From: Aporhodopirellula rubra
GTDB lineage: Bacteria; Planctomycetota; Planctomycetia; Pirellulales; Pirellulaceae
Assembly: GCF_014192335.1 (NCBI RefSeq)
Contig: NZ_JACHXU010000023.1
Location: 62,001 to 126,000 of the forward strand
DNA length: 64,000 bases
Reading direction: 5' to 3'
Shown here: positions 1-64,000 of the stretch, one piece after another
Layout of the letters: each line of letters starts with the position of its first letter
Position numbering within the stretch: the first letter of the stretch is position 1
Notes under the pieces: model-generated
Told to the model about the DNA's origin: nothing
What the model saw: the letters and a program-made list of their open reading frames with translations, nothing else
Databases searched by the model: none
Made by a program: the position numbers and the translations under genes

Positions 1-51
1 GAGACAGCACATCTTGCCAAGATCGAAAGCGGTCGCGTGGATGGTTAGACG

Positions 52-693
52 CTACCGAATGCGTGGACGTTCGCAGCCCCAACAATGCAGCAATTGCTCG
101 GGCCAATAGACCGCAGGCAAAACGAATGCATAGTGTGGCGATTGAGGAGCCACCACGAGCGGCAACACGCTATCGCTGAGCATTTGGTTCGGCAAATGAT
201 GGCGAGCGAATTGAACCGTTGAAATCAAACACCCGTCACGTGAGATGCTCGGCGGGACCGCCAACCCGAAAACACGAATCATTTCATCGGTAAGGTAATC
301 CGCGATCTCGCGAAGCGCATGTGACGTCGGTTGCGTCCCTTTGAGCGTGGCCAATTCCGTAGCCACGTTTCCGAGTTCCTGTGGATCAAGACCGTGAGAT
401 TGCAAGCTGTAAACCATTTCACCGGGAAGGTTTTGCTGCCCAGGTACAAACAGGCCGCCATTGGCCTGGATCAAATGCCCCCAAACGATCACGCCGTCGC
501 GAAACACTTTTCGCTGAGCAGACAAAGGTCGGCAAAGACCATCGGATCGAGATACGATGCGCGTAATCAACGAAAACGCTACTCGCAAATACCGCTTTTC
601 AGCATCGCCAAAATTTCGAGGGGCGTCCCCGAAACGTTCGCAACACTCTCGCAACATTTCCGACCATATGAATTGGCTCTTACCTGTCACCAC
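52..693 (-). CDS. hypothetical protein (213 aa)
   Basis: I do not recognise a family for this soluble-looking 213-residue protein. It has no signal peptide, membrane segment or known motif that I can see. The start would be GTG at 693. It begins only 14 bases after the stop of the upstream gene on the same strand, so co-transcription with that SHD1-like membrane protein is likely. An overlapping plus-strand frame at 331-855 is open, but it would cross the intergenic gap and both genes, so I prefer the minus-strand reading. Function unknown. Confidence 0.55.
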   Translation of the reverse strand: MVTGKSQFIWSEMLRECCERFGDAPRNFGDAEKRYLRVAFSLITRIVSRSDGLCRPLSAQRKVFRDGVIVWGHLIQANGGLFVPGQQNLPGEMVYSLQSHGLDPQELGNVATELATLKGTQPTSHALREIADYLTDEMIRVFGLAVPPSISRDGCLISTVQFARHHLPNQMLSDSVLPLVVAPQSPHYAFVLPAVYWPEQLLHCWGCERPRIR

Positions 694-707
694 GACGGCC
701 CTCGCTT

Positions 708-1892
708 CTACGAATCATCGTTTTGGAGCGACTTTTGTTTGGCCAGTTTGAGAATCATAATGCGATCCGGTTTACTCAACTTAATGATCGGAATGGACAC
801 CTCATCCCCGTTGCTTTTCCGCAACAAAACAAAACCGCCTTTAGAATCTACATAAGTCGCCAAGACGGAGAATTTGCCGGACGCATCGTTCCATAGTCGT
901 TCACGATTGCCGTTCACCCCAACGCCCGATGCCCCATCTACTGACACGGCGTCCCGTGTTTGCTGGGCGAGTGCAACGTCTTTAGCGATCGCAAGGTCTT
1001 CTCTCACCATTCGGTATTTTGTACGCCAACCGTCCCACGTAACATCGACGGTGCCATCGTCATGAACCCGGTCGACGGTGACGTAGTTCCATTTTCGCCC
1101 CCACACGGCCCCCAACTTCATGCCAGGTGACAGTGGAGTTTCGGGCGCGACGATCATCGCGCCGTCAGGTAGCGGGATCCCGATTTTGTATCGTGTCACA
1201 CCAGCCAACGGCTTTGGCGACGCGGCAGGTTCTCGATCAATCGACGCCTGGGATTCGTTGGGTGCATCCGGCTCTTCCACCTTTGGCATGGCATCCCCTC
1301 GGGACCGCGTCTCTTCCACTTTCTCGCTGGGAATCGCGGGCGAAGACGCCGTTATTTTGTCGACGCTCGGTTTCGGCGGTGTTTCGAGAGGCGGCACAAT
1401 TTGGGACTCGAATGCAACCGCAGGTTCGGAGGCTACGGACCGCATGGTCGGTTTCGCAACCGAGACATCTACTCTCGGCAATGATGCCACGGGCGCCTTC
1501 TTCGCACTGCCGGGCACAAAGATCAGAAAGATGATTCCACCTAAAAGGATTACGATGCCGACAACAACCGCGATCGCACTCTTGTAGATCGGAATCGGAG
1601 GCTTGACGTAACCGTAAGCAGCCAACGAGTCACGACGGTACTTTGCCTTCTCCGCCTCCGTTTGCTCCCTGATGCCTAACCAAATCGCGTAGGCCCCAAA
1701 GCCGACAATCACGAGGCCAATTACAATCACGACTATGAAACCCACCAGCCCCTTCTCGGGAGCACCCTGATTCGCCTGCGCTGCATTCGCGGTAGCGTTA
1801 ACGGCACCGAGAAGGATTCCCGCCAAAGAAGAACCACAGCGGACGATCCTGCTTCGACCTGAAATCGTTCCGAGATTATTCATGAGTATCAT
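708..1892 (-). CDS. membrane-anchored protein with C-terminal SHD1-like domain
   Basis: A 394-residue envelope protein. An N-terminal hydrophobic stretch (about residues 20-40) could be a signal peptide. Two further strong membrane segments follow (about 50-72 and 108-130). Next comes a Pro/Ser/Glu-rich linker (about 130-235), a small beta-rich module with conserved Trp and Gly (about 240-300), and a C-terminal SHD1-like domain (about 328-390). In that domain the pattern is R-x-W, then GKFSV, a Leu-Arg-Lys strand and a final KLSKPD. SHD1-like domains are very frequent in planctomycete exported proteins; the ligand is unknown. The ATG at 1892 is supported by a GGAGG-like site about 8 bases upstream. 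The next gene follows after 14 bases. Confidence 0.75.
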   Translation of the reverse strand: MILMNNLGTISGRSRIVRCGSSLAGILLGAVNATANAAQANQGAPEKGLVGFIVVIVIGLVIVGFGAYAIWLGIREQTEAEKAKYRRDSLAAYGYVKPPIPIYKSAIAVVVGIVILLGGIIFLIFVPGSAKKAPVASLPRVDVSVAKPTMRSVASEPAVAFESQIVPPLETPPKPSVDKITASSPAIPSEKVEETRSRGDAMPKVEEPDAPNESQASIDREPAASPKPLAGVTRYKIGIPLPDGAMIVAPETPLSPGMKLGAVWGRKWNYVTVDRVHDDGTVDVTWDGWRTKYRMVREDLAIAKDVALAQQTRDAVSVDGASGVGVNGNRERLWNDASGKFSVLATYVDSKGGFVLLRKSNGDEVSIPIIKLSKPDRIMILKLAKQKSLQNDDS

Positions 1893-2179
1893 TTCGTGCC
1901 CCTCCCAATCCGCATTACCATCGTCTGCATAGAAACAATACCATCATTTCTTCCCTTGGGGGATTTAGACACCCTAACATCCAGACAAGTTCCCTTGAGA
2001 TAACATCACTCGAGCGTAGAAAACTCAAACGATAGAATCTCCGCGTTGCTGGTCCCTTCCCCGTACACGGGTCGGATGAAGGCAGGAGTCGCTCCCCGGA
2101 AGGTTGTGGTCGACTCCTATTCGCTCGAAAATTTGCAAACTTTTGCTCCAATGCTCACCCAGGGCGTTTGCACGGGGAA
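1893..2179. other. intergenic gap, no convincing gene
   Basis: A 78-codon minus-strand frame (1915-2151) lies here, but it has no family resemblance, no good ribosome site and a composition like random translation. The stretch separates the SHD1-like gene from the transposase remnant and may contain one end of the degraded insertion sequence. I could not identify terminal inverted repeats. Confidence 0.4.
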
Positions 2180-2982
2180 TCACGAGCTGAAAACGACTTG
2201 TTCCATGTAGCTGTCATCCCATCCCGCAGTGAGGCGTTTGTTCTTCACGCCACACTTGGCTGTCTTCTCTTGTTTTAACAGACTGAGTGCGGTTCGCCTC
2301 AACGTGCTGAAGTTCTCGTCCCCATGGCCCTTGCGGATTCGGCATTGGTCTTCGCCGAAGGTCACATCAAGTTGCCAGTGGCAACTGTTTTCAATTCCCC
2401 AATGTCCACGAACCGCGCCGGCGAAGGCTTCAACTGGCAGCATCGTACTCACGATGTAATATCAAATCGCGATCTCATCGCCCTTGCGGCGCTGAGTGTT
2501 GTTGATCGACATTCCAATGGCGTGGAGTCCCTTCCACCTTGAGCCATCTGGCAGGTCCTCCGGAAGTTCGCACAAGTAGTAGCTTCGCTCGTCGGTTCGA
2601 CCATGAGTGTGTTCTTTTGTGTGATGTTCAACAACACTCACTCTCGCAAAGTCATCTTCCAGGTGGGCAAGAAAGAACGCCTTGATCCCCTCGTGAAGCA
2701 TCGGCTGATTTCCTTTGACAGCCAAGCAAGAGTCCGCGCCTTCGTCGATGATCTTAGCAGCGATTTCGGTTTGGCATGAGTCAAGTCCAGGAATCTGGCA
2801 AACCAGTCTTTCTTCGTGATTGCGAATCGCGCAATTGCAAGGAAGTCGTCTGCTCCTGCAACAACTCCACAAATCATCATGAACAGCACATTGACCAGCG
2901 GATAGACAGGTTCTCCTGGACGAGGGTCGGTTACGTTGCCAAAACTGATCAATCCGTGAAGTAGAGCGTTCCGTCGAGACAT
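2180..2982 (-). pseudogene. decayed ISAs1-family (H-repeat type) transposase
   Basis: Three collinear pieces of an ISAs1-type DDE transposase are visible. The N-terminal piece (2982 to about 2785) has the DPR, YPL and GAD motifs typical of the family start. A middle piece (about 2800-2465) carries the CQ-x-EIA, GAD and VKGNQ motifs and an HGR motif. The C-terminal piece (2461-2180) has HW-IEN, HWQLDV and the ED motif. The first and second pieces are in different frames, and the central stretch that normally holds PSHDTF and the first catalytic Asp is missing, so an internal deletion lies near 2785. The second and third pieces are in the same frame, separated only by a TGA at 2464-2462. The intact family member is about 380 residues. 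This copy cannot be functional. Confidence 0.8.
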
Positions 2983-3408
2983 GCCATAACGAGTGCCCCC
3001 GGCTGGCTGCGGAGAATCAACCGCCCAAACATGGGTCCTTGCTCACTTTTGCAGATTGCCCAGTGTGGCCCAATCGCCCTGGTTCGCAACTCGGATGAGT
3101 TGCGTGCCTTTAACGTCTGCTGCGAATTGGGATGTAATCGGCAAGACCGTCTCCGTCGGATAACACGGTCTGTACCGAGGAACACGTGGGTGGGAATGAG
3201 CAGAATTTTGGGTTTACATCGATCTGGGGGCCGTTTCCGGCGCCGTTAGACAGCGATTGAGGGCAACCGGTCACAGAAAACCCCCGAAATGTTCATGTTC
3301 CACGGTGAAGACCTGTTTGAATCTCGCTAGACTGACGGGGGGCATTGTCGGGCCCGTGCGATGCGTGCGCGCCTCTCCCTTTCATCTGTTTAGCCATACC
3401 ATTCGCCG
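2983..3408. other. intergenic gap upstream of the kinase gene
   Basis: About 425 bases without a convincing gene. A 78-codon minus-strand frame (2949-3185) and a 72-codon plus-strand frame (3031-3249) are open but resemble nothing. The right part presumably holds the promoter of the kinase gene, but I see no clear consensus boxes. The left part abuts the transposase remnant and may be residual insertion-sequence flank. Confidence 0.4.
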
Positions 3409-6400
3409 ATGACTTCCCTCATTCAACGCGGACTCGAGATCGTGCCGGGTTACACGCTCGTTCGCCGATTGGGGTCGGGCATGGCGGGTGAGGTCTGGGT
3501 GGCTCGTGCGTCCGGCGGCGTTTACGTTGCGGTCAAAGTCGTTCGCGACATGAGCATGATCGGTAGCAAACGCGAGCTCGGTGCGTTGCGGATTGTCCGT
3601 GAGGTCAAACACACGAACCTTTGCCCATTGATTGGCGTTTGGTTTTTCGATGCCGACGGGGAATTGCTCAGCAATTCCGCGACGGACGATATTCTCGGAC
3701 GAGAATCCTCGTTGATCGACACCGAATGTCTCAGCGGCGACCGCAACTCGGACGAGATGCGAGAAACTCATGCGATGGGTTTGGCAGATTCCAACGTCGA
3801 CCTGAACCCGCGTGATCCGTCTGCCCCCAGCGACAGCCACCTGCAAGAGACGGGCGAATACAAGGGTGACGCGGCGGATGATTCGGGCTTCCTGTCGGCG
3901 TTGTCGCGAAAGTCTACCCCGCGTCCAAATCGAGGCTCGGACCTAACGCGGCCGAGGTCGGATTCGTCAACGTTGCCGACGCCCGGCGATCGACGCAACG
4001 AAGATGATCCTGATTCGTCACTCGGTGACGCCAAACAGATGGTCATCGCGATGGGCCTCGGTGAGAAAACACTGCACGACCGATTGGTCGAAATGCGTGC
4101 CCCCGGCAACGCACCGGAGAACGAGAACGATCCGCTGCATTTGCCCGGTGGAGTTCCCGCCCCTGAATTGATTCGGTATATCACCGGAGCCGCGTCGGCA
4201 ATCGACGAACTGAACATCCACCACAACATTTACCACTGCGATATCAAGCCGCAGAACATTTTGATCGTCGGTGGAAACGCTCAGGTCTGCGACTTCGGGT
4301 TAGCTCGTCGCGTCCACGAGAATCGACGCACTCAGTTAGCAATCGGCACACCCGCCTATGGTGCGCCGGAGATGCTATTCGACCAGACCTACACCAAAAC
4401 GATCGATCAGTATTCGCTCGCGATCACTTACTACGAAATGCGAACGGGCAACCTGCCGTTTGAGACGTCCCGTCGCTCGTCTTTTCTGCGAGCGAAAGCC
4501 AACGGAGAACTGCGGCTCGATGAGTTGCCGGTGCGTGAACGCGAGGTCATCGAACGGGCGACTCGCCTCGATCCGTCAGAGCGATACGAAACCTGTTCGC
4601 AGTTCGCGGAAAAACTTAACGAAGCGATCTTCTCAACTGGAGTGAGTGGAGCGGGCGGGCGACGCACGAAGGCTCTGATCGCGACCGCGATTTGCTTGCT
4701 GACTCTCATCGGTGGCGGCGTTGCCTATTACGTTTCGACGCTTCCGAAGACGGTGGTTGCGGAGAACGACGCTAAGTCTGACGAATCGATCCAATCCTCC
4801 TCAACGGATCCCCTTGAAAACAATCGCGAGGCCGAACAAAGTTCGGCGTTTGACTCGGACATAAGACCTGATGACGCTCTCGCTATCGACTCGGTACCAC
4901 AGGACCCCGCCGATCTATCACCAAACGCTTTAGAGCCCCCAAACACGACAGAACCAGACTCAACGCCTCCTCTCTCGATGGGCCAGGAGTCACCAGCCAA
5001 TGCACCGGAGAAACATACGGACGTTGCACCTGCTATTCCAGATCCAACGTCGGGTGAGATGCCTGTCGTCTCGACGGGACCTGATCCGATAGAGATGGAT
5101 CCATCGACCGACGCGCCGCCAGTCATCACGACACTACCCGCCAATGTCGATCCGCCCACCGAGCCAAAACGCACGCCCGAGACGATCGACGAATATCTCG
5201 CCGCAGCCGTCGATCAGCTCGATCGTTGGTCCACACAGGATCCCGCGATCATCAAACGTACCGATCTCGAAGCGTTCGCAGACCAGATTGAGTCCTTCGC
5301 ACCGACCCTGGATGCCGACGGCAACTGGGTTGATCCGCAGATTGCCAGTATTACCAAGTCGCCTTTTGAAGAACGTCACGTTCCCTCGGTGATTGCGATC
5401 GCGGACCGGTTTCGTGACGAAACGCTCGCTGACGAAACGCTCGCTGACAAGGCGAACAAGGTTAATCGCATCTCGACGGAAGATGCGAACGTTCTCGCGG
5501 GCCGAGTAGCATTGGCATCGCTACGTTCGCTGGTTCGCTCGTTGCTCGCCCCATCGTCATCCGTTTCTCCCGATGCGAAAGACGACGTCCGCAAAACGTT
5601 GCGTGGAGAGCAAGCCCAGAGAATTGCTGCGTTTCGAGACCTGTTTGGCGACGACGATCGCTTCCCATCGTCCGAACACCAAGCCGATGCGTCTTACACT
5701 TTGGCGAAATTCATTGTCGACGCGAAGAAGTCGCTTTCGTTTGATGACGACGAAATCGAGATCGCCAAAGAACGGCGATCCGATTTGAACCGAGCAAATG
5801 CGTTGAATTTGAATCCGGTTCGGCTATCGCGTCTCGCTGAAGCTCAAATGGGAGACTTGGTCGCCTTGCGGGTGGCTCGTGACGACGCCGGGGGCGGCGA
5901 CGATTCTTCGGCTCAACGCAATGAAGTGATCGATGCGGTTGCCGTAGATATCACGCGTGATCTCGATAAGCCCGCTGCTCATGCGGATCAGAAAACGGGA
6001 TGGGACCGGGTCAGCGGTGAACTGAACCTGAATGCCCATGCTGCGGCTGGATTGGCGATGTGGGATGCGAACCGTGTCAGTGATGCGATGAAGCATTGGA
6101 TCGCCATCCAAAACGACGCGCTGCTGGACTTACATGTGCGAGACGATTGGCGAACCGATGTGGCAAACCGATGCCTCGATTGGCTCGCCGAGAACACCGA
6201 TGCGGATGACAATGACATCGAAACCGTCCGCTTCAGCAAGTCGACGCGGCACGGCACCGGCGTGCTCGAATTGGTGTCTCGGTTCGCGGGAAAATCAGCG
6301 GACCTGCGAAAGAAAATCCAGCCAGAACAATTCCTGCTCGCGGCGGCGAAAGGCGATTACCGCACCGCGATGGAAGCGTGGGATGCGATGAATCTTTCGA

Positions 6401-7932
6401 TGGACGATCCGCGGACAACGCCGCAGATCGGGTACGCCCTTTGGGAACTGTGTTCCCGACGTTTGAAAGACAACATCTCTGATACCGAACGTGCCGCGAT
6501 CACCAACGACCTGGTCTTCGCAACGGTCGCACAATTGGACAACGCGACCGCGGGCGAACGCTTAGGCTCCGACATTCGGCTCAGCGAGACGCTCGCCAAT
6601 CGCATCAACCAGACCCTCGATTCCGTTCACAAGATGACGACGCATCCGATTGATGCGATGCCCCAGATTTCGCAGAGGCTAGACCGACCGGAGTTGTTTG
6701 TTTTATGCAAACGATATCTCGATACGATCGCTAATTCGACCGCCCCATCAGACCACGGCCGTTTTCTTGATCGTCTAGAGAAGGTCCAGTTTGCCGCCGC
6801 GACCGCTGCGATGATCGAAAAGGACGTGCCCGCACGTGACGAGTTTCTGTTGATCGCGTCCGAAGCGTTCATTCAAACGCGGTACGAAGAGATCGACGAC
6901 CTCCCCGCGGTCGAGATGATCGAGCGTTTGTTCGCGTATGAGAAAGCGGGCGATAACGCGTCACGCTCCGCACCGACGATCTACCGCCAATTCCTGGTGG
7001 CCAGAGCCGCCGACCAACGCGGATACCTCAGCCGAGATGACGAGGATGTGCTCAAGTACTACGTCCAAGCACGTGGTGCGTACACCCAATTGATTGAGAA
7101 CCCAAACGTACCGCCCGATCTTCGGGGCAGTGTTTATCGATGCCGAGCGAGCCTGCTCAGTCGATTGGCCGTTCAGGAGACACTACCTCGCAAACGCGAA
7201 TTGCTCGAACTCGCCGCAAAAGATGCTTCCGCTGCCGTCTCATTACCGCCTCGATGGCATTTCGACAACGACGATCGATTGACCACGGCCGCCGAAGTAA
7301 ACATTTCGACGGTGAGACTAGTCACCGACCTCGAATTATCGGAAAAGCAAAAACTGCTCGACGATGCGGACCGATATATCGCCGAAGCGATCGCCGTTCG
7401 CAAGCAACTCGGCTATCCGACGTTCATGCACGAAACCCATCGGCTCAACGGTTATCTGTTCGATCTCTTGATGTCACCCAAAGGCAGACGCCATAGTAAC
7501 CGCGAGCAGAAAGCGATGACGCTGATGAGTCAGCTCGGCACGGTACCGATCCCGTCTGCGCAAGAATTTGAAGTTGAAAAGACACTCGCCGCGCCGTCAT
7601 ACCGAACCAAAGTTCATTGGCACTGCATGTGTGCCATGGTGCACCGCCTCGCCGAACATCCCGAGATGGCGATGAGCCACATTCGATACGCGCTCCAGAT
7701 CGCCGAAGAGCACTTACCGGAAACCGACGACCGGCGACACCGCGCGGTGTTGATCTACGTTCAATTCAAAGGACCTGAGTTACTGGAAGGCGTTTCCAAG
7801 AACGGACGGGCGGACCAGCAACTGGTCGGAGAACTCAGCGACAAACTGAACACGATCGTTGACCCGAATTCCTACTTCCGCATCGAGAAGCAGGGTTACG
7901 TTCGTGACCTTGAGAAGATGGCCAAACCTTAG
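3409..7932 (+). CDS. giant transmembrane Ser/Thr protein kinase (Hanks type)
   Basis: A 1507-residue protein. The N-terminal kinase domain spans about residues 15-405: glycine loop LGSG at 21-24, catalytic Lys43 in AVK, catalytic loop HCDIKPQN at 276-283, DFG at 295-297 and APE at 319-321. The ATP- and Mg-binding residues are all present, so it is probably active. The usual Arg before the catalytic Asp is Cys277, making it a non-RD kinase. About 120 acidic and Ser/Pro-rich residues (roughly 89-208) are inserted in the N-lobe/hinge region. One membrane segment lies at about 422-444. An Asp/Pro/Thr-rich linker (about 450-590) follows, then some 900 mainly alpha-helical residues that look TPR-like but match no family I can name. 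Kinase inside and helical domain outside is the expected topology. A 15-base tandem duplication is visible at 5416-5445. Confidence 0.9.
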   Translation: MTSLIQRGLEIVPGYTLVRRLGSGMAGEVWVARASGGVYVAVKVVRDMSMIGSKRELGALRIVREVKHTNLCPLIGVWFFDADGELLSNSATDDILGRESSLIDTECLSGDRNSDEMRETHAMGLADSNVDLNPRDPSAPSDSHLQETGEYKGDAADDSGFLSALSRKSTPRPNRGSDLTRPRSDSSTLPTPGDRRNEDDPDSSLGDAKQMVIAMGLGEKTLHDRLVEMRAPGNAPENENDPLHLPGGVPAPELIRYITGAASAIDELNIHHNIYHCDIKPQNILIVGGNAQVCDFGLARRVHENRRTQLAIGTPAYGAPEMLFDQTYTKTIDQYSLAITYYEMRTGNLPFETSRRSSFLRAKANGELRLDELPVREREVIERATRLDPSERYETCSQFAEKLNEAIFSTGVSGAGGRRTKALIATAICLLTLIGGGVAYYVSTLPKTVVAENDAKSDESIQSSSTDPLENNREAEQSSAFDSDIRPDDALAIDSVPQDPADLSPNALEPPNTTEPDSTPPLSMGQESPANAPEKHTDVAPAIPDPTSGEMPVVSTGPDPIEMDPSTDAPPVITTLPANVDPPTEPKRTPETIDEYLAAAVDQLDRWSTQDPAIIKRTDLEAFADQIESFAPTLDADGNWVDPQIASITKSPFEERHVPSVIAIADRFRDETLADETLADKANKVNRISTEDANVLAGRVALASLRSLVRSLLAPSSSVSPDAKDDVRKTLRGEQAQRIAAFRDLFGDDDRFPSSEHQADASYTLAKFIVDAKKSLSFDDDEIEIAKERRSDLNRANALNLNPVRLSRLAEAQMGDLVALRVARDDAGGGDDSSAQRNEVIDAVAVDITRDLDKPAAHADQKTGWDRVSGELNLNAHAAAGLAMWDANRVSDAMKHWIAIQNDALLDLHVRDDWRTDVANRCLDWLAENTDADDNDIETVRFSKSTRHGTGVLELVSRFAGKSADLRKKIQPEQFLLAAAKGDYRTAMEAWDAMNLSMDDPRTTPQIGYALWELCSRRLKDNISDTERAAITNDLVFATVAQLDNATAGERLGSDIRLSETLANRINQTLDSVHKMTTHPIDAMPQISQRLDRPELFVLCKRYLDTIANSTAPSDHGRFLDRLEKVQFAAATAAMIEKDVPARDEFLLIASEAFIQTRYEEIDDLPAVEMIERLFAYEKAGDNASRSAPTIYRQFLVARAADQRGYLSRDDEDVLKYYVQARGAYTQLIENPNVPPDLRGSVYRCRASLLSRLAVQETLPRKRELLELAAKDASAAVSLPPRWHFDNDDRLTTAAEVNISTVRLVTDLELSEKQKLLDDADRYIAEAIAVRKQLGYPTFMHETHRLNGYLFDLLMSPKGRRHSNREQKAMTLMSQLGTVPIPSAQEFEVEKTLAAPSYRTKVHWHCMCAMVHRLAEHPEMAMSHIRYALQIAEEHLPETDDRRHRAVLIYVQFKGPELLEGVSKNGRADQQLVGELSDKLNTIVDPNSYFRIEKQGYVRDLEKMAKP

Positions 7933-7950
7933 CAATCCGAAAGAGCGGCA

Positions 7951-9450
7951 TCACTTCTTCTTCCGGTTCTGCCGCGTAACCGTTCCGGCTTCCTCGGGAC
8001 GATAATCCGGGTTGTCGCTCATCATTTGAGCTCCGGTCGTTTCCCGCCACGCGACCATCTGCTGAAGCAATCGCTCGGCCCGTTCCGGGTACGTCTGTGC
8101 GAGGTTTGTCGTTTCGCTAGGATCCTTACTCAGATCAAACAACTCGAGTCGTCCGTCCTCGAAGAACTCGATCAGTTTCCAGTCACCTTGCCGGATAGCG
8201 CCGTACGGTGCCGTGCGGTGATAGTGTGGATAATGCCAATACAACGCATCGCGTGACAGCGTTGTCGCATCGCCCTTCAACAGCGGCACGATGCTGAGCC
8301 CGTCTTGGTGTTGATCAGGACGCGGCGCCAGGTTGGCGATGTCGAGCATCGTGGGATAGAAATCGGTTCCGATCACCGGCTCGTCACACGACGTGCCTGC
8401 TTTGGTCACACCCGGCCACTTCACCACCAACGGTTCCCGAGTACCGCCCTCGTGCGAGAACCCTTTGAAATCACGTAGGCCACCAGACGTGCCCTGAAAA
8501 TTGCCGCCGTTATCACCCGTTAAGACAATCACAGTGTTATCGGCGATTCCAAGAGTATCCAGCGTTTGCATCAATCGCCCGACGCTCTCATCGAGCCGCT
8601 CGACCATCCCCGCACGAGCCGGATCGAGATGTTCGTTATTCGTGTTCTCAAACGTTTTTGCTTTCGCTTTATACTTCGCAACCAATTCGGGCGGCGACAT
8701 GATCGGGCCATGGAGCGTGTAGTAAGAGAAATACAGGAGAAAGGGTTGCGATTGCGGTGTTGCCTCCAAAAACTCAACGGCAGCGTCCGTCAGTTTGTCG
8801 GTCAGAAACTCACCAGGTTCTCCGTCGTCGAGGTTAGGAACATCGAACGGCGAGAAATACCTGCCTGGCCCTTTCGGCTGCCCCCATTCACGACCGCCCA
8901 CGTTGAGATCGAAACCGTGATCGGTGGGATAGTGTTGATCAAAATCGTCTTGCCCGATCGGCATCAAATGCCACTTGCCGAAGAATGCGGTTGTGTAGCC
9001 GGACTCTTTCAACGCCTCTGGCAATAAGATGCGTTCATGATCGATCCGCATGTTCCAATCCGGAACCGACAATTTCGCGTGAGGATGATTGTGGCCGGCA
9101 ATCCAATCAGTCAAATGCAGGCGTGCGGGATAGCAACCGGACAAGATTGCAGCACGACTCGGCGAGCAAACCGCACACGCGGCATAGGCGTTTTGAAACG
9201 TCATCCCTTGCCCCGCCAACGCGTCGATGTGAGGCGTTTCGTTGAACCGGGCACCGTAGCATCCGAAATCGCCCCACCCCAAATCATCAACGAGAAGAAA
9301 GACAAAGTTAGGCGGTTGTGCATTGCCGTCACTCTCCGGCATCGCCGCGGGTTGCGCCAATTCGGCCAACCCGATCGACGCATTCAAGCATGCCAGAAAA
9401 AGACAAACGGGCAACGTCCATCCACGTCGGTTCATACCAAATCGGTTCAT
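7951..9450 (-). CDS. secreted sulfatase, arylsulfatase A-like
   Basis: A type I sulfatase that would hydrolyse sulfate esters, probably on algal polysaccharide or glycans. The formylglycine motif CSPSR is present with Cys95 (numbering from the start chosen here). The metal-binding Asp pair DD lies near residues 55-56, followed by GDFGCYG. A second catalytic region includes GKWHL, and the TGDNG motif contributes metal ligands further on. The total length of about 499 residues is normal for the family. The frame is open up to 9525, but starting at 9450 puts a basic N-terminus directly before a hydrophobic core ending near GLAE, a good signal peptide. It converges with the kinase gene, with 18 bases between the stops. 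The substrate cannot be told from the sequence. Confidence 0.88.
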   Translation of the reverse strand: MNRFGMNRRGWTLPVCLFLACLNASIGLAELAQPAAMPESDGNAQPPNFVFLLVDDLGWGDFGCYGARFNETPHIDALAGQGMTFQNAYAACAVCSPSRAAILSGCYPARLHLTDWIAGHNHPHAKLSVPDWNMRIDHERILLPEALKESGYTTAFFGKWHLMPIGQDDFDQHYPTDHGFDLNVGGREWGQPKGPGRYFSPFDVPNLDDGEPGEFLTDKLTDAAVEFLEATPQSQPFLLYFSYYTLHGPIMSPPELVAKYKAKAKTFENTNNEHLDPARAGMVERLDESVGRLMQTLDTLGIADNTVIVLTGDNGGNFQGTSGGLRDFKGFSHEGGTREPLVVKWPGVTKAGTSCDEPVIGTDFYPTMLDIANLAPRPDQHQDGLSIVPLLKGDATTLSRDALYWHYPHYHRTAPYGAIRQGDWKLIEFFEDGRLELFDLSKDPSETTNLAQTYPERAERLLQQMVAWRETTGAQMMSDNPDYRPEEAGTVTRQNRKKK

Positions 9451-9565
9451 GCCAGATACTCGAAGGTGGGGCTCTCGGTGTCGTTTACGGACGCCGAGGA
9501 TATCGCGTCGAGCGGACGCATGCAAATATTCTGACAGAGCGGCTCGCTAACAAAGCAAAACAGCT

Positions 9566-10075
9566 TTACGCACTTCGCTCTCGTTTACGATTTCGCAACA
9601 ATAACGCGATGCAGTCATTCCCCAAGACGGAACCACGCATGTCGATGTCGCAGGAAAACAGTTTCGCCAATTCCCGACCGTTGATTCCGAGTCCTCCGTA
9701 GCCCGCTTCGCTGACGACTACCTGATTGGCACCGAAGGCGATGTGCCGGATGCCGGCGAGAGCGGTAGCGGATAGACACATAGGACACGGTTCAGCGGTC
9801 GTCGCCAGCCAACACCCACTCAAATCACGCTTGCCGAGTTGCTTGCACGCGGCAGCGATTGCATTGATTTCGGCATGCGCGGAAGGGTTGTTGGCCGAGC
9901 GTGCAGTATTGTGGGCGACCGCGACTTGCTCACCATCGGATCGATAAATCGCTGCGCCGAATGGGTTCTCTCCGTGTCGAACACCTTCTTCCGCTATGGC
10001 AAGCGCCGCCTTCATCCACTGTTTTAAGTTCCAATCGTTTACTGTCTGCGAAATCCCTGCAGCCTTGTCGCTCAT
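9566..10075 (-). CDS. nucleoside deaminase (CMP/dCMP or guanine deaminase-like)
   Basis: A zinc-dependent deaminase of the cytidine deaminase superfamily. The HAE motif (zinc His and proton-shuttling Glu) is followed by PCPMC, which supplies the two zinc cysteines. The spacing and the sequence after PCPMC are closest to guanine deaminase / tRNA adenosine deaminase-like proteins, so the substrate could be a free base or tRNA. The frame stays open to 10105 (TTG, with ATG at 10102). I chose the ATG at 10075, giving 164 residues, because it starts just before the conserved region, but ribosome-site support is weak for both. It is divergent from the aldehyde dehydrogenase gene. Confidence 0.8.
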   Translation of the reverse strand: MSDKAAGISQTVNDWNLKQWMKAALAIAEEGVRHGENPFGAAIYRSDGEQVAVAHNTARSANNPSAHAEINAIAAACKQLGKRDLSGCWLATTAEPCPMCLSATALAGIRHIAFGANQVVVSEAGYGGLGINGRELAKLFSCDIDMRGSVLGNDCIALLLRNRKRERSA

Positions 10076-10603
10076 GTGCTTTTGTTCTTTCAAACGAACC
10101 ATCAATTGAACTCGAAAAAAGGGGTCGACCAGCCGTCATCATGATGACCGATGGGAAGATGACCGACGGGGCCCGCGCCCCAAAATGCCGGAGCAAGTGT
10201 TCCGCAACATGAGCAAGCACATCTCGCGCCATTTACAACTGTTCATGTCGCATTTCGAGGCTCCCGATTGCGAATCGGAGCTCATAGCCGAGAGTTACCG
10301 GGTTGCTATCAAATTATCGTGTAATTTGAGCATTCGAAAACCCAGCGGTTCGCTGCCCGATCACGAGCCAACTGGACGATCACGGGTCGACTCGGCTGGT
10401 CCCCCAGCATGCGTTTTCCGCGAAGGAAGACCGCGACTCCGACGTCGCCGAATTTACCAAAATCCGGCGGACTTCTCGGCGGATCACGAAAGTCTTGTCG
10501 GCACGTGCTGCGGTTGTTTGGCGGTCCGAGCGGGGCTAGCAGATGTGTTACGATATTCGGTTGCTCTACCGCGTCTCATCCCCACTACCAAAGGTTGAAA
10601 TCG
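10076..10603. other. divergent intergenic region, no convincing gene
   Basis: About 530 bases between the divergent deaminase and aldehyde dehydrogenase genes. The open frame of the dehydrogenase extends back to 10409, but those 65 codons show no family similarity. A short imperfect direct repeat (GATGACCGA followed by TGGG or CGGG) sits at about 10143-10171. Promoters for both genes are expected here, but I see no clear boxes. Confidence 0.4.
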
Positions 10604-12112
10604 ATGTCTTCATCCACCGCTGCTCCGTCAACGATTCCATCCGATCTCGAATCGTTTCTTTCGTCGCCGAAACGAATGTTGATTAACGGAAATTGGGTGA
10701 ACGCCAAGAGCGGAAAGACCTTCGACGTTTACGACCCTGCGACGGACCAAGTAATCGCGCAAGTCGCCGAGGGTGACCGGGAAGACATCAACGCTGCCGT
10801 ATCCTCGGCTCGTGCGGCGTTTGATACCGGGCCGTGGTCCAAGATGACTGCATCCGAGCGAGGCCGACTGATTTGGAAGATCGGCGATCTGATCGAGGCC
10901 AACGCGGACGAGTTAGCTCAACTCGAAACACTCGACAACGGAAAGCCACTGGCGGTCGCCAAAGTCGCTGACGTGGCGCTGGCCGCTGACATGTTTCGCT
11001 ACATGGCCGGTTGGGCGACCAAGATCGAGGGCAACACCATTTCGTTGAACGTGCCCTATTCACCGGGCAGTGAATTCCATGCGTACACATTGAAGGAACC
11101 GATCGGCGTTGTCGGTCAAATCATCCCTTGGAATTTCCCGCTCTTGATGGCGGCGTGGAAACTCGGTCCGGCACTAGCGACGGGATGCACGATCGTTCTT
11201 AAACCGGCGGAGCAAACACCGCTGTCGGCACTGCGACTCGGCGAACTGGTCGCCGAAGCAGGCATTCCGGACGGCGTGGTCAACATCGTAACCGGATTCG
11301 GCGAAACCGCCGGCGCGGCCCTCGCCTCTCACGATGACGTCGACAAAGTTGCTTTCACGGGTTCGACGGAAGTCGGCAAGTTGATCATCGGCGCGGCAAC
11401 CGGCAACCTCAAAAAGGTAACACTCGAACTCGGCGGCAAGAGCCCCAACGTGATTTACGACGACGCGGACATTGATACCGCCATCGCGGGAGCCGCCGAC
11501 GCGATCTTTTTCAACCAGGGCCAAGTCTGCAGCGCGGGTTCGCGTTTGTACGTGCAGCGTGGGATCTATGACGAGGTAGTCGCGGGCGTCAGCGAGATCG
11601 CCGCAAACATGAAGGTGGGCAGCGGGTTCGATCCGGAAACCCAAATGGGACCACTGGTGTCTCGCGAACAATTCAATCGCGTGAGCGGATACCTACGTGC
11701 CGGACTGGCCGAGGGCGCCGAAGCGTCCGCGGGAGGCGGCACCGTCGACCGCAACGGATACTTCGTTCAACCCACCGTGCTCAAGAACGCGTCACCGGAG
11801 ATGTCCGTGGTGCGCGAAGAGATCTTTGGACCGGTCGTCGCTGCGATGCCGTTTGATAATGACAGCGAGATTGCGACGCAGGCGAACAATTCCACGTATG
11901 GACTCGCCGCAGGTATCTGGACACGCGACGTTTCCAAAGCACACCGGCTAGCGAAGTCAGTGAAAGCCGGCACGGTCTGGGTGAACTGCTACAGCATTTT
12001 CGACGCGGCATTGCCGTTCGGAGGATACAAGCAATCCGGATGGGGCCGCGAAATGGGCCACGCGGCACTGGAAAACTACCTGCAAACCAAATCCGTCTGC
12101 GTGAGTTTGTAG
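10604..12112 (+). CDS. NAD(P)-dependent aldehyde dehydrogenase
   Basis: A 502-residue class I/II-type aldehyde dehydrogenase that would oxidise an aldehyde to its acid. The catalytic Cys309 lies in NQGQVCSAG and the general base Glu275 in LELGGKSP. The oxyanion Asn177 is in PWNFPL and the nucleotide-binding FTGSTEVGK follows. Length and motif order match betaine/retinal-type enzymes, and the real substrate is unknown. The frame is open from 10409, but I chose ATG 10604. It gives the family length, follows an AAGG a few bases upstream, and the earlier 65 codons look non-coding. It is followed at once by a cluster of palindromic repeats. Confidence 0.9.
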   Translation: MSSSTAAPSTIPSDLESFLSSPKRMLINGNWVNAKSGKTFDVYDPATDQVIAQVAEGDREDINAAVSSARAAFDTGPWSKMTASERGRLIWKIGDLIEANADELAQLETLDNGKPLAVAKVADVALAADMFRYMAGWATKIEGNTISLNVPYSPGSEFHAYTLKEPIGVVGQIIPWNFPLLMAAWKLGPALATGCTIVLKPAEQTPLSALRLGELVAEAGIPDGVVNIVTGFGETAGAALASHDDVDKVAFTGSTEVGKLIIGAATGNLKKVTLELGGKSPNVIYDDADIDTAIAGAADAIFFNQGQVCSAGSRLYVQRGIYDEVVAGVSEIAANMKVGSGFDPETQMGPLVSREQFNRVSGYLRAGLAEGAEASAGGGTVDRNGYFVQPTVLKNASPEMSVVREEIFGPVVAAMPFDNDSEIATQANNSTYGLAAGIWTRDVSKAHRLAKSVKAGTVWVNCYSIFDAALPFGGYKQSGWGREMGHAALENYLQTKSVCVSL

Positions 12113-12165
12113 AAGGCAGGAGCCTGGCTACGACGTCAGACGAAACCGCAGGCGAATCACGTACC

Positions 12166-12264
12166 GCAGGCTGCCAGCCTGCAGTCACTGAAACGATGCG
12201 TGGTGGTGGGTGCTGCAGGCTAGCAGCCTGCGTTACGTTTGGATGCAGGCTAACAGCAGCCTGC
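12166..12264. repeat. cluster of three GCAGGCT...AGCCTGC palindromes
   Basis: Three near-perfect inverted repeats with arms GCAGGCT and AGCCTGC lie at 12166-12182, 12215-12231 and 12245-12264, with spacers of 3, 3 and 6 bases. They fall between the end of the aldehyde dehydrogenase gene and the convergent TIGR03545 gene. Transcribed, each would form a GC-rich hairpin, so they could act as transcript ends or REP-like elements. A fourth copy lies at 35994-36009. There is no T tract, so they are not classical intrinsic terminators. Confidence 0.7.
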
Positions 12265-12296
12265 GGTACGAATTGCTGGCGGCTTGCGGTTACGCG

Positions 12297-14051
12297 TTAG
12301 CGTAGGCTTTTGCCGAATGCGGTGCGTAGTTTGCCGAGATAGCTGTCGGCGTCTCCGACTTCGGAGAGCACTTTTTGGCTCATCTCTTCGATCGAACGAT
12401 CCGCACCTGCCAGCAACGTCTGAGCTTCGGTCTGTTGTTTCGACATCCATTCTCGCATACTGAGCATTTGCTCGCGGTGAACGGACTCGACCTTCGCAGC
12501 CAACTTCGCTTTGCTGACTTCGAGTTGTTTGGCAATCGCGCCGCGGGCGGCGTCGCTGAACGCGTTCCCGAGGTTCGTATCCAAGTCGAGATCGAGGTCT
12601 TTCCAATCGCCTTTGAACGTCGCATCAATTTCGATGGAGTTTACGTTCGCGAGTGACTGATTCATCGAAACCACGGCGGCGGAACTGGCAGCTTTGCCTT
12701 CAACGGCCAAGTGCATGTTCACGCCAATTTGTTTGCTAACCAAACGGCCTTCGACGTCGTCGCCTTGACTGTTCAACTGCACCCAAACTTCGCGCTGGCC
12801 TCCGCTAATCGCAACGGCAACGTCGCTGCCGTCACCCAAGCGAACAGGATCCACCCGCATTTGTGGCCAGTGCAGCGTGAGTCGATCGAGCGAGTCGCCT
12901 TCACGGCGGTCGCGAACGTAGTCAACCTGCACGGTCTCCGGCCCTTCGAGCAACAATCGGGCACGCGTTGGGTTTTCGAGCAACTCGGGCTGTGGAGTCA
13001 TGTTCTCGACAACACCGGTCAGTGCGTATGTTTTGCCGTCGGCACGCATCAGACCATCGACTTGGCACTCACGGATCAGCATTTCGGGACGTCGATTTCT
13101 ACCGAGGAAGTCAAAGTCTTCACCGCGAACACGCTCCGCGTCGGGAGCCACGACGGTGTAATTTGCCAGCGTTCGGCCGCTATCGAGATAGCCGCGCAGT
13201 TGTGCGAGCGAACGACGGATTTCAGCCGAAATCAGATCGATGCCAAAGTTCTTTGATTCACTCAGGTCACCGGGAACGTACGCGTCGACTTTCGCGAGGT
13301 CGGCTCGACGTGCGTCTTCGAGACGTTGCAAATCGGATTGCATCTCGTCGGGCAACGCGTCGAGTTTCGCACGCACACGCAGCAGATCCTCACGCGCGGA
13401 GCGTGCCTCCGCGAGCGTCCGTTCGAGCTCGGGCCAATCTCGCAGTGGGTTGTCGATTCCTTTCGCCGTATCACGAATGGTCTTCACGCGTTGCTCCAGA
13501 TCACGTGCTTGCTGCAACAGATCGGCGTACTCGTTTTCCCAGCGCCGACGGATCTCTTCGCCCGTTTTCACCGTTTCGAGGCTTTCGCCGATCTCTTCGG
13601 CGCTGTCGGTCAATCCGTTGGTGAATTGAGCGAGCATTTTGCTGATCATCGAAGGGCTGTCGGCGTCCTGGGTGGGATCGACAACGTCTTCGTAATGCCC
13701 CGAAAAGTCTCGCTGCGAACCGATCTGAAGCCCCGCGATTTTTGCTTGGCTGACAACCCAACGACGACGCAGGAACGCGTCGCCGTCAATGACGAGATCG
13801 ACGGAGTCAGCAACGAATGCGTCGCGGAATTCCTTGCCGTCTCGCGGGTCGGCGACATGCACGTTGGCATAGTGGATCGATGGCGGAAACAGGCCGACTT
13901 TCGCCGAACCGATCTCAGCCTTCGCACCCGTGGAACTTTCCAGGCCCGCGACCGTGATGTACGTTGCCATTGGGCCGAGGCCCAATGCAAGGATCATCAA
14001 TATTGCGACAACGATAATTACTCGTGTCAATAAAAAACGCCAACGAATCAT
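12297..14051 (-). CDS. TIGR03545-family AsmA-like membrane-anchored protein
   Basis: A 584-residue protein with a single N-terminal membrane segment (about residues 8-30). An AsmA-like strand-rich region follows (about 35-110), then a long charged helical part likely to be coiled coil (about 150-260), a second strand-rich part (about 300-480), and a C-terminal helical tail. The layout and the adjacent partner match the uncharacterised TIGR03545 family, which typically sits beside TIGR03546. Its ATG overlaps the stop of the upstream partner by four bases (ATGA), showing translational coupling. Role unknown; an envelope-spanning or lipid-related function is only inference from AsmA-like proteins. 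Confidence 0.75.
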   Translation of the reverse strand: MIRWRFLLTRVIIVVAILMILALGLGPMATYITVAGLESSTGAKAEIGSAKVGLFPPSIHYANVHVADPRDGKEFRDAFVADSVDLVIDGDAFLRRRWVVSQAKIAGLQIGSQRDFSGHYEDVVDPTQDADSPSMISKMLAQFTNGLTDSAEEIGESLETVKTGEEIRRRWENEYADLLQQARDLEQRVKTIRDTAKGIDNPLRDWPELERTLAEARSAREDLLRVRAKLDALPDEMQSDLQRLEDARRADLAKVDAYVPGDLSESKNFGIDLISAEIRRSLAQLRGYLDSGRTLANYTVVAPDAERVRGEDFDFLGRNRRPEMLIRECQVDGLMRADGKTYALTGVVENMTPQPELLENPTRARLLLEGPETVQVDYVRDRREGDSLDRLTLHWPQMRVDPVRLGDGSDVAVAISGGQREVWVQLNSQGDDVEGRLVSKQIGVNMHLAVEGKAASSAAVVSMNQSLANVNSIEIDATFKGDWKDLDLDLDTNLGNAFSDAARGAIAKQLEVSKAKLAAKVESVHREQMLSMREWMSKQQTEAQTLLAGADRSIEEMSQKVLSEVGDADSYLGKLRTAFGKSLR

Positions 14052-14986
14052 GCCGCATCCTTGTCTTGAGAATCACGCAACTGTCGAAGCAAATAGCTGA
14101 GCGCTTCGTCAATCTTTTGCTGGTCATCGGCCGCCGAAGCCTTGGCGTCGGCAGCAGCTAATGGGGACGTCGTCGGAGCCGCGGACGTTTCGGTTCGAGA
14201 CTCTTTCTTTTCCGTGCCGCCTGCGATCGCTACGCGAGTTTGTCGCGCAGGCGTGGCAGCGGTCGCCGGTTGTGTGGTTGCGCCGTCAGTATTCGCGGCG
14301 TCGACTCGCCGGACGTCGTAAACACGCCCAGACGATGCCGTCAACGGTTTACCAGGCGCCACCGAACTCGCCGCGGATGCGTCATCGAGCTTCGCGGCGC
14401 CGTCCGGAGTTGCCGAAGGCGCGAAATGTGGACGACTGGCTTGTGCGTGTCGAGAATCAACTCGACTGAGCGGTTGGCTTGTTGCCTCGTCTTTCTTGGC
14501 AGGCGATTGTGGCTTAACTCGTTGAACGGGAACGCCGTCTTCCAGTTCATCTTCGATCGGCGCCCATGCGCGAAAGATCGGATAGGTCAGCAAGAACAAC
14601 GGAACCAACGCGACCAATCCAATTACAAAACTGCCTGCAACCACGGTGTTGTTCAAGTCCGTCCACGCAACGAGTGGGTACTGCCACGCGATCGCGAGCT
14701 GTTGCGCGACGTCGGGGCGATCAAATAGCCACCGGCCGACCGAATCGAATGTGGGGTCAATCGTTGGCGCAACAAACGTCACCGCCACGCCCACCAACGC
14801 GACCATTGCGTGATTAACGCGAAGAGTTAACACCAACAGCACGAGAGCAACGGCCAACAGATTGCCGTGTGGGATCAGCCCCAACAAGGCCCCGAACGCG
14901 ACGCCCCAAGCCAATTGCGACGGATGCTTCCGTCCGGCAATCGCCTTGCGAACGCTGCTGATGAGTTTAATTGTCCATAATATCAT
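14048..14986 (-). CDS. TIGR03546-family multi-pass membrane protein
   Basis: A 312-residue integral membrane protein. The N-terminal half holds about four hydrophobic segments (roughly residues 25-45, 47-68, 75-92 and 118-145). It begins with a conserved-looking basic stretch and a GALLGLIPHGN motif like DUF2062 proteins. The C-terminal half (about 155-312) is a hydrophilic Ala/Ser/Thr-rich tail. Pairing with the downstream gene through a four-base start/stop overlap is the hallmark of the uncharacterised TIGR03546/TIGR03545 pair, so the two products probably act together in the envelope. Confidence 0.75.
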   Translation of the reverse strand: MILWTIKLISSVRKAIAGRKHPSQLAWGVAFGALLGLIPHGNLLAVALVLLVLTLRVNHAMVALVGVAVTFVAPTIDPTFDSVGRWLFDRPDVAQQLAIAWQYPLVAWTDLNNTVVAGSFVIGLVALVPLFLLTYPIFRAWAPIEDELEDGVPVQRVKPQSPAKKDEATSQPLSRVDSRHAQASRPHFAPSATPDGAAKLDDASAASSVAPGKPLTASSGRVYDVRRVDAANTDGATTQPATAATPARQTRVAIAGGTEKKESRTETSAAPTTSPLAAADAKASAADDQQKIDEALSYLLRQLRDSQDKDAA

Positions 14987-15172
14987 GGCATGACGCCTCT
15001 ATGCGGTAAATCGCTGCTGCAGACCGGTTAATCGATCGATGCGGCGCCGAGTTCTATCAACGCGCTATCCGTCTTAATCGGCACCACCGGAACGATCATT
15101 GAATACAATCGCTAAAATCGTCGTTGCCAGACCAAAAGTCGCGTTTTGTTCACGCGTCGATTCAACGACGCA

Positions 15173-16111
15173 CTACTGATCGGCAGTCAGCACGGCACAC
15201 ATCGCCAGGGTGGCGAGGCCATAGAAGGTGTATTCCACGTCGGGCGTCTGATCGAGCGTGAAACCTACAAAGCCGCCACCGGATACCTGCATGGATTCGG
15301 CGTATTGCTTCACCCTTTGCAGCGAAACTTGGTCGGCTTCGTTCAAATCCGCGAGCGTCGTCAGTGCCGTGAAACTGCTGAGCAAATCGGCAAACGGGAT
15401 GCGAGTGTTCGCCGTGAAGCCGCCCTCGTCGCTCTGCATATCGGCCACAAAATCTGCCGTTTCGGTGTGATTGTTGGGGTCGAGTCGGCCGAGAGTTTTC
15501 AGCGTACCGATCGCAGCGGCCGTTGGGTTCACGCCCGCTCGTTTTGCAACCCGGATTTCCAGATACCCGCCTTCGTCGTGTCGCTGCGTTTCGAGAAACC
15601 GAACGATGCCCTCGGCGTCGGGAACGGGAACATCCATCAATTCATGACAGAGGACCGTCAAAAACGTTTGATACGTGCTACCAGCGCGACCTTCGGGCGT
15701 TTTCGCGAACCCGCCGTCTGCACATCGCAGCGTCCCGAGCGTGTTGGCGACATTCGAACGCCAAGTCGTGTCATCGTCGGAAATAACAACGATACCGGTG
15801 GCCATTTCCAGCACCGCGGCGGCGAAAATCAGCGAAATCAAATCGATGACGCTGTCACGCTGCGTCATTCGTTTGCGCAGAAATTCCGCAGCCCCTTCGG
15901 CCACGTCAGCGTCGAGCTCGCCGAGAACCCACAATGCGCGAAGTGCGAACGCGGTATAGTACGGATCACTCTCGCCCTCCCGACCGGCGAATCCCCCATC
16001 GCCTCGTTGGCACCGGCGCAGCCAAGTGGCATGAGTGTCACGCATTTCCGGATCGAGCTGGGAGGCACCGATCGCCAATCGCAGAGTGAGTTCGTTGAGA
16101 TATCCGCTCAT
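15173..16111 (-). CDS. prenyltransferase / squalene-oxidase repeat protein
   Basis: A 312-residue alpha-alpha barrel protein built of about five repeats, each with a GGF or GGY turn, for example DGGFAG near residue 38, DGGFAKT near 135 and EGGYLEI near 185. This pattern resembles the beta subunit of protein geranylgeranyltransferases and the squalene cyclase repeat. Acidic, Cys and His residues that could bind zinc are scattered, but I cannot assign the ligands. It has no signal peptide. Similar proteins occur in planctomycetes without a proven reaction. The overlapping 378-codon plus-strand frame is a shadow. Confidence 0.75.
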   Translation of the reverse strand: MSGYLNELTLRLAIGASQLDPEMRDTHATWLRRCQRGDGGFAGREGESDPYYTAFALRALWVLGELDADVAEGAAEFLRKRMTQRDSVIDLISLIFAAAVLEMATGIVVISDDDTTWRSNVANTLGTLRCADGGFAKTPEGRAGSTYQTFLTVLCHELMDVPVPDAEGIVRFLETQRHDEGGYLEIRVAKRAGVNPTAAAIGTLKTLGRLDPNNHTETADFVADMQSDEGGFTANTRIPFADLLSSFTALTTLADLNEADQVSLQRVKQYAESMQVSGGGFVGFTLDQTPDVEYTFYGLATLAMCAVLTADQ

Positions 16112-16567
16112 ATGATCTTGGTTCGAATTCAGTCGGTGAAGAGCGTCGGCGAGATGAAGGCAAGATTCCGGTCACAGGCAATCCCGCTCGTGATCGGTAT
16201 CGATCGCCAATTCGTCGGAAATCCAGTGACGCTAGTCGAGCGACGGAGCTCCAGCGACGAGTGGGCCGCCAACGAGACTTAATAAACGGGAGGCAGCAGA
16301 ACGGGAGTCAGTTCGAGGGGCCCCAAGATAACGGATAGGTCGGTGGCCGATAGTGAGCGACGCGGTTTCGCTGTCGCCGACGGCCAAGACAATCAATCGA
16401 CACGACCGGCACAACCGTTTTCCTTGACCAACTTCTGGCAAACCTGCAGGAAGACTCCAACTGTTCAGGCGTATCAAGCTCGGCGGCTGACCTACGTTTG
16501 CTCTAGTGGAAAAGTTACCCACATTGCGTTCAATACGTTTTCGTCCCCTTGCGCCCATGATGCGATC
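16112..16567. other. intergenic region, no convincing gene
   Basis: A 132-codon minus-strand frame (16232-16630) is open, but it overlaps the pilin gene and shows no family signal. The pilin frame itself is open from 16343, but the codons before 16568 look random. The stretch separates the divergent prenyltransferase and pilin genes, so promoters are expected, but I could not recognise them. Confidence 0.4.
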
Positions 16568-16831
16568 ATGACTGTCGTTACCAACACTCCACACCTCCCG
16601 CCTAGCGAAGCGATCGGTACCGAGTGGCAAACAATTAACTGCAATGAACAGTCAAAATCCATCAAGCAAGGCGTCCTGAACTGGATCGCCGACGAAGACG
16701 GAACGACTGCGGTCGAGTATGCCGTGATGGTCGCCATGATTGCTGTGACCTGCATGGTCGGAGTGAACCTGATGACTCAGGCCGCTGAAGAGAGCTTTAC
16801 GAATTCCGCTGAAGCAATCGGAAACGCGTAA
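16568..16831 (+). CDS. Flp/Fap-type pilin component (87 aa)
   Basis: A small protein with the signature of Flp-type pilins: residues EDGTTAVEYAVM (about 43-54) followed by a hydrophobic helix and a short polar C-terminus. In Flp pilins a prepilin peptidase cleaves before this region and the helix polymerises into a pilus used for attachment. The leader here, about 40 residues with several polar positions, is longer than usual, so the start may be misassigned. The only later ATG, at 16644, is out of frame. No other tad genes (prepilin peptidase, secretin, ATPase) lie in the window. Confidence 0.75.
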   Translation: MTVVTNTPHLPPSEAIGTEWQTINCNEQSKSIKQGVLNWIADEDGTTAVEYAVMVAMIAVTCMVGVNLMTQAAEESFTNSAEAIGNA

Positions 16832-16913
16832 CGCTCCCACCCCTCGACGCTCTCGTTGAGTGCCGACTGAAGATGCCGCCGTTTGTGCCCCCAAACCGCT
16901 ATCGAGATCCACA

Positions 16914-17456
16914 ATGTCCTCACGCCCGATTCGCCAACAATTGTTGGTCGAACAGGATGTCCAAGTAAGCTTGGTCTTCCGCGCGGTACTGTATGGTGCC
17001 GCCTGCATGACCTACTTCACCGTCATTCAGTTCTTCACCCAAGCGATGCATCATCCTGGCATCTTGATGTCGGAGATTTTTCTGTCGTTGACCGACGAAG
17101 CCGTTTACTGGGTACCTGGATTTCTCGTTCTTGGCCCCCTGATGGTTTATGACATGTTACGGATTACGAACCGGGTTGCCGGTCCGATCTACAGCATGAG
17201 GCGAGAGATGCGAGCGATTGCCGCAGGTGACAACGGGCGCGGGCTTAAATTCCGCAACGACGATTACTGGGATACGCTCGCAACCGAATTCAACGAACTG
17301 CGACGGACCGTGCTCGAACTGCGAGAAGAGAACGCAAACCTTCGAGCCAACCAAGCCGCACCGGCTCCCGAGGAAGAAGCCCCACAAGTAGACGAGTTCG
17401 CCGCCGCTGATTTAGAAATGTCCGAAGAACCGGCCGGAGCCGTCGTCCCGAGCTGA
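16914..17456 (+). CDS. two-span membrane protein with HAMP-like region
   Basis: A 180-residue protein with two membrane segments (about residues 23-45 and 62-85). A HAMP-like amphipathic module follows, containing AAGD and a Leu/Asn-rich second helix (about 90-145). The tail is acidic and Ala/Pro/Glu-rich. HAMP modules relay signals to kinase or chemoreceptor domains, but there is no output domain here, so it may partner another protein or be a structural adaptor. The frame is open from 16860; ATG 16914 is preferred. It lies 82 bases after the pilin gene in the same direction, so the two may be co-transcribed. Confidence 0.65.
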   Translation: MSSRPIRQQLLVEQDVQVSLVFRAVLYGAACMTYFTVIQFFTQAMHHPGILMSEIFLSLTDEAVYWVPGFLVLGPLMVYDMLRITNRVAGPIYSMRREMRAIAAGDNGRGLKFRNDDYWDTLATEFNELRRTVLELREENANLRANQAAPAPEEEAPQVDEFAAADLEMSEEPAGAVVPS

Positions 17457-17978
17457 TTCGGAACCGACAGCACAACACGCGAGACTCGCACGAGTGGCGT
17501 TAAAACCACGTATTTGACAAAACGATCGTCGCAAATGGGTGGTTTCCCCTATCGACCCTGAAGCGTTGACGGTTGGATAATAAAGCCGCTGGGGCAATGT
17601 GACCCAGTGGCTGGCTCTGGGGCCAAAGGAGACCAGCCGCTGGAGTCGCGTATCAATCCGGACGGCAGCTAATCCAGACGCTCGACATTGACGCCCGCAT
17701 CCACCCTTCTGTCGCAAATCACGTTTCGCCCCGCACGCGTCTTCGATCAGTTAGACGGGGCTGCCTGTTCTCATTTGCAGACGCAACGCGCCGCTCGGGA
17801 AGCGGCGACACGATTGAATCCGTGCAATCCAAACCGGACCAATCGTCCGGGTTTGCCCGATTCCTCTCGACAACCGGTGCAGGTCGCAGACAACAACGAA
17901 CATCCGGCGTCCCCAACGCGTCATGAGTCGGTACGATAGTCGTTACGTGCTAGAGTCTAAGGAAGCGGCGTCACTAGG
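17457..17978. other. intergenic region, no convincing gene
   Basis: About 520 bases with only short competing frames (17412-17717 and 17719-17916 minus, 17688-17939 plus), none with recognisable features. A short direct repeat of GCCGCTGG occurs near 17583 and 17636. I see no RNA gene or terminator that I can support. Confidence 0.4.
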
Positions 17979-19292
17979 ATGGGTTGCCAACCGGCATCAT
18001 CGGCAATCGACGCTCTCCCACCTTCCATCACCCACCGAGCCCCCGCCGTGAACGCAGCTCCGACGACGACCGAATCACCTTCATTGGATCCCAAGATGCT
18101 GGAAAAACTCAGCGGCGATCCTGCCAAACGCATTGATGAAGTGATCGCGTTCTATCGCCGCGAACGTCGACCGGTCGAACTATTCGAAGCTCTGAAGATG
18201 AAAAGCCGGATGCGGTTCGGTTTGCCCATGATTGCGCCTCCGGACGAAAGCATCGGAATGCAGACCCCGCGAGAGGTCGAGATCCAACGTGGACTCGAGG
18301 AGGGACTTCTTGACGCGTGTCGGCAAGCCGGCGCGATGCTGATCGAAGACGGAAAAATCGGCGAAGGATGGATGTACTTGCGTCCGATCGGTGACCCGGC
18401 ACTGGCCAAGCGACTGTTCGCCAACGTCGAAATCACCGAGGACAACTATGACGAGATGGTCCACGTGCTGCTGCATGAAGGCGTCGACCTGGCACGCGGT
18501 TTCGATGCCGTCCTGAACCAGCAAGGCACCTGCAACTCGATCACGCTGTACGATTCCGCCATCGCATCGCGGAGCCGGGAAGACAAAAAAATTGCGTCGA
18601 AATGTCTTCTAAATCATCTTTACGACGAACTCGACACACGCGTTCGGGAGGATTTTTCGGAGCGTGCGGAAAAGAACGGCGTCGATTCCGAAAAAATTCA
18701 GCTCGATCTTAAAAACGCAACGCTGGGCGAACTCGTATCGAAACACAAGTGGATCCTGGGCGGGGGCGGTTACCACCTCGACACGACGCATTTGGCGTCC
18801 GTGGTGCGTTTTTCACTGGTCCTGGACGCCCCCGAGTTACTCGAAAAAGCGTTGCAGTTGTGCCAATATGGCCGCCGACTGCCATCGGACTTCCAATATC
18901 CGGGCGAAGAACCGTTTGTTGATTTCTACCCCGCTCACGCCGCGTTCTTCTCCGCTCTGTTGGGGAAAAACGTAGACACGGCGGTACGATTATTTGAACA
19001 GCGAGCCCGAACGGTCGATTCGGTGGTCCACGGCAGTGCCGCGATCGAAACCTATATCGACTTGCTCGATCGGCTCGGTCGACCTGCCGACGCATTGCGT
19101 GCCGCGATGGAACTTTTCCCCGATGACGTGCCGCTGGGGCGAGTGATGCCTGAAATGATCGAAATGGCGGGACGAGCGTCGGAAAAGGGTGATGGGCAAA
19201 TTGCCGCAGAATTAGAAAAATTCTGTTTTGATCGCGGTGACTTGCTTGGAGTTGCCGCTGTCAGTGAACTCCTATCCCCCAATCCACGTTAA
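17979..19292 (+). CDS. conserved hypothetical protein (437 aa)
   Basis: A mostly helical cytoplasmic protein with no signal peptide, membrane span or known catalytic motif. The region from about residue 40 to the end is regular alpha-helical with repeated short motifs, suggesting a superhelical scaffold. The first 35 residues are Pro/Ser/Thr-rich and may not be translated. GTG at 18048 or ATG at 18093 are alternative starts. An AAGGA lies 15 bases before ATG 17979, a rather long spacing. It precedes clpC by about 190 bases; a shared function cannot be claimed. Confidence 0.65.
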   Translation: MGCQPASSAIDALPPSITHRAPAVNAAPTTTESPSLDPKMLEKLSGDPAKRIDEVIAFYRRERRPVELFEALKMKSRMRFGLPMIAPPDESIGMQTPREVEIQRGLEEGLLDACRQAGAMLIEDGKIGEGWMYLRPIGDPALAKRLFANVEITEDNYDEMVHVLLHEGVDLARGFDAVLNQQGTCNSITLYDSAIASRSREDKKIASKCLLNHLYDELDTRVREDFSERAEKNGVDSEKIQLDLKNATLGELVSKHKWILGGGGYHLDTTHLASVVRFSLVLDAPELLEKALQLCQYGRRLPSDFQYPGEEPFVDFYPAHAAFFSALLGKNVDTAVRLFEQRARTVDSVVHGSAAIETYIDLLDRLGRPADALRAAMELFPDDVPLGRVMPEMIEMAGRASEKGDGQIAAELEKFCFDRGDLLGVAAVSELLSPNPR

Positions 19293-19466
19293 ACCACTAG
19301 GATGACAACAGGCCAGTCGTAACCTAAGGTTTTGGTGTGCGGTTTGCGTTGGTGTTGACAGTGCCGCGAAAGATTCGCCAATTTGACAGCGTTAAGAAAT
19401 GTTGATGCGGGCCGTGATCCGCCAACAGCGTTGAGGGTTCGGAACCAGATTTGAAGTTTTTGATTT

Positions 19467-19471
19467 AAGGA
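19467..19471 (+). promoter_or_regulatory. ribosome binding site of clpC
   Basis: AAGGA, nine bases before the ATG at 19481, within an A-rich leader. This fixes the start of ClpC, which also matches the usual family N-terminus. Confidence 0.7.
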
Positions 19472-19480
19472 CGAAAAAAC

Positions 19481-22078
19481 ATGTACGAACGGTTTACAGA
19501 CCGAGCCCGGAAAGTCATGCAGTTGGCTAACCAAGAGGCTCAGCGATTCAATCACGAGTACATCGGTACTGAGCATATTTTGCTCGGGCTGGTGAAAGAG
19601 GGCAGTGGCGTCGCAGCCAATGTGCTGAAAAATCTCGACGTCGATTTGCGAAAAATTCGTCTCGAAGTCGAAAAACTCGTTCAAAGCGGTCCCGAAATGG
19701 TGACCGTCGGCAAATTGCCACAAACCCCGCGGGCTAAGAAAGTCATCGAATATTCGATGGAAGAAGCTCGCAACCTCAATCACAGTTACGTCGGCACGGA
19801 GCACATCCTGCTCGGTCTCTTGCGTGAACAAGAGGGCGTTGCCGCTCAGGTTTTGATGAACCTGGGTTTGAAATTGGAAGACGTCCGCGAAGAGGTTCTC
19901 AATCTCCTCGGCCATGGGCTCGAAGGTGCCGAAGTCGGCGAACGCGGTGGTCGTTCGGGCGAAGGCAGCGAGGGCGGTGGCAGTGGCGGCGGCAGCAGCA
20001 AGAGCGGCAAGAGCAAGACTCCTGCCCTGGACAGTTTCGGTCGTGACCTCACGGAACTCGCTCGCAAGGGTGAACTCGATCCGGTGATCGGGCGTGAACG
20101 TGAGATCGAACGTGCGATCCAAATCCTCTGCCGACGTACCAAGAACAACCCTGTCCTGCTCGGTGAAGCCGGTGTCGGGAAAACCGCGATCATCGAAGGT
20201 TTTGCTCAACGCGTGATCAACGGTGAGGTTCCGGAGATCCTCAGCGAAAAACGAATTGTCGTGCTCGACCTCGCGATGATGGTCGCGGGTACGAAATATC
20301 GCGGACAATTCGAAGAGCGGATCAAAGCCGTCATGACGGAAGTCCGTCGCGTCAAGAACACGATCCTGTTCATCGACGAATTGCACACCCTCGTCGGTGC
20401 CGGTGGTGCTGAAGGTGCGATCGATGCCGCTAACGTTCTCAAACCCGCGCTCGCTCGGGGTGAGATCCAGTGCATCGGTGCAACGACCCTCGACGAGTAC
20501 CGTAAGTACATCGAGAAGGACAATGCTCTGGCACGTCGTTTCCAAGAAATCATGGTCGAACCGACCGGAACCGCCGAAACGATCGAGATCCTCAAGGGAC
20601 TGCGTGAGCGATACGAAGAGCATCACCGCGTTCAATTCACCGACGATGCGGTTGTCGCCGCCGTCGAAATGAGTGAGCGTTACATCACCGCTCGTTGCTT
20701 GCCCGACAAGGCGATCGACGTGATCGATGAAGCGGGTGCACGTGTGCGACTCCGCTCGATGACTCGTCCACCAGACCTCAAAGAAATCGACGAACAAGTC
20801 GAAACGCTGAACAAGGACAAAGAAGACGCGGTTGCCAACCAAGACTTCGAGAAGGCCGCCAATCTGCGTGATCAGGCTGAAAAACTTCGCAAGAAGAAAG
20901 AGAAGATCACTCAAGAATGGCGTGAGAAGAGCCAGCAAACCGATGGCGTCGTCGACGAAGAAGTGATTGCCGAAGTCGTCAGCAAGATGACCGGTATCCC
21001 ACTGACTCGTCTGTCGACCGAAGATTCGCTGCGTCTGCTCAAGATGGAAGACGAACTGCACGAGCGTGTGGTCAGCCAAGAACAAGCCGTCACGGCGATC
21101 GCGAAGGCTGTCCGGCGGAGTCGTTCAGGTCTGAAAGATCCGAAACGGCCAACCGGTTCGTTCATCTTCGCCGGTCCAACGGGTGTCGGTAAAACGTTGC
21201 TCGCCAAGGCACTCGCTGAATACATGTTCGGCGACCCTGACGCGCTCGTGCACATCGACATGTCGGAGTACATGGAGAAACACAACGTCAGCCGACTGAT
21301 CGGGGCACCTCCCGGATTCGTCGGGTACGAAGAGGGCGGTCAGCTCACCGAGAAGATCCGCCGTCGTCCGTACGCAGTGGTCCTGTTCGACGAGATCGAA
21401 AAGGCTCACCCAGACGTATTCAACATGTTGCTGCAGGTGATGGAAGAAGGCCGCTTGACGGACTCCTTCGGTCGCAACGTCGACTTCCGCAACACGATCT
21501 TGATCATGACCACCAACGCCGGCGCGGAAGCGATCAAGAACGAAGCGGCATTCGGTTTTGCGAAACCCGATGGCGACGCGAGCTACGACTCGATGAAATC
21601 ACGCGTGATGGACTCGATCGAACGTGTCTTCCGTCCTGAGTTCCTGAACCGACTCGACGACACGATCATCTTCCGCCACCTGACGACGACCGACCTCAAG
21701 GGCATCATCGATTTCGAATTGCAGAAGGTCCGCGAGCGATTGCTCGAACGCGGATTGGCTCTCGATTTGACCGACGACGCCAAAGAGTTTTTGGTCAAGA
21801 AGGGCAGCAACCTCGATTACGGTGCACGTCCATTGCGTCGTGCTCTCGAGCAACGCATCGAAGACCCGCTCGGCGAAGAATTGCTGCGTGGAACCTTTGT
21901 CGGAAAAGACACGATCGTCATCGACGTCCATCGCGACGACTCTGGCAAGATCACCCGTCTTAACTTCGAAGGCGAAACTCGCGGCCTGCCTGAACCAAAG
22001 GATGCGGAAGAAACCGTTGGCGCCAGTGCAGGATCCGAAGGCGAAAAACCGGAAGAATCGTCCGAAGACAAGTCGTAA
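19481..22078 (+). CDS. clpC: ATP-dependent Clp protease ATP-binding subunit ClpC
   Basis: An 865-residue Hsp100 unfoldase that feeds substrates to the ClpP peptidase. Two Clp N-terminal repeats (about residues 4-145) are followed by a Gly/Ser-rich linker (about 150-178). The first AAA+ domain has Walker A GEAGVGKT at 228-235. A UVR-type coiled region lies around 430-465, typical of ClpC rather than ClpB. The second AAA+ domain has Walker A GPTGVGKT near 570, and a C-terminal D2 small domain closes it. The tail after about residue 830 is acidic and Glu/Ser-rich. All Walker and arginine motifs appear intact. No clpP or mcsAB is in the window. Confidence 0.97.
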
Positions 22079-22111
22079 CGATCTGTCGCGAGTAACGATG
22101 ACTCAATAACG

Positions 22112-22147
22112 AAAGAGCGTCTGAAATTTCAGACGCTCTTTTTTTAT
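22112..22147 (+). terminator. intrinsic terminator of clpC
   Basis: A perfect 15-base inverted repeat reads AAAGAGCGTCTGAAA then its exact complement, ending in a run of seven T residues. It lies 33 bases after the clpC stop. This is the clearest Rho-independent terminator in the window. Confidence 0.92.
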
Positions 22148-22315
22148 ACCCTCGGCTTCCCGCTCAACAGGATCCTCGACGGCATTCAGCGATTGGACTT
22201 CAGTGACCGGGCTGCCGCGGGCGTAACCTCGCAACCTGCAAGATGCATGGCGCGACGGCGAACGAATCGTCACGAATCGATTGGCAAAGCACGTCGACGG
22301 GAGCCCTCGAGCAGC

Positions 22316-23170
22316 CTACCAGCGTCCGGTCCAACGATCCGTTTGAATGATCCGGCGAGCCTCTTCGCTGATGCCGTACTTCAGGTTCGGCTGATTCAAT
22401 TCGAGGAACACGGTGTACTTCTGGTGGACGGCATCGCTGAACACGACTGGCGCGTGTGTGATTCGCAACAGGTGGACGGGAATCCCGTTCCATCGACGAG
22501 TGTAAACGCCCGCGTCGAGTGCTTTCTCGCCTTCCAGGCCGTAGTGACTCGTCAGCGTCGAAATCATTCGCTGAGCGTCGCCGGTAAATCCGTGCAGATT
22601 GATTCGTTGGATCGAACCGGAACGATCGAAGTAATACGTCAACGTTCCCGCGAGATCATCGCTGCGAATCCCCGTCACCACCGGCACCCGCAAACCTTCG
22701 AGCTGCAGGTCCGCGAGCACAGTCGAGACGCGCGAAAATCGGTTGAGAATCATCGGCGGTGTCAAATCAAACCGCAACGCCTCGCGGATGTCGGCCACGT
22801 TGTTGCCCGCGAGACTCGGCGTGGCGTTGGCGTCCTCCGGCATCGCGCCGAGTTTGCGGGCGATGTCCTCTTCGTACCGGTATCGCGACGAAGAAACCGG
22901 TCGCAACGTTTCGACCTGATGATGCGAGTGAACCGGATAGCGATCCGACCCCGGTGTTTGCACCACGCCTCCGACGGGCGCCTCGCCTGCGGCGCTGCTC
23001 CACGGTGCCGACGCGGTCAACGAACCGGCCTCACCGTTGATTTGGCTTGTGATCGTTGCGGTGGCTTCGCGCCCCCATTCGGTTTCATTGGCAACGTACG
23101 GAGTTCCAGCGGCGACGGCTAATACGGCGATCTTTCCAATGCGTCCGCCAATCATCCCTACTTCTCCCAA
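22316..23170 (-). CDS. conserved hypothetical exported protein (284 aa)
   Basis: A 284-residue protein with an N-terminal hydrophobic stretch (about residues 6-24), which could be a signal or anchor. A variable Ser/Ala-rich region follows (about 30-95). The C-terminal half (about 125-284) is mixed alpha/beta and includes a YYFDRSG segment and a regular ending. I recall similar uncharacterised planctomycete proteins but cannot name a domain with confidence. The 309-codon plus-strand frame at 22193-23122 is a shadow. Confidence 0.65.
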   Translation of the reverse strand: MGEVGMIGGRIGKIAVLAVAAGTPYVANETEWGREATATITSQINGEAGSLTASAPWSSAAGEAPVGGVVQTPGSDRYPVHSHHQVETLRPVSSSRYRYEEDIARKLGAMPEDANATPSLAGNNVADIREALRFDLTPPMILNRFSRVSTVLADLQLEGLRVPVVTGIRSDDLAGTLTYYFDRSGSIQRINLHGFTGDAQRMISTLTSHYGLEGEKALDAGVYTRRWNGIPVHLLRITHAPVVFSDAVHQKYTVFLELNQPNLKYGISEEARRIIQTDRWTGRW

Positions 23171-23400
23171 TGCCGATTCACATGATCGAATTTGATGACG
23201 CGACTCTCTCTAAAACGCGAGAGCCGCTCGTTGTTGATCCAGCACGACCCGGCACGCCGCCGAACACTTCGCTATCTCTTCCATCGGCGTCCGCGAGGTT
23301 TAAGCAACCGTAATAATCCGTGCGCCACGACAGCAGTTACGACCGCGACAACCCGTCGACCGAGACGCGGTTTGAACACGCAAAAACCGAACGAAACGCA

Positions 23401-23856
23401 TTACCGGCCGAGATACGTACGGGTGAACCAGAGCGACTCGGCGGTATCCAGATCCCGCACGTTTGCGGAACGTTCATCGAGAGAAAGCAACCGCAGGCGC
23501 GAGCCTGTTTGACCGGGCTCAAAACCGCGAATCAGTAAATCCGCGGAATCATCGATCTCCCAGTCACAGACCACGCCATAGGCAGACGACAACGGCACGT
23601 CGCCGTGAACGGGATCAACGGCACCATGAGTTCCGATCGTGCACGAAACATCGCCCCCCGTCATAAAGCGGTACTCGACAATCTTAGTATCACTGTCGAG
23701 TCGGTACCGCCACTGTTCAGTCAGCAGATGATCCCACGAGACCACCGGCGGACCCGGCACAGCCATGGACGGCGGCACCGGCGAACAACCGCCAATCAAT
23801 ATCAACGCGCCAAATGACGCGAATACCAATAGCAAGACTTTGACGCGACACAACAT
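23401..23856 (-). CDS. putative lipoprotein (151 aa)
   Basis: From the start chosen here there is a basic N-terminus, a hydrophobic core and a lipobox LIGGC with Cys at about residue 24, the classic signal for lipid attachment after signal peptidase II cleavage. The mature part is a short beta-rich domain of about 125 residues that I do not recognise. The frame extends to 23913, but ATG 23856 places the signal peptide at the very start. No partner gene is evident. Confidence 0.65.
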   Translation of the reverse strand: MLCRVKVLLLVFASFGALILIGGCSPVPPSMAVPGPPVVSWDHLLTEQWRYRLDSDTKIVEYRFMTGGDVSCTIGTHGAVDPVHGDVPLSSAYGVVCDWEIDDSADLLIRGFEPGQTGSRLRLLSLDERSANVRDLDTAESLWFTRTYLGR

Positions 23857-23965
23857 CGCACACGTTTTCCGCCGCACCGAAACGCCGACCAGGTTGCTAT
23901 CGCGTTGAAACATAACTGCACCAGCGTCGATTCATCAGTGCCCTACTGAGTATTGAAAGTTTGGG

Positions 23966-24778
23966 CTATTGCGTTTTCATCCGGTCGGCCAATTCTCCCA
24001 TCACAACCCACATTTCTTTTGCGATTTGTAAACTGCGTTCGTCGTAGGTCGCCGATTCTTCCTCGGTGCCATCGGACGCTTTCGGATCGACGTACAGCAT
24101 CGCCACGCGGTCTGTCGCTCCGCGAACGACGGGACAGTTCTCGTCCGCGTGATCGCAACACATCACGGCGATGTATTTCGACTTCGGATTGTGAGCTTCA
24201 TCATAAACCTTGCTAAAGCACATCACCGGCGGATGCGAGTCGCTGAACGACAGGTCATAGAACACGTTCTCGCCGGTCTCGGGCCTCGCGTCTTCATCAC
24301 GACTCACCACGAAACCGGCCCGCCTCAACGACGCGATCGTTCTCGGGTTGCACGCCGTCGCTTCGGTTCCGCCGCTGAAACACACCACATCGTCACGCGT
24401 CAAACCGAAGTGAGCCGCTGCCGTTTGTGCCCAAACCTGTGCGAACTGACTCCTTCGTGAATTGTGAGTGCAGATGAACGTCAACATGACGGGCCTGCTC
24501 TCACGCAATCGCGTTTCGACGACTTTGGTCAATTCGTCGACGACCTCTCGTCGCTCGGGCGACAACGACTCTTTCACTCGCCGCCAATCGGTTTCACCCA
24601 CAAACGCACGAATCGGTTCACGAACGAGGGACTGATTATTCAAGAGTAAAACTCCGAGGCGGGAACCATTCGCATCATCGGCCACTGATGTTTGGCAGGT
24701 GACTCCGAGGAAAACAACACCGAGGCAACCGGCGAAAGCGACTATTCCCCGAGGGGCATTTATTGACAACAGACACAT
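23966..24778 (-). CDS. exported arsenate-reductase-like low-molecular-weight phosphatase
   Basis: A 270-residue protein whose C-terminal domain (about 97-265) is a low-molecular-weight tyrosine phosphatase / arsenate reductase fold. The phosphate loop CTHNSRRS has the CX5R arrangement, with Cys103 and Arg109. Downstream CCDHADENCPV resembles the Cys region of thioredoxin-type ArsC. Unusually, residues 1-35 look like a signal peptide with a hydrophobic core, and residues 40-95 are an extra helical segment. The protein would therefore act outside the cytoplasm, where arsenate reduction is not usual. It could be a phosphatase instead. No ars operon surrounds it. Confidence 0.75.
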   Translation of the reverse strand: MCLLSINAPRGIVAFAGCLGVVFLGVTCQTSVADDANGSRLGVLLLNNQSLVREPIRAFVGETDWRRVKESLSPERREVVDELTKVVETRLRESRPVMLTFICTHNSRRSQFAQVWAQTAAAHFGLTRDDVVCFSGGTEATACNPRTIASLRRAGFVVSRDEDARPETGENVFYDLSFSDSHPPVMCFSKVYDEAHNPKSKYIAVMCCDHADENCPVVRGATDRVAMLYVDPKASDGTEEESATYDERSLQIAKEMWVVMGELADRMKTQ

Positions 24779-25065
24779 AATGATGCGGGGGGTAATGGAG
24801 ACGGCGTGTAGCTTACCAATGCCTTAGAATAGTGACGAGTAGCGACGGTGACGGCGGCTGAACCACGCCAACGTGCGGGCCCAAACCAAACCCGATTCGC
24901 GGGTTTGCGAAGTCGGCAACTCGTAAAATTCACCAAATCGCAATCCGTCACTCGCGAAAGACAGCGTCCACCTCGCGAAATACGCCGGGTGGCTTGATCG
25001 ATGTCGTTTCGGCAGTCACGATAGTATCCAATTGCCTTCCCTCCCACTCCCCCGCCGATCGCGTC
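24779..25065. other. divergent promoter region
   Basis: A 287-base gap between the divergent phosphatase and ferredoxin genes. The ferredoxin frame is open back to 24994, but the extra 24 codons show no conserved features. I see no operator or RNA structure that I can support. Confidence 0.4.
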
Positions 25066-26070
25066 ATGATTCTTGCCGAGAAAACTCGCTCCTGCACGCT
25101 CGTTGTCTCCAAAGGGCAGTCTCGCAACCCGGCGAAACGGGCCCTGGAACAGGCGATCGCGGACGCGGGAGGCAAGATCCCCGATTTAAACGTCCTCGTC
25201 GTCCCGCACCTTTACGATTTGCCGAAAAACGGCGACGCGATCAGTCGGCTCCGCGAAATCGAAGGCGACGTGATTTTGGCGAGCTGGATCTTTCCGCGTG
25301 CAGCCCACTGGGTGCTCGACCGCAACGGCGTCGGAGGCACGCCCGGCGACGTGTTGCTCGGTAACAGCGACGATGAAGACGACGCAGCCGAACCTGAACC
25401 TGCCGCCGAGGCGCAAGACGATTCAACCGAACGGATGACGGACCTTTACCCGCGTCCAAGTCGGAAGATCTTTTGCATCGACCTGAAGTCATCCGAAGAC
25501 ACGACCGAATTCGTCGGTGAGATTCAGCGAATCCTGGGTCTCGACTCCGAAACGAATGACAACCGCTCGTTGCCCATCGTGGGTGGAAAGATCGAGTCGG
25601 TTGAGGAGACCGCGGGCAGGCGTTGGTATCCCGTCATCGACTACAGTAGGTGCACCAATTGCATGGAGTGCGTCGACTTCTGCCTGTTCGGCGTTTACGG
25701 CGTCGATGGTGTCGAAAGCATCATGGTCGAGCAACCCGACAATTGTCGTAAGGGTTGCCCTGCCTGCAGTCGCGTGTGTCCCGAGAACGCAATCATCTTC
25801 CCTCAGCACAAAGCTCCCGCAATCGCCGGTGCCGAAACCGAAGGGGACGAGGGATTCAAGATTGACCTTTCGCAACTGTTTGGTGCCCCTAATGCCGGTG
25901 ACGATCCAATCGCAACGGCGGCGCGTGAACGCGACGAGCAATTGTTACTCGCCGGACGTGGCACCGTCGGAATCGACGAGCGACTGAAGAAACGCCAATC
26001 GGCCCGCAGCAATCAACCGAAAGACGAGCTCGATCGACTCGTCGACACACTCGATGAGATGGACCTTTGA
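25066..26070 (+). CDS. protein with 2x[4Fe-4S] ferredoxin domain
   Basis: A 334-residue soluble protein. Residues 1-95 form a small alpha/beta domain with an unusual ILASWIFPRAAHW strand. An acidic low-complexity linker follows (about 100-125). At 190-245 two [4Fe-4S] motifs are present: Cys196, 199, 202 and 206 (CxxCxxCxxxC), and Cys227, 231, 234 and 238 (CxxxCxxCxxxC). The tail is helical and charged. It likely shuttles electrons to an unknown partner. ATG 25066 is chosen; an in-frame upstream start exists at 24994. Its stop overlaps the TTG start of the next gene, heading a four-gene overlapping operon. Confidence 0.85.
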   Translation: MILAEKTRSCTLVVSKGQSRNPAKRALEQAIADAGGKIPDLNVLVVPHLYDLPKNGDAISRLREIEGDVILASWIFPRAAHWVLDRNGVGGTPGDVLLGNSDDEDDAAEPEPAAEAQDDSTERMTDLYPRPSRKIFCIDLKSSEDTTEFVGEIQRILGLDSETNDNRSLPIVGGKIESVEETAGRRWYPVIDYSRCTNCMECVDFCLFGVYGVDGVESIMVEQPDNCRKGCPACSRVCPENAIIFPQHKAPAIAGAETEGDEGFKIDLSQLFGAPNAGDDPIATAARERDEQLLLAGRGTVGIDERLKKRQSARSNQPKDELDRLVDTLDEMDL

Positions 26071-26810
26071 CCCAAAACACTGATTCCGTCGACACATCCA
26101 CCACTCAGCGAAATATCCTAGGCGTTGCACTCGACATGGATGGGCTGCTGTTCGATACCGAACGCATCTATTACCGCGTCGGTGACGTCGTGCTGCAACG
26201 ACGAGGCTTCCGGTTTTCCAACGAGCTGCAATCTCGAATGATGGGTCGTGTGGGGCTGAGCGCGATCGCGGAAATGATCGCCTTTCATGAACTCAGTGAC
26301 GATCCGGCTGAATTGCTCGAGGAATCCAACTCCGTTTACGGTGAACTGCTGCTCGAACATCTTCGGCCGATGCCCAGCCTCGATCAGTGGATGGAATACC
26401 TGATCAACAGTGGTGTCCCCTTTGGTCTCGCCACCAGCAGCCAGCGTCAGTTCGTAGACATGATTTTGCCGACAACCCATTGGCACGAACAACTCGCGTT
26501 CGTTCTCACCGGTGATGATGTCACCAACGGCAAACCGCACCCTGAGATGTACCTCAAAGCGGCCGCAGCATTGGCCATACCGCCCGGACAAATGCTGGTA
26601 CTCGAGGACAGCGGCAACGGAGCCAACGCTGCGATCGCCGCGGGCGCCGTCACCGTTGCGATTCCCAATGAACATACCCGCGATCAAGCATTTGACGGGA
26701 CGCACCTGATCGCGGAATCATTGAGCGATCCACGGTTATGGGATCTTCTGAAAAAGCACTCGGGCCAGCAAACGTCAGTCGGCGGCCCGACCGCACCGAA
26801 TCGCTCATGA
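26067..26810 (+). CDS. HAD-superfamily phosphatase, beta-phosphoglucomutase-like
   Basis: A 247-residue HAD enzyme with all four motifs: nucleophile Asp23 and acid Asp25 in DMDGLLFD, the Thr-Ser of motif II in LATSS, Lys in GKPHP, and the motif IV acid pair in LEDSGNG. The cap is helical, as in phosphoglucomutase/phosphatase subfamilies, so the likely substrate is a sugar phosphate or nucleotide. The start is TTG at 26067, overlapping the previous stop (TTGA). This start keeps the nucleophile region intact, which the internal ATG at 26137 would not. It overlaps the MnmE-like gene as ATGA. Confidence 0.87.
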   Translation: MTQNTDSVDTSTTQRNILGVALDMDGLLFDTERIYYRVGDVVLQRRGFRFSNELQSRMMGRVGLSAIAEMIAFHELSDDPAELLEESNSVYGELLLEHLRPMPSLDQWMEYLINSGVPFGLATSSQRQFVDMILPTTHWHEQLAFVLTGDDVTNGKPHPEMYLKAAAALAIPPGQMLVLEDSGNGANAAIAAGAVTVAIPNEHTRDQAFDGTHLIAESLSDPRLWDLLKKHSGQQTSVGGPTAPNRS

Positions 26811-28057
26811 ATGCGACGTACGTCAGTCGCATCACTGCTGTGGGTCGATCTGCCGTCGCGGTTGTCAGCGTGATCGGGCATCAAGCCGAAGCGTTCACTC
26901 GCGCTTGCTTTGCACCTGCGACGTCCTCATCATGGACCCCCGGCCAAATCCGCTACGGAACGTGGCGAGCCGACAGGGAAACGCAATCAGACGAAATCGA
27001 AGGCGAGTCCGTCGTGTTAACGCCTTTGGCCGAAAACCACTTCGAAATTCACGGCCACGGGGGATCCGCCGCGGTCAATCGAATCATCCAATCGCTCGTT
27101 GAGCTCGGTGCCACCCACGTCGACTCAGCCGAGTGGGCGAGTCTCTCTGCGTCGTTTCGCGATCAGGAATTCGAACCGTTGATCGCGGAAGCGGAGTCTG
27201 TCCTGACGCAATGCACAACACGCCGCAACGCAGCGACCGCGCTCGCGCAAACCCGCGGCTCGCTTCTGAGATGGACTTGCGACTGGATCGATCGAATCCA
27301 CACCGAAATCGCAGGAGATGAACTCGAAAAGGGATCAGACCATTCGTCGTCTGTATTGCTCGCAGAACTGCGTGCCTCGGCATCGGACGTCTTATTGCGA
27401 GCGTCGACGGGAATGCACCTCACGGCCCCCTACCGCGTCGTGCTCGCCGGGCCACCAAACGTCGGCAAGAGCAGCTTGGTCAACCGAATCGTCGGCTACG
27501 GGCGCAGCATCACGCATGACGCCGCGGGAACCACTCGCGACGTCGTCGACTGCGACACCGTGATCGACGGACTGGCCATCCGTCTGGGCGATACCGCGGG
27601 AATTCGTGCTGGCGGTGATGTGATCGAACAAGAAGGAATCCGACGAGGATCGCTCGCGATTGCCAACGCCGATCTCGTGGTAATGGTCCTCGACCCGAAT
27701 TCTCTCGCCGACGCCGATTCGATACAGAAAACCATCACCTCTCACAATCCCGACGCATCGATTCTACGTGTTCTCAACAAAGCCGACCGTCTTCTCGAAA
27801 CGGCAGAGGAAACACACTCTGAATCAACGTGGCTCCGCACCATCGCGCATGACGCGGAGGCGCAGCAGAACGGAATCGAAGCACTCAAGAAAGCAATCTC
27901 CTCGACCCTTCGTCCACTCGAGTTTGACCACTCATCGGCAATGCCGATCGTGCCTCGTCACGTCCATTGGCTGAGTCAGATCGTAGGCAGTGCCAATCTT
28001 CGCCAATCAGTCGAACGTTTGACCGCACTTCGCGCCGGAGCGGAGACCGGCACGTGA
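26807..28057 (+). CDS. MnmE/TrmE-like GTPase, degenerate paralogue
   Basis: A 416-residue GTPase of the MnmE group. The G domain (about 208-345) is complete: G1 GPPNVGKS at 215-222, AGTTRD at 240-245, G3 DTAG at 262-265 and G4 NKAD at 324-327. The N-terminal region (1-115) has the weak MnmE folate-domain pattern with HGHGG at 82-86. The canonical EFTKRAF and GKLDL region is unrecognisable, however. The C-terminal CIGK-type motif with the essential Cys is absent and the C-terminus stops short. MnmE is normally about 450 residues. Whether it still modifies tRNA wobble uridines is doubtful. It overlaps both neighbours by ATGA and GTGA. Confidence 0.8.
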   Translation: MNATYVSRITAVGRSAVAVVSVIGHQAEAFTRACFAPATSSSWTPGQIRYGTWRADRETQSDEIEGESVVLTPLAENHFEIHGHGGSAAVNRIIQSLVELGATHVDSAEWASLSASFRDQEFEPLIAEAESVLTQCTTRRNAATALAQTRGSLLRWTCDWIDRIHTEIAGDELEKGSDHSSSVLLAELRASASDVLLRASTGMHLTAPYRVVLAGPPNVGKSSLVNRIVGYGRSITHDAAGTTRDVVDCDTVIDGLAIRLGDTAGIRAGGDVIEQEGIRRGSLAIANADLVVMVLDPNSLADADSIQKTITSHNPDASILRVLNKADRLLETAEETHSESTWLRTIAHDAEAQQNGIEALKKAISSTLRPLEFDHSSAMPIVPRHVHWLSQIVGSANLRQSVERLTALRAGAETGT

Positions 28058-29283
28058 GCGTTAACTCATTCCATCATCGAATACTCGGCGCGATCACGCC
28101 CGAACTGCATGCCCGACTCAATGAACTCAGTAACGATCCGGGATCAAAATCGAATCAGGATGCGTTCACGTCAGCCCAGCGAGCCGTGTTGGTCGACATT
28201 GCGTCACTGCAAGTGAAAGCGAAACGGACATTCGGTGCCGCCGCCAATCCCGAAGATGCGTGGTGGGTCACCCGCCGTGGGTTGCAACAATCCACGCATT
28301 ACCGCGTGGCGGCGTTAAAGGCGAGCTGGATGGGCGACCACCCCGTCGCGGATCTCTGTTGCGGACTCGGCAGCGACTTGATCGCGTTTGCCCGTCGCGG
28401 ACAAACCGTGGGTGTCGACATCGACACCGACGTTCTGTCTTTCACCCTGTCCAACCTACACGCGGCAGGCACGACGGCAGAACTGCGTGAACTCGACGTC
28501 ACCCAAACACGCCCATCTGACCTGTTCGGCGACTCTGAGTTACTCCACATTGATCCGGATCGTCGCGCCGACGGGCAACGTCATACAGACGCCGACAACC
28601 TCGTCCCCTCTTGGGAACGCGTGTGCGAACTGATGGACGCGACACGGGGCGGATTAGTCAAACTGGCTCCCGCCACCCAACTCTCTGACGTACAATCCGT
28701 AGGCCTCCACCGGACATGGATTTCCACCTCCGGCAGCGTCCGTGAACAAACTGCGATCTACGGCGACACCCTCGACAACGTATGGTTGACCGAACAAGGT
28801 TTGCGAGCAGGCGAGCGTTCCGCGATCACCATCCGTGATGGAGTCCCACACGCGTATACCGAGCCGACCTCAGGAGAATTACCAGACAACGCACCGGAGA
28901 AAGGTGTCGGAGAATGGATCGTCGATCCGGACGCCGCAATCCGTGCCGCCGGTTTGACTGAATCGTTTGCCCGCGCCATTGGCGCCCGAACGATCGGCTC
29001 GGCGAGTGGATTTCTGACCTGCGATTCGCTCGACGCGTTACAGCCGTGGGCGTCCATGGCAATGGTTGCGAGGGTGATCGAAGTCGTCGGCTGCGACGAC
29101 CGAAAACTGAGACGCTGCTTCCGGGCTCGCAAAGCCTACCCGGATTTAATCAAGGTCCGCGGCAGCGATCTCGATCCGACGCAGTTGGGCCGCAAAATGA
29201 AAAGCTGCGGCGACGCGCCACTGGGGCTATGGATCGGACGCGACGGAAAGAGAACCTACGCCGCGATCACCGAACCGATCTAG
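28054..29283 (+). CDS. class I SAM methyltransferase with THUMP-like domain
   Basis: A 409-residue methyltransferase. The SAM motif DLCCGLGSD lies at about 100-108, followed by VDID (acid that binds the ribose) near 121-124 and a catalytic-type DPDR near 165-170. The C-terminal part (about 320-409), with VRGSD and a final RDGKR strand, resembles the THUMP-like domain found in RNA-modifying methyltransferases. The start is GTG at 28054, overlapping the stop of the GTPase gene, so it is translationally coupled. RNA methylation is the favoured inference, in keeping with the neighbouring MnmE-like GTPase, but the target is unknown. Confidence 0.82.
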   Translation: MSVNSFHHRILGAITPELHARLNELSNDPGSKSNQDAFTSAQRAVLVDIASLQVKAKRTFGAAANPEDAWWVTRRGLQQSTHYRVAALKASWMGDHPVADLCCGLGSDLIAFARRGQTVGVDIDTDVLSFTLSNLHAAGTTAELRELDVTQTRPSDLFGDSELLHIDPDRRADGQRHTDADNLVPSWERVCELMDATRGGLVKLAPATQLSDVQSVGLHRTWISTSGSVREQTAIYGDTLDNVWLTEQGLRAGERSAITIRDGVPHAYTEPTSGELPDNAPEKGVGEWIVDPDAAIRAAGLTESFARAIGARTIGSASGFLTCDSLDALQPWASMAMVARVIEVVGCDDRKLRRCFRARKAYPDLIKVRGSDLDPTQLGRKMKSCGDAPLGLWIGRDGKRTYAAITEPI

Positions 29284-29321
29284 CACCACCGTTGCGAGAT
29301 CGGCAGTTCGCGCAACGCACC

Positions 29322-30848
29322 TCATACGCCAACATTCTGTTTTTCGCTCTTGTTCTGCGGCACATTCTTCGCTGGGAGACGAGGACGCCTCGGCGAGAAC
29401 GCATCGCTCGGGCGAATCATCTCAGCGTTCGGCCGTCGGTTTTGATTGATTTCTGCGACGACCGTTTCATATGCCTCCGTCAAACGCTGCACGACCTCCG
29501 GATGATCTTCCGCGACGTTCGTCGTTTCGCCGATATCCGCAACCGTGTCATAGAGCTGCACCGGGAACGTTGAACGTGCCTTCCTCGTGTTGTCACGTTT
29601 CGATTTTGATTTGCCTTCTTGCCACGGATAGAATTTCCATTTGCCGCTGCGAACGGCCCCCGGACCATGCATGAGCACATATGCATCGTGTGGGCTTGTC
29701 GCACCTGCCTCGCCGCTCATCAGCGGCCAGATATCTTTGCCATCGATTTTCCAACTCGGCAACTCGCCGCCACAGAGTCCCGCCAAGGTCGGCAACACAT
29801 CGATTGAGGCGGCTACCTCTTTACAAATTGAACCTGCTGCAATTTTGCCGGGCCACCACATCAACGTCGGTTCACGAATGCCACCGTCGTAAACACTCCC
29901 CTTTCTTGCTCGAAGCGGAAGAGATGAACCGACCGCCGCACCGTTGTCAGAGGTAAATAGGATCAGTGTGTTATCTTGGATTCCCGCTGCTTTGACCGCA
30001 CTAAGAATCTCGCCAACGGACCAATCCACTTCTTCGATCGCATTGGTAATCAGTTCCTTCTGCGGATTATCGAACGCCGGAGACACGGCCAAGGGTCGAT
30101 GCACCATCGTATGCGGAAGATACAGGAAGAACGGCGATTGGCGAGATTGGTTGATATACCGGATCGCCTCTTCGGTATAACGTTTTGTGACGGTGGATTG
30201 ATCCGCCGGATATTCAACAATCTCATCGCCACGCATCAACGGCACGGCATCTTTCTGTTTGTGCCCGCTCGCGAGATCATCACGCGTCACACCGAGGCGC
30301 AGTTCAACGCCATCGACGATTTTGTTCGCCGGGTCACGCCACATGTCATTGCTGTATGGAATCCCGAAATACGAGTCGAACCCCTGATCCGTTGGAAGGC
30401 AAGGCGGAAGGTGCCCGAGGTGCCACTTCCCAATGCACGAGGTGTCGTAACCGGTCAACTTCAACATGTCCGCAATGGTCACCTCATCGGGATGCAGACC
30501 GTGAGTGCTGTGGGGAAACAACACCGCATCCATACTCAGCCGTTCGTAGTGGCACCCGGTCAATAACGCCGCCCGTGACCCTGAACAAACCGCACACCCG
30601 ACATAGAAGTCCGTGAACTTCATCCCTTCGCTCGCCATGCGATCCAGGTTCGGCGTCTGCGGCACCGTCGCTCCGTTGAATCCGACATCACCGTACCCCA
30701 TGTCGTCGATAAAAATCAGAATGACGTTCGGACGGGGTGGATCAGCCGCGTTGGCTGCACCGACCCCAGTCCCTGCCCCAAAGGCCAAGCTCGCACCAAC
30801 CACAATCACAGCAAACAAAAGATGCTTGGAATAAAACAACGGATGCAT
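29322..30848 (-). CDS. secreted sulfatase with CSGSR motif
   Basis: A 508-residue type I sulfatase with a signal peptide (hydrophobic core about residues 9-30, Ala-rich cleavage region). The Asp pair IDDMGYGD is at about 47-54. The formylglycine motif reads CSGSR, with Cys88, and has Gly where most sulfatases have Pro or Ala. Later metal and catalytic motifs GKWHLG and TSDNG are present. Whether the formylglycine-generating enzyme accepts this motif is not certain, but planctomycete sulfatases commonly vary here. Its position beside the fucose genes suggests desulfation of fucan. It is on the opposite strand to the catabolic genes and the same strand as the regulator. Confidence 0.87.
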   Translation of the reverse strand: MHPLFYSKHLLFAVIVVGASLAFGAGTGVGAANAADPPRPNVILIFIDDMGYGDVGFNGATVPQTPNLDRMASEGMKFTDFYVGCAVCSGSRAALLTGCHYERLSMDAVLFPHSTHGLHPDEVTIADMLKLTGYDTSCIGKWHLGHLPPCLPTDQGFDSYFGIPYSNDMWRDPANKIVDGVELRLGVTRDDLASGHKQKDAVPLMRGDEIVEYPADQSTVTKRYTEEAIRYINQSRQSPFFLYLPHTMVHRPLAVSPAFDNPQKELITNAIEEVDWSVGEILSAVKAAGIQDNTLILFTSDNGAAVGSSLPLRARKGSVYDGGIREPTLMWWPGKIAAGSICKEVAASIDVLPTLAGLCGGELPSWKIDGKDIWPLMSGEAGATSPHDAYVLMHGPGAVRSGKWKFYPWQEGKSKSKRDNTRKARSTFPVQLYDTVADIGETTNVAEDHPEVVQRLTEAYETVVAEINQNRRPNAEMIRPSDAFSPRRPRLPAKNVPQNKSEKQNVGV

Positions 30849-31074
30849 CAGTGAGATTCCTTCGGAGATGGGGAAACCGACGATCCTGAGATAACAGGAT
30901 CACCGCATCACTGAACATGATAATGCATCGAGAGCACCCGAATGCCTAACCAGGAGTCTCGGCACGACAATCCCAATTGCCGCCCGTTTCGCGAACCAAT
31001 CAGCTTCTCCGAAACCTAACCGAGTCCTCGAGATTGTAGGAATGACCGACCCACCACCTCAGCAACACGCTGTC
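30849..31074. other. intergenic gap between regulator and sulfatase
   Basis: A 226-base spacer on the minus-strand side, between the stop of the regulator gene and the start of the sulfatase. No gene, hairpin or operator I can support. Confidence 0.4.
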
Positions 31075-32271
31075 CTAGGGACTCGGCGGCTTGGCGTTTT
31101 GGCTGCGGTATTCGCCGGGGGTTTGGCCGGTCTCGCGTTTGAATACGGCGCTGAGTCGTTCCTTATGACTGTATCCCGCACGTCGCGTGATTTGTTCCAG
31201 CGTCATCTTCGTCTCCGACAACAACTGCTTGACGCGGGCGATTTGCGTCGCGGTGATCAACTGATGCGGCGTTTGCCCCAACTCCTCTTGGCATCGTCGT
31301 TCGAGCTGCCGGCGCGACAACGTCGTGAACTCGGCAACGTCGCCGACGTTGATTCCGTCGCACGCGTGTTGACGAACAAACCGGCACACCCTTGCGAGCT
31401 CAACATCGTCGACCGCAATGACGCGAGTAGAAAAGCGTTCGGAAACCGATGTGGGCGGAATGAACTCAATGTCCTTTTCGGGCATCAATCCCGACAGCAT
31501 TTGATGCATGATCTCGCCCGCACGATAACCGACACGAACCGCATCAGGACGCACACTCGATAGAGTCGGGTCACACAACAAACAGATTGCGTCGTCATCA
31601 TCGACACCAATGATGCCCAAGTCATCGGGCACGGCAATCTCCATCGTCCGACAGGCGTTAAGAACCTGTTGACCTCGAATGTCATTACAGACAAACAAAC
31701 CCGTCGGCCGCTCCAGCTCGGCGAGCCATTTCGACATCGGCTCGAAATCGATCATCCCAGCTTCTTCTAACATTGTCAGCGAGCTGGTCGGTTTCCCTTT
31801 GGACTCATAGACCGTCAGCGAGCAACCGGACTTGGCAACAAGCTCGCGAAAGTAACGCAAGCGGGCTTCCGAGTAGGAGGCAAACCGATAGCCGCAAAAC
31901 GCAAACCGGCGAAAACCACGATCCCAAAGATGTTCAAACGCGAGCTCAGCGACCTTCTTGTTATCCGTCTCTACTTGTGGGACGCCATCGAATTTTCGAT
32001 TGCAACGGACGTCAATGATCGGCACGTTTAGTTTGCGAAGCGAATCGATCGAGTGCACGTCGACGCGCGCAATCACACCACTGATTCGTGACGTTGCGAT
32101 CCAATCGGGAATCTTAGAATCGAGCGTCATCTCCTGATGCAACAATGACCAATCAACCTGCGTTCGCGCGAACAACGCGACGCCGCGTAAGAGCTCACGA
32201 CCGTAGGCGCGTGAGGCCTCGACGTGCAACGCGATTCGGGGACGTGATTTTGGTTTCATGACATTTTCCAC
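31075..32271 (-). CDS. XylR-type AraC-family transcriptional regulator
   Basis: A 398-residue regulator combining an N-terminal LacI/periplasmic-binding-like sugar-sensing domain (about residues 8-270) with a C-terminal AraC-type double helix-turn-helix (about 295-390). The second helix-turn-helix carries the typical A-GYS-x-x-R-x-x-AVFKRETG pattern. This is the layout of XylR, which activates sugar catabolic genes on ligand binding. It lies divergent to the fucose transporter gene, so it is the obvious candidate regulator of the locus. Fucose or fuculose as ligand is an inference. Confidence 0.87.
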   Translation of the reverse strand: MENVMKPKSRPRIALHVEASRAYGRELLRGVALFARTQVDWSLLHQEMTLDSKIPDWIATSRISGVIARVDVHSIDSLRKLNVPIIDVRCNRKFDGVPQVETDNKKVAELAFEHLWDRGFRRFAFCGYRFASYSEARLRYFRELVAKSGCSLTVYESKGKPTSSLTMLEEAGMIDFEPMSKWLAELERPTGLFVCNDIRGQQVLNACRTMEIAVPDDLGIIGVDDDDAICLLCDPTLSSVRPDAVRVGYRAGEIMHQMLSGLMPEKDIEFIPPTSVSERFSTRVIAVDDVELARVCRFVRQHACDGINVGDVAEFTTLSRRQLERRCQEELGQTPHQLITATQIARVKQLLSETKMTLEQITRRAGYSHKERLSAVFKRETGQTPGEYRSQNAKPPSP

Positions 32272-32571
32272 AACCGCTTTGCTCGACGCAAAACATTAAA
32301 CCTGTGTCGCATATTGTTCCAGCTTGCATGACTTGGTTCGCTATTCTCTACGGTTGGCGTGCCAAGGGAAGACGCATTTTATTCTTTTGCGGCTTTTGAG
32401 GGAAGTCAGTTGGTGGCAAATCGTCGCATCCGACTTCGCTGATTCTCACAATTCGCCCTCCAAGATTCAAGAATTCAGGGCTCGCCGATCGCGATTGAAA
32501 GCGATCTTACGATTTCATCCGGTGACCGGTGCACCGTTTCCTGTTTTTCGAAATGCGAAGTAATCGCGAAC
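32272..32571. promoter_or_regulatory. divergent control region of the fucose locus
   Basis: A 300-base region between the regulator and the transporter gene, the probable binding site for the XylR-type regulator. I could not find a convincing direct or inverted repeat that would mark the operator. A 79-codon plus-strand frame at 32324-32563 has no sign of being a gene. Confidence 0.5.
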
Positions 32572-34017
32572 ATGAATCATGACGTCCCCACGCCGGAATC
32601 CGGCATCGAAAACAAAACGACCTCAACGCCCTCAGTGGTACCGACCCAGTATCTATTTCCATTCATACTGGTCACAACCCTGTTCGCCCTTTGGGGTTTC
32701 GCCAATGACATCACAAACCCGTTGGTTCGTGCGTTTAAAGAGATCTTCCTGATCAGTAACGCGCAGAGCAGTTTGGTACAGTGGGCGTTCTATGGCGGTT
32801 ACGCCACGATGGCGATTCCGGCCGCTTTGGTCATTCGCAAAGTTTCGTACAAGTCCGGCATCATCATCGGTCTGTTGCTGTACGCGATCGGCGCCCTGCT
32901 GACGATTCCCGCCAGCATGATGATGGATTTCAACATCTTTCTGGTCGGCTTCTATGTCCTCACGTTTGGACTCGCGTTTCTCGAAACGACCGCCAACCCA
33001 TACATCCTTTCGATGGGCCCGCGCGAAACGGCCACGCAGCGATTGAATTTGGCGCAGGCGTTCAACCCGATCGGATCGTTGACCGGGATGGTGGTCGCGA
33101 GCACGTTTATCTTGCCGAGTTTGCAAGTCGCCGACTTCCGCGCCGCCGAGATCGCTGCACACCCTGAATACGCAACGATGCTGCCTAGCGAAGTGGATGG
33201 GTTAATCACCACGTCGATGGAAGAGCACGCGATCGCCGAACCGGAAGCACGCCAAGAAATGGTCGCGCATGATTTGGATGTCGTCAAAACACCCTACGTG
33301 GTTATCGCGGTCGTGGTGCTGGCCGTGCTGGTGCTCTTCATCCTGACAAAATTGCCCGACACGGGCCACGAGGAAGAAGAAATCCACCTCGTTCAATTAC
33401 TGAAAAATTTGTTGACGAATTGGCAATACGTCGGCGGCGTGATCGCACAAACGTTCTACGTCGGTGCCCAAATCATGTGTTGGACGTTCATCATTCACTA
33501 CGGAATGACGCTGGTCGGATTGAGTGCCTCGCAAGCTCAGAACTGCAACATTGTCGCAATGGGCATCTTTTTGGCGAGCCGGTTCATCTGCACGTTTATC
33601 TTGAAGTTCCTCGATCCCGGTTTGCTGTTGGGAATCCTTGCCATCGGCGGTGGTATGCTGACCGCGGGAGCAATCTTCCTACAGGGCATGACAGGCCTCT
33701 ATTGCCTGATCGGCGTGTCCGCGTGCATGTCGCTGATGTTCCCGACGATCTACGGGATCGCCCTGAACGGCCTGACACCCAACGACGCCAAATTGGGATC
33801 GGCGGGCTTGATTTTCGCAATCGTCGGCGGAGCCTTCATGCCACGTTACCAAGGTGCGTTGATCGACGGCGAGGGCATGACGATCGCGGGCCAAGTATTA
33901 GAATCCGTTCGCGTTTCGTTCTTCCTGCCCCTGTTCTGCTTCGTCGTGATCGCAATTTTCGGTTTCTCCGTCGCGTTCATGCGGAGCAAACAAACGGCAC
34001 CGTCGCCCGTAAGTTAA
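32572..34017 (+). CDS. fucP: L-fucose:H+ symporter, FucP-like MFS transporter
   Basis: A 481-residue, 12-segment major facilitator protein that would import L-fucose with protons across the cytoplasmic membrane. The TM1 motif GFANDITNPLV includes Asp46 and the TM4 motif FLETTANPY includes Glu138. Both correspond to the acidic residues needed for proton/fucose coupling in E. coli FucP. A longer loop of about 60 residues lies between the two halves (about 190-245). It is the first plus-strand gene of the locus, opposite the regulator, and sits 107 bases before the isomerase gene. Confidence 0.92.
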   Translation: MNHDVPTPESGIENKTTSTPSVVPTQYLFPFILVTTLFALWGFANDITNPLVRAFKEIFLISNAQSSLVQWAFYGGYATMAIPAALVIRKVSYKSGIIIGLLLYAIGALLTIPASMMMDFNIFLVGFYVLTFGLAFLETTANPYILSMGPRETATQRLNLAQAFNPIGSLTGMVVASTFILPSLQVADFRAAEIAAHPEYATMLPSEVDGLITTSMEEHAIAEPEARQEMVAHDLDVVKTPYVVIAVVVLAVLVLFILTKLPDTGHEEEEIHLVQLLKNLLTNWQYVGGVIAQTFYVGAQIMCWTFIIHYGMTLVGLSASQAQNCNIVAMGIFLASRFICTFILKFLDPGLLLGILAIGGGMLTAGAIFLQGMTGLYCLIGVSACMSLMFPTIYGIALNGLTPNDAKLGSAGLIFAIVGGAFMPRYQGALIDGEGMTIAGQVLESVRVSFFLPLFCFVVIAIFGFSVAFMRSKQTAPSPVS

Positions 34018-34110
34018 AACAATCTATCCCCACTCCTCTTGATCCCCCACGCCACCGCGTTTGAACGCGAACAACGAGTTCACTATCAATCGCCAACACG
34101 CGTTCTCTGA

Positions 34111-34117
34111 AAGGAAA
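34111..34117 (+). promoter_or_regulatory. ribosome binding site of fucI
   Basis: AAGGAAA, followed by seven bases and ATG 34125; it fixes the start of the isomerase. Confidence 0.65.
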
Positions 34118-34124
34118 CGACAGT

Positions 34125-35936
34125 ATGTCCAGCGACAACTCATCACCGACCCTTTGGAAAGGCGACCTTCCTAAGATTGGCATCCGTCCCACAATCGATG
34201 GTCGTTTGGGCGGTGTGCGTGAATCGCTCGAAGACCAAACGATGAATTTGGCCAAAACGGTCGCTGAGCTAATCGCGTCAAACGTGCGATATCCCAACGG
34301 TGAACCCGTCGAGATTGTGATCGCGGAAACCTGCATCGGGGGCGTCGCCGAGGCGGCCGCGTGCGACGATCTCTTCCGACGTGAAAACGTTGGCGTCTCG
34401 CTTACCGTGACACCGTGTTGGTGCTACGGTTCCGAAACCATGGACATGGATCCGCTGCGTCCGAAAGCCGTGTTCGGTTTCAACGGCACCGAACGCCCCG
34501 GTGCCGTTTACCTCGCCGCCGTGCTAGCCGGACACACTCAGAAAGGAATCCCCGCGTTCGGCATCTACGGCCGCGACGTCCAATCGGCGGGTGACTCGAA
34601 CATGCCCGCCGACGTGACGGCGAAAATCCTGGATTTCGCGCAGTGCGGTTTGGCCGCGGCGTTGATGAAAGGCAAATCTTATCTGTCGATGGGCGGAACC
34701 TCGATGGGTATCGCCGGATCAATGGTTGATTTCTCATTCTGGGAAAAATGGCTGGGCATGCGTGTCGAAGACATCGACATGAGTGAGTTCATCGGACGGA
34801 TGAACAAGGGCCAATACGATGCATCGGAATACGAAACCGCTCTGGCTTGGGTGAAAGAGAATTGCCCCGAAGGCGACGACTACAACAGCGACGACACCAA
34901 ACGCTCGCGAGAACAACTCGACGCGGAATGGTCGGATTGCGTGAAGATGGTCCTGATCGCCCGAGACCTGATGGTCGGCAATCCGAAGTTGGCCGAAATG
35001 GGACTCAAGGAACAGGCCCAAGGTCACCAAGCCATCGCGTCGGGCTTCCAAGGCCAACGTCAATGGACCGACCATTTCCCCAATGGCGACTTCATGGAAG
35101 CCATCCTTAACACCTCGTTTGACTGGAACGGCAAACGCACGCCTTACATCGTTGCGACCGAAAATGACGGACTCAACGCCGCGACCATGTTGTTCGGACA
35201 CTTATTGACCAACACCGCCCAGGTTTTCGCGGACTTGCGGACCTACTGGAGTCCCGATGCGGTTGCTTCCGCGTGCGACGGCTACCAACTCGAAGGTCAC
35301 GCATCGGACGGGCTGTTGCACCTGATCAACTCGGGCCCCGCCGCACTCGATGGCACCGGACGCCAACGCGATGCGGACGGAAAACCGACGATGAAACCGT
35401 TCTGGGAAATCAGCGATGAGGAAGTCAAAGAGTGCCTCAAAGCGACTTCGTGGCACCCTTCGATCACGGAATACTTCCCCGGCGGCGGCATGAGCAGCCG
35501 ATTCGCGACGTTGGGCGGAATGCCAGCAACGATGACCCGGATCAATTTGGTTTCAGGGCTCGGACCGGCATTGCAAATCGCCGAAGGACACACTGTTGAG
35601 TTGCCGAACAACGTGCACGACACGTTGGACATGCGAACCAACCCGACCTGGCCGACGACTTGGTTTGCACCAACGGTCACCGGTCGCGGTGCATTCACGT
35701 CAACCTATGATGTGATGAACCGCTGGGGTGCCAACCACTGCGTGATGACGGCCGGACACGTCGGCCACCTATTCATCACGTTGGCGTCGATTTTGCGAAT
35801 CCCGGTTTACATGCACAACGTCGATGAGTCACGTGTGTTCCGCCCGAGTGCCTGGAACGCTTTCGGTACCGACAACCTGGAATCGGCTGACTTCCGCGCA
35901 TGCGAAAACTTCGGCCCTCTCTACGGCCGCGCATAG
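34125..35936 (+). CDS. fucI: L-fucose isomerase
   Basis: A 603-residue ketol isomerase converting L-fucose to L-fuculose. The active-site acids can be placed: Glu346 in TENDGLN and Asp370 in FADLRTY, 24 residues apart as in E. coli FucI (Glu337/Asp361). The metal His is in the TAGHVGH stretch near residue 545. Length matches the family (E. coli 591). AAGGAAA seven bases before the ATG is a good ribosome site. It follows the transporter gene directly and is probably co-transcribed. Confidence 0.95.
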
Positions 35937-35993
35937 TGACATCCGTCACCAGCTCGTTCCGGTGACGTTCTATCTACTGACAATTTCCTAGGT

Positions 35994-36009
35994 GCAGGCT
36001 CCAGCCTGC
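35994..36009. repeat. GCAGGCT palindrome, dispersed copy
   Basis: GCAGGCT, a two-base spacer and AGCCTGC, the same arms as the three copies at 12166-12264. It sits between the isomerase and aldolase genes, about 20 bases before the aldolase start, and may form a hairpin in the operon transcript. Confidence 0.65.
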
Positions 36010-36027
36010 CTCTCGTAATAAGATCCA

Positions 36028-36786
36028 ATGGCTCCTCAATCACCTCAAACTGACCTGCTCGAACTGTCTCATTTCCTCGGCCAAGAAGACCGCGACCTCG
36101 CGATCCTGGGGGAAGGCAACACCTCGGCCAAACTCGACGACGAGACGTTCCTCGTCAAAGCCAGCGGCAGTTGTCTGGAGACGCTTGGTCCGGACGACGT
36201 TGTCGCCTGTCGCTTCGACGCGCTGTTGCCGATGCTCGACCAAGACGACCTGACCGATCAACAGATCGAAGATCATTTGCTCGCGTGTCGTGTCGACACT
36301 CAGTCAAAGAAGCCGTCTGTGGAAACATTGTTTCACGCCTACCTCCTGACGCTGCCCGAAATCAGTTTTGTCGGGCACACGCACAGCATCCCGGTGAACC
36401 AGATTCTCTGCTCACCGTTGGCAGAACAGTTTGCCTCGAAGAAGCTGTTCCCCGATGAAATCGTATGCTGCGGCGCCCGATCGGTGTTCGTGCCTTACAC
36501 CGATCCGGGGCTGCGTCTCTCGCAAGTCATCCGTGAAAAGACGATCGCATTCATGGACGAATTCGGTGCCCCGCCGCGAGTCATCTTGCTAGCCAACCAC
36601 GGCTTGATCACGCTCGGCAAAACACCCGGTGCGGTGAAAGCGGCTATGTTAATGGCCCACAAATCCGCAGAAATTTTCGTCGGCGCCGCTGCCATGGGCG
36701 GTCCCGTTTTTCTATCCGATGAAGATGTCGACCGGATCGCCAATCGGATCGACGAACACTATCGCCAACGAGCACTCAAGCTATGA
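36028..36786 (+). CDS. class II aldolase, fuculose-1-phosphate aldolase-like
   Basis: A 252-residue zinc aldolase of the class II aldolase/adducin family. The ligands are all there: His117 and His119 in GHTHS, His191 in LANHG, and the catalytic acid Glu99. It would cleave L-fuculose-1-phosphate to dihydroxyacetone phosphate and lactaldehyde, in keeping with the isomerase before it and the kinase after it. The sequence also resembles the aldolase domain of rhamnulose-type enzymes, so the exact substrate is inferred from context. Its stop overlaps the start of the kinase gene by four bases. Confidence 0.85.
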   Translation: MAPQSPQTDLLELSHFLGQEDRDLAILGEGNTSAKLDDETFLVKASGSCLETLGPDDVVACRFDALLPMLDQDDLTDQQIEDHLLACRVDTQSKKPSVETLFHAYLLTLPEISFVGHTHSIPVNQILCSPLAEQFASKKLFPDEIVCCGARSVFVPYTDPGLRLSQVIREKTIAFMDEFGAPPRVILLANHGLITLGKTPGAVKAAMLMAHKSAEIFVGAAAMGGPVFLSDEDVDRIANRIDEHYRQRALKL

Positions 36787-38450
36787 CCAGTCGTTTCTAT
36801 GTTGCGTGTGATTTAGGTGCAGAGAGCGGCCGCGTGATGCTGGGCAGTGTCACCGACGGCCGATTAGTACTCGAGGAAGTCCACCGTTTTCCAACGGGTG
36901 CCATCCGAATTCAAAATTCGCTTCGTTGGAACATCCTCGGGATCTTTGAAGAACTCAAAGCGGGGCTTCGTAAGATCGCCGCTCGTGGTATCGAAGTCGC
37001 CTCGGTGAGCGTTGACTCCTGGGGCGTCGACTACGCACTGTTCAATGAACGTCAACCGCTGCTCTCGCTGCCGTACCAATACCGCGACGCGAGAACGGAA
37101 AAGCGATACACCGACGCGTTAGAAAACGTCGGGCGTGAAAAGATCTTCGCGGAAACTGGTATCCAGTTCATGTCGATCAACACGCTCTATCACCTGATCG
37201 CGGACGTGGAGGAAAACCCCGATGTCCTTGGCATCGCAGATCAATTCCTGAACATCGCAGACTACGTCAACTATCTCTTCAGCGGCGTGGCGCGAGCCGA
37301 AGTCAGCTTGGCGAGCACGACGCAGATGTACAACCCGAACACGAAAACCTGGTCCGATGAACTGATTCGCCGGTTCCACCTGCCCGAACGCTTGTTCCCG
37401 CCGATCGTTCAATCCGGAACGACGCTCGGACCACTGACAACGGAAATGGCCAGCAACACGGGGCTGACCGGCGTTCAGGTAATCGCGACCTGCTCGCACG
37501 ACACCGGGGCCGCCGTCGCCGCCGTGCCCGCGGAATCAAACGATCACTGGGCTTACCTGAGTTCGGGAACCTGGTCGCTGATCGGTGTCGAATTGCCGTC
37601 GCCGTTGGTGAACGAAACGATTCGCGAAGGCAATTACACGAACGAGGCAGGATTCGGGGGAACAACCCGTTTCCTCAAGAATATCGTCGGACTATGGCTC
37701 TTGCAGGAGTCGCGTCGGGCGTGGGCACGACAGGGCCACGAGTACGATTACGCGGAAATCAACGCGATGGCCGAGTCCGCCGAACCGTTCCGCAGCCTGA
37801 TCGATCCGGACGACCCTCGCTTCCTCAGCCCCGAGGACATGCCCGAGGCGATCGCCAGCTATTGCCGAGACACCGGGCAACCAGAACCTTCGTCGCCTAG
37901 TGAATTTACACGATGTATTCTCGAAAGTTTGGCACTACTCTACAGGGAAACACTCGACACTATCGAACGTTTGACCGGACGCACGATCAAGACTTTGCGT
38001 ATCGTCGGAGGAGGCAGCCAAAGCGGATTACTGAATCAGTTCGCCGCTAACGCGACGGGACGAACCGTGTTGGCGGGCCCCGTGGAAGCCACCGCGATCG
38101 GCAACGTCCTGATTCAGGCGGTTGCCCTCGGCGATTTGGAATCCCTCGCCGCCATGCGTGATTTGGTGCGAGATTCGTTCCCCATCGACACCTTCAAACC
38201 GTCCGAAAGCCAGCAATGGGACGACGCTCAACAACGATTCGCAAAACTACGCGACTCGAAAAAACGCGTCCGACCAAAACGCGAGAGTGTATTTCAGAAC
38301 GAGGAATCACCACGCGCCCACCGCTGCCAAACGGTGGCCCACGTTCTCGCGAACGTAGCGACCTTTACGAACCTACGTCGCTCTCACTATCGCGTGAACA
38401 AACACGACAACGAACGAACAACACCGTACATCAAACAACAACACAATTAG
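36783..38450 (+). CDS. FGGY kinase, rhamnulokinase/fuculokinase type
   Basis: A 555-residue sugar kinase. The N-terminal ATP-binding start LGAESGRV and the SVDSWGVDYAL segment match rhamnulokinase (RhaB) rather than FucK. The phosphate-binding glycine pattern GGGSQSG lies near residues 404-410. In this context it most likely phosphorylates L-fuculose, though rhamnulose is possible. The family ends around residue 488. Here an extra 65-residue Arg/His/Asn-rich tail follows (about 490-555), probably a stop-codon loss. It overlaps the upstream aldolase by four bases. Confidence 0.85.
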   Translation: MTSRFYVACDLGAESGRVMLGSVTDGRLVLEEVHRFPTGAIRIQNSLRWNILGIFEELKAGLRKIAARGIEVASVSVDSWGVDYALFNERQPLLSLPYQYRDARTEKRYTDALENVGREKIFAETGIQFMSINTLYHLIADVEENPDVLGIADQFLNIADYVNYLFSGVARAEVSLASTTQMYNPNTKTWSDELIRRFHLPERLFPPIVQSGTTLGPLTTEMASNTGLTGVQVIATCSHDTGAAVAAVPAESNDHWAYLSSGTWSLIGVELPSPLVNETIREGNYTNEAGFGGTTRFLKNIVGLWLLQESRRAWARQGHEYDYAEINAMAESAEPFRSLIDPDDPRFLSPEDMPEAIASYCRDTGQPEPSSPSEFTRCILESLALLYRETLDTIERLTGRTIKTLRIVGGGSQSGLLNQFAANATGRTVLAGPVEATAIGNVLIQAVALGDLESLAAMRDLVRDSFPIDTFKPSESQQWDDAQQRFAKLRDSKKRVRPKRESVFQNEESPRAHRCQTVAHVLANVATFTNLRRSHYRVNKHDNERTTPYIKQQHN

Positions 38451-38749
38451 CGGAGGAAGGATCAGCGGCAAGAAGCACGAGACGAAATAACCGAGGACAG
38501 TACGAAGACTCGCAAACCCATCGAACGCGTCACTCAGCAACTCTTTTCGCTTCTGACATGTGAACGGACGGATGCTCCAATGGCATTTCGACAACGGTCG
38601 CGACTCCAGTGGAAGTGGTACAATCGAGACTCTTGCTTCCGTTCGCACAACCCGAACCGAGGCGTTCCATGCCGTTGATGTGCGATGTCCCAAAGACGCT
38701 TCTTTTCGTCGTCAACGGCGGTTCCCCCAAATCCGCAGAGATCCCTAGC
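38451..38749. other. gap before tandem aldolase gene
   Basis: About 299 bases between the kinase and the tandem aldolase. The aldolase frame is open from 38609, but those first 47 codons lack family similarity. Overlapping minus-strand frames at 38373-38811 are shadows. No repeat or terminator seen. Confidence 0.4.
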
Positions 38750-40042
38750 ATGCACCCACCTCGCCCCTTGATCCATCCGCGCGACGAAATCACGCAAACG
38801 ATGAGCCGCATTTACGGCTATCGCATGACGACAACGTCCGGCGGCAACCTATCGATCCGTGATGAGAACGGTGACATTTGGATCTCTCCGGCCCGTGTCG
38901 ACAAGGGGAATCTGACTCGAAACGATATCGTCTGCGTCCAAGCCGACGGCACTATTGTTGGCCTGCATCCGCCTTCGTCGGAATTTCCATTTCACAAAGC
39001 AATCTATGACGCCCGCCCCGATATCCGGGCCATCGTCCACGCTCATCCCGTCGCTCTGGTCGCGTTCAGCATTTGTCAGGCAACCCCGAACACCAAACTG
39101 TTTCACCAAACGCATTCGGTCAGCGGGTCGGTCGGCTTCGCACCTTATGCCTGTCCCGGCAGCGAACAGCTCGGCACAAACATCGCCGCCACGTTTGCCG
39201 AAGGATGCGACAGCGTCATTTTGGAGAATCACGGCGTGGTAGTTGGCGGCGATTCGCTCCCGTGTGCGTTCCAACGTTTCGAGGCGTTCGAGTTCGCCGG
39301 CAAAACCCTGATCAAGGCTCAACAACTCGGCACGGTCCGCTATCTCGACGGCGAACAATTAGAGATCGCTCACAACCGCAGCGTCGACTTACCCACCTTC
39401 GAACCCGACACCGCAAAACCGGACGAGAGAGAGCTACGGCGCCAATTGTGCGAGTTCGTTCGACGTGGTTGCCGGCAACGGTTACTGATCAGCACCGAAG
39501 GCAGTTTTTCGGCACGATTGGACGATGACTCTTTCCTGATCACACCTACTCAAAAAGACCGCGAAGGCCTGAACATTGACGACATCGTCTTGGTCAACGG
39601 CGGTCAACGTGAACTGGGCAAGAAAGCCAGCCGTGCGGTCCTCGCTCACAAAGCAATTTACGACAGCGATCCCGCGATTCAAGCAATCGTGTTCGCTCAC
39701 CCGGTCAACGCGACCGCGTTCAGTGTCACGGACGTGGTCTTTGATACCCGCACGATCCCCGAGAGTTATGTCTTCCTGCTCGACGTGGCGCACGTTCCCT
39801 ACGGCGTGCAATATCTCGCCGATGGCAGTATCGCAAATTTCGTATCGTCCAAATCGCCCGCGGCGATCTTAGAAAACGATGGCGTCGTAGTGGCGGGCAA
39901 GAGCATCCTCGACGCGTTCGACCGACTCGAAGTCCTCGAGGCTACCGCCGAAGCGGTCATCAACGCCGGCTCCGTCGGAACGGTTTCGGTCATGCCGGAC
40001 GCCGTCATCGCGGAACTGCGATCAGCATTTAATTTGGGTTAA
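38750..40042 (+). CDS. tandem class II aldolase, second domain degenerate
   Basis: A 430-residue fusion of two class II aldolase/adducin domains. In the first (about 8-205) the acid Glu78 and zinc ligands His97, His99 and His161 are all present. In the second (about 228-425) the fold-defining pattern is clear, but the matching positions are Ala296, Phe315 and Asp377; only His317 stays. The second half is therefore probably a catalytically dead or structural domain. It lies between the kinase and the fucosidase genes, so a role in fucose or related deoxysugar cleavage is inferred. The start chosen is ATG 38750; the frame extends to 38609. Confidence 0.85.
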
Positions 40043-40138
40043 ACAGGCCCACGTCACAGGTTATCTCGCTCCCGCCTGCTCGCGATCAATCACCTCAAAC
40101 AACTAGCGAAACTGATTCTTCGATATTGGAACCACAAC

Positions 40139-41935
40139 ATGCTTCAACAACACCTTTCGAAATTGTGCCTCGTCGGCGTTCTCCTGATACCGACGCTGCT
40201 TCCGGCGCAAGACGCGACCAACACTCGCTCGCGAAGCATGGACGAGATGTGGGGCGAACGCGTGGTCAAACTGCGAGCCGAAAACGCCAACCGCGGTCAG
40301 TTGTTCGACGAAGGCAACTACGCGATGTTCATCCACTGGGGCCTTTACTCGCAACTCGCCAACAAGGTTGACGGGAAGACCTATTATGGGATCGGCGAAT
40401 GGATCATGAACAAGAACATGGCCGGCATCCCCAAGGATCGCTACAAAGAATTGGCGGGCACTTTCAACCCGATCGATTTCGATGCCGACGAAATCGCCGG
40501 CATCGCGAAAGACGCGGGCATGAAATACATCGTGATCACCGCCAAACACCATGACGGCTTCGCGATGTATCACTCCAAAGCGTGTGACTTCAACATCGTC
40601 GACGCCACGCCATGGAACAAAGACCCGATGAAGGAACTCGCTCGAGCCTGTCGGGATGCCGGACTCGGTTTCGGTTTCTACTATTCGCACAACCAGGACT
40701 GGACCTTCCCGGGCGGTGGCGGCGGACCGGGCAAAGATGAAAACGGCAATCGCGCGACGTTCGATGACTACTTCAAGAAAAAGTGTTTGCCGCAGGTCCG
40801 TGAGATCACGACGGAGTACGGTCCAATTGAGATCGTTTGGTTCGACACGCCGGGCAAGATGCCAAAAGAGTATGTTGAACAACTCGTCGAAGTTGTCCAC
40901 GAAAACCAACCACACGCCATGGTGTCTGGACGCGCCGGCCACGGTTTGGGCGACTATCAAACGTTGGGCGATATGGAAGTGCCCCGACATAACATCGACG
41001 GCATGTGGGAAAGCGTCGACACGACGAACGATTCATGGGCCTATGCTTGGTACGACGAATACTGGAAATCGCCTCGCGAAATCCTCAAACGCTTGCTCGC
41101 CTGCGTCGGCCGCGGCGGAACCTACATGCTCAACGTCGGCCCGCGCGGCGATGGCACGATTCCCGAACGAGCCGTCAAAACATTGCGGATGTCGGGCGAG
41201 TGGATCCGCCGTTACCCGCAGGTCGTCTACGCCGCCGACGCTTCACCATGGCAACACGCCTTACCGTGGGGCGATGTGACTGGTCGCGACAACACGCTCT
41301 ACCTTTGTGTCTTCGATTGGCCCGCATCGGGCAAACTGCATTTACCTAACTTGAAAACCGAAATCAAATCCGCCTCACTGCTCCACGGACCAAAATCGGA
41401 TGCGATTGAATCCAGCAAGCAGGGCGATCACGCGGTGTTCACATTGCCTCCTCGTGCCCCCGAAAAACTGGTTTCCGTAATCGAGGTCAAACTCGCCGGA
41501 GCGCCGGTTGTCGATCCTACTTGGGCGATCGATCCGAGTGTGGAAACCATGCTCTTGGCCGAATTCGCTGACGTCTCCAACGCGAAAAAAGAAGAAAAGC
41601 GCTGGATGGAGAAGTTCGGTGAATGGAAAGGCGTCGTCCACGCATTCGATTGGGATACCGACGGCAAGGCATCGTGGACGCTCGATGTGCTGCAACCCGG
41701 TGACTACAACGTCGAACTGACTTACTCCGGCGAAGGCAGACTCGTTTGGGAAGTTTCGGTCGAGGGTGGCGAAACAATTCGTAACCAGCAAAACTCGTCG
41801 CACAACTATCAACTGTTCCCGATCGGTTGGATCAATTTCCCGTCCGCCGGTCGATACACGATTGATGTGAGGTGCTTGGAAGGCGAACTCGAGACCGCGA
41901 GCCTCAAGTCGATCCATTTCGCACCGGCGTATTGA
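40139..41935 (+). CDS. secreted alpha-L-fucosidase (GH29)
   Basis: A 598-residue glycoside hydrolase with a signal peptide (about residues 1-24). The GH29 barrel begins around residue 35. His137 and His138 in AKHHDGF belong to the substrate pocket, and the nucleophile is Asp236 in EIVWFDTPG. A C-terminal beta-sandwich region follows (about 370-598). It would release L-fucose from oligosaccharides or fucan outside the cytoplasm. It ends the fucose block; the upstream gap of about 95 bases leaves room for its own promoter. Confidence 0.93.
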   Translation: MLQQHLSKLCLVGVLLIPTLLPAQDATNTRSRSMDEMWGERVVKLRAENANRGQLFDEGNYAMFIHWGLYSQLANKVDGKTYYGIGEWIMNKNMAGIPKDRYKELAGTFNPIDFDADEIAGIAKDAGMKYIVITAKHHDGFAMYHSKACDFNIVDATPWNKDPMKELARACRDAGLGFGFYYSHNQDWTFPGGGGGPGKDENGNRATFDDYFKKKCLPQVREITTEYGPIEIVWFDTPGKMPKEYVEQLVEVVHENQPHAMVSGRAGHGLGDYQTLGDMEVPRHNIDGMWESVDTTNDSWAYAWYDEYWKSPREILKRLLACVGRGGTYMLNVGPRGDGTIPERAVKTLRMSGEWIRRYPQVVYAADASPWQHALPWGDVTGRDNTLYLCVFDWPASGKLHLPNLKTEIKSASLLHGPKSDAIESSKQGDHAVFTLPPRAPEKLVSVIEVKLAGAPVVDPTWAIDPSVETMLLAEFADVSNAKKEEKRWMEKFGEWKGVVHAFDWDTDGKASWTLDVLQPGDYNVELTYSGEGRLVWEVSVEGGETIRNQQNSSHNYQLFPIGWINFPSAGRYTIDVRCLEGELETASLKSIHFAPAY

Positions 41936-42020
41936 GCGACGGGGAAGGCGAACCAACTTGGAAAGCTGCTACAATTTTCCAGCTCGTTCCACCGAGAGTT
42001 TGCTTCACACCTTCCAATGA

Positions 42021-43505
42021 TTGTCACTCGTGCCCTTCCGATTTGAAAACAGCTACGCTCGCCTGCCCGCCACGTTTTTCGAGAATGTCGTTCCCACTCC
42101 GGTGAAAAACCCGGAGCTGATTCGCGTGAATCGGGAACTCGCCATCGAACTGGGCATCGATCCTTTGCAATTGGAATCGAATTCAGGCGCCGAGATTCTC
42201 TCCGGCAACCAAGTCGTCGAAGATTCCACGCCGATCGCGATGGCCTATTCCGGGCACCAATTCGGTGGTTTCTCGCCGCAACTCGGTGACGGGCGTGCGA
42301 TCCTGCTCGGCGAAGCTGTCCGCGATGACGGCGTGCGTTTCGACATCCAACTCAAGGGTTCCGGGCAGACGCCGTTTTCCCGCCGTGGCGACGGACGCTC
42401 CGCACTCGGGCCGGTGCTACGTGAGTACATTCTCTGCGAAGCCATGGCGGCTCTCGGCGTCCCCACGACACGGGCACTCGCGGCCGTTGCCACCGGCCAA
42501 CCTGTTTACCGAGAAGGCCCCGTCCCTGGTGGCGTCTTCACTCGTGTCGCGAGCTCGCATGTCCGCATCGGCACGTTTCAGTGGTTTGCCGCGCGAGAAG
42601 ATGACGCGAACGTAAAAATCCTCGCCGACTACGTCATCGATCGTCATTACCCCGACGTGAAGGAAGCGGACAATCCTTATCTCGCGCTGCTCGACGGCGT
42701 GATCGAGCGCCAAGCCAAACTGATTGCGCACTGGATGCAGTTGGGATTCATTCACGGTGTGATGAACACGGACAACATGAGCGTCTCGGGCGAAACGATC
42801 GATTACGGCCCGTGTGCCTTCATGGACGAATATCACCCCGGCAAGACATTCAGCTCAATCGATCATCAAGGCCGATACGCCTACGCCAATCAGAGCCCCA
42901 TCGGACAGTGGAACCTCACTCGATTTGCCGAAACCCTCCTTCCCCTACTCGATAACGATCAGGACACCGCAATCAAGAAGGCCGAGAGTTCTCTCGACAG
43001 GTACCCCGACATTCATCGGGCCGAAATGCGTCGCCGATTTTACGCAAAGATCGGCATCGCCGAAGACAACAACGACGACGATAATGCCAGCGACTGGGAA
43101 TTGGTCGACACGCTACTCACCACGATGGCCGAAAACCACGCCGACTTCACGTTAGTGTTTCGTCATCTCCCCGACGCACTCGAACGCGACAACGCGGAAC
43201 CGGTTTCCAAGTGGTTTGACCAACCGGATGCGTTCACGAAATGGTTTGATAATTGGCGTTTGCGGATTCCTGTTCCGGAGCGTGAAGCCGCGGTCAAATT
43301 AATGCGGACAACCAACCCGATCTACATCCCGCGAAATCACCGTGTCGAACAAGCGATCGCAGCCGGATACGAAGGCGACTTCGAGCCCTTCCATCGCTTG
43401 GTCAACCTACTGAGAGCTCCGTTCACCGAGCAACCCGAGCACGCCGAATACGAACATCCGCCCAAACCGGATGAGATCGTTCACGCGACGTTCTGCGGAA
43501 CTTAG
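42021..43505 (+). CDS. selO: protein adenylyltransferase SelO (YdiU)
   Basis: A 494-residue pseudokinase-fold enzyme that transfers AMP to proteins, linked to redox stress in other bacteria. The SelO signature includes KGSGQTPFSRRGDGRSAL near residues 113-130, HGVMNTDNM and the DYGP metal-site motif near 243-258. Length agrees with E. coli SelO (478). The TTG start at 42021 gives the family N-terminus SLVPFRFENSY; a later GTG at 42030 is also possible. Not evidently linked to the fucose genes. Confidence 0.93.
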   Translation: MSLVPFRFENSYARLPATFFENVVPTPVKNPELIRVNRELAIELGIDPLQLESNSGAEILSGNQVVEDSTPIAMAYSGHQFGGFSPQLGDGRAILLGEAVRDDGVRFDIQLKGSGQTPFSRRGDGRSALGPVLREYILCEAMAALGVPTTRALAAVATGQPVYREGPVPGGVFTRVASSHVRIGTFQWFAAREDDANVKILADYVIDRHYPDVKEADNPYLALLDGVIERQAKLIAHWMQLGFIHGVMNTDNMSVSGETIDYGPCAFMDEYHPGKTFSSIDHQGRYAYANQSPIGQWNLTRFAETLLPLLDNDQDTAIKKAESSLDRYPDIHRAEMRRRFYAKIGIAEDNNDDDNASDWELVDTLLTTMAENHADFTLVFRHLPDALERDNAEPVSKWFDQPDAFTKWFDNWRLRIPVPEREAAVKLMRTTNPIYIPRNHRVEQAIAAGYEGDFEPFHRLVNLLRAPFTEQPEHAEYEHPPKPDEIVHATFCGT

Positions 43506-43660
43506 CGAGATTGTCGCAAATGACGGGTTAAATCCGGCGTCTCTTCGAATTCAGTTTCAATTTGCGTCCCCGAATTCGCACGCGGCTGTTTCATCACGGA
43601 TTCGGACGACTTAACATAGCTGTTAAATCGCTATCGTTATTCGACACTGAGGGGCCGTTG

Positions 43661-45148
43661 ATGCATCGTTTCGCCATTATTGCCGCGTTGCTGTTCACGT
43701 TTATCGGAATCGCACCTGCCCAAGCGCAGTTCAACCCGTTCGGCGGACTCCAACAACAACTCGACGAACAGCGTCGTCGGATGGAGCAGTCGTTGCGGGA
43801 AATGGACGCGAAAAGCCGAGAGATGCAGGACCGGATGAGGAACCTGCCCGGGACTCCATTCGGTAACAACAACCCGCCTGCCTCGGCAATGGCAGACAAC
43901 GAGCCGGAACAAACGAGTGGGCTGCGTTTATCTCGAGGTTCGATCACTCATTCAAACGGGGAATCCGTCCTCGTCCGTGACGAAGAGGGAAACGACGTCA
44001 TCGGCCGGTTGCACGTCAGCGTCGGAGAGACACGCGTGGTCCTGATGCCCGACGGACGTTTGAAAACATTCTCGATCGACGAAACTCGGGAGACCGACCG
44101 TCCGTTTGTACCAATGGAGATGGATGCGATCGAAGCGAAACTGCTTCGTGATCCCAAACTCGCCGGGTTCAAGACGATTCGCAGCCGGCGATTTCTTTAC
44201 CTTTACAACAGCAGCGAGTTGTTCATTCGCTCATCGCGTACGATTTTGGAATCCATGTATCCCGCCGTGCGGAGATACTTCGAACGTTCGGGGATCGACG
44301 TTCACGAACCGGAGTTGCCGTTGGTCGTGATCGCCTTTGCCACCGATGAAGAATTCCAAGAATACCGTCGCATGCCGTCCGGCGTCGTCGCCTATTACGA
44401 TTCGGAAACCAACGCATCGCTAATCTATGAACGTTCGGCATTGTCGACTCATGCACCCGAGATCGCCGTCAAGAATGCCATCTCGACGATCGCTCACGAA
44501 GGTGCCCACCAAATCCTGCACAACATTGGCGTGCAACAACGGCTTTCCAAATGGCCGCTGTGGCTGAGCGAAGGGCTCGCGGAATTCTACGCTCCGACAT
44601 CCGTCCAAAAAGGCATCCGTTGGAGTGGACTGGGGTCATCAAACCAATTGCGAATGATGGAAATCTCCCGTGACTGGGAAGATAAAAAGCCACGCGGTTC
44701 CGGTTCGACGATCCGTCGCATCACGTCCGCGGATGAACTCGATTCACTCGACTACGCCTACGCGTGGGGATTGATCCACATGCTTTCGCGACGACATCAA
44801 AAAGAACTCTTCGCTTGCATTCTCGATTGCAGCAAACGCCGTCCGCTGGAGGGTATCGAAGGGCTGTCCGTCCCCGTTGAATCACCGAGCGAAATGTTTA
44901 CGAAACACTTTGGGGAAGATTACGGCGACACCGAACAAGAAATGAACAAACATCTCCTCAGTCTCAACTACGTCGACCCGGTAAAGAACCAAACTCATTA
45001 TCTCGTCATCTCAGGCAGCTCAGTATCACTGACGAGTTCCCCAGAAATGGTCAAAGACCTCAGGCGTCGTTCAGCAGGAAGATTCCAAGTCCGAACGTTC
45101 CCAAACCGAACACTAGCCGAACGCGCCATGGCCGCCATCACCCGCTGA
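43661..45148 (+). CDS. DUF1570-like exported zincin-type protein
   Basis: A 495-residue protein with a signal peptide (about residues 1-22). A Gln/Arg/Met-rich likely coiled coil lies at 30-62 and a small beta module at 85-150. A metallopeptidase-like domain follows: HEGAH at 279-283 is an HExxH zinc motif, and SEGLAEF near 303-309 offers the third ligand Glu. This arrangement is that of DUF1570, common in planctomycetes. The peptidase activity is a prediction. The frame is open from 43562, but ATG 43661 starts the signal peptide. Confidence 0.8.
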   Translation: MHRFAIIAALLFTFIGIAPAQAQFNPFGGLQQQLDEQRRRMEQSLREMDAKSREMQDRMRNLPGTPFGNNNPPASAMADNEPEQTSGLRLSRGSITHSNGESVLVRDEEGNDVIGRLHVSVGETRVVLMPDGRLKTFSIDETRETDRPFVPMEMDAIEAKLLRDPKLAGFKTIRSRRFLYLYNSSELFIRSSRTILESMYPAVRRYFERSGIDVHEPELPLVVIAFATDEEFQEYRRMPSGVVAYYDSETNASLIYERSALSTHAPEIAVKNAISTIAHEGAHQILHNIGVQQRLSKWPLWLSEGLAEFYAPTSVQKGIRWSGLGSSNQLRMMEISRDWEDKKPRGSGSTIRRITSADELDSLDYAYAWGLIHMLSRRHQKELFACILDCSKRRPLEGIEGLSVPVESPSEMFTKHFGEDYGDTEQEMNKHLLSLNYVDPVKNQTHYLVISGSSVSLTSSPEMVKDLRRRSAGRFQVRTFPNRTLAERAMAAITR

Positions 45149-45154
45149 GCAAGC

Positions 45155-45216
45155 GACGAGAGACGAGAGACGAGAGACGAGAGACGAGCTTCTAGCTTCT
45201 AGCTTCTAGCTTCTAG
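45155..45216. repeat. two adjacent heptanucleotide tandem repeats
   Basis: GACGAGA occurs four times plus six bases (45155-45188), then CTTCTAG occurs four times (45189-45216). The two arrays meet without a spacer in the 83-base gap between convergent genes. Both have a seven-base period, which suggests slippage or repeat seeding by the same mechanism. Confidence 0.9.
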
Positions 45217-45231
45217 CAAACCTGCAACCCG

Positions 45232-47628
45232 TCACCTCCCCCGCCCGCCCAACTTCAACTCAATCGGCCAACCGTCAAATTGCCGATACGGCGTTAGCAT
45301 CCTCGCGTTGCGATCAGGCCAGCATTCCAAGATCATTCGGTCGTTGGCAGTATCGATGCGGACGATTCCAAATCCCTCTCCCTGATGGATACGGTAACGC
45401 GTTCCGACACCTGCCTCACGTTGCTCGGGCGTGAGCACAAACCGTGAGGGACTCGTGTTCTTGTATCCCGGCATGTCTTCTTTCGGACCGGGATTGGCGA
45501 CAGCGTACGTTTCGAAATGATTTCCGAATGCATCATTGAACTCACCGATATAACTCGGCTTTCCTTCCCACGGACCGCCACCAAGGTGTTCTTTCTCGTT
45601 CGGGTAAAACCATCGCCACCAAATACAGCCTCCCGCCGGTTGGCAGAACTGGTAAACGCCGTCCTTAGACGTCGGTGTATTCATGCGAGTGACCGACGCG
45701 AGGTGTTGATCCCCCGTAAACAGAAACGCGCCCGCTCTGCCGAACAATTCCACCGCCCGGTCGCGTGCCGTTTTAGGCCAACCGTTTGAATCGCGATCGG
45801 CAAACAGTTTCCCGTTGCCGATCGTGTTCAGCGTGACATAGTTCGTTTGACTAACGATCACACGTGCTTTCGAGGGATTCGGTACGTCGGCCCATTCGCT
45901 CAACATCTTCAATTGGGTGTCGCCGAGCATCGTCGGTTCCACTCCCGCGTCCACGCTCGGCAACGATGATTTGAACTTCCGATCTTCGAGCAACGCGAAA
46001 TCCACGCCACCATAGCTGAACGTGCAGAAGTAATTCGTGATGCCACTGTCGCTGGGCCCTGGACTGTACGCGTCCGGATTGTGGCCACACATCGTACGCT
46101 GGACCATGTTGACGAAGTATCCGCTCTTGATGTAACCGCCACCTTGATCCCAACCCTCGGTCATCAATCGGCTGCCATCGCCCCACAGGTTAGGGTGCCA
46201 CACATCATGATCGTCGGTCTGGAGCAAACATGGCACACGCGACGTCACGTTCTGAAACGACCAATGCCAAATCAGCCATTTGTAGAGATAGTCTTCCACC
46301 GGCATTGCGTCAGTCATGTCGATCGGCGTCGGCCACCATTCGTACAATTGGTCACCGGTAAAGAAGACGATGTCCGGTCGTCTTTCTATCAAAGGTTCCG
46401 TGATTCCACCGAACGGTGCCCATTGATTCGCCGGACTCCAAACACCAATGTATGATTCCCCCGGTTGTAGCAATGACTTGTTCGCGAGACTCTTACGCCC
46501 GATGTCTCCCGTACACGAAACACCACCGACAACCAATTCGCGATCAACCGGTTCAGCGGGCACAAAGAACCGATAAGGTTCCGCGTCTTTGGGACCGTGC
46601 AGCATCACGACGCGAAAGTTCGCCGGTGCGGAGTTGTCGTAATCCTTAATTCGCAACAACGCGTAATAGTCGGGTTCACTGATTCCGATAGGTCGCGAAA
46701 CCTTCTTCCACGAACCGTCCGTCTGCTGTTGCTCCAATTGCACGCCCGTTCGCGTTCCCTTTCTTGATTCGGTCGCCGCATGGATCGACTTGCCAACCGA
46801 CATGCACTGCACCCCTACCTTCAAATCGCCTCCGGCCACCGAATAAAGAACCCCCGCAATCGGTCCGTAAGCTCGTTCGGGGTGCGAGGCAACGCGTTCA
46901 CCGACTAATCGCACGCGAGTGAATTGATGGGGTGATTGCAGCGTGCCATCCATGCTGATGATCGCAACGTTCCCTACCAGACGTTCAGCGGGGACTTCTG
47001 TTTGCGTCTGCGCAATCGAAATTCCGTTTGTTCGCAGCGTTGCCGTCAACGAGAACTTTTCCGTGTCGAGCCTTTGCCCTTCAACAACCAGCGTCATGCT
47101 CGATCCCGACTTGACGGTCGCAGGCAATGAGATTTCCGCTATCGGGACCGGAATTTTGACCTCCGCGTCGCTGCCAAAATCACGAATGCAAAGTTTCTTA
47201 GTAGACCATGCGACATCAATTACAAATCCGCCTCCCAATCCAGGAACGCCCTGAATCATCGACGCTTGTTTGTAATTCAGTTTCCCTTCACCACCGCCTA
47301 ACAGCACACCCATGTGCCCGTTCGCGGCTGCCCGAAAATCCAACTCCACTTTGACGTGATCACCGCGAGGGTCCACATCGTGGGTCAACACGTGTGCGGT
47401 CCGCCAATCCCTGCCACCGTATTCATAGGCACACTGCAATTGCCCATCGACGACAGACCAATCTTGCAGCCGATTGGCCCAAATCTCCCTTCCGGGCCAC
47501 CGCCGATCCTCCACCCCCTGCCAATCAATCTCAGTGGACGCAGCCTCAGTCGGCACCGCGGAAATTGCGAACGTCGTCGATAACAGCAACAGCCAATAGA
47601 AATTGAAAGTCCATCGATTAACAAACAT
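45232..47628 (-). CDS. PhoD-like alkaline phosphatase / phosphodiesterase
   Basis: A 798-residue exported metalloenzyme. A signal peptide spans about residues 1-30 and an N-terminal beta-sandwich about 35-300. The C-terminal catalytic part has PhoD-type metal motifs: TGDQLYEWW near 430, QTDDHDVW near 480 and FTGDQHLAS near 640. PhoD enzymes cleave phosphate mono- and diesters with Ca and Fe. The frame is open to 47925, but ATG 47628 begins directly with a signal peptide, so I use it. The sequence before 47628 is taken as upstream DNA. Confidence 0.85.
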   Translation of the reverse strand: MFVNRWTFNFYWLLLLSTTFAISAVPTEAASTEIDWQGVEDRRWPGREIWANRLQDWSVVDGQLQCAYEYGGRDWRTAHVLTHDVDPRGDHVKVELDFRAAANGHMGVLLGGGEGKLNYKQASMIQGVPGLGGGFVIDVAWSTKKLCIRDFGSDAEVKIPVPIAEISLPATVKSGSSMTLVVEGQRLDTEKFSLTATLRTNGISIAQTQTEVPAERLVGNVAIISMDGTLQSPHQFTRVRLVGERVASHPERAYGPIAGVLYSVAGGDLKVGVQCMSVGKSIHAATESRKGTRTGVQLEQQQTDGSWKKVSRPIGISEPDYYALLRIKDYDNSAPANFRVVMLHGPKDAEPYRFFVPAEPVDRELVVGGVSCTGDIGRKSLANKSLLQPGESYIGVWSPANQWAPFGGITEPLIERRPDIVFFTGDQLYEWWPTPIDMTDAMPVEDYLYKWLIWHWSFQNVTSRVPCLLQTDDHDVWHPNLWGDGSRLMTEGWDQGGGYIKSGYFVNMVQRTMCGHNPDAYSPGPSDSGITNYFCTFSYGGVDFALLEDRKFKSSLPSVDAGVEPTMLGDTQLKMLSEWADVPNPSKARVIVSQTNYVTLNTIGNGKLFADRDSNGWPKTARDRAVELFGRAGAFLFTGDQHLASVTRMNTPTSKDGVYQFCQPAGGCIWWRWFYPNEKEHLGGGPWEGKPSYIGEFNDAFGNHFETYAVANPGPKEDMPGYKNTSPSRFVLTPEQREAGVGTRYRIHQGEGFGIVRIDTANDRMILECWPDRNARMLTPYRQFDGWPIELKLGGRGR

Positions 47629-48071
47629 GAGACAATTTAGAGGATAAGAGAAAACAAAACACATCGGTGCAATTTCCGGCGTCAGGTTCACGATCGCACC
47701 GGCATTCGTGTGGGCGCAATCACACGCCGGTGATCGGTGCCAATCATAGTCGATTCCGGGCACCCAATTCCGCGACGTCGCAATCGTCTCCCTGACACCT
47801 CGTGCTAGAAAATGCTCACTGGCCAACGTACAGTAACTTTGTTCAGCTAGGCACCGCTGAATCGTTAAACGCACGGAACCGTCGTGACGCGTCTGACGCA
47901 ACACGTTAGATCGGGAAGAATTCAATCGGCGAGTTACGCCGTCCGATTGCTAGCGTTGATTTACGTTACCGCGCCGATGCCCTGTACGACGCTGACCAAA
48001 CAACCAAACTCTCCACTTAGTTTTTCTAAACGAGGCTGCTGATGTGCGACCAAGACCATTTTGAAGATGAC
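47629..48071. other. divergent intergenic region, no gene
   Basis: About 440 bases between the divergent phosphatase and dienelactone hydrolase genes. Open frames run through it on the minus strand, but they are upstream extensions of the phosphatase frame. No recognisable promoter consensus or RNA. Confidence 0.4.
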
Positions 48072-48890
48072 ATGAAGAAATACTCACGCCGTGACCTCGG
48101 TGCACTCGCTGCCGCCGGAATCGGCGCCGCGATGATGCTGCCGCGTGCCGCAAATGCTGCGGAGGTCAGCTCGAGCGATGTCAGCATCACGACGCCCGAT
48201 GGCGAGTGCGACGCCTATTTCGTGGCACCGACAACGGGTGCCCATGCCGCGGTACTCGTTTGGCCGGACATCTTCGGACTGCGTCCCGCGTTTCGACAAA
48301 TGGGTAAACGTCTCGCGGAATCCGGATACGCGGTATTGGTCGTCAATCCGTTCTACCGAACACAGAAAGCACCAACCGCTGACAAAGGGGCAAACACTCC
48401 CATTTCCGATGTCATCCCTCTGGCACGTTCACTCAGCGCGACCACGCATACCACCGACGCAAAAGCACTCATCGCATGGCTCGATGAACATCCACAGGTC
48501 GACAAGAACAAAAAAGTCGGAACGACCGGATATTGCATGGGCGGCCCCATTGTCATGCGAACCGCCGCAGCAGTCCCGAACCGCGTCGGTGCCGCGGCGA
48601 CTTTCCATGGCGGCGGATTGGTTACCGATCAACCCGACAGCCCACACCTGTTGATTCCGCAAATGCAAGCAGACTTTTTGATCGCGATCGCGGAGAACGA
48701 CGACGAACGTGATCCGAAAGGCAAAGAAGTCCTGAAGGAAAAATTCGCGGACGCGAATCTGGACGCGGAAATCGAGGTCTACCCAGCCGGACACGGATGG
48801 TGCCCACCCGACACGCGAGTGCACAACGACGAACAAGCCGAAAAGGCATGGTCACGAATGTTGGCACTCTTCGAGAAATCACTCGCCTAG
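48072..48890 (+). CDS. Tat-exported dienelactone hydrolase family protein
   Basis: A 272-residue alpha/beta hydrolase. The catalytic nucleophile is Cys155 in TGYCMGG, typical of dienelactone hydrolases, with the acid probably in ENDDERDP and the His in GHGWCPP. The N-terminus has the twin-arginine motif SRRDLGALAAAG and an Ala-rich cleavage zone near residue 30, so it is probably exported folded. The natural substrate is unknown; it need not be a dienelactone. ATG 48072 is chosen over 48042 because it places the twin-arginine motif at the start. Confidence 0.85.
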   Translation: MKKYSRRDLGALAAAGIGAAMMLPRAANAAEVSSSDVSITTPDGECDAYFVAPTTGAHAAVLVWPDIFGLRPAFRQMGKRLAESGYAVLVVNPFYRTQKAPTADKGANTPISDVIPLARSLSATTHTTDAKALIAWLDEHPQVDKNKKVGTTGYCMGGPIVMRTAAAVPNRVGAAATFHGGGLVTDQPDSPHLLIPQMQADFLIAIAENDDERDPKGKEVLKEKFADANLDAEIEVYPAGHGWCPPDTRVHNDEQAEKAWSRMLALFEKSLA

Positions 48891-48946
48891 CGGATCGCGA
48901 TAATACGCTCCTCAGAGACACCCTTTACGCCACGCCGCCCCGCACC

Positions 48947-50608
48947 TCACGCCCGCCCCGTTCGGCTGAGGTATTGGTGCACGCAGGTGATTCCGAGTGC
49001 ACCGTCGCCCGCCGCGAAAGCACATCGCTTCGTCGTCCCGCTTCGAACATCGCCCGCGGCAAACACGCCCGGGTACGTCGTTTCCAGTTCACACGGCTCT
49101 CGCTCGAGCGTCCAACGCTGCGAATTACGAACGCCGGGCCCCGTTAAGACAAACCCGTGCGAATCGAGTTCAATCTCTTCGGGCAACCACTCCGTGTGTG
49201 GCTTGGCACCGACAAAGATGAACACACCCGAACACGGAATGCTTTCACAATCACCGCTGACGTTGTTGCGGATGGACACCTTCTCGAGCCGGCCGTTGCC
49301 CTCAAGGTGTTCGACTTCGCTCTCGTGCACGATATCGATCACATCGCTCTGCTCGATCCGTCTCGCAAAGTATTCGGACATGCTTTTGCGGATATCGTTG
49401 CCTCGCAGCAGCAGCTTCACGCGTTTGGCATGCTGCGAAAGGTACATCGCGGCTTGGCCTGCCGAATTACCACCACCGACAACGATGGCCGTTGTGTCAC
49501 GGCACACGCGAGCTTCCACCGACGTAGCGGAAAAGTAGACGCCCATCCCTTCCAACCGTTCACAACCTTCGATCGGTAGTCGTCGGTACGAGGCACCGGT
49601 CGCGATCAGCACTGTTTTGGTCCGCACCTTTTGTCCAGTACACAACTCAACGCAATGATTGCCGTCTTCGCTGCACGACATCGACCGCACCGTCACAGGA
49701 GCGGTAAATTCAGCGCCGAATTTCATTGCTTGCAAGAATCCCAGGTTGGCCAATTCGGTACCCGAAACGCCCGACGGGAATCCCATGTAGTTTTCGATCT
49801 TGGAACTCTGGCCCGCTTGCCCACCGGGCCCGACTCCGTCGACGACAAGCGTACGCAAACCTTCCGACGCCCCGTAGACTGCCGACGCCAACCCGGCGGG
49901 CCCGGCACCAACAATCAACACGTCGTACAGTTCGTCTTTGATGTGGCGTGAAATCCCCAAACACTCCGCGACTTTCGCTAGCGAAGGTTTCGACTCAACG
50001 TGCTCACTGCATGCAATCACAGGAGCGTCTTCGGCAGCAAACCCGAGGCCGTCCAATGCGTTCCGCGAGACATCATCGGCTATATCAAAAAACGTGTGAG
50101 TGACGTTGTTCTTGTAAAAGAACTCTCGCAGACGCAGAGCTTCCTTTGAGTCGACGGTCCCGAAGACTCGCACGCCGAGAAAGTCAGACGCCTCTAACAA
50201 TTTGCGACGGACCTGGAACGCGTCAAGCAGTTTGTCACTGATATGAGGCAACTCGGCCAACATATAACGAATCGTGCACGCCGTGATTTCGATCACTTCC
50301 GAGTCGCCCGCCGCGATCGCTGTCACGACCGCTGGTCGTCCGGTCAACATCGAAACGTCGCCGGTAAACTCTCGCGCCCCGTGAGTGACCACTACGCGAG
50401 CACTGCCGCTCGACGATTCGGTAATGGTGATCCCGCCCGATTTGATCACGAAAAATGAATAGTCACAATCACCGGATTGGAATAGCACCTCACCGTCGCC
50501 AACCGTCCGGAGCGTCCCGAGTTTTTCGAGACATTCCATCTCGTAATCGTCGAGGTTGGGGAAGGCGGTCGTGTTTCGATTATCGCCTGCGTCAGTTCGC
50601 ATGTTCAT
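48947..50608 (-). CDS. cNMP-binding / thioredoxin-reductase-like fusion flavoprotein
   Basis: A 553-residue protein. Residues about 20-140 form a cyclic-nucleotide-binding-type domain with the EFTGDVSML pattern. Residues about 150-215 look like a glutaredoxin/thioredoxin-like helical spacer. From about 225 on is a pyridine nucleotide disulfide oxidoreductase domain with FAD motif GAGPAG (about 234-239) and NADPH motif GGGNSAG. The usual CxxC redox pair of thioredoxin reductase is absent in the expected place. It may transfer electrons to an unknown acceptor under control of the N-terminal sensor. The start at ATG 50608 is supported by GGAG nine bases before it; the frame extends to 50671. Confidence 0.87.
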   Translation of the reverse strand: MNMRTDAGDNRNTTAFPNLDDYEMECLEKLGTLRTVGDGEVLFQSGDCDYSFFVIKSGGITITESSSGSARVVVTHGAREFTGDVSMLTGRPAVVTAIAAGDSEVIEITACTIRYMLAELPHISDKLLDAFQVRRKLLEASDFLGVRVFGTVDSKEALRLREFFYKNNVTHTFFDIADDVSRNALDGLGFAAEDAPVIACSEHVESKPSLAKVAECLGISRHIKDELYDVLIVGAGPAGLASAVYGASEGLRTLVVDGVGPGGQAGQSSKIENYMGFPSGVSGTELANLGFLQAMKFGAEFTAPVTVRSMSCSEDGNHCVELCTGQKVRTKTVLIATGASYRRLPIEGCERLEGMGVYFSATSVEARVCRDTTAIVVGGGNSAGQAAMYLSQHAKRVKLLLRGNDIRKSMSEYFARRIEQSDVIDIVHESEVEHLEGNGRLEKVSIRNNVSGDCESIPCSGVFIFVGAKPHTEWLPEEIELDSHGFVLTGPGVRNSQRWTLEREPCELETTYPGVFAAGDVRSGTTKRCAFAAGDGALGITCVHQYLSRTGRA

Positions 50609-51070
50609 TCTCGATTTCTCCGATATGCGTCCATTCTCAACCATTCCACGACCGACGAAAAGGCAGGCCAAACTCCCAACGCACTGACGCCGCCGGATTG
50701 ATCACATGATTATCGCAACTCGGCTACCTCAGCGAAACTCCGACCACGATTGCACGCCTGAACCATGCCCCAATCGCGAAATCGCGGGCGCAGCAATGCC
50801 TATAGAGCAGATCGCAACAGCGGATGCAGCCAATGCCTCCCGTCTGTGGAGCTCCTAATTCCGACAGAATCCACCGACAATACACCGGTCAACACGATCT
50901 GTGACGTTATCGCGGCATCGTCGGCAGATCAAAGTTTATCGCAATGATCCGGATCGTCCTATCAATCTGACCGTCGAGCTCGCTGTGGCAGGTATCAACC
51001 ATGAACGGCTGGATGTTTCTCGCAGGCATCTCTTGAGCCCAGACCATCAACGCAAACCGATTGACGCAAT
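50609..51070. other. gap between flavoprotein and zincin genes
   Basis: About 460 bases with only shadow frames (50901-51317 plus and 50907-51104 minus). No repeat or RNA I can support. Confidence 0.4.
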
Positions 51071-51484
51071 TCAACCGAAACGTTCGGGACGCGGGAATCC
51101 CCATGAACTCGCCAAGGCGTCGGCGGCTTCTTCGATATCGGTGATTTCACCCCAACCGCCGTTGCGCAGATACGCGTGTGCGAATTCGTGTGCGATCACG
51201 TACCATGCGAACGGTTCGGACGTGTCGTTCAGTTTCAAACGCAGAATCACACAGCGACTGCCGTTGCCGTCGAGCCCCGGAGCCGGCATCAGAAATGACC
51301 AGCCGACGCCCGGCTGATAATTATCGACCGTCACGCGAAAACGCGGATCGTTCAAGAAGTCGTCCTGCACATCACCGGGAAGATGTTCGAGCACGTGCAA
51401 AATCCGCTGCTGCAGCACCGGGTGCTGGGAGAACGGATCGAGGTACGCTTGGAAACGCATGAATGAATCAGACTTCGCGAACAT
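51071..51484 (-). CDS. minimal zincin-like hypothetical protein (137 aa)
   Basis: A small soluble protein with a zinc-type motif HEFAH (His99, Glu100, His103), followed by EEAADALASSWGF. That pattern resembles the end of ImmA/IrrE- or SprT-like zincins, in which a downstream acidic residue (Glu119 or Asp122) is the third ligand. No signal peptide. Function unknown; metal-dependent proteolysis or a regulatory role is a guess. Start ATG 51484; ATG 51460 is a possible alternative. It lies downstream of the ThuA gene on the same strand. Confidence 0.6.
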   Translation of the reverse strand: MFAKSDSFMRFQAYLDPFSQHPVLQQRILHVLEHLPGDVQDDFLNDPRFRVTVDNYQPGVGWSFLMPAPGLDGNGSRCVILRLKLNDTSEPFAWYVIAHEFAHAYLRNGGWGEITDIEEAADALASSWGFPRPERFG

Positions 51485-51615
51485 CCGGTCAACGACAAAC
51501 AGAGCAATGCAAACGGAAACACACCTGACGCAATCGTATCACAGGTTCCCGAATTCCGAACTCCCTCTCTCGCTGCACTCGTGCTCGAGCGGCGACCGAT
51601 TAGGCATCAACGAGC

Positions 51616-52596
51616 CTATTCAAAATCCCGTTGGCTCGAATCGAACGCTTTGGGAAAGTCATCGGGGATGTCCGTCAAAGTCACCTCACCACTCGCCGCC
51701 CATTCGGTGCCGCGAAGCAATAGCGTGATAAAACCGACGCACTCCATCGTCTTGTCATCGTGTCCCAAGGGGGTATGAAAAATTTTCCCGTCGCCGTACT
51801 CGATTGTCATGATCGTCGGTTCGTGTCGCCCCGTGCCGCGGTATTTTGGATCCGCGAAAGATGTCGCCAAGATCGTCATGTTTTTCGCCGGGCCTCGCAA
51901 CTTCTGATACAGCTCGTCTTTGACGTGCATCCATGATCGCGGCATCCCTTTGGTAATCGGGTGATCGGGGACACGCACAACAATTTGATACTCGTGTGCC
52001 GGCCCGTGGTCACCGCCCGAACCAGGAGTGGTGTCGCGAACGAGTTTTTCGGATCCATCGAGGTAAACATAGGGCCCCGACTTCTCATTGCGTCCGTCCC
52101 ATCCGCCGAGTCCGATCATTTCGTTGAACTCTTCCCATGAACCGAACGAGTTATCGGCTGCGTGGATGATTACCATCCCGCCACCACCGGCGACATACGC
52201 TTCCAACGCGTCTTGGGTCTTCTGCGGCCACGGCGCCGCCTTCCAACCAAAATTGCTGAGCACAACGTCATAGCCAGCGAAGTTTGGTTCAAAATCTGGA
52301 TCCGTCTTGGGTTGCCTCAGGTCTTCGTAGGTCTTACCATCCTCGAGCGGGTATTGCTCGAGCAACTTGCCGCCCTTCCACGTGTACTTTGTGCGAGCCA
52401 CGTCGACGGTGAACCGTCCTGATTCCTCGAGGTACTTCTTCATCATGATCGTCGTCTTCGGCCACGCCGCATGGTTGTTCTGGCCGTCGATGATCAACAC
52501 CTTCAGCTTCTCTTGTGCCGACGCCGTACGTTGCTGCAGCGATGCAGGAATCATCCAAAGGACAACAACGATTAAGAAAAACGCGATTCGGTTCAT
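51616..52596 (-). CDS. exported ThuA-domain protein
   Basis: A 326-residue exported protein with a signal peptide (about residues 1-28). The ThuA fold (class I glutamine amidotransferase-like) covers about 31-300, with the strand IIDGQNNH at the start and GGMVIIHAADNSF, followed by GWDGRN, later. ThuA proteins are often next to sugar-use genes and their reaction is unproven. The frame extends to 52713, but ATG 52596 opens a classic signal peptide, so I use it. The neighbours do not clarify the role. Confidence 0.8.
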   Translation of the reverse strand: MNRIAFFLIVVVLWMIPASLQQRTASAQEKLKVLIIDGQNNHAAWPKTTIMMKKYLEESGRFTVDVARTKYTWKGGKLLEQYPLEDGKTYEDLRQPKTDPDFEPNFAGYDVVLSNFGWKAAPWPQKTQDALEAYVAGGGGMVIIHAADNSFGSWEEFNEMIGLGGWDGRNEKSGPYVYLDGSEKLVRDTTPGSGGDHGPAHEYQIVVRVPDHPITKGMPRSWMHVKDELYQKLRGPAKNMTILATSFADPKYRGTGRHEPTIMTIEYGDGKIFHTPLGHDDKTMECVGFITLLLRGTEWAASGEVTLTDIPDDFPKAFDSSQRDFE

Positions 52597-53039
52597 GGGG
52601 TTCGATCCGTGGGGAATTCCATCTCGAAGTGATGGGCAAAAATCGATGACGAACGGCTGAAACTTCTCCAGCCGATGACGCCCTTTGGAAAAACATTTGG
52701 GCACCGTCTCCACAACTTAATCCATTTGATCGACGATGTGCGGCGGCAGTCCGATTGTGCGGCGAAAAGTCCCAACGCGGTTGCCCCGATTGCTCACCTC
52801 TATCGGTGCCGCAAACGTGCCGACTCGCCAGGCGGCGTAGATAGTGAGGCCGAAATAGAACCGCCCCACCGTTCCGCAGCGGCTTACCTAAAGGCCCACG
52901 TTCTCGCTTGTTCCCTGCCCTCGGCAGCATTCCCTCTACGTCGACGTAGACCGATCTCGGCTAAAATGGACTCTTGTTCGGCGCGGCCGAATTCTGATCC
53001 GCTAATCGACACGATAATACTACAATCGCAGGATACCCA
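52597..53039. other. divergent intergenic region
   Basis: About 440 bases between the divergent ThuA and phosphate-binding-like genes. Competing short frames, including 52675-53076 plus, have no family signal. No RNA or repeat recognised. Confidence 0.4.
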
Positions 53040-53594
53040 ATGCACCATCTTCGTATCGCCCTTGCCGCGTGCCTAACGTTCGTTTACCTGATTTCATCGG
53101 ACGACGTGACGGCAGCGGATCCCGTTCGGTTGGACGGCACGTCTCACCTGAACCGCCTCACGCGGGCTTGGGTTCAGACGGCCCAGGAAGTGAACTATCA
53201 CCTCAAGGTCACCAACGAAGAATCCGGCAGCGGCGCGGGCTTCAAGCACTTCGCGCTCGGTCACTTGGACATCATCAAATCATCTCGTCCGATAAGAGAC
53301 CGTGAACGCACCGCCTGCCAAAACGCGGGTATCCAAACCATCGAAGTCCCAATGGCTCGGTTTCCCTCCGGCGTCGAAAAATTGCGTTTCGTCGTCAATC
53401 GCGAATCGCTGCGCCGCGAGGAAGTTCGAGAATTCCTGCGTTATTGCCTTTCCGACCACGCCCAGGAATTAGCCGCCGTCGACGCGGTGCCTTTGAGTGA
53501 ACTCGAACTCAATGACGCACGGCTAATCATAACGATGGCAATTCAGAACAACGCAACCGAACAACCTCCAACGAACGAGGGGGCAAGCCAGTAA
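53040..53594 (+). CDS. shortened PstS-like substrate-binding protein
   Basis: A 184-residue exported protein with a signal peptide (about residues 1-25). Its first part matches the start of phosphate-binding proteins: DGTSHLNRLTRAW, then ESGSGAGFKHF, then LDIIKSSRPI. It then passes directly to what normally is the end of such proteins. PstS-type proteins are usually 300 or more residues, so the central lobe seems to be missing. Phosphate binding is therefore uncertain; it may be a remnant or a reduced binding domain. No pstCAB genes follow. Confidence 0.6.
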   Translation: MHHLRIALAACLTFVYLISSDDVTAADPVRLDGTSHLNRLTRAWVQTAQEVNYHLKVTNEESGSGAGFKHFALGHLDIIKSSRPIRDRERTACQNAGIQTIEVPMARFPSGVEKLRFVVNRESLRREEVREFLRYCLSDHAQELAAVDAVPLSELELNDARLIITMAIQNNATEQPPTNEGASQ

Positions 53595-53621
53595 CATGAG
53601 ATCGAGCAGACTACATCATCT

Positions 53622-53786
53622 GTGACCGTTTTTTTAGCGTTGGCCGTAGTGTTCGCCGTAGTGGGCTCGGCAACGAGTCCTTTGCATACGTCGCATCAAG
53701 CGGACGCGTTACCTCGTCCACTACCAGAAAATTTAGTTTCCACAGACCACCACATATCGCAAACGCATACTCACCAGGAGCGATGA
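53622..53786 (+). CDS. possible small His-rich exported peptide (54 aa)
   Basis: A GTG-initiated frame of 54 codons begins 27 bases after the stop of the phosphate-binding-like gene. It starts with a hydrophobic stretch of about 15 residues, then has a polar His-rich end (DHHISQTHTHQER). It lies in the same frame as the gene upstream. An ATG at 53596 reads a basic start but runs into TGA, one base out of phase, so a frameshift could have split a signal peptide. Weak evidence. Confidence 0.25.
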   Translation: MTVFLALAVVFAVVGSATSPLHTSHQADALPRPLPENLVSTDHHISQTHTHQER

Positions 53787-53883
53787 CGACAGCCTTCTCG
53801 CTGTGACCTCTATCGCCCGACGCTGGCCCCCGGTCAACCGACCGCAGCTACTCTCCCAAGCCGAGGCCGTTTGACGAAACGTT

Positions 53884-56800
53884 TTAGCGAGTCACTTCAA
53901 ACGTGTAGTTGATCACGCGGTTGCCTTCCTGCTCGATCGCACGCAGCAGCAAACGTTGGCCGATCAAATTCTTCCCGTCCGTCCAATCGATATTTCGCTC
54001 TGCCGTCTCGCCAGGTCCGACCGCGAGCACCCGTCGCTCATATTGCCGATCACTACCGGCAAACAACAGGCAGTCGAAGTTGGCCGTGCGGCGAGTCTGG
54101 TTGGTCATCTCAATTTTCACACGCAATCGATCACCAACCATTCGCGTAGACACAACGAGATCGAACCCTTCCGGTCCCACTTCGAGTTGGCGGTAGACCC
54201 GGATCGTCGTCGGTGGCGACGTCGCAAACTTGATCGCAATCGGCAACTCAAAACGACCGATCGTCGCATTGTTACCCAAAATAATTGAAAAGTCCGTCTG
54301 TCCCTTTTCAAATGGATTCAAATCCCATTCGCGTTCACGCGGTTGGATACTCCACGCCGGCGGCGGGTCGATGGAGATCGTTCCCACCAACGATTGGCCG
54401 ATCGGGTTTTTGTACTGCACGCCGATCGGTTGTTCGCGACCGAGCAATGCGTCGATTCGTTTTTTGTCGATATCGACCGACATCCGAAACTCCGCGAGCG
54501 CGGGATCGATTCCAACGAGAAACTTCGGCACCCGATCCACATCGACTCGATGGATGACCTGCCCATCGATCTTCTCCGTTTCCAATTCCATGCGACGTCC
54601 CCAAACGTCAACCTGATAAACGTTATCGCCGAGAAACAGCCGTTCCGTCCGGGGCGTGTCGCTCCAAATCAGGATCACCGATGAGTGCGAACTCCGAAAC
54701 ACGATGTTCTGTGATCCGCCACGCATCCGCAACGAACCAATATTTCGTGCGCGTCCCAATAGGAGACTCGTCGTTCGCCATGGCAGCAGCAAATCATCGG
54801 GATGCCAATCCGACTTCACCAGTGTCGCCTCGGGAGCCAACGGTCGACGCACGAACGCGGCCTCGACTTTGTGCCCCCGCACCGTCGCCATTCTCAACAC
54901 AAGATCCGTGATTCTGGAATCGCGATCGTATTTCTTTGCCGGCAACGGATCGATCGTCAACCACGTATCGCCCTTCTTTCGCCGCCCGCCGCTCTTAGGC
55001 AATCCCGGCAGCCCGCCTCCGGTTGATTGCCCGAATCCGGTCGATGACGTTTGCGTTACGGGGTAACCCGCCGCACTGTTGGCAGCCTCTTCGAGATCCA
55101 ACATTGCATCGAGTTCATTAGAAGTCAGGGGTTGCTCGAGATGCCGAACCACCCCCTTCCACGAATCGCCGATGATCTCCGGTGAATGATCCAACCAAGC
55201 CCACGGAACCATGATTTCGAGCGGTTGGCCGAACCCTTGAAGGCCGTCTGCGATCTCCGAAATCTTCTCAGACAAATCCGGCAATTCTTGAAAACTGAAG
55301 TCGGTATCATCACCGAGTTGCCACATCCGGATCCGGAACGTCATCCGGTTCATAATCGCATCCAACTGCGGACGCCAAATCCCCGCGTCGTTGAGGAAGC
55401 CCGCCACTCGCGCATCACCACGCTCGCGAACTCGATAGAGGTTCAGTTGTTCTTCCTTTGGGCGATCCAGCAATCCGACCGGATTGATTCCAACGTCACG
55501 AAGCCGCGAAGCCAACGTCGCGGCGGTATCGGCAGACGCGGTATCCTCGGGAGAAAACCAAACCGGCAACTTCGCCCAACCCACACCCACATTGCTCAAC
55601 CACTGCGAGACGACTTTACCGGACACTTGTTTGTTGCGGAATCGTGAAATCAAATCCGGTGGCATCGTCCAACCGTACGGCAACGGTTCAATCTCGGTCT
55701 CTTGGTTAGCGAAAACCGACATCACTGACTGCTGGTCCGCTCGCCCCTGATCGTTCGATGCCGGCGGGGACCATTCTCGTGGGTCATCCGTCAACCGATC
55801 CACGATCACAAACGTTGACCGATTCGACAGCGACGCACCGCGTTCATTTTCCATGGCCGCGTCGATGATGTAGAAGCCCGCCTCGAGATCCGAAAGCCCC
55901 CAATCAAACCACAACGAATCTTGATCGGCCCCCCGCGCGTCCGGGTTGCTCGACAACACGATTTTTCCCGAATCGATCTTGCTCTCGTCGGCGCGTTCTT
56001 CGTCCGACGGGCGATTGAAATCAGCAACCGCCAACTCACGACTGGCCGATTTCAATTCCTTTTCATTGTGATCCAACAGTCGCAATCGAACACGCGTCGG
56101 CTCACTCGGCAATCCCATCAACTGTGTTGTCGCGGTGACACGTTCTCCGCTTCGATAGACGCCGAAGGGCTGGTCGGTGGAGACCTTCATCTGTGGAAAT
56201 TGACGAAACGTGATGTTGTCAAACGAAACGACACCGCGAATGTCTTGCAGACCGTCCTCACCACCCATCACGTTCAACGAAACTCGCATCTGACGAGCGC
56301 CTCGAGGCGGCGTCAACGCTTCAATCACGAGCGACCGCCAACGAGTCGTTCGGGTGACCGCGGGCGTGGAGGTCCGCTGCAACTCATTGCCTTCATCGTC
56401 ATAGAAGATGACCTGCGCATAGACCGAGTCGTGAGTTAGATTTTTTGTCAGCACATCGACGCTAAACCGGTATTGATAACGACGACTCGTCGGCAAACTC
56501 GGTGACGTAACTCGAGCTTGGCCTCCATCGAGACGAATCGTCAAACAACGGTCCACCAAAAAGTCCGCCAGCGATGGGGGCAGCGGTGGGAGCAGCTCGG
56601 ATTGAGGTACCCATTTCAACGCGCGCCGGACTTGAGGCCAACGCAACAACAGCGCGGTGTCAAGCGCCAGGACGTTCGATTCCAACGCCTCATCCCGAGG
56701 CGTGATCATGATGCGAACGTATTCCGGATACCCGGTCTCGACATGACGAGTAAAAAGGTCCGGCCATCGATCGAAATTTGAGTCACCCGATCGTGAAAAG

Positions 56801-57021
56801 TCCCACCGATAGGTTTTCAGTCCCGCGGGGCCGATATGCTCGATCACGCCGCCGGCCGCCGTGACGGATGACTCCGACGATCGGCCGCGCTCGGGCTTCA
56901 TTGGCGCCTCGCTGGTGCCCTCGGTCGGTCTCGCGTAAGCTGTCGACTGTTGGGCCGAAAGCGGTAATGTGCCTGCCAATACCACCGTCAACATCAGGGC
57001 CGCAATGTTTAGGCCCACCAT
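53884..57021 (-). CDS. large exported hypothetical protein (1045 aa)
   Basis: From the chosen start the protein begins with a signal-like hydrophobic segment (about residues 2-25). It then has a beta-rich N-terminal module (about 80-270) that looks like a carbohydrate-binding fold, a second strand-rich region (about 290-420), and a mixed alpha/beta centre (about 430-720) in which a TIM-barrel-like arrangement is possible. A C-terminal beta-rich region closes it. I cannot name a family. The frame is open to 57165. Starting there would leave only 25-43 bases to the divergent neighbour and would put 48 basic residues before the signal, so ATG 57021 is more likely. Confidence 0.65.
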   Translation of the reverse strand: MVGLNIAALMLTVVLAGTLPLSAQQSTAYARPTEGTSEAPMKPERGRSSESSVTAAGGVIEHIGPAGLKTYRWDFSRSGDSNFDRWPDLFTRHVETGYPEYVRIMITPRDEALESNVLALDTALLLRWPQVRRALKWVPQSELLPPLPPSLADFLVDRCLTIRLDGGQARVTSPSLPTSRRYQYRFSVDVLTKNLTHDSVYAQVIFYDDEGNELQRTSTPAVTRTTRWRSLVIEALTPPRGARQMRVSLNVMGGEDGLQDIRGVVSFDNITFRQFPQMKVSTDQPFGVYRSGERVTATTQLMGLPSEPTRVRLRLLDHNEKELKSASRELAVADFNRPSDEERADESKIDSGKIVLSSNPDARGADQDSLWFDWGLSDLEAGFYIIDAAMENERGASLSNRSTFVIVDRLTDDPREWSPPASNDQGRADQQSVMSVFANQETEIEPLPYGWTMPPDLISRFRNKQVSGKVVSQWLSNVGVGWAKLPVWFSPEDTASADTAATLASRLRDVGINPVGLLDRPKEEQLNLYRVRERGDARVAGFLNDAGIWRPQLDAIMNRMTFRIRMWQLGDDTDFSFQELPDLSEKISEIADGLQGFGQPLEIMVPWAWLDHSPEIIGDSWKGVVRHLEQPLTSNELDAMLDLEEAANSAAGYPVTQTSSTGFGQSTGGGLPGLPKSGGRRKKGDTWLTIDPLPAKKYDRDSRITDLVLRMATVRGHKVEAAFVRRPLAPEATLVKSDWHPDDLLLPWRTTSLLLGRARNIGSLRMRGGSQNIVFRSSHSSVILIWSDTPRTERLFLGDNVYQVDVWGRRMELETEKIDGQVIHRVDVDRVPKFLVGIDPALAEFRMSVDIDKKRIDALLGREQPIGVQYKNPIGQSLVGTISIDPPPAWSIQPREREWDLNPFEKGQTDFSIILGNNATIGRFELPIAIKFATSPPTTIRVYRQLEVGPEGFDLVVSTRMVGDRLRVKIEMTNQTRRTANFDCLLFAGSDRQYERRVLAVGPGETAERNIDWTDGKNLIGQRLLLRAIEQEGNRVINYTFEVTR

Positions 57022-57208
57022 GTTTGGGCCCGAAACCCGCAGACGCTTGGCCTCTGCACTGGCGAGAACACGTCGATTCGCGGCGGCACCGCCATGCGAT
57101 ACCGGGACAGCCGCGGGAGTTTTCCCGAGACGCCGTCGGCGATCAATAGCGGCTCGTACCTTCATGGGCGGCAGGAAGAAATGTCTTTAATTGGAAAGAG
57201 GCGACAAA

Positions 57209-58159
57209 TTGGCTGAGATAAAGATCGCCGTGCGAGTGGATTCGATTGGCAACGTCAATCCGTCGGCGGCGTCACTGCGTCGTGTTTTAAGTTGGGTAGC
57301 ATCCACGGGCGCGACCAGCGTGGAATTATGCGGCCGACGGGTTTTGGACGTATCTGAGTTATCGGATACGGCTGTGCGAACCTTGCGGAAAATTCTGGAT
57401 GATCTGAATTTGCAGATCGCATCGATTCGTTTTCCGACCCGCCACGGCTTCGATCATCTCGAAAATCTCGACCGCCGGATCGAAGCGACCAAATCCGCGA
57501 TGCGGGCCGCCTACCGCCTCGGTGCCCCCCTCGTCGTCAACCAAATCGGCCCCGTTCCCGCTCCTCCGGCGTCAAAGTCCGCTGGGGGAGCCGCGGGCGA
57601 TCACAACGGCTCCATTCTCACGGGCGGCCTCCCCCCCGCGGGCCTAACCCTCAGCGAAGCCCAGGCGTGGGCGAGCGGTTCGGCGCCACAAGCCTCCTCG
57701 GGTCCCGAAATCGTTGACCCGCGTTGGAACACGCTCCGCGAAGTGCTCGACGACCTCGGCCGCTTTGGCGCTCGCGTCGGTTCCTTTTTCGCCGCCGAAA
57801 CCGGTACCGAACCCGGTGAACATCTCGCCCGACTGATCGACATGAGCTCCGAGGCCTACATCGCCGTCGCTCTCAACCCTGGTCAATTGATCATCAATCG
57901 TCACAGCGTCCCGGACGCGGTCGCGGCGCTGAAAGACCGGATACGCATCGTCAACGCCGTCGATGGAGTTCTCGATCTCTCGGCAGGACGCGGCATCGCC
58001 GTTCCGGTTGGCCAAGGGACGGCTGACTTCCCCTCGCTGATCGGACAACTCGAAGACATTCCCTATCGTGGACCGTTCGTCGTCGGGCGATCCGACATGC
58101 CGCCTGAGACCGCCCCGCAGGAAATCATGCAGAGCATTGAGTATTTGCAAAACTTATGA
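57209..58159 (+). CDS. sugar phosphate isomerase/epimerase-like TIM barrel protein
   Basis: A 316-residue protein of the xylose-isomerase-like / AP endonuclease 2 TIM barrel group. Strand-end acids appear at several expected places, for example around GAPLVVNQIG (about 110-119), ETGTE near 198-202 and the NPG-containing strand near 220. A Pro/Ala/Gly-rich insert lies at about 120-160. Members isomerise or epimerise sugars and are often with oxidoreductases. The start is TTG 57209, preceded by AAAGAGG at the right spacing; an upstream in-frame TTG at 57191 is possible. Substrate unknown. Confidence 0.75.
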   Translation: MAEIKIAVRVDSIGNVNPSAASLRRVLSWVASTGATSVELCGRRVLDVSELSDTAVRTLRKILDDLNLQIASIRFPTRHGFDHLENLDRRIEATKSAMRAAYRLGAPLVVNQIGPVPAPPASKSAGGAAGDHNGSILTGGLPPAGLTLSEAQAWASGSAPQASSGPEIVDPRWNTLREVLDDLGRFGARVGSFFAAETGTEPGEHLARLIDMSSEAYIAVALNPGQLIINRHSVPDAVAALKDRIRIVNAVDGVLDLSAGRGIAVPVGQGTADFPSLIGQLEDIPYRGPFVVGRSDMPPETAPQEIMQSIEYLQNL

Positions 58160-58288
58160 GAGCCACGGCGTAGCGTCCCCCGCCTTGGATCAAATCGGAT
58201 ATCTTGGCGTGCGTCCATAAATGCTTAGAATCTCGGACGCGAAGAAACGATTCCCCCCCAATTTGACCTCCAACCTTTAAGTGAAGCC

Positions 58289-59578
58289 GTGCCCGATCTG
58301 GCTCATCATAATCTCGACATCAAACGCGTTGCCATCCTGTTCGCCGGTGGCCCGGCCCCTGCTGCAAACGCTGTGATCAGCACTGCCGCATTCTCGTTCC
58401 TCGAAGAAGGCGCGCAAGTATTTGGGATTAAGCACGGCTACAGCCGATTGGCCGAATACACCGCCGCCGGTCCACTCACCGAAGGCGACGACTACATTCG
58501 ATTCACGCACGACACCCTGATTAACGCACGCAGTAGCCGCGGCATCATGATCGGCACCGCGCGAACCAACCCCGGCAAACACGTCAGCAGCCCCGAGCAC
58601 TTGAAAGACCCTGAACTCGTCGCACCATTGCGAAGAGTTTATGAAGGTTTGTGCTCTCTCGAAGTAGACGCGTTGATCTCGATCGGCGGCGACGACACGC
58701 TGAAGACCGCGAACAAACTCAAGATGTTCCAGGACAACTTGCCCGGCGACGCGCGACGTTTCCCGGTCGTTCACTTACCCAAAACGATCGACAACGACTA
58801 TTCCGGCATCGACTTCACGTTCGGTTTCTTCACCGCCGTCGAAACACTCGCCGAAGAAATTCGCAACCTCAACTTTGACGCCGCCGCCGGCCGCGCTTAT
58901 TTCCTCTGCGAAGCAATGGGCCGCAGCGCCGGATGGCTCGCCTACGGTGCCGCCATCGCGGGCGAAGCCAGCATGGTGCTCAGCGTCGAGGACATCACCG
59001 GTGCTCTCGCCGACGAAGAAGTCATCAGCGCGGAAACCGGAGCCACCCGCAAAGTGATGGCGATCGACCGCGTTATCGACCGCATGGTCGACATGATGTT
59101 GGCTCGCGAACGCGAAGGCCGACCGTACGGAACGATCGTCATCGCCGAAGGCATGGCCGAGTTCCTCCCGTCGAAGTATCTCGAAGGGATCACTCGCGAT
59201 GATCACGGCCACATTAACATCTCCTTGATCAACCTGTCTGCTCTGATGTCTCGCTTGCTCGCCGAACGATACACCGAACGCACTGGCAAGCATCGGAAAG
59301 TCAACGGATTGCAACTCGGATACGAAGCCCGTTGTGCCCCTCCTCACGCCTACGACGTGATTCTCGGTTCGCAATTAGGTGTCGGTGCCTACCGCGCCCT
59401 CGTGGAAGAAAAACTCAACGGCGTGATGGTATCGTCGGCCGGTCAATTCGACCTGCACTTCGTCCCCTTCGAAGAATTGGTCGATCCGCAAACGCTGGTC
59501 ACCAAAGTTCGCTTCATCGAACAAAACTCCGACTTCCACCGCCTCGCCCGCTTCCTCGAAACGTGCGTCGACAATTAA
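58289..59578 (+). CDS. 6-phosphofructokinase, PPi-dependent type
   Basis: A 429-residue phosphofructokinase. The sugar-phosphate site motif PKTIDND lies at 164-170 and GGDD at 133-136. In PFKs the residues following GGD and replacing Gly in PGTIDND decide the donor: Gly/Gly for ATP, Asp/Lys for pyrophosphate. Here they are Asp136 and Lys165, predicting PPi as phosphate donor and a reversible glycolytic step. GTG 58289 is the start. The gene converges with the HDOD regulator gene. Confidence 0.9.
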   Translation: MPDLAHHNLDIKRVAILFAGGPAPAANAVISTAAFSFLEEGAQVFGIKHGYSRLAEYTAAGPLTEGDDYIRFTHDTLINARSSRGIMIGTARTNPGKHVSSPEHLKDPELVAPLRRVYEGLCSLEVDALISIGGDDTLKTANKLKMFQDNLPGDARRFPVVHLPKTIDNDYSGIDFTFGFFTAVETLAEEIRNLNFDAAAGRAYFLCEAMGRSAGWLAYGAAIAGEASMVLSVEDITGALADEEVISAETGATRKVMAIDRVIDRMVDMMLAREREGRPYGTIVIAEGMAEFLPSKYLEGITRDDHGHINISLINLSALMSRLLAERYTERTGKHRKVNGLQLGYEARCAPPHAYDVILGSQLGVGAYRALVEEKLNGVMVSSAGQFDLHFVPFEELVDPQTLVTKVRFIEQNSDFHRLARFLETCVDN

Positions 59579-59607
59579 ACCGACCGCGATGGTCACCGCT
59601 GACGCGG

Positions 59608-61305
59608 TTACGATGCGTCTGAATTCAAATCACCTAGTTTTTTGTGCATGGCGCCGTAACTGAGCGGCAACTCGATCTTGTTGGGTAACGCCTGGTAGAA
59701 CTCGGCGTCTTCGCGACGGATCGCAACGCAGATATTCGCGTTCGTTGCCGCGTCGACCATCTTCTGGGCGTCAGCACTTTGACCGCCGAGAAAATTCAAC
59801 AAAACGTCGCCGTCCGCATTCGTTGGATTGAAACAATTTGCCATTTCCGGTCGCAACGATGCGACCACGGGTTCGAGAAAATCGTACGAATCCGATGCGG
59901 CACTGCAGTAATCGAGGCCCCGTTGGGTCGTCTCTTGCGTGCCCAATTTGCTCGTGACGGCGGGCTTGAAATTGATGCCCTCGCTGTTTTCCCTGGTCTT
60001 TTCGATCACCGAATCGATCGACCACAACTCCAACTCGTCTGCCGCACCGCGTCTGGGAATCTGGATCTCGACCCATGGTTCCCAGATCCCGATCACGGCT
60101 TGAGCAACGTAGCCCGCGAGTCGAACCAGCTTGATTCGCGTCTGCAACTTCTGAGGCAATCGTGACAACGATTCATCACTGTCATGCAGATGAACCAGCA
60201 CATCGATCTCGGACTTGTTGATCCCAAACGCGTTCATCGACAGAGAGCTGATCGTCTGTGAATCCATGCCGAATACGATCATCTCCATCTCGTGAAGTGA
60301 GCGTTTCGATTCCAAACACTCATCGATCATTTCCTGATAGCGTTCCGGATACAATCTCGCGAGCGCCACGCGGGCGGCGTCTTGCATTGCCGCGCAAAGA
60401 ATCAATCCATCCGAAATCGATTCGTGACCGCCCTGTTCAATCATCAACTCGATCGCCAACCCCGAGGCAACGCCGCGAGCCCAGATCAAACCGAGATTCA
60501 GCGGCGACGGTTCGTCGCTCAGTAGCGCCGCCTGCGCGGTCGCGGCCAACGCGAGCCGGCCAACACGCTTCTGTCCCAACTGAACAACCGCTCGCGGCAA
60601 ATCTGCAATCGCGATACCCGATTGGTTATAAAACGGACTTTGAGCGATGCTGATAATCTCTTCTGTCAATCGAGCGTTCTTGGAAATCGCATCCGTTAAC
60701 GCCTTCGTGTCCATTTGCTCTGAACCACTCATTCGGTAGACACTCAAAGACGTGTCACAGATCGGCACCACCGATTTCCGTGCTTTGATATTGTCCGCGA
60801 CATCCTGTTGAGTGATCGGTGCGACACATCCGCTCGAGCCAGAATCACTTGCGACGCTAGACGCGGGCGCCGCCACGTTTGGTTCAACGCAATCCGCCTG
60901 TGTCGTTTTCGTCGTCAACGCCCTCGCAGCTGCGGATCGTTCCGCGATCGCACGGACCTTCATGCTCAACACCGAATAATCGATCGGTTTGTAGATAATG
61001 TCATCAATGCCGCGACTGATGAGGTCCTTTGCCAACCGCGGTTCCGTCACGCCCGTCAAAACCACCACCGACGGTGGACTCGGCATCGACATCAACTCGA
61101 CCGCGAGAGCGTGCCCGTTCTGATTGGGCATTTTCAAATCCGTCACGACGACGTCGTAGTTTCCCTTCGCAGCGAGCTTGGCCGCCTCCCTGCCGTCTTT
61201 TGCAGAGTCACAGTGGAATCCCTCTCGAGCCAGAGCACGAATGGTTAGGTTGCGAACCAATGGCTCATCGTCAACAACGAGTGCAGAGCTACAATGGTGA
61301 TTCAT
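59608..61305 (-). CDS. response regulator with HDOD domain
   Basis: A 565-residue signalling protein. The receiver domain (about residues 6-125) has phospho-acceptor Asp56 in VVTDLKMP, acidic pocket DDE at 12-14 and the conserved Lys in IYKPID. A linker (about 130-180) leads to an HDOD domain (about 190-400), a catalytically inert relative of the HD phosphohydrolase superfamily used in signalling. The C-terminal 150 residues are not recognised. It is followed on the same strand by no further gene, and preceded by a hybrid kinase gene about 190 bases upstream, which may feed phosphate to it. Confidence 0.88.
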   Translation of the reverse strand: MNHHCSSALVVDDEPLVRNLTIRALAREGFHCDSAKDGREAAKLAAKGNYDVVVTDLKMPNQNGHALAVELMSMPSPPSVVVLTGVTEPRLAKDLISRGIDDIIYKPIDYSVLSMKVRAIAERSAAARALTTKTTQADCVEPNVAAPASSVASDSGSSGCVAPITQQDVADNIKARKSVVPICDTSLSVYRMSGSEQMDTKALTDAISKNARLTEEIISIAQSPFYNQSGIAIADLPRAVVQLGQKRVGRLALAATAQAALLSDEPSPLNLGLIWARGVASGLAIELMIEQGGHESISDGLILCAAMQDAARVALARLYPERYQEMIDECLESKRSLHEMEMIVFGMDSQTISSLSMNAFGINKSEIDVLVHLHDSDESLSRLPQKLQTRIKLVRLAGYVAQAVIGIWEPWVEIQIPRRGAADELELWSIDSVIEKTRENSEGINFKPAVTSKLGTQETTQRGLDYCSAASDSYDFLEPVVASLRPEMANCFNPTNADGDVLLNFLGGQSADAQKMVDAATNANICVAIRREDAEFYQALPNKIELPLSYGAMHKKLGDLNSDAS

Positions 61306-61498
61306 AACATTGCCTACAAAGAAAAGTAAAACGAACGAACGGAATAATTAAAAACAAGAACGCCTTTCCACGGCACAATCTCGCGGTCATCGATCCGAGC
61401 ATGATCCACGAATCGGATCTCGAGACTCCGATTACCGCGTCGCCAACGTCGTCGTCATGCCCCATTGGCTCGGACGCAGCGATTTGGATTTCGAAACA

Positions 61499-63256
61499 TC
61501 ACACCGGTTGCTCCTGCGGTTGAGCATCGAGCATTTCGCGGATCGCATTCAACAACGTCGCCGGATCAATCGGTTTTGAGAGGATCGGTAGCTTCGGCGA
61601 TTTTGTATCCCACGTGGTCTTGCTCGACTTCACGTCGTAACCGCTGCAGAAAAGAATCTGCATATCGGGACGCACCCTCGCGAGATGCTGAGCAACCTCT
61701 CGTCCGTTTTTGAATGGCATGACGACGTCGATCAACGCAAACTGGATCTCATCGAGATTCAAGTCGATCTTCTCAATCGCATCATTCCCGTCGATCGCAT
61801 CGATCACGGAATAGCCAGCATTGGTTAACGAACGAATGGTAATTTCCCGAACATTCGGATCGTCTTCGGCGACCAGAATTGTCTCATTTCCGTTTGACGG
61901 CTGCTCTGGTTTCCCAACATCGACCGAAACGATCGCATCCGCAGTCGCGTTCACGGTCGGCAAATACAACTGGAACGTCGAGCCCACTCCCTTGTCAGTC
62001 GTGACTCTCACGCACCCGCCATGATCCTGAGCGGCACCAAAGACCATCGACAAACCGAGGCCTGTTCCTTTTCCAACCTCTTTCGTTGAAAAGAACGGCT
62101 CAAAAATTCGATTGGCCACCTCTTCGCACATGCCACCGCCGGTATCGGCAACCGACACGACCACGTATTCGCCGGGTTTCAAATCGGCAATCGAATTACC
62201 CGACTCCGATTCGTTCCATCCAATCGTTTCCCGATTGAGTCGAATCGAAAGCTTCCCTGAGTCCTCCATCGCATCCCGCGCGTTGATACAAAGATTCAAC
62301 AACGCCTGCGACAGCAAGTTCACGTCCGCGGAAACGTTGCCGGGGTCGCTACACGTTTCAACGTTCAGCTCAATCGCCGACGACAACAGCGGTTTCACCA
62401 ATACCATTGCGGAGTCAATAATTTCCTGCGCCGAACAAACGACTTTCTTCGGCGGTTGCTGGCGACTGAAACTGAGTAACTGTCCCGTGATCGCGGACGC
62501 TCGTGAAGTGGCCTCCAGCACGTGAGTGAGATCCTCATACGGTTGTTCATCCGGATTCATCGCCTCCATCGCAAAACCCGTGTATCCTCCGATGGCTTGC
62601 AACAGATTATTGAACTCGTGAGCGACACCACCGGCGAGCGATCCGATCGCTTCGAGTTTTTGCTTTTGCCGGAGAGCCTGGTCTCGTTGCTCCAATTGCG
62701 CCGTTCGTTCCTGAACCATCGTCTCGAGCTCCACTTGCTTGATCGACGCCGCCTTAATGAGCCGACGCTTCTCGATCAACGCCACCGCCAACTGCATGAC
62801 TTCCGCGTTATCGAACGGCTTTTTCAGAATCAGCAACCGATCCGACCGTCCCAAACGTTTTGAAATATCAGCCCACGTGTTGTCCGAATACGCGCTGCAA
62901 ATGACCACTTGCAAATTCGGATCGGCCTTCCAAAGGTGTTCGATCGTCGTCAAACCATCCCACCCCGGTGGCATACGCATATCACAGAACGCCAACGTGT
63001 AGGGACGTCCTTCGTTCATCGCTGCGATCGTTTTGCGATACGCTTCCTCACCCTGATACGCCGAATCTAAATCCACTTCGAGTGGCTTTTGCAGACTCTC
63101 TTCCGACGAGTCGTCGTCATCACCAAAGAACGCGTTGGCAGCCTCCGCGAGACTTTGCGACGACGCGTCGACGGTAAAGATTTTGCGAAAGTCTTCATGG
63201 ATCGAAGGGTTGTCATCAATGATGAGAATCCGAGGTTTGGTTGATTCAATATTCAT
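61499..63256 (-). CDS. hybrid sensor kinase: receiver, HisKA, HATPase, receiver
   Basis: A 585-residue protein. The N-terminal receiver has Asp92 in FCDMRMP, preceded by a 40-residue acidic insertion (about 30-70) in the receiver fold. A short helical linker leads to a HisKA domain with the phosphorylated His213 in [10 protein letters not shown] HATPase_c domain (about 315-440) has the usual DTGGG and [10 protein letters not shown] motifs. A second receiver lies at the C-terminus with Asp510 in LIDVVMP. It has no membrane segment and is likely cytoplasmic. Phosphate could pass from His213 to Asp510 and on to the HDOD regulator. Confidence 0.92.
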
Positions 63257-63356
63257 AACTCGATGGTCCTCAAACGAGGAAGGAAATCTAGGATTTCAAA
63301 ATGAGATGTAACAAATTGTTGCGATTGCAGGCCTTCATCCGTTCGCCGGATGCCAC

Positions 63357-64000
63357 CTAGGACATAGATGGAACACATGGAATGATCTCCAAGGCGGGCA
63401 CAGACAAGGTAAACGTGGCTCCCGATCCTTCGCCTCGACTTTCTGCGGAGAGTGAACCACCGAGTTCTTGAGCGACGTTCGCTGATGAATGCAATCCGAA
63501 ACCGAGTCCGGTGGCTTTGGTGGTGAACCCGTGACGGAAAATTTCAATCAGGTTATCCGGCGCAATGCCTAACCCGTTGTCCTCGACGGAGAACACCACG
63601 TCACCGTCGAGACGCTTGATCGAAAGTCGAATCGTCGGTGATTCGACTTCGGCTGCGACCACGGACTCTTTTGCGTTCTTAATCAGATTGATCAGCACCT
63701 GAATCACGCTATGTTTCTCGAGCAGCAAATCGGCTCCAGTCTCGAAGTCAGTTTCGACGTGCACGCCGTGACGACGGATAGAGGGAAGGTTCATCTTCAC
63801 CGCTTCGTCAAACAAGGCGGTTGGCGACACGGGCTCTTTCGGCGAGCGATGCTGCGAGAACGTTTTCTGGCTGGCGACAATCTCTTTGATGTGCTCGACC
63901 TTGTTCATCAATTCGCTAATCTCCTCCATCTGCACCTCGCGATCACGCAAAGCCGATGCGGCAAGTTCCGACAAAAACCCAGGGAACTTTCGACCACGGG
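63357..64000 (-). CDS. sensor histidine kinase, C-terminal part (partial)
   Basis: The C-terminal portion of a histidine kinase that runs off the right edge of the window. The frame is open to the last base with no need of a start. N box LINLIKNAKES, G1 DNGLGI and G2 GLGFGL are visible, followed by the end of the HATPase domain. The preceding helical segment PGFLSEL and HIKEIVASQ look like a dimerisation helix region. The phosphorylated His and any sensor domain lie beyond 64000. It is on the same strand as the hybrid kinase, with 100 bases between. Confidence 0.85.
   Translation of the reverse strand, partial: RGRKFPGFLSELAASALRDREVQMEEISELMNKVEHIKEIVASQKTFSQHRSPKEPVSPTALFDEAVKMNLPSIRRHGVHVETDFETGADLLLEKHSVIQVLINLIKNAKESVVAAEVESPTIRLSIKRLDGDVVFSVEDNGLGIAPDNLIEIFRHGFTTKATGLGFGLHSSANVAQELGGSLSAESRGEGSGATFTLSVPALEIIPCVPSMS

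Follow-up and report, generated by a model that had tools for sequence, protein, structure and literature searches.

In the known MnmE homodimer, the folate pocket is built across the subunit interface: one subunit provides R23 and the FCIGK motif and its partner provides H84, and the account in PMC12397908 places F73, R23, I129 and I133 of the own subunit together with G18 and H84 of the adjacent one around the K454 pocket. The E. coli MnmE dimer becomes asymmetric only on binding to MnmG. In the alpha2beta2 MnmE-MnmG complex, one MnmE subunit contacts MnmG, with the C-terminal helix moving into the FAD pocket (PMC12397908). Among the E. coli mutants described in PMC3695501, E282A leaves tRNA unmodified, while E282D retains full activity. 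The coupling of GTP hydrolysis to MnmE chemistry and the asymmetry of the MnmG complex are still being worked out. In the planctomycete Tuwongella immobilis, two MnmE paralogs are mentioned in PMC8567305, and the protein products of both were detected in two out of three replicates.

A four-gene operon, apparently assembled at genus level

In the window (the whole 64,000-nucleotide stretch of Aporhodopirellula rubra DNA analysed here), four genes follow one another on the forward strand. A ferredoxin-like gene (25066..26070, ATG start), with a Rossmann-like N-terminal part and two 4Fe-4S sites, precedes a HAD hydrolase gene of the broad beta-phosphoglucomutase/HxpB-like group (26067..26810, TTG start overlapping the ferredoxin stop), an MnmE-derived GTPase gene of the family hereafter called PAR (26807..28057, ATG start), for whose product we propose a helper role in a split MnmE, and a gene for a class I SAM methyltransferase of the PG_1098/TGS1 type with a putative THUMP-like C-terminal domain (28054..29283, GTG start). 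The 4-base overlaps TTGA, ATGA and GTGA at the three junctions, reported by the first-pass annotation, were confirmed. Indeed, both other genomes of the genus examined (L146 = G180 and L147 = G221) carry the identical four genes in the identical order, with all six junctions overlapping, five by 4 bases and one by at least 1 base (TAATG), and this recurrence means that the overlaps in the window are not due to chance. Identity to the window copy within the genus amounts to 52-57% for the GTPase, 57-60% for the methyltransferase and 76-80% for the ferredoxin, i.e., the first two diverge faster than the ferredoxin. As for the gene labels given earlier, those of the ferredoxin with two 4Fe-4S sites and of the HAD protein stood, and the GTPase does have a TrmE_N domain but does not reach the rank of an MnmE equivalog (see below). 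Note that the Thump_like (Pfam) score of the methyltransferase is 22.3 in the window and 28.9 in a congener, with a cut-off of 26. Divergent from the ferredoxin gene lies a gene for an arsenate-reductase/LMW-phosphatase-like protein with an N-terminal extension (23969-24778, reverse strand; LMWPc 26.9 bits vs a cut-off of 23.2).

The first-pass annotation named separation of the four genes in other genomes as a refutation of its reading, and a comparison of gene neighbourhoods finds just such separation outside the genus. Gene locations were taken from the best matches per gene in two overlapping draws, one of 146 order genomes and one of 100 family genomes; excluded from the order draw were ferredoxin matches below 170 bits (in 22 of 76 genomes), three of 130 HAD genomes because their matches were weak, and, among 145 GTPase genomes, five for which the listed matches did not include the best one. 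At the cut-offs used, all four genes occur in 75 genomes, of which three are the genus itself; they are clustered in 3/3 genus genomes examined but in 0/72 non-genus genomes carrying all four (order and family draws). Co-occurring gene pairs lie within 20 kb of each other in 5 of 425 cases in the order draw (genomes other than G000, that of the window) and in 2 of 395 cases in the family draw, and these seven close pairs in 820, which count the HAD-methyltransferase pair of G140 in both draws, are about what a rough hand estimate gives for chance. The closest pair, the ferredoxin and GTPase genes of G154, is convergent and 1.4 kb apart. Fragmented assemblies could hide links elsewhere, though not in the ten non-genus family-draw genomes with all four genes on one contig, where the genes are scattered and the nearest two are 28 kb apart (G215). 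In G121, the ferredoxin, methyltransferase, HAD and GTPase genes are found at 0.54, 1.96, 3.70 and 6.13 Mb, respectively. In addition, the GTPase and the methyltransferase each have a single locus per genome (family draw, at the cut-offs used, the G113 methyltransferase being in two pieces), and the operon therefore looks assembled from existing genes rather than from extra copies. For the genomes searched, the operon is thus a genus-level assembly of genes that lie apart in the relatives having all four, and not a dedicated system.

Outside the genus, three of the genes have recurrent neighbours of their own. The ferredoxin gene, whose eight 4Fe-4S cysteines (C196, C199, C202 and C206; C227, C231, C234 and C238) are invariant in 29 aligned sequences, lies 3' of PQQ/BamB-like (a label assigned by eye), HemN/HutW-like radical-SAM and GcvH-like genes in 7/13 non-genus loci with flanks examined, and the six loci without the radical-SAM/GcvH context belong among the closest ferredoxin relatives. 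In the window genome, BamB-like and radical-SAM genes stand together on another contig (G000:C28:7197-9957, L282). The recurrence of a BamB-like/radical-SAM/GcvH-like/ferredoxin cluster can be seen in L169-L173, L278 and L280; its HemN-HutW-like radical-SAM protein reaches 191 bits to TIGR04107 (cut-off 400), and none of the NCBIfam models scores it above cut-off. The GTPase gene is divergent from adjacent Peptidase_Mx (PF15887) and D-Ala-D-Ala-ligase-type ATP-grasp genes in 7/18 non-genus loci (L149-L154, L162), and the methyltransferase gene from DUF6690 in 5/7 (L176-L179, L279). In the window, DUF6690 is encoded about 5 kb upstream of the methyltransferase gene (22319-23170, reverse strand), in the divergent orientation of the other loci, and a DnaA-like ORF (by eye) is located near the methyltransferase and DUF6690 genes in L176-L179.

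A dedicated RNA-modification cassette acting on a single substrate, as the first-pass annotation had imagined, is very unlikely. Gene order and overlapping junctions kept in 3/3 genus genomes examined would suit it, as would the co-occurrence of ferredoxin and methyltransferase slightly above expectation in the order (Fisher p = 0.014, kinship ignored), but both the lack of clustering elsewhere and these other recurrent neighbours argue against it. A substrate common to all four is unsupported, because the genes are dispersed outside the genus, the ferredoxin gene adjoins other genes and the HAD protein (HAD_2, 84.4 bits) fits only the broad sugar-phosphatase group, below equivalog cut-offs; the common-substrate operon was rejected on the scattering of its genes outside the genus. 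Separately, the model of the ferredoxin N-terminal domain is of low confidence (pLDDT 63.4), and its best structural match, the Elp-Hdr complex 8rvy (Z 8.3, rmsd 2.9 over 104 residues), is at about the level reached by models without a clear match. Kinship of this domain to CbiX-type chelatases, also considered, is backed by none of the structural matches listed.

The window GTPase and a second family of MnmE-derived proteins

The window GTPase matches TrmE_N (32.5 bits vs a cut-off of 29.8) and MMR_HSR1, and the GTPase alignment (from which one row, L029, was left out) locates its main motifs, all on the forward strand: the H84-G85-G86 codons at 27056..27064 (H84 of known MnmE forms part of the neighbouring subunit's folate pocket, as described in PMC12397908), the P-loop GPPNVGKS with a K+-type Asn at 27449..27472 and the codon of E274, which corresponds to the catalytic E282 of E. 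coli, at 27626..27628. With N, K, T, D, D, G, E, N and D at the tested positions, the protein has a K+-type G domain including the catalytic glutamate. MnmE_helical (PF12631) gives no match up to E 1, the C-terminal FC(V/I/L)GK is absent, and the scores stay below the NCBIfam equivalog cut-offs (NF003661, 160.2 bits vs 380; TIGR00450, 136.2 vs 252.6); judged by these features, the window GTPase falls outside the MnmE equivalogs. In a few other PARs, PF12631 is matched weakly, below cut-off. The sole PF12631 match in the window genome at E 0.001 is a canonical MnmE, which is encoded on another contig and ends in FCIGK.

Such canonical planctomycete MnmEs (hereafter CAN) and the window-type GTPases (PAR) were compared in a joint alignment in E. 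coli MnmE numbering. PF12631 is matched in 139/146 order genomes, above cut-off in 138, and both CAN and PAR occur in 132/146 (PF12631 above cut-off; 133 at E 0.001). In the 132 CAN rows compared, the position never coincides with that of the PAR, and adjacency of the two genes was not seen. Six order genomes have a CAN but no PAR among the matches listed (G026, G027, G037, G046, G082 and G096), and their CANs likewise have no H84; seven have a PAR but no PF12631 match, and G008 has one only below cut-off. Genomes with a single protein may be explained by incomplete assemblies or divergent PARs. In the tree, from which a partial CAN without the N-terminal part (L418) was left out, PARs form one clade (118/118, support 1.0) and CANs another (87/87, support 0.996), both apart from other MnmEs. 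This monophyly fits one early duplication in the phylum, although long branches could also group the sequences. PAR is a second MnmE family, present across the planctomycete genomes sampled.

Complementary pocket residues in the two families

Among order CANs (n = 51), R23 and E80 are each kept in 51/51 and the C-terminal C(I/V/L/M)GK in 50/50 full-length proteins, while H84 is found in 0/51, with P, L, I, V, Y, W or F in its place. The order PARs (n = 66) are the reverse, with H84, G85 and G86 each in 66/66, R23 in 3, F73 in 1 and the C-terminal motif in 0/65 full-length proteins. The catalytic E282 is likewise divided between the families, being present in 66/66 order PARs, 5/51 order CANs (13 more have D) and 78/78 comparison MnmEs; over the whole set, E is kept in 21/88 CANs and not kept in 9/117 PARs. 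Nine doubtful order PARs, whose best matches covered only the G domain, were fetched and all score as PAR, with H84 in 7/7 of those reaching the motif (L450 and L454 stop short of this region) and R23 in 2/7.

The same pattern appears in a phylum draw of 88 ORFs, two of them from genomes also in the order draw (G000, G015), with 31 genomes examined having both proteins (L442 and L443 contain no MnmE-type ORF). H84 occurs in only 1 of the 37 ORFs with the C-terminal CxGK motif, and in all 51 without it, of which 11 have R23 and 8 have F73. The comparison set consists of 78 MnmEs whose record titles name other phyla and of which none fits the HGG search pattern; these have R23 in 77, H84 in 78 and the motif in 76, with all three in one protein in 75; the contig scan that yielded them also gave two planctomycete PARs. 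The HMMER alignments of CAN and PAR to solved MnmE chains agree at H84. The placement of G15-G18 is less sure than that of H84 and the C-terminus. The loss is not perfectly reciprocal, since some PARs keep R23, one CAN keeps H84, and F73 is Pro in 17/51 order CANs. For E282 too the division is incomplete, as the D of the 13 order CANs corresponds to the active E282D of E. coli. The canonical-type MnmE keeping H84 (as HGA; L406) belongs to G244, where a PAR (L365) is present as well, and is possibly an intermediate state of a split. Another CAN (L325) has a His at the position after H84. With these exceptions, the two co-occurring paralogs keep the cis and the trans residues of the pocket reciprocally.

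It could be argued that both MnmE proteins are fast-evolving and partly degenerate, so that motif losses reflect relaxed constraint without any functional pairing. Their position apart from other MnmEs and the loss of several G-domain preferences in CAN would agree with such decay, which we nevertheless hold to be very unlikely, as the residues that are kept are near-invariant within the order (R23 and the C-terminal motif in CAN, H84-G85-G86 and E282 in PAR).

Since the pocket residues come from both subunits, CAN and PAR have lost opposite sides of one inter-subunit pocket, and the reciprocity of these losses leads to the prediction of an MnmE heterodimer in which a single pocket works. We consider it fairly probable that the homodimeric MnmE was split in planctomycetes into two complementary subunits, CAN and PAR. 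The complementary residues are directly observed, and the functions that we infer for them in the two proteins would be shared out as follows. CAN would supply R23 and the C-terminal FCIGK swivel motif, the presumed carrier of the one-carbon unit to MnmG, while PAR would supply H84-G85-G86, which completes the folate pocket of its partner, together with the glutamate that catalyses GTP hydrolysis. A CAN:PAR heterodimer would then have exactly one complete folate pocket, with CAN acting in cis and PAR in trans, which would fit the E. coli complex, in which only one MnmE subunit contacts MnmG. In the enzyme that forms cmnm5U34 in tRNA, PAR would be a non-redundant half, the one that hydrolyses GTP. 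A stronger form of this proposal, to which we lean with somewhat less assurance, is that in Planctomycetota MnmE, elsewhere a homodimer, gave way to an obligate heterodimer encoded by two genes, in which CAN would contribute R23 and the FCIGK swivel helix reaching over to MnmG and PAR would contribute H84 in trans and GTP hydrolysis, so that the asymmetry seen in the MnmG-bound state would be fixed in the genome, with one active pocket per dimer.

Alternatively, PAR may have been repurposed: its homodimers would employ the folate-type dimer domain and K+-dependent GTP hydrolysis in a different role (e.g., at the ribosome or in other tRNA work), and the canonical MnmE would act by itself, its pocket remodelled by a change of H84-G85-G86 to x-G-S. 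G86 is indeed replaced by Ser in 44/51 order CANs, which makes the altered site a conserved one; moreover, PAR has no swivel motif, and in some genomes just one protein of the pair is seen. Against repurposing stand the losses on opposite sides of a single inter-subunit pocket and the fact that CAN has mostly lost E282, a position at which E. coli needs E or D for both GTP hydrolysis and modification. We regard repurposing as unlikely on balance.

If the split of MnmE into CAN and PAR is true, the folate relay and GTP hydrolysis would reside on separate subunits, each of which could be removed or mutated alone, and the split would reveal whether a dimer can manage with a single working pocket. 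It would also explain two MnmE genes in a planctomycete, and it cautions against naming either MnmE copy from a domain match alone.

Comparison with known systems

The methyltransferase (METHYLTRANSFERASE) has a confident model (mean pLDDT 92.3), of which the best structural match is 3LL7 (PG_1098; Z 29.4, rmsd 3.6 over 375 residues), followed by human TGS1 (3GDH; Z 20.2, rmsd 2.8 over 191 residues); the next matches are at 15.5 (also TGS1) and 13.1 (the first outside PG_1098/TGS1). With the profile match to 3LL7 (E 3.1e-28), the window protein has in common with PG_1098 both the full-length fold and the sequence profile. TGS1 carries SPPWGG at the place that we take to be motif IV, where the window methyltransferase instead has DPDRR, invariant in the aligned homologues. 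An RNA substrate is plausible from the fold, and RNA guanine N2 would be a candidate target, which we infer with the proviso that a common fold does not establish a substrate. The RNA or tRNA link of the first-pass annotation therefore survives in altered form, i.e., by a different route for the GTPase (complementary loss with respect to the canonical MnmE) and as this plausible RNA substrate for the methyltransferase.

Regarding the split itself, no report of complementary loss or of a heterodimer was found in the literature on MnmE paralogs, duplication and heterodimers outside subscription journals and preprints, and the terms looked for do not occur in the main text of the Planctopirus limnophila essential-gene paper (PMC10632474). 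Tuwongella immobilis offers two MnmE genes in one planctomycete, as here, a likeness by description only, and the passages concerned in PMC8567305 contain no motif analysis, split or heterodimer.

Compared with MnmE (TrmE), the window GTPase has the same TrmE_N with HGG and the same K+-type G domain, with the equivalents of N226, K229, T251, D253, D270 and E282, whereas it is without an MnmE_helical match and the C-terminal FC(V/I/L)GK. Finally, the PAR family as a whole differs from MnmE in that R23 is mostly lost and in that it occurs beside a full-length MnmE without H84.
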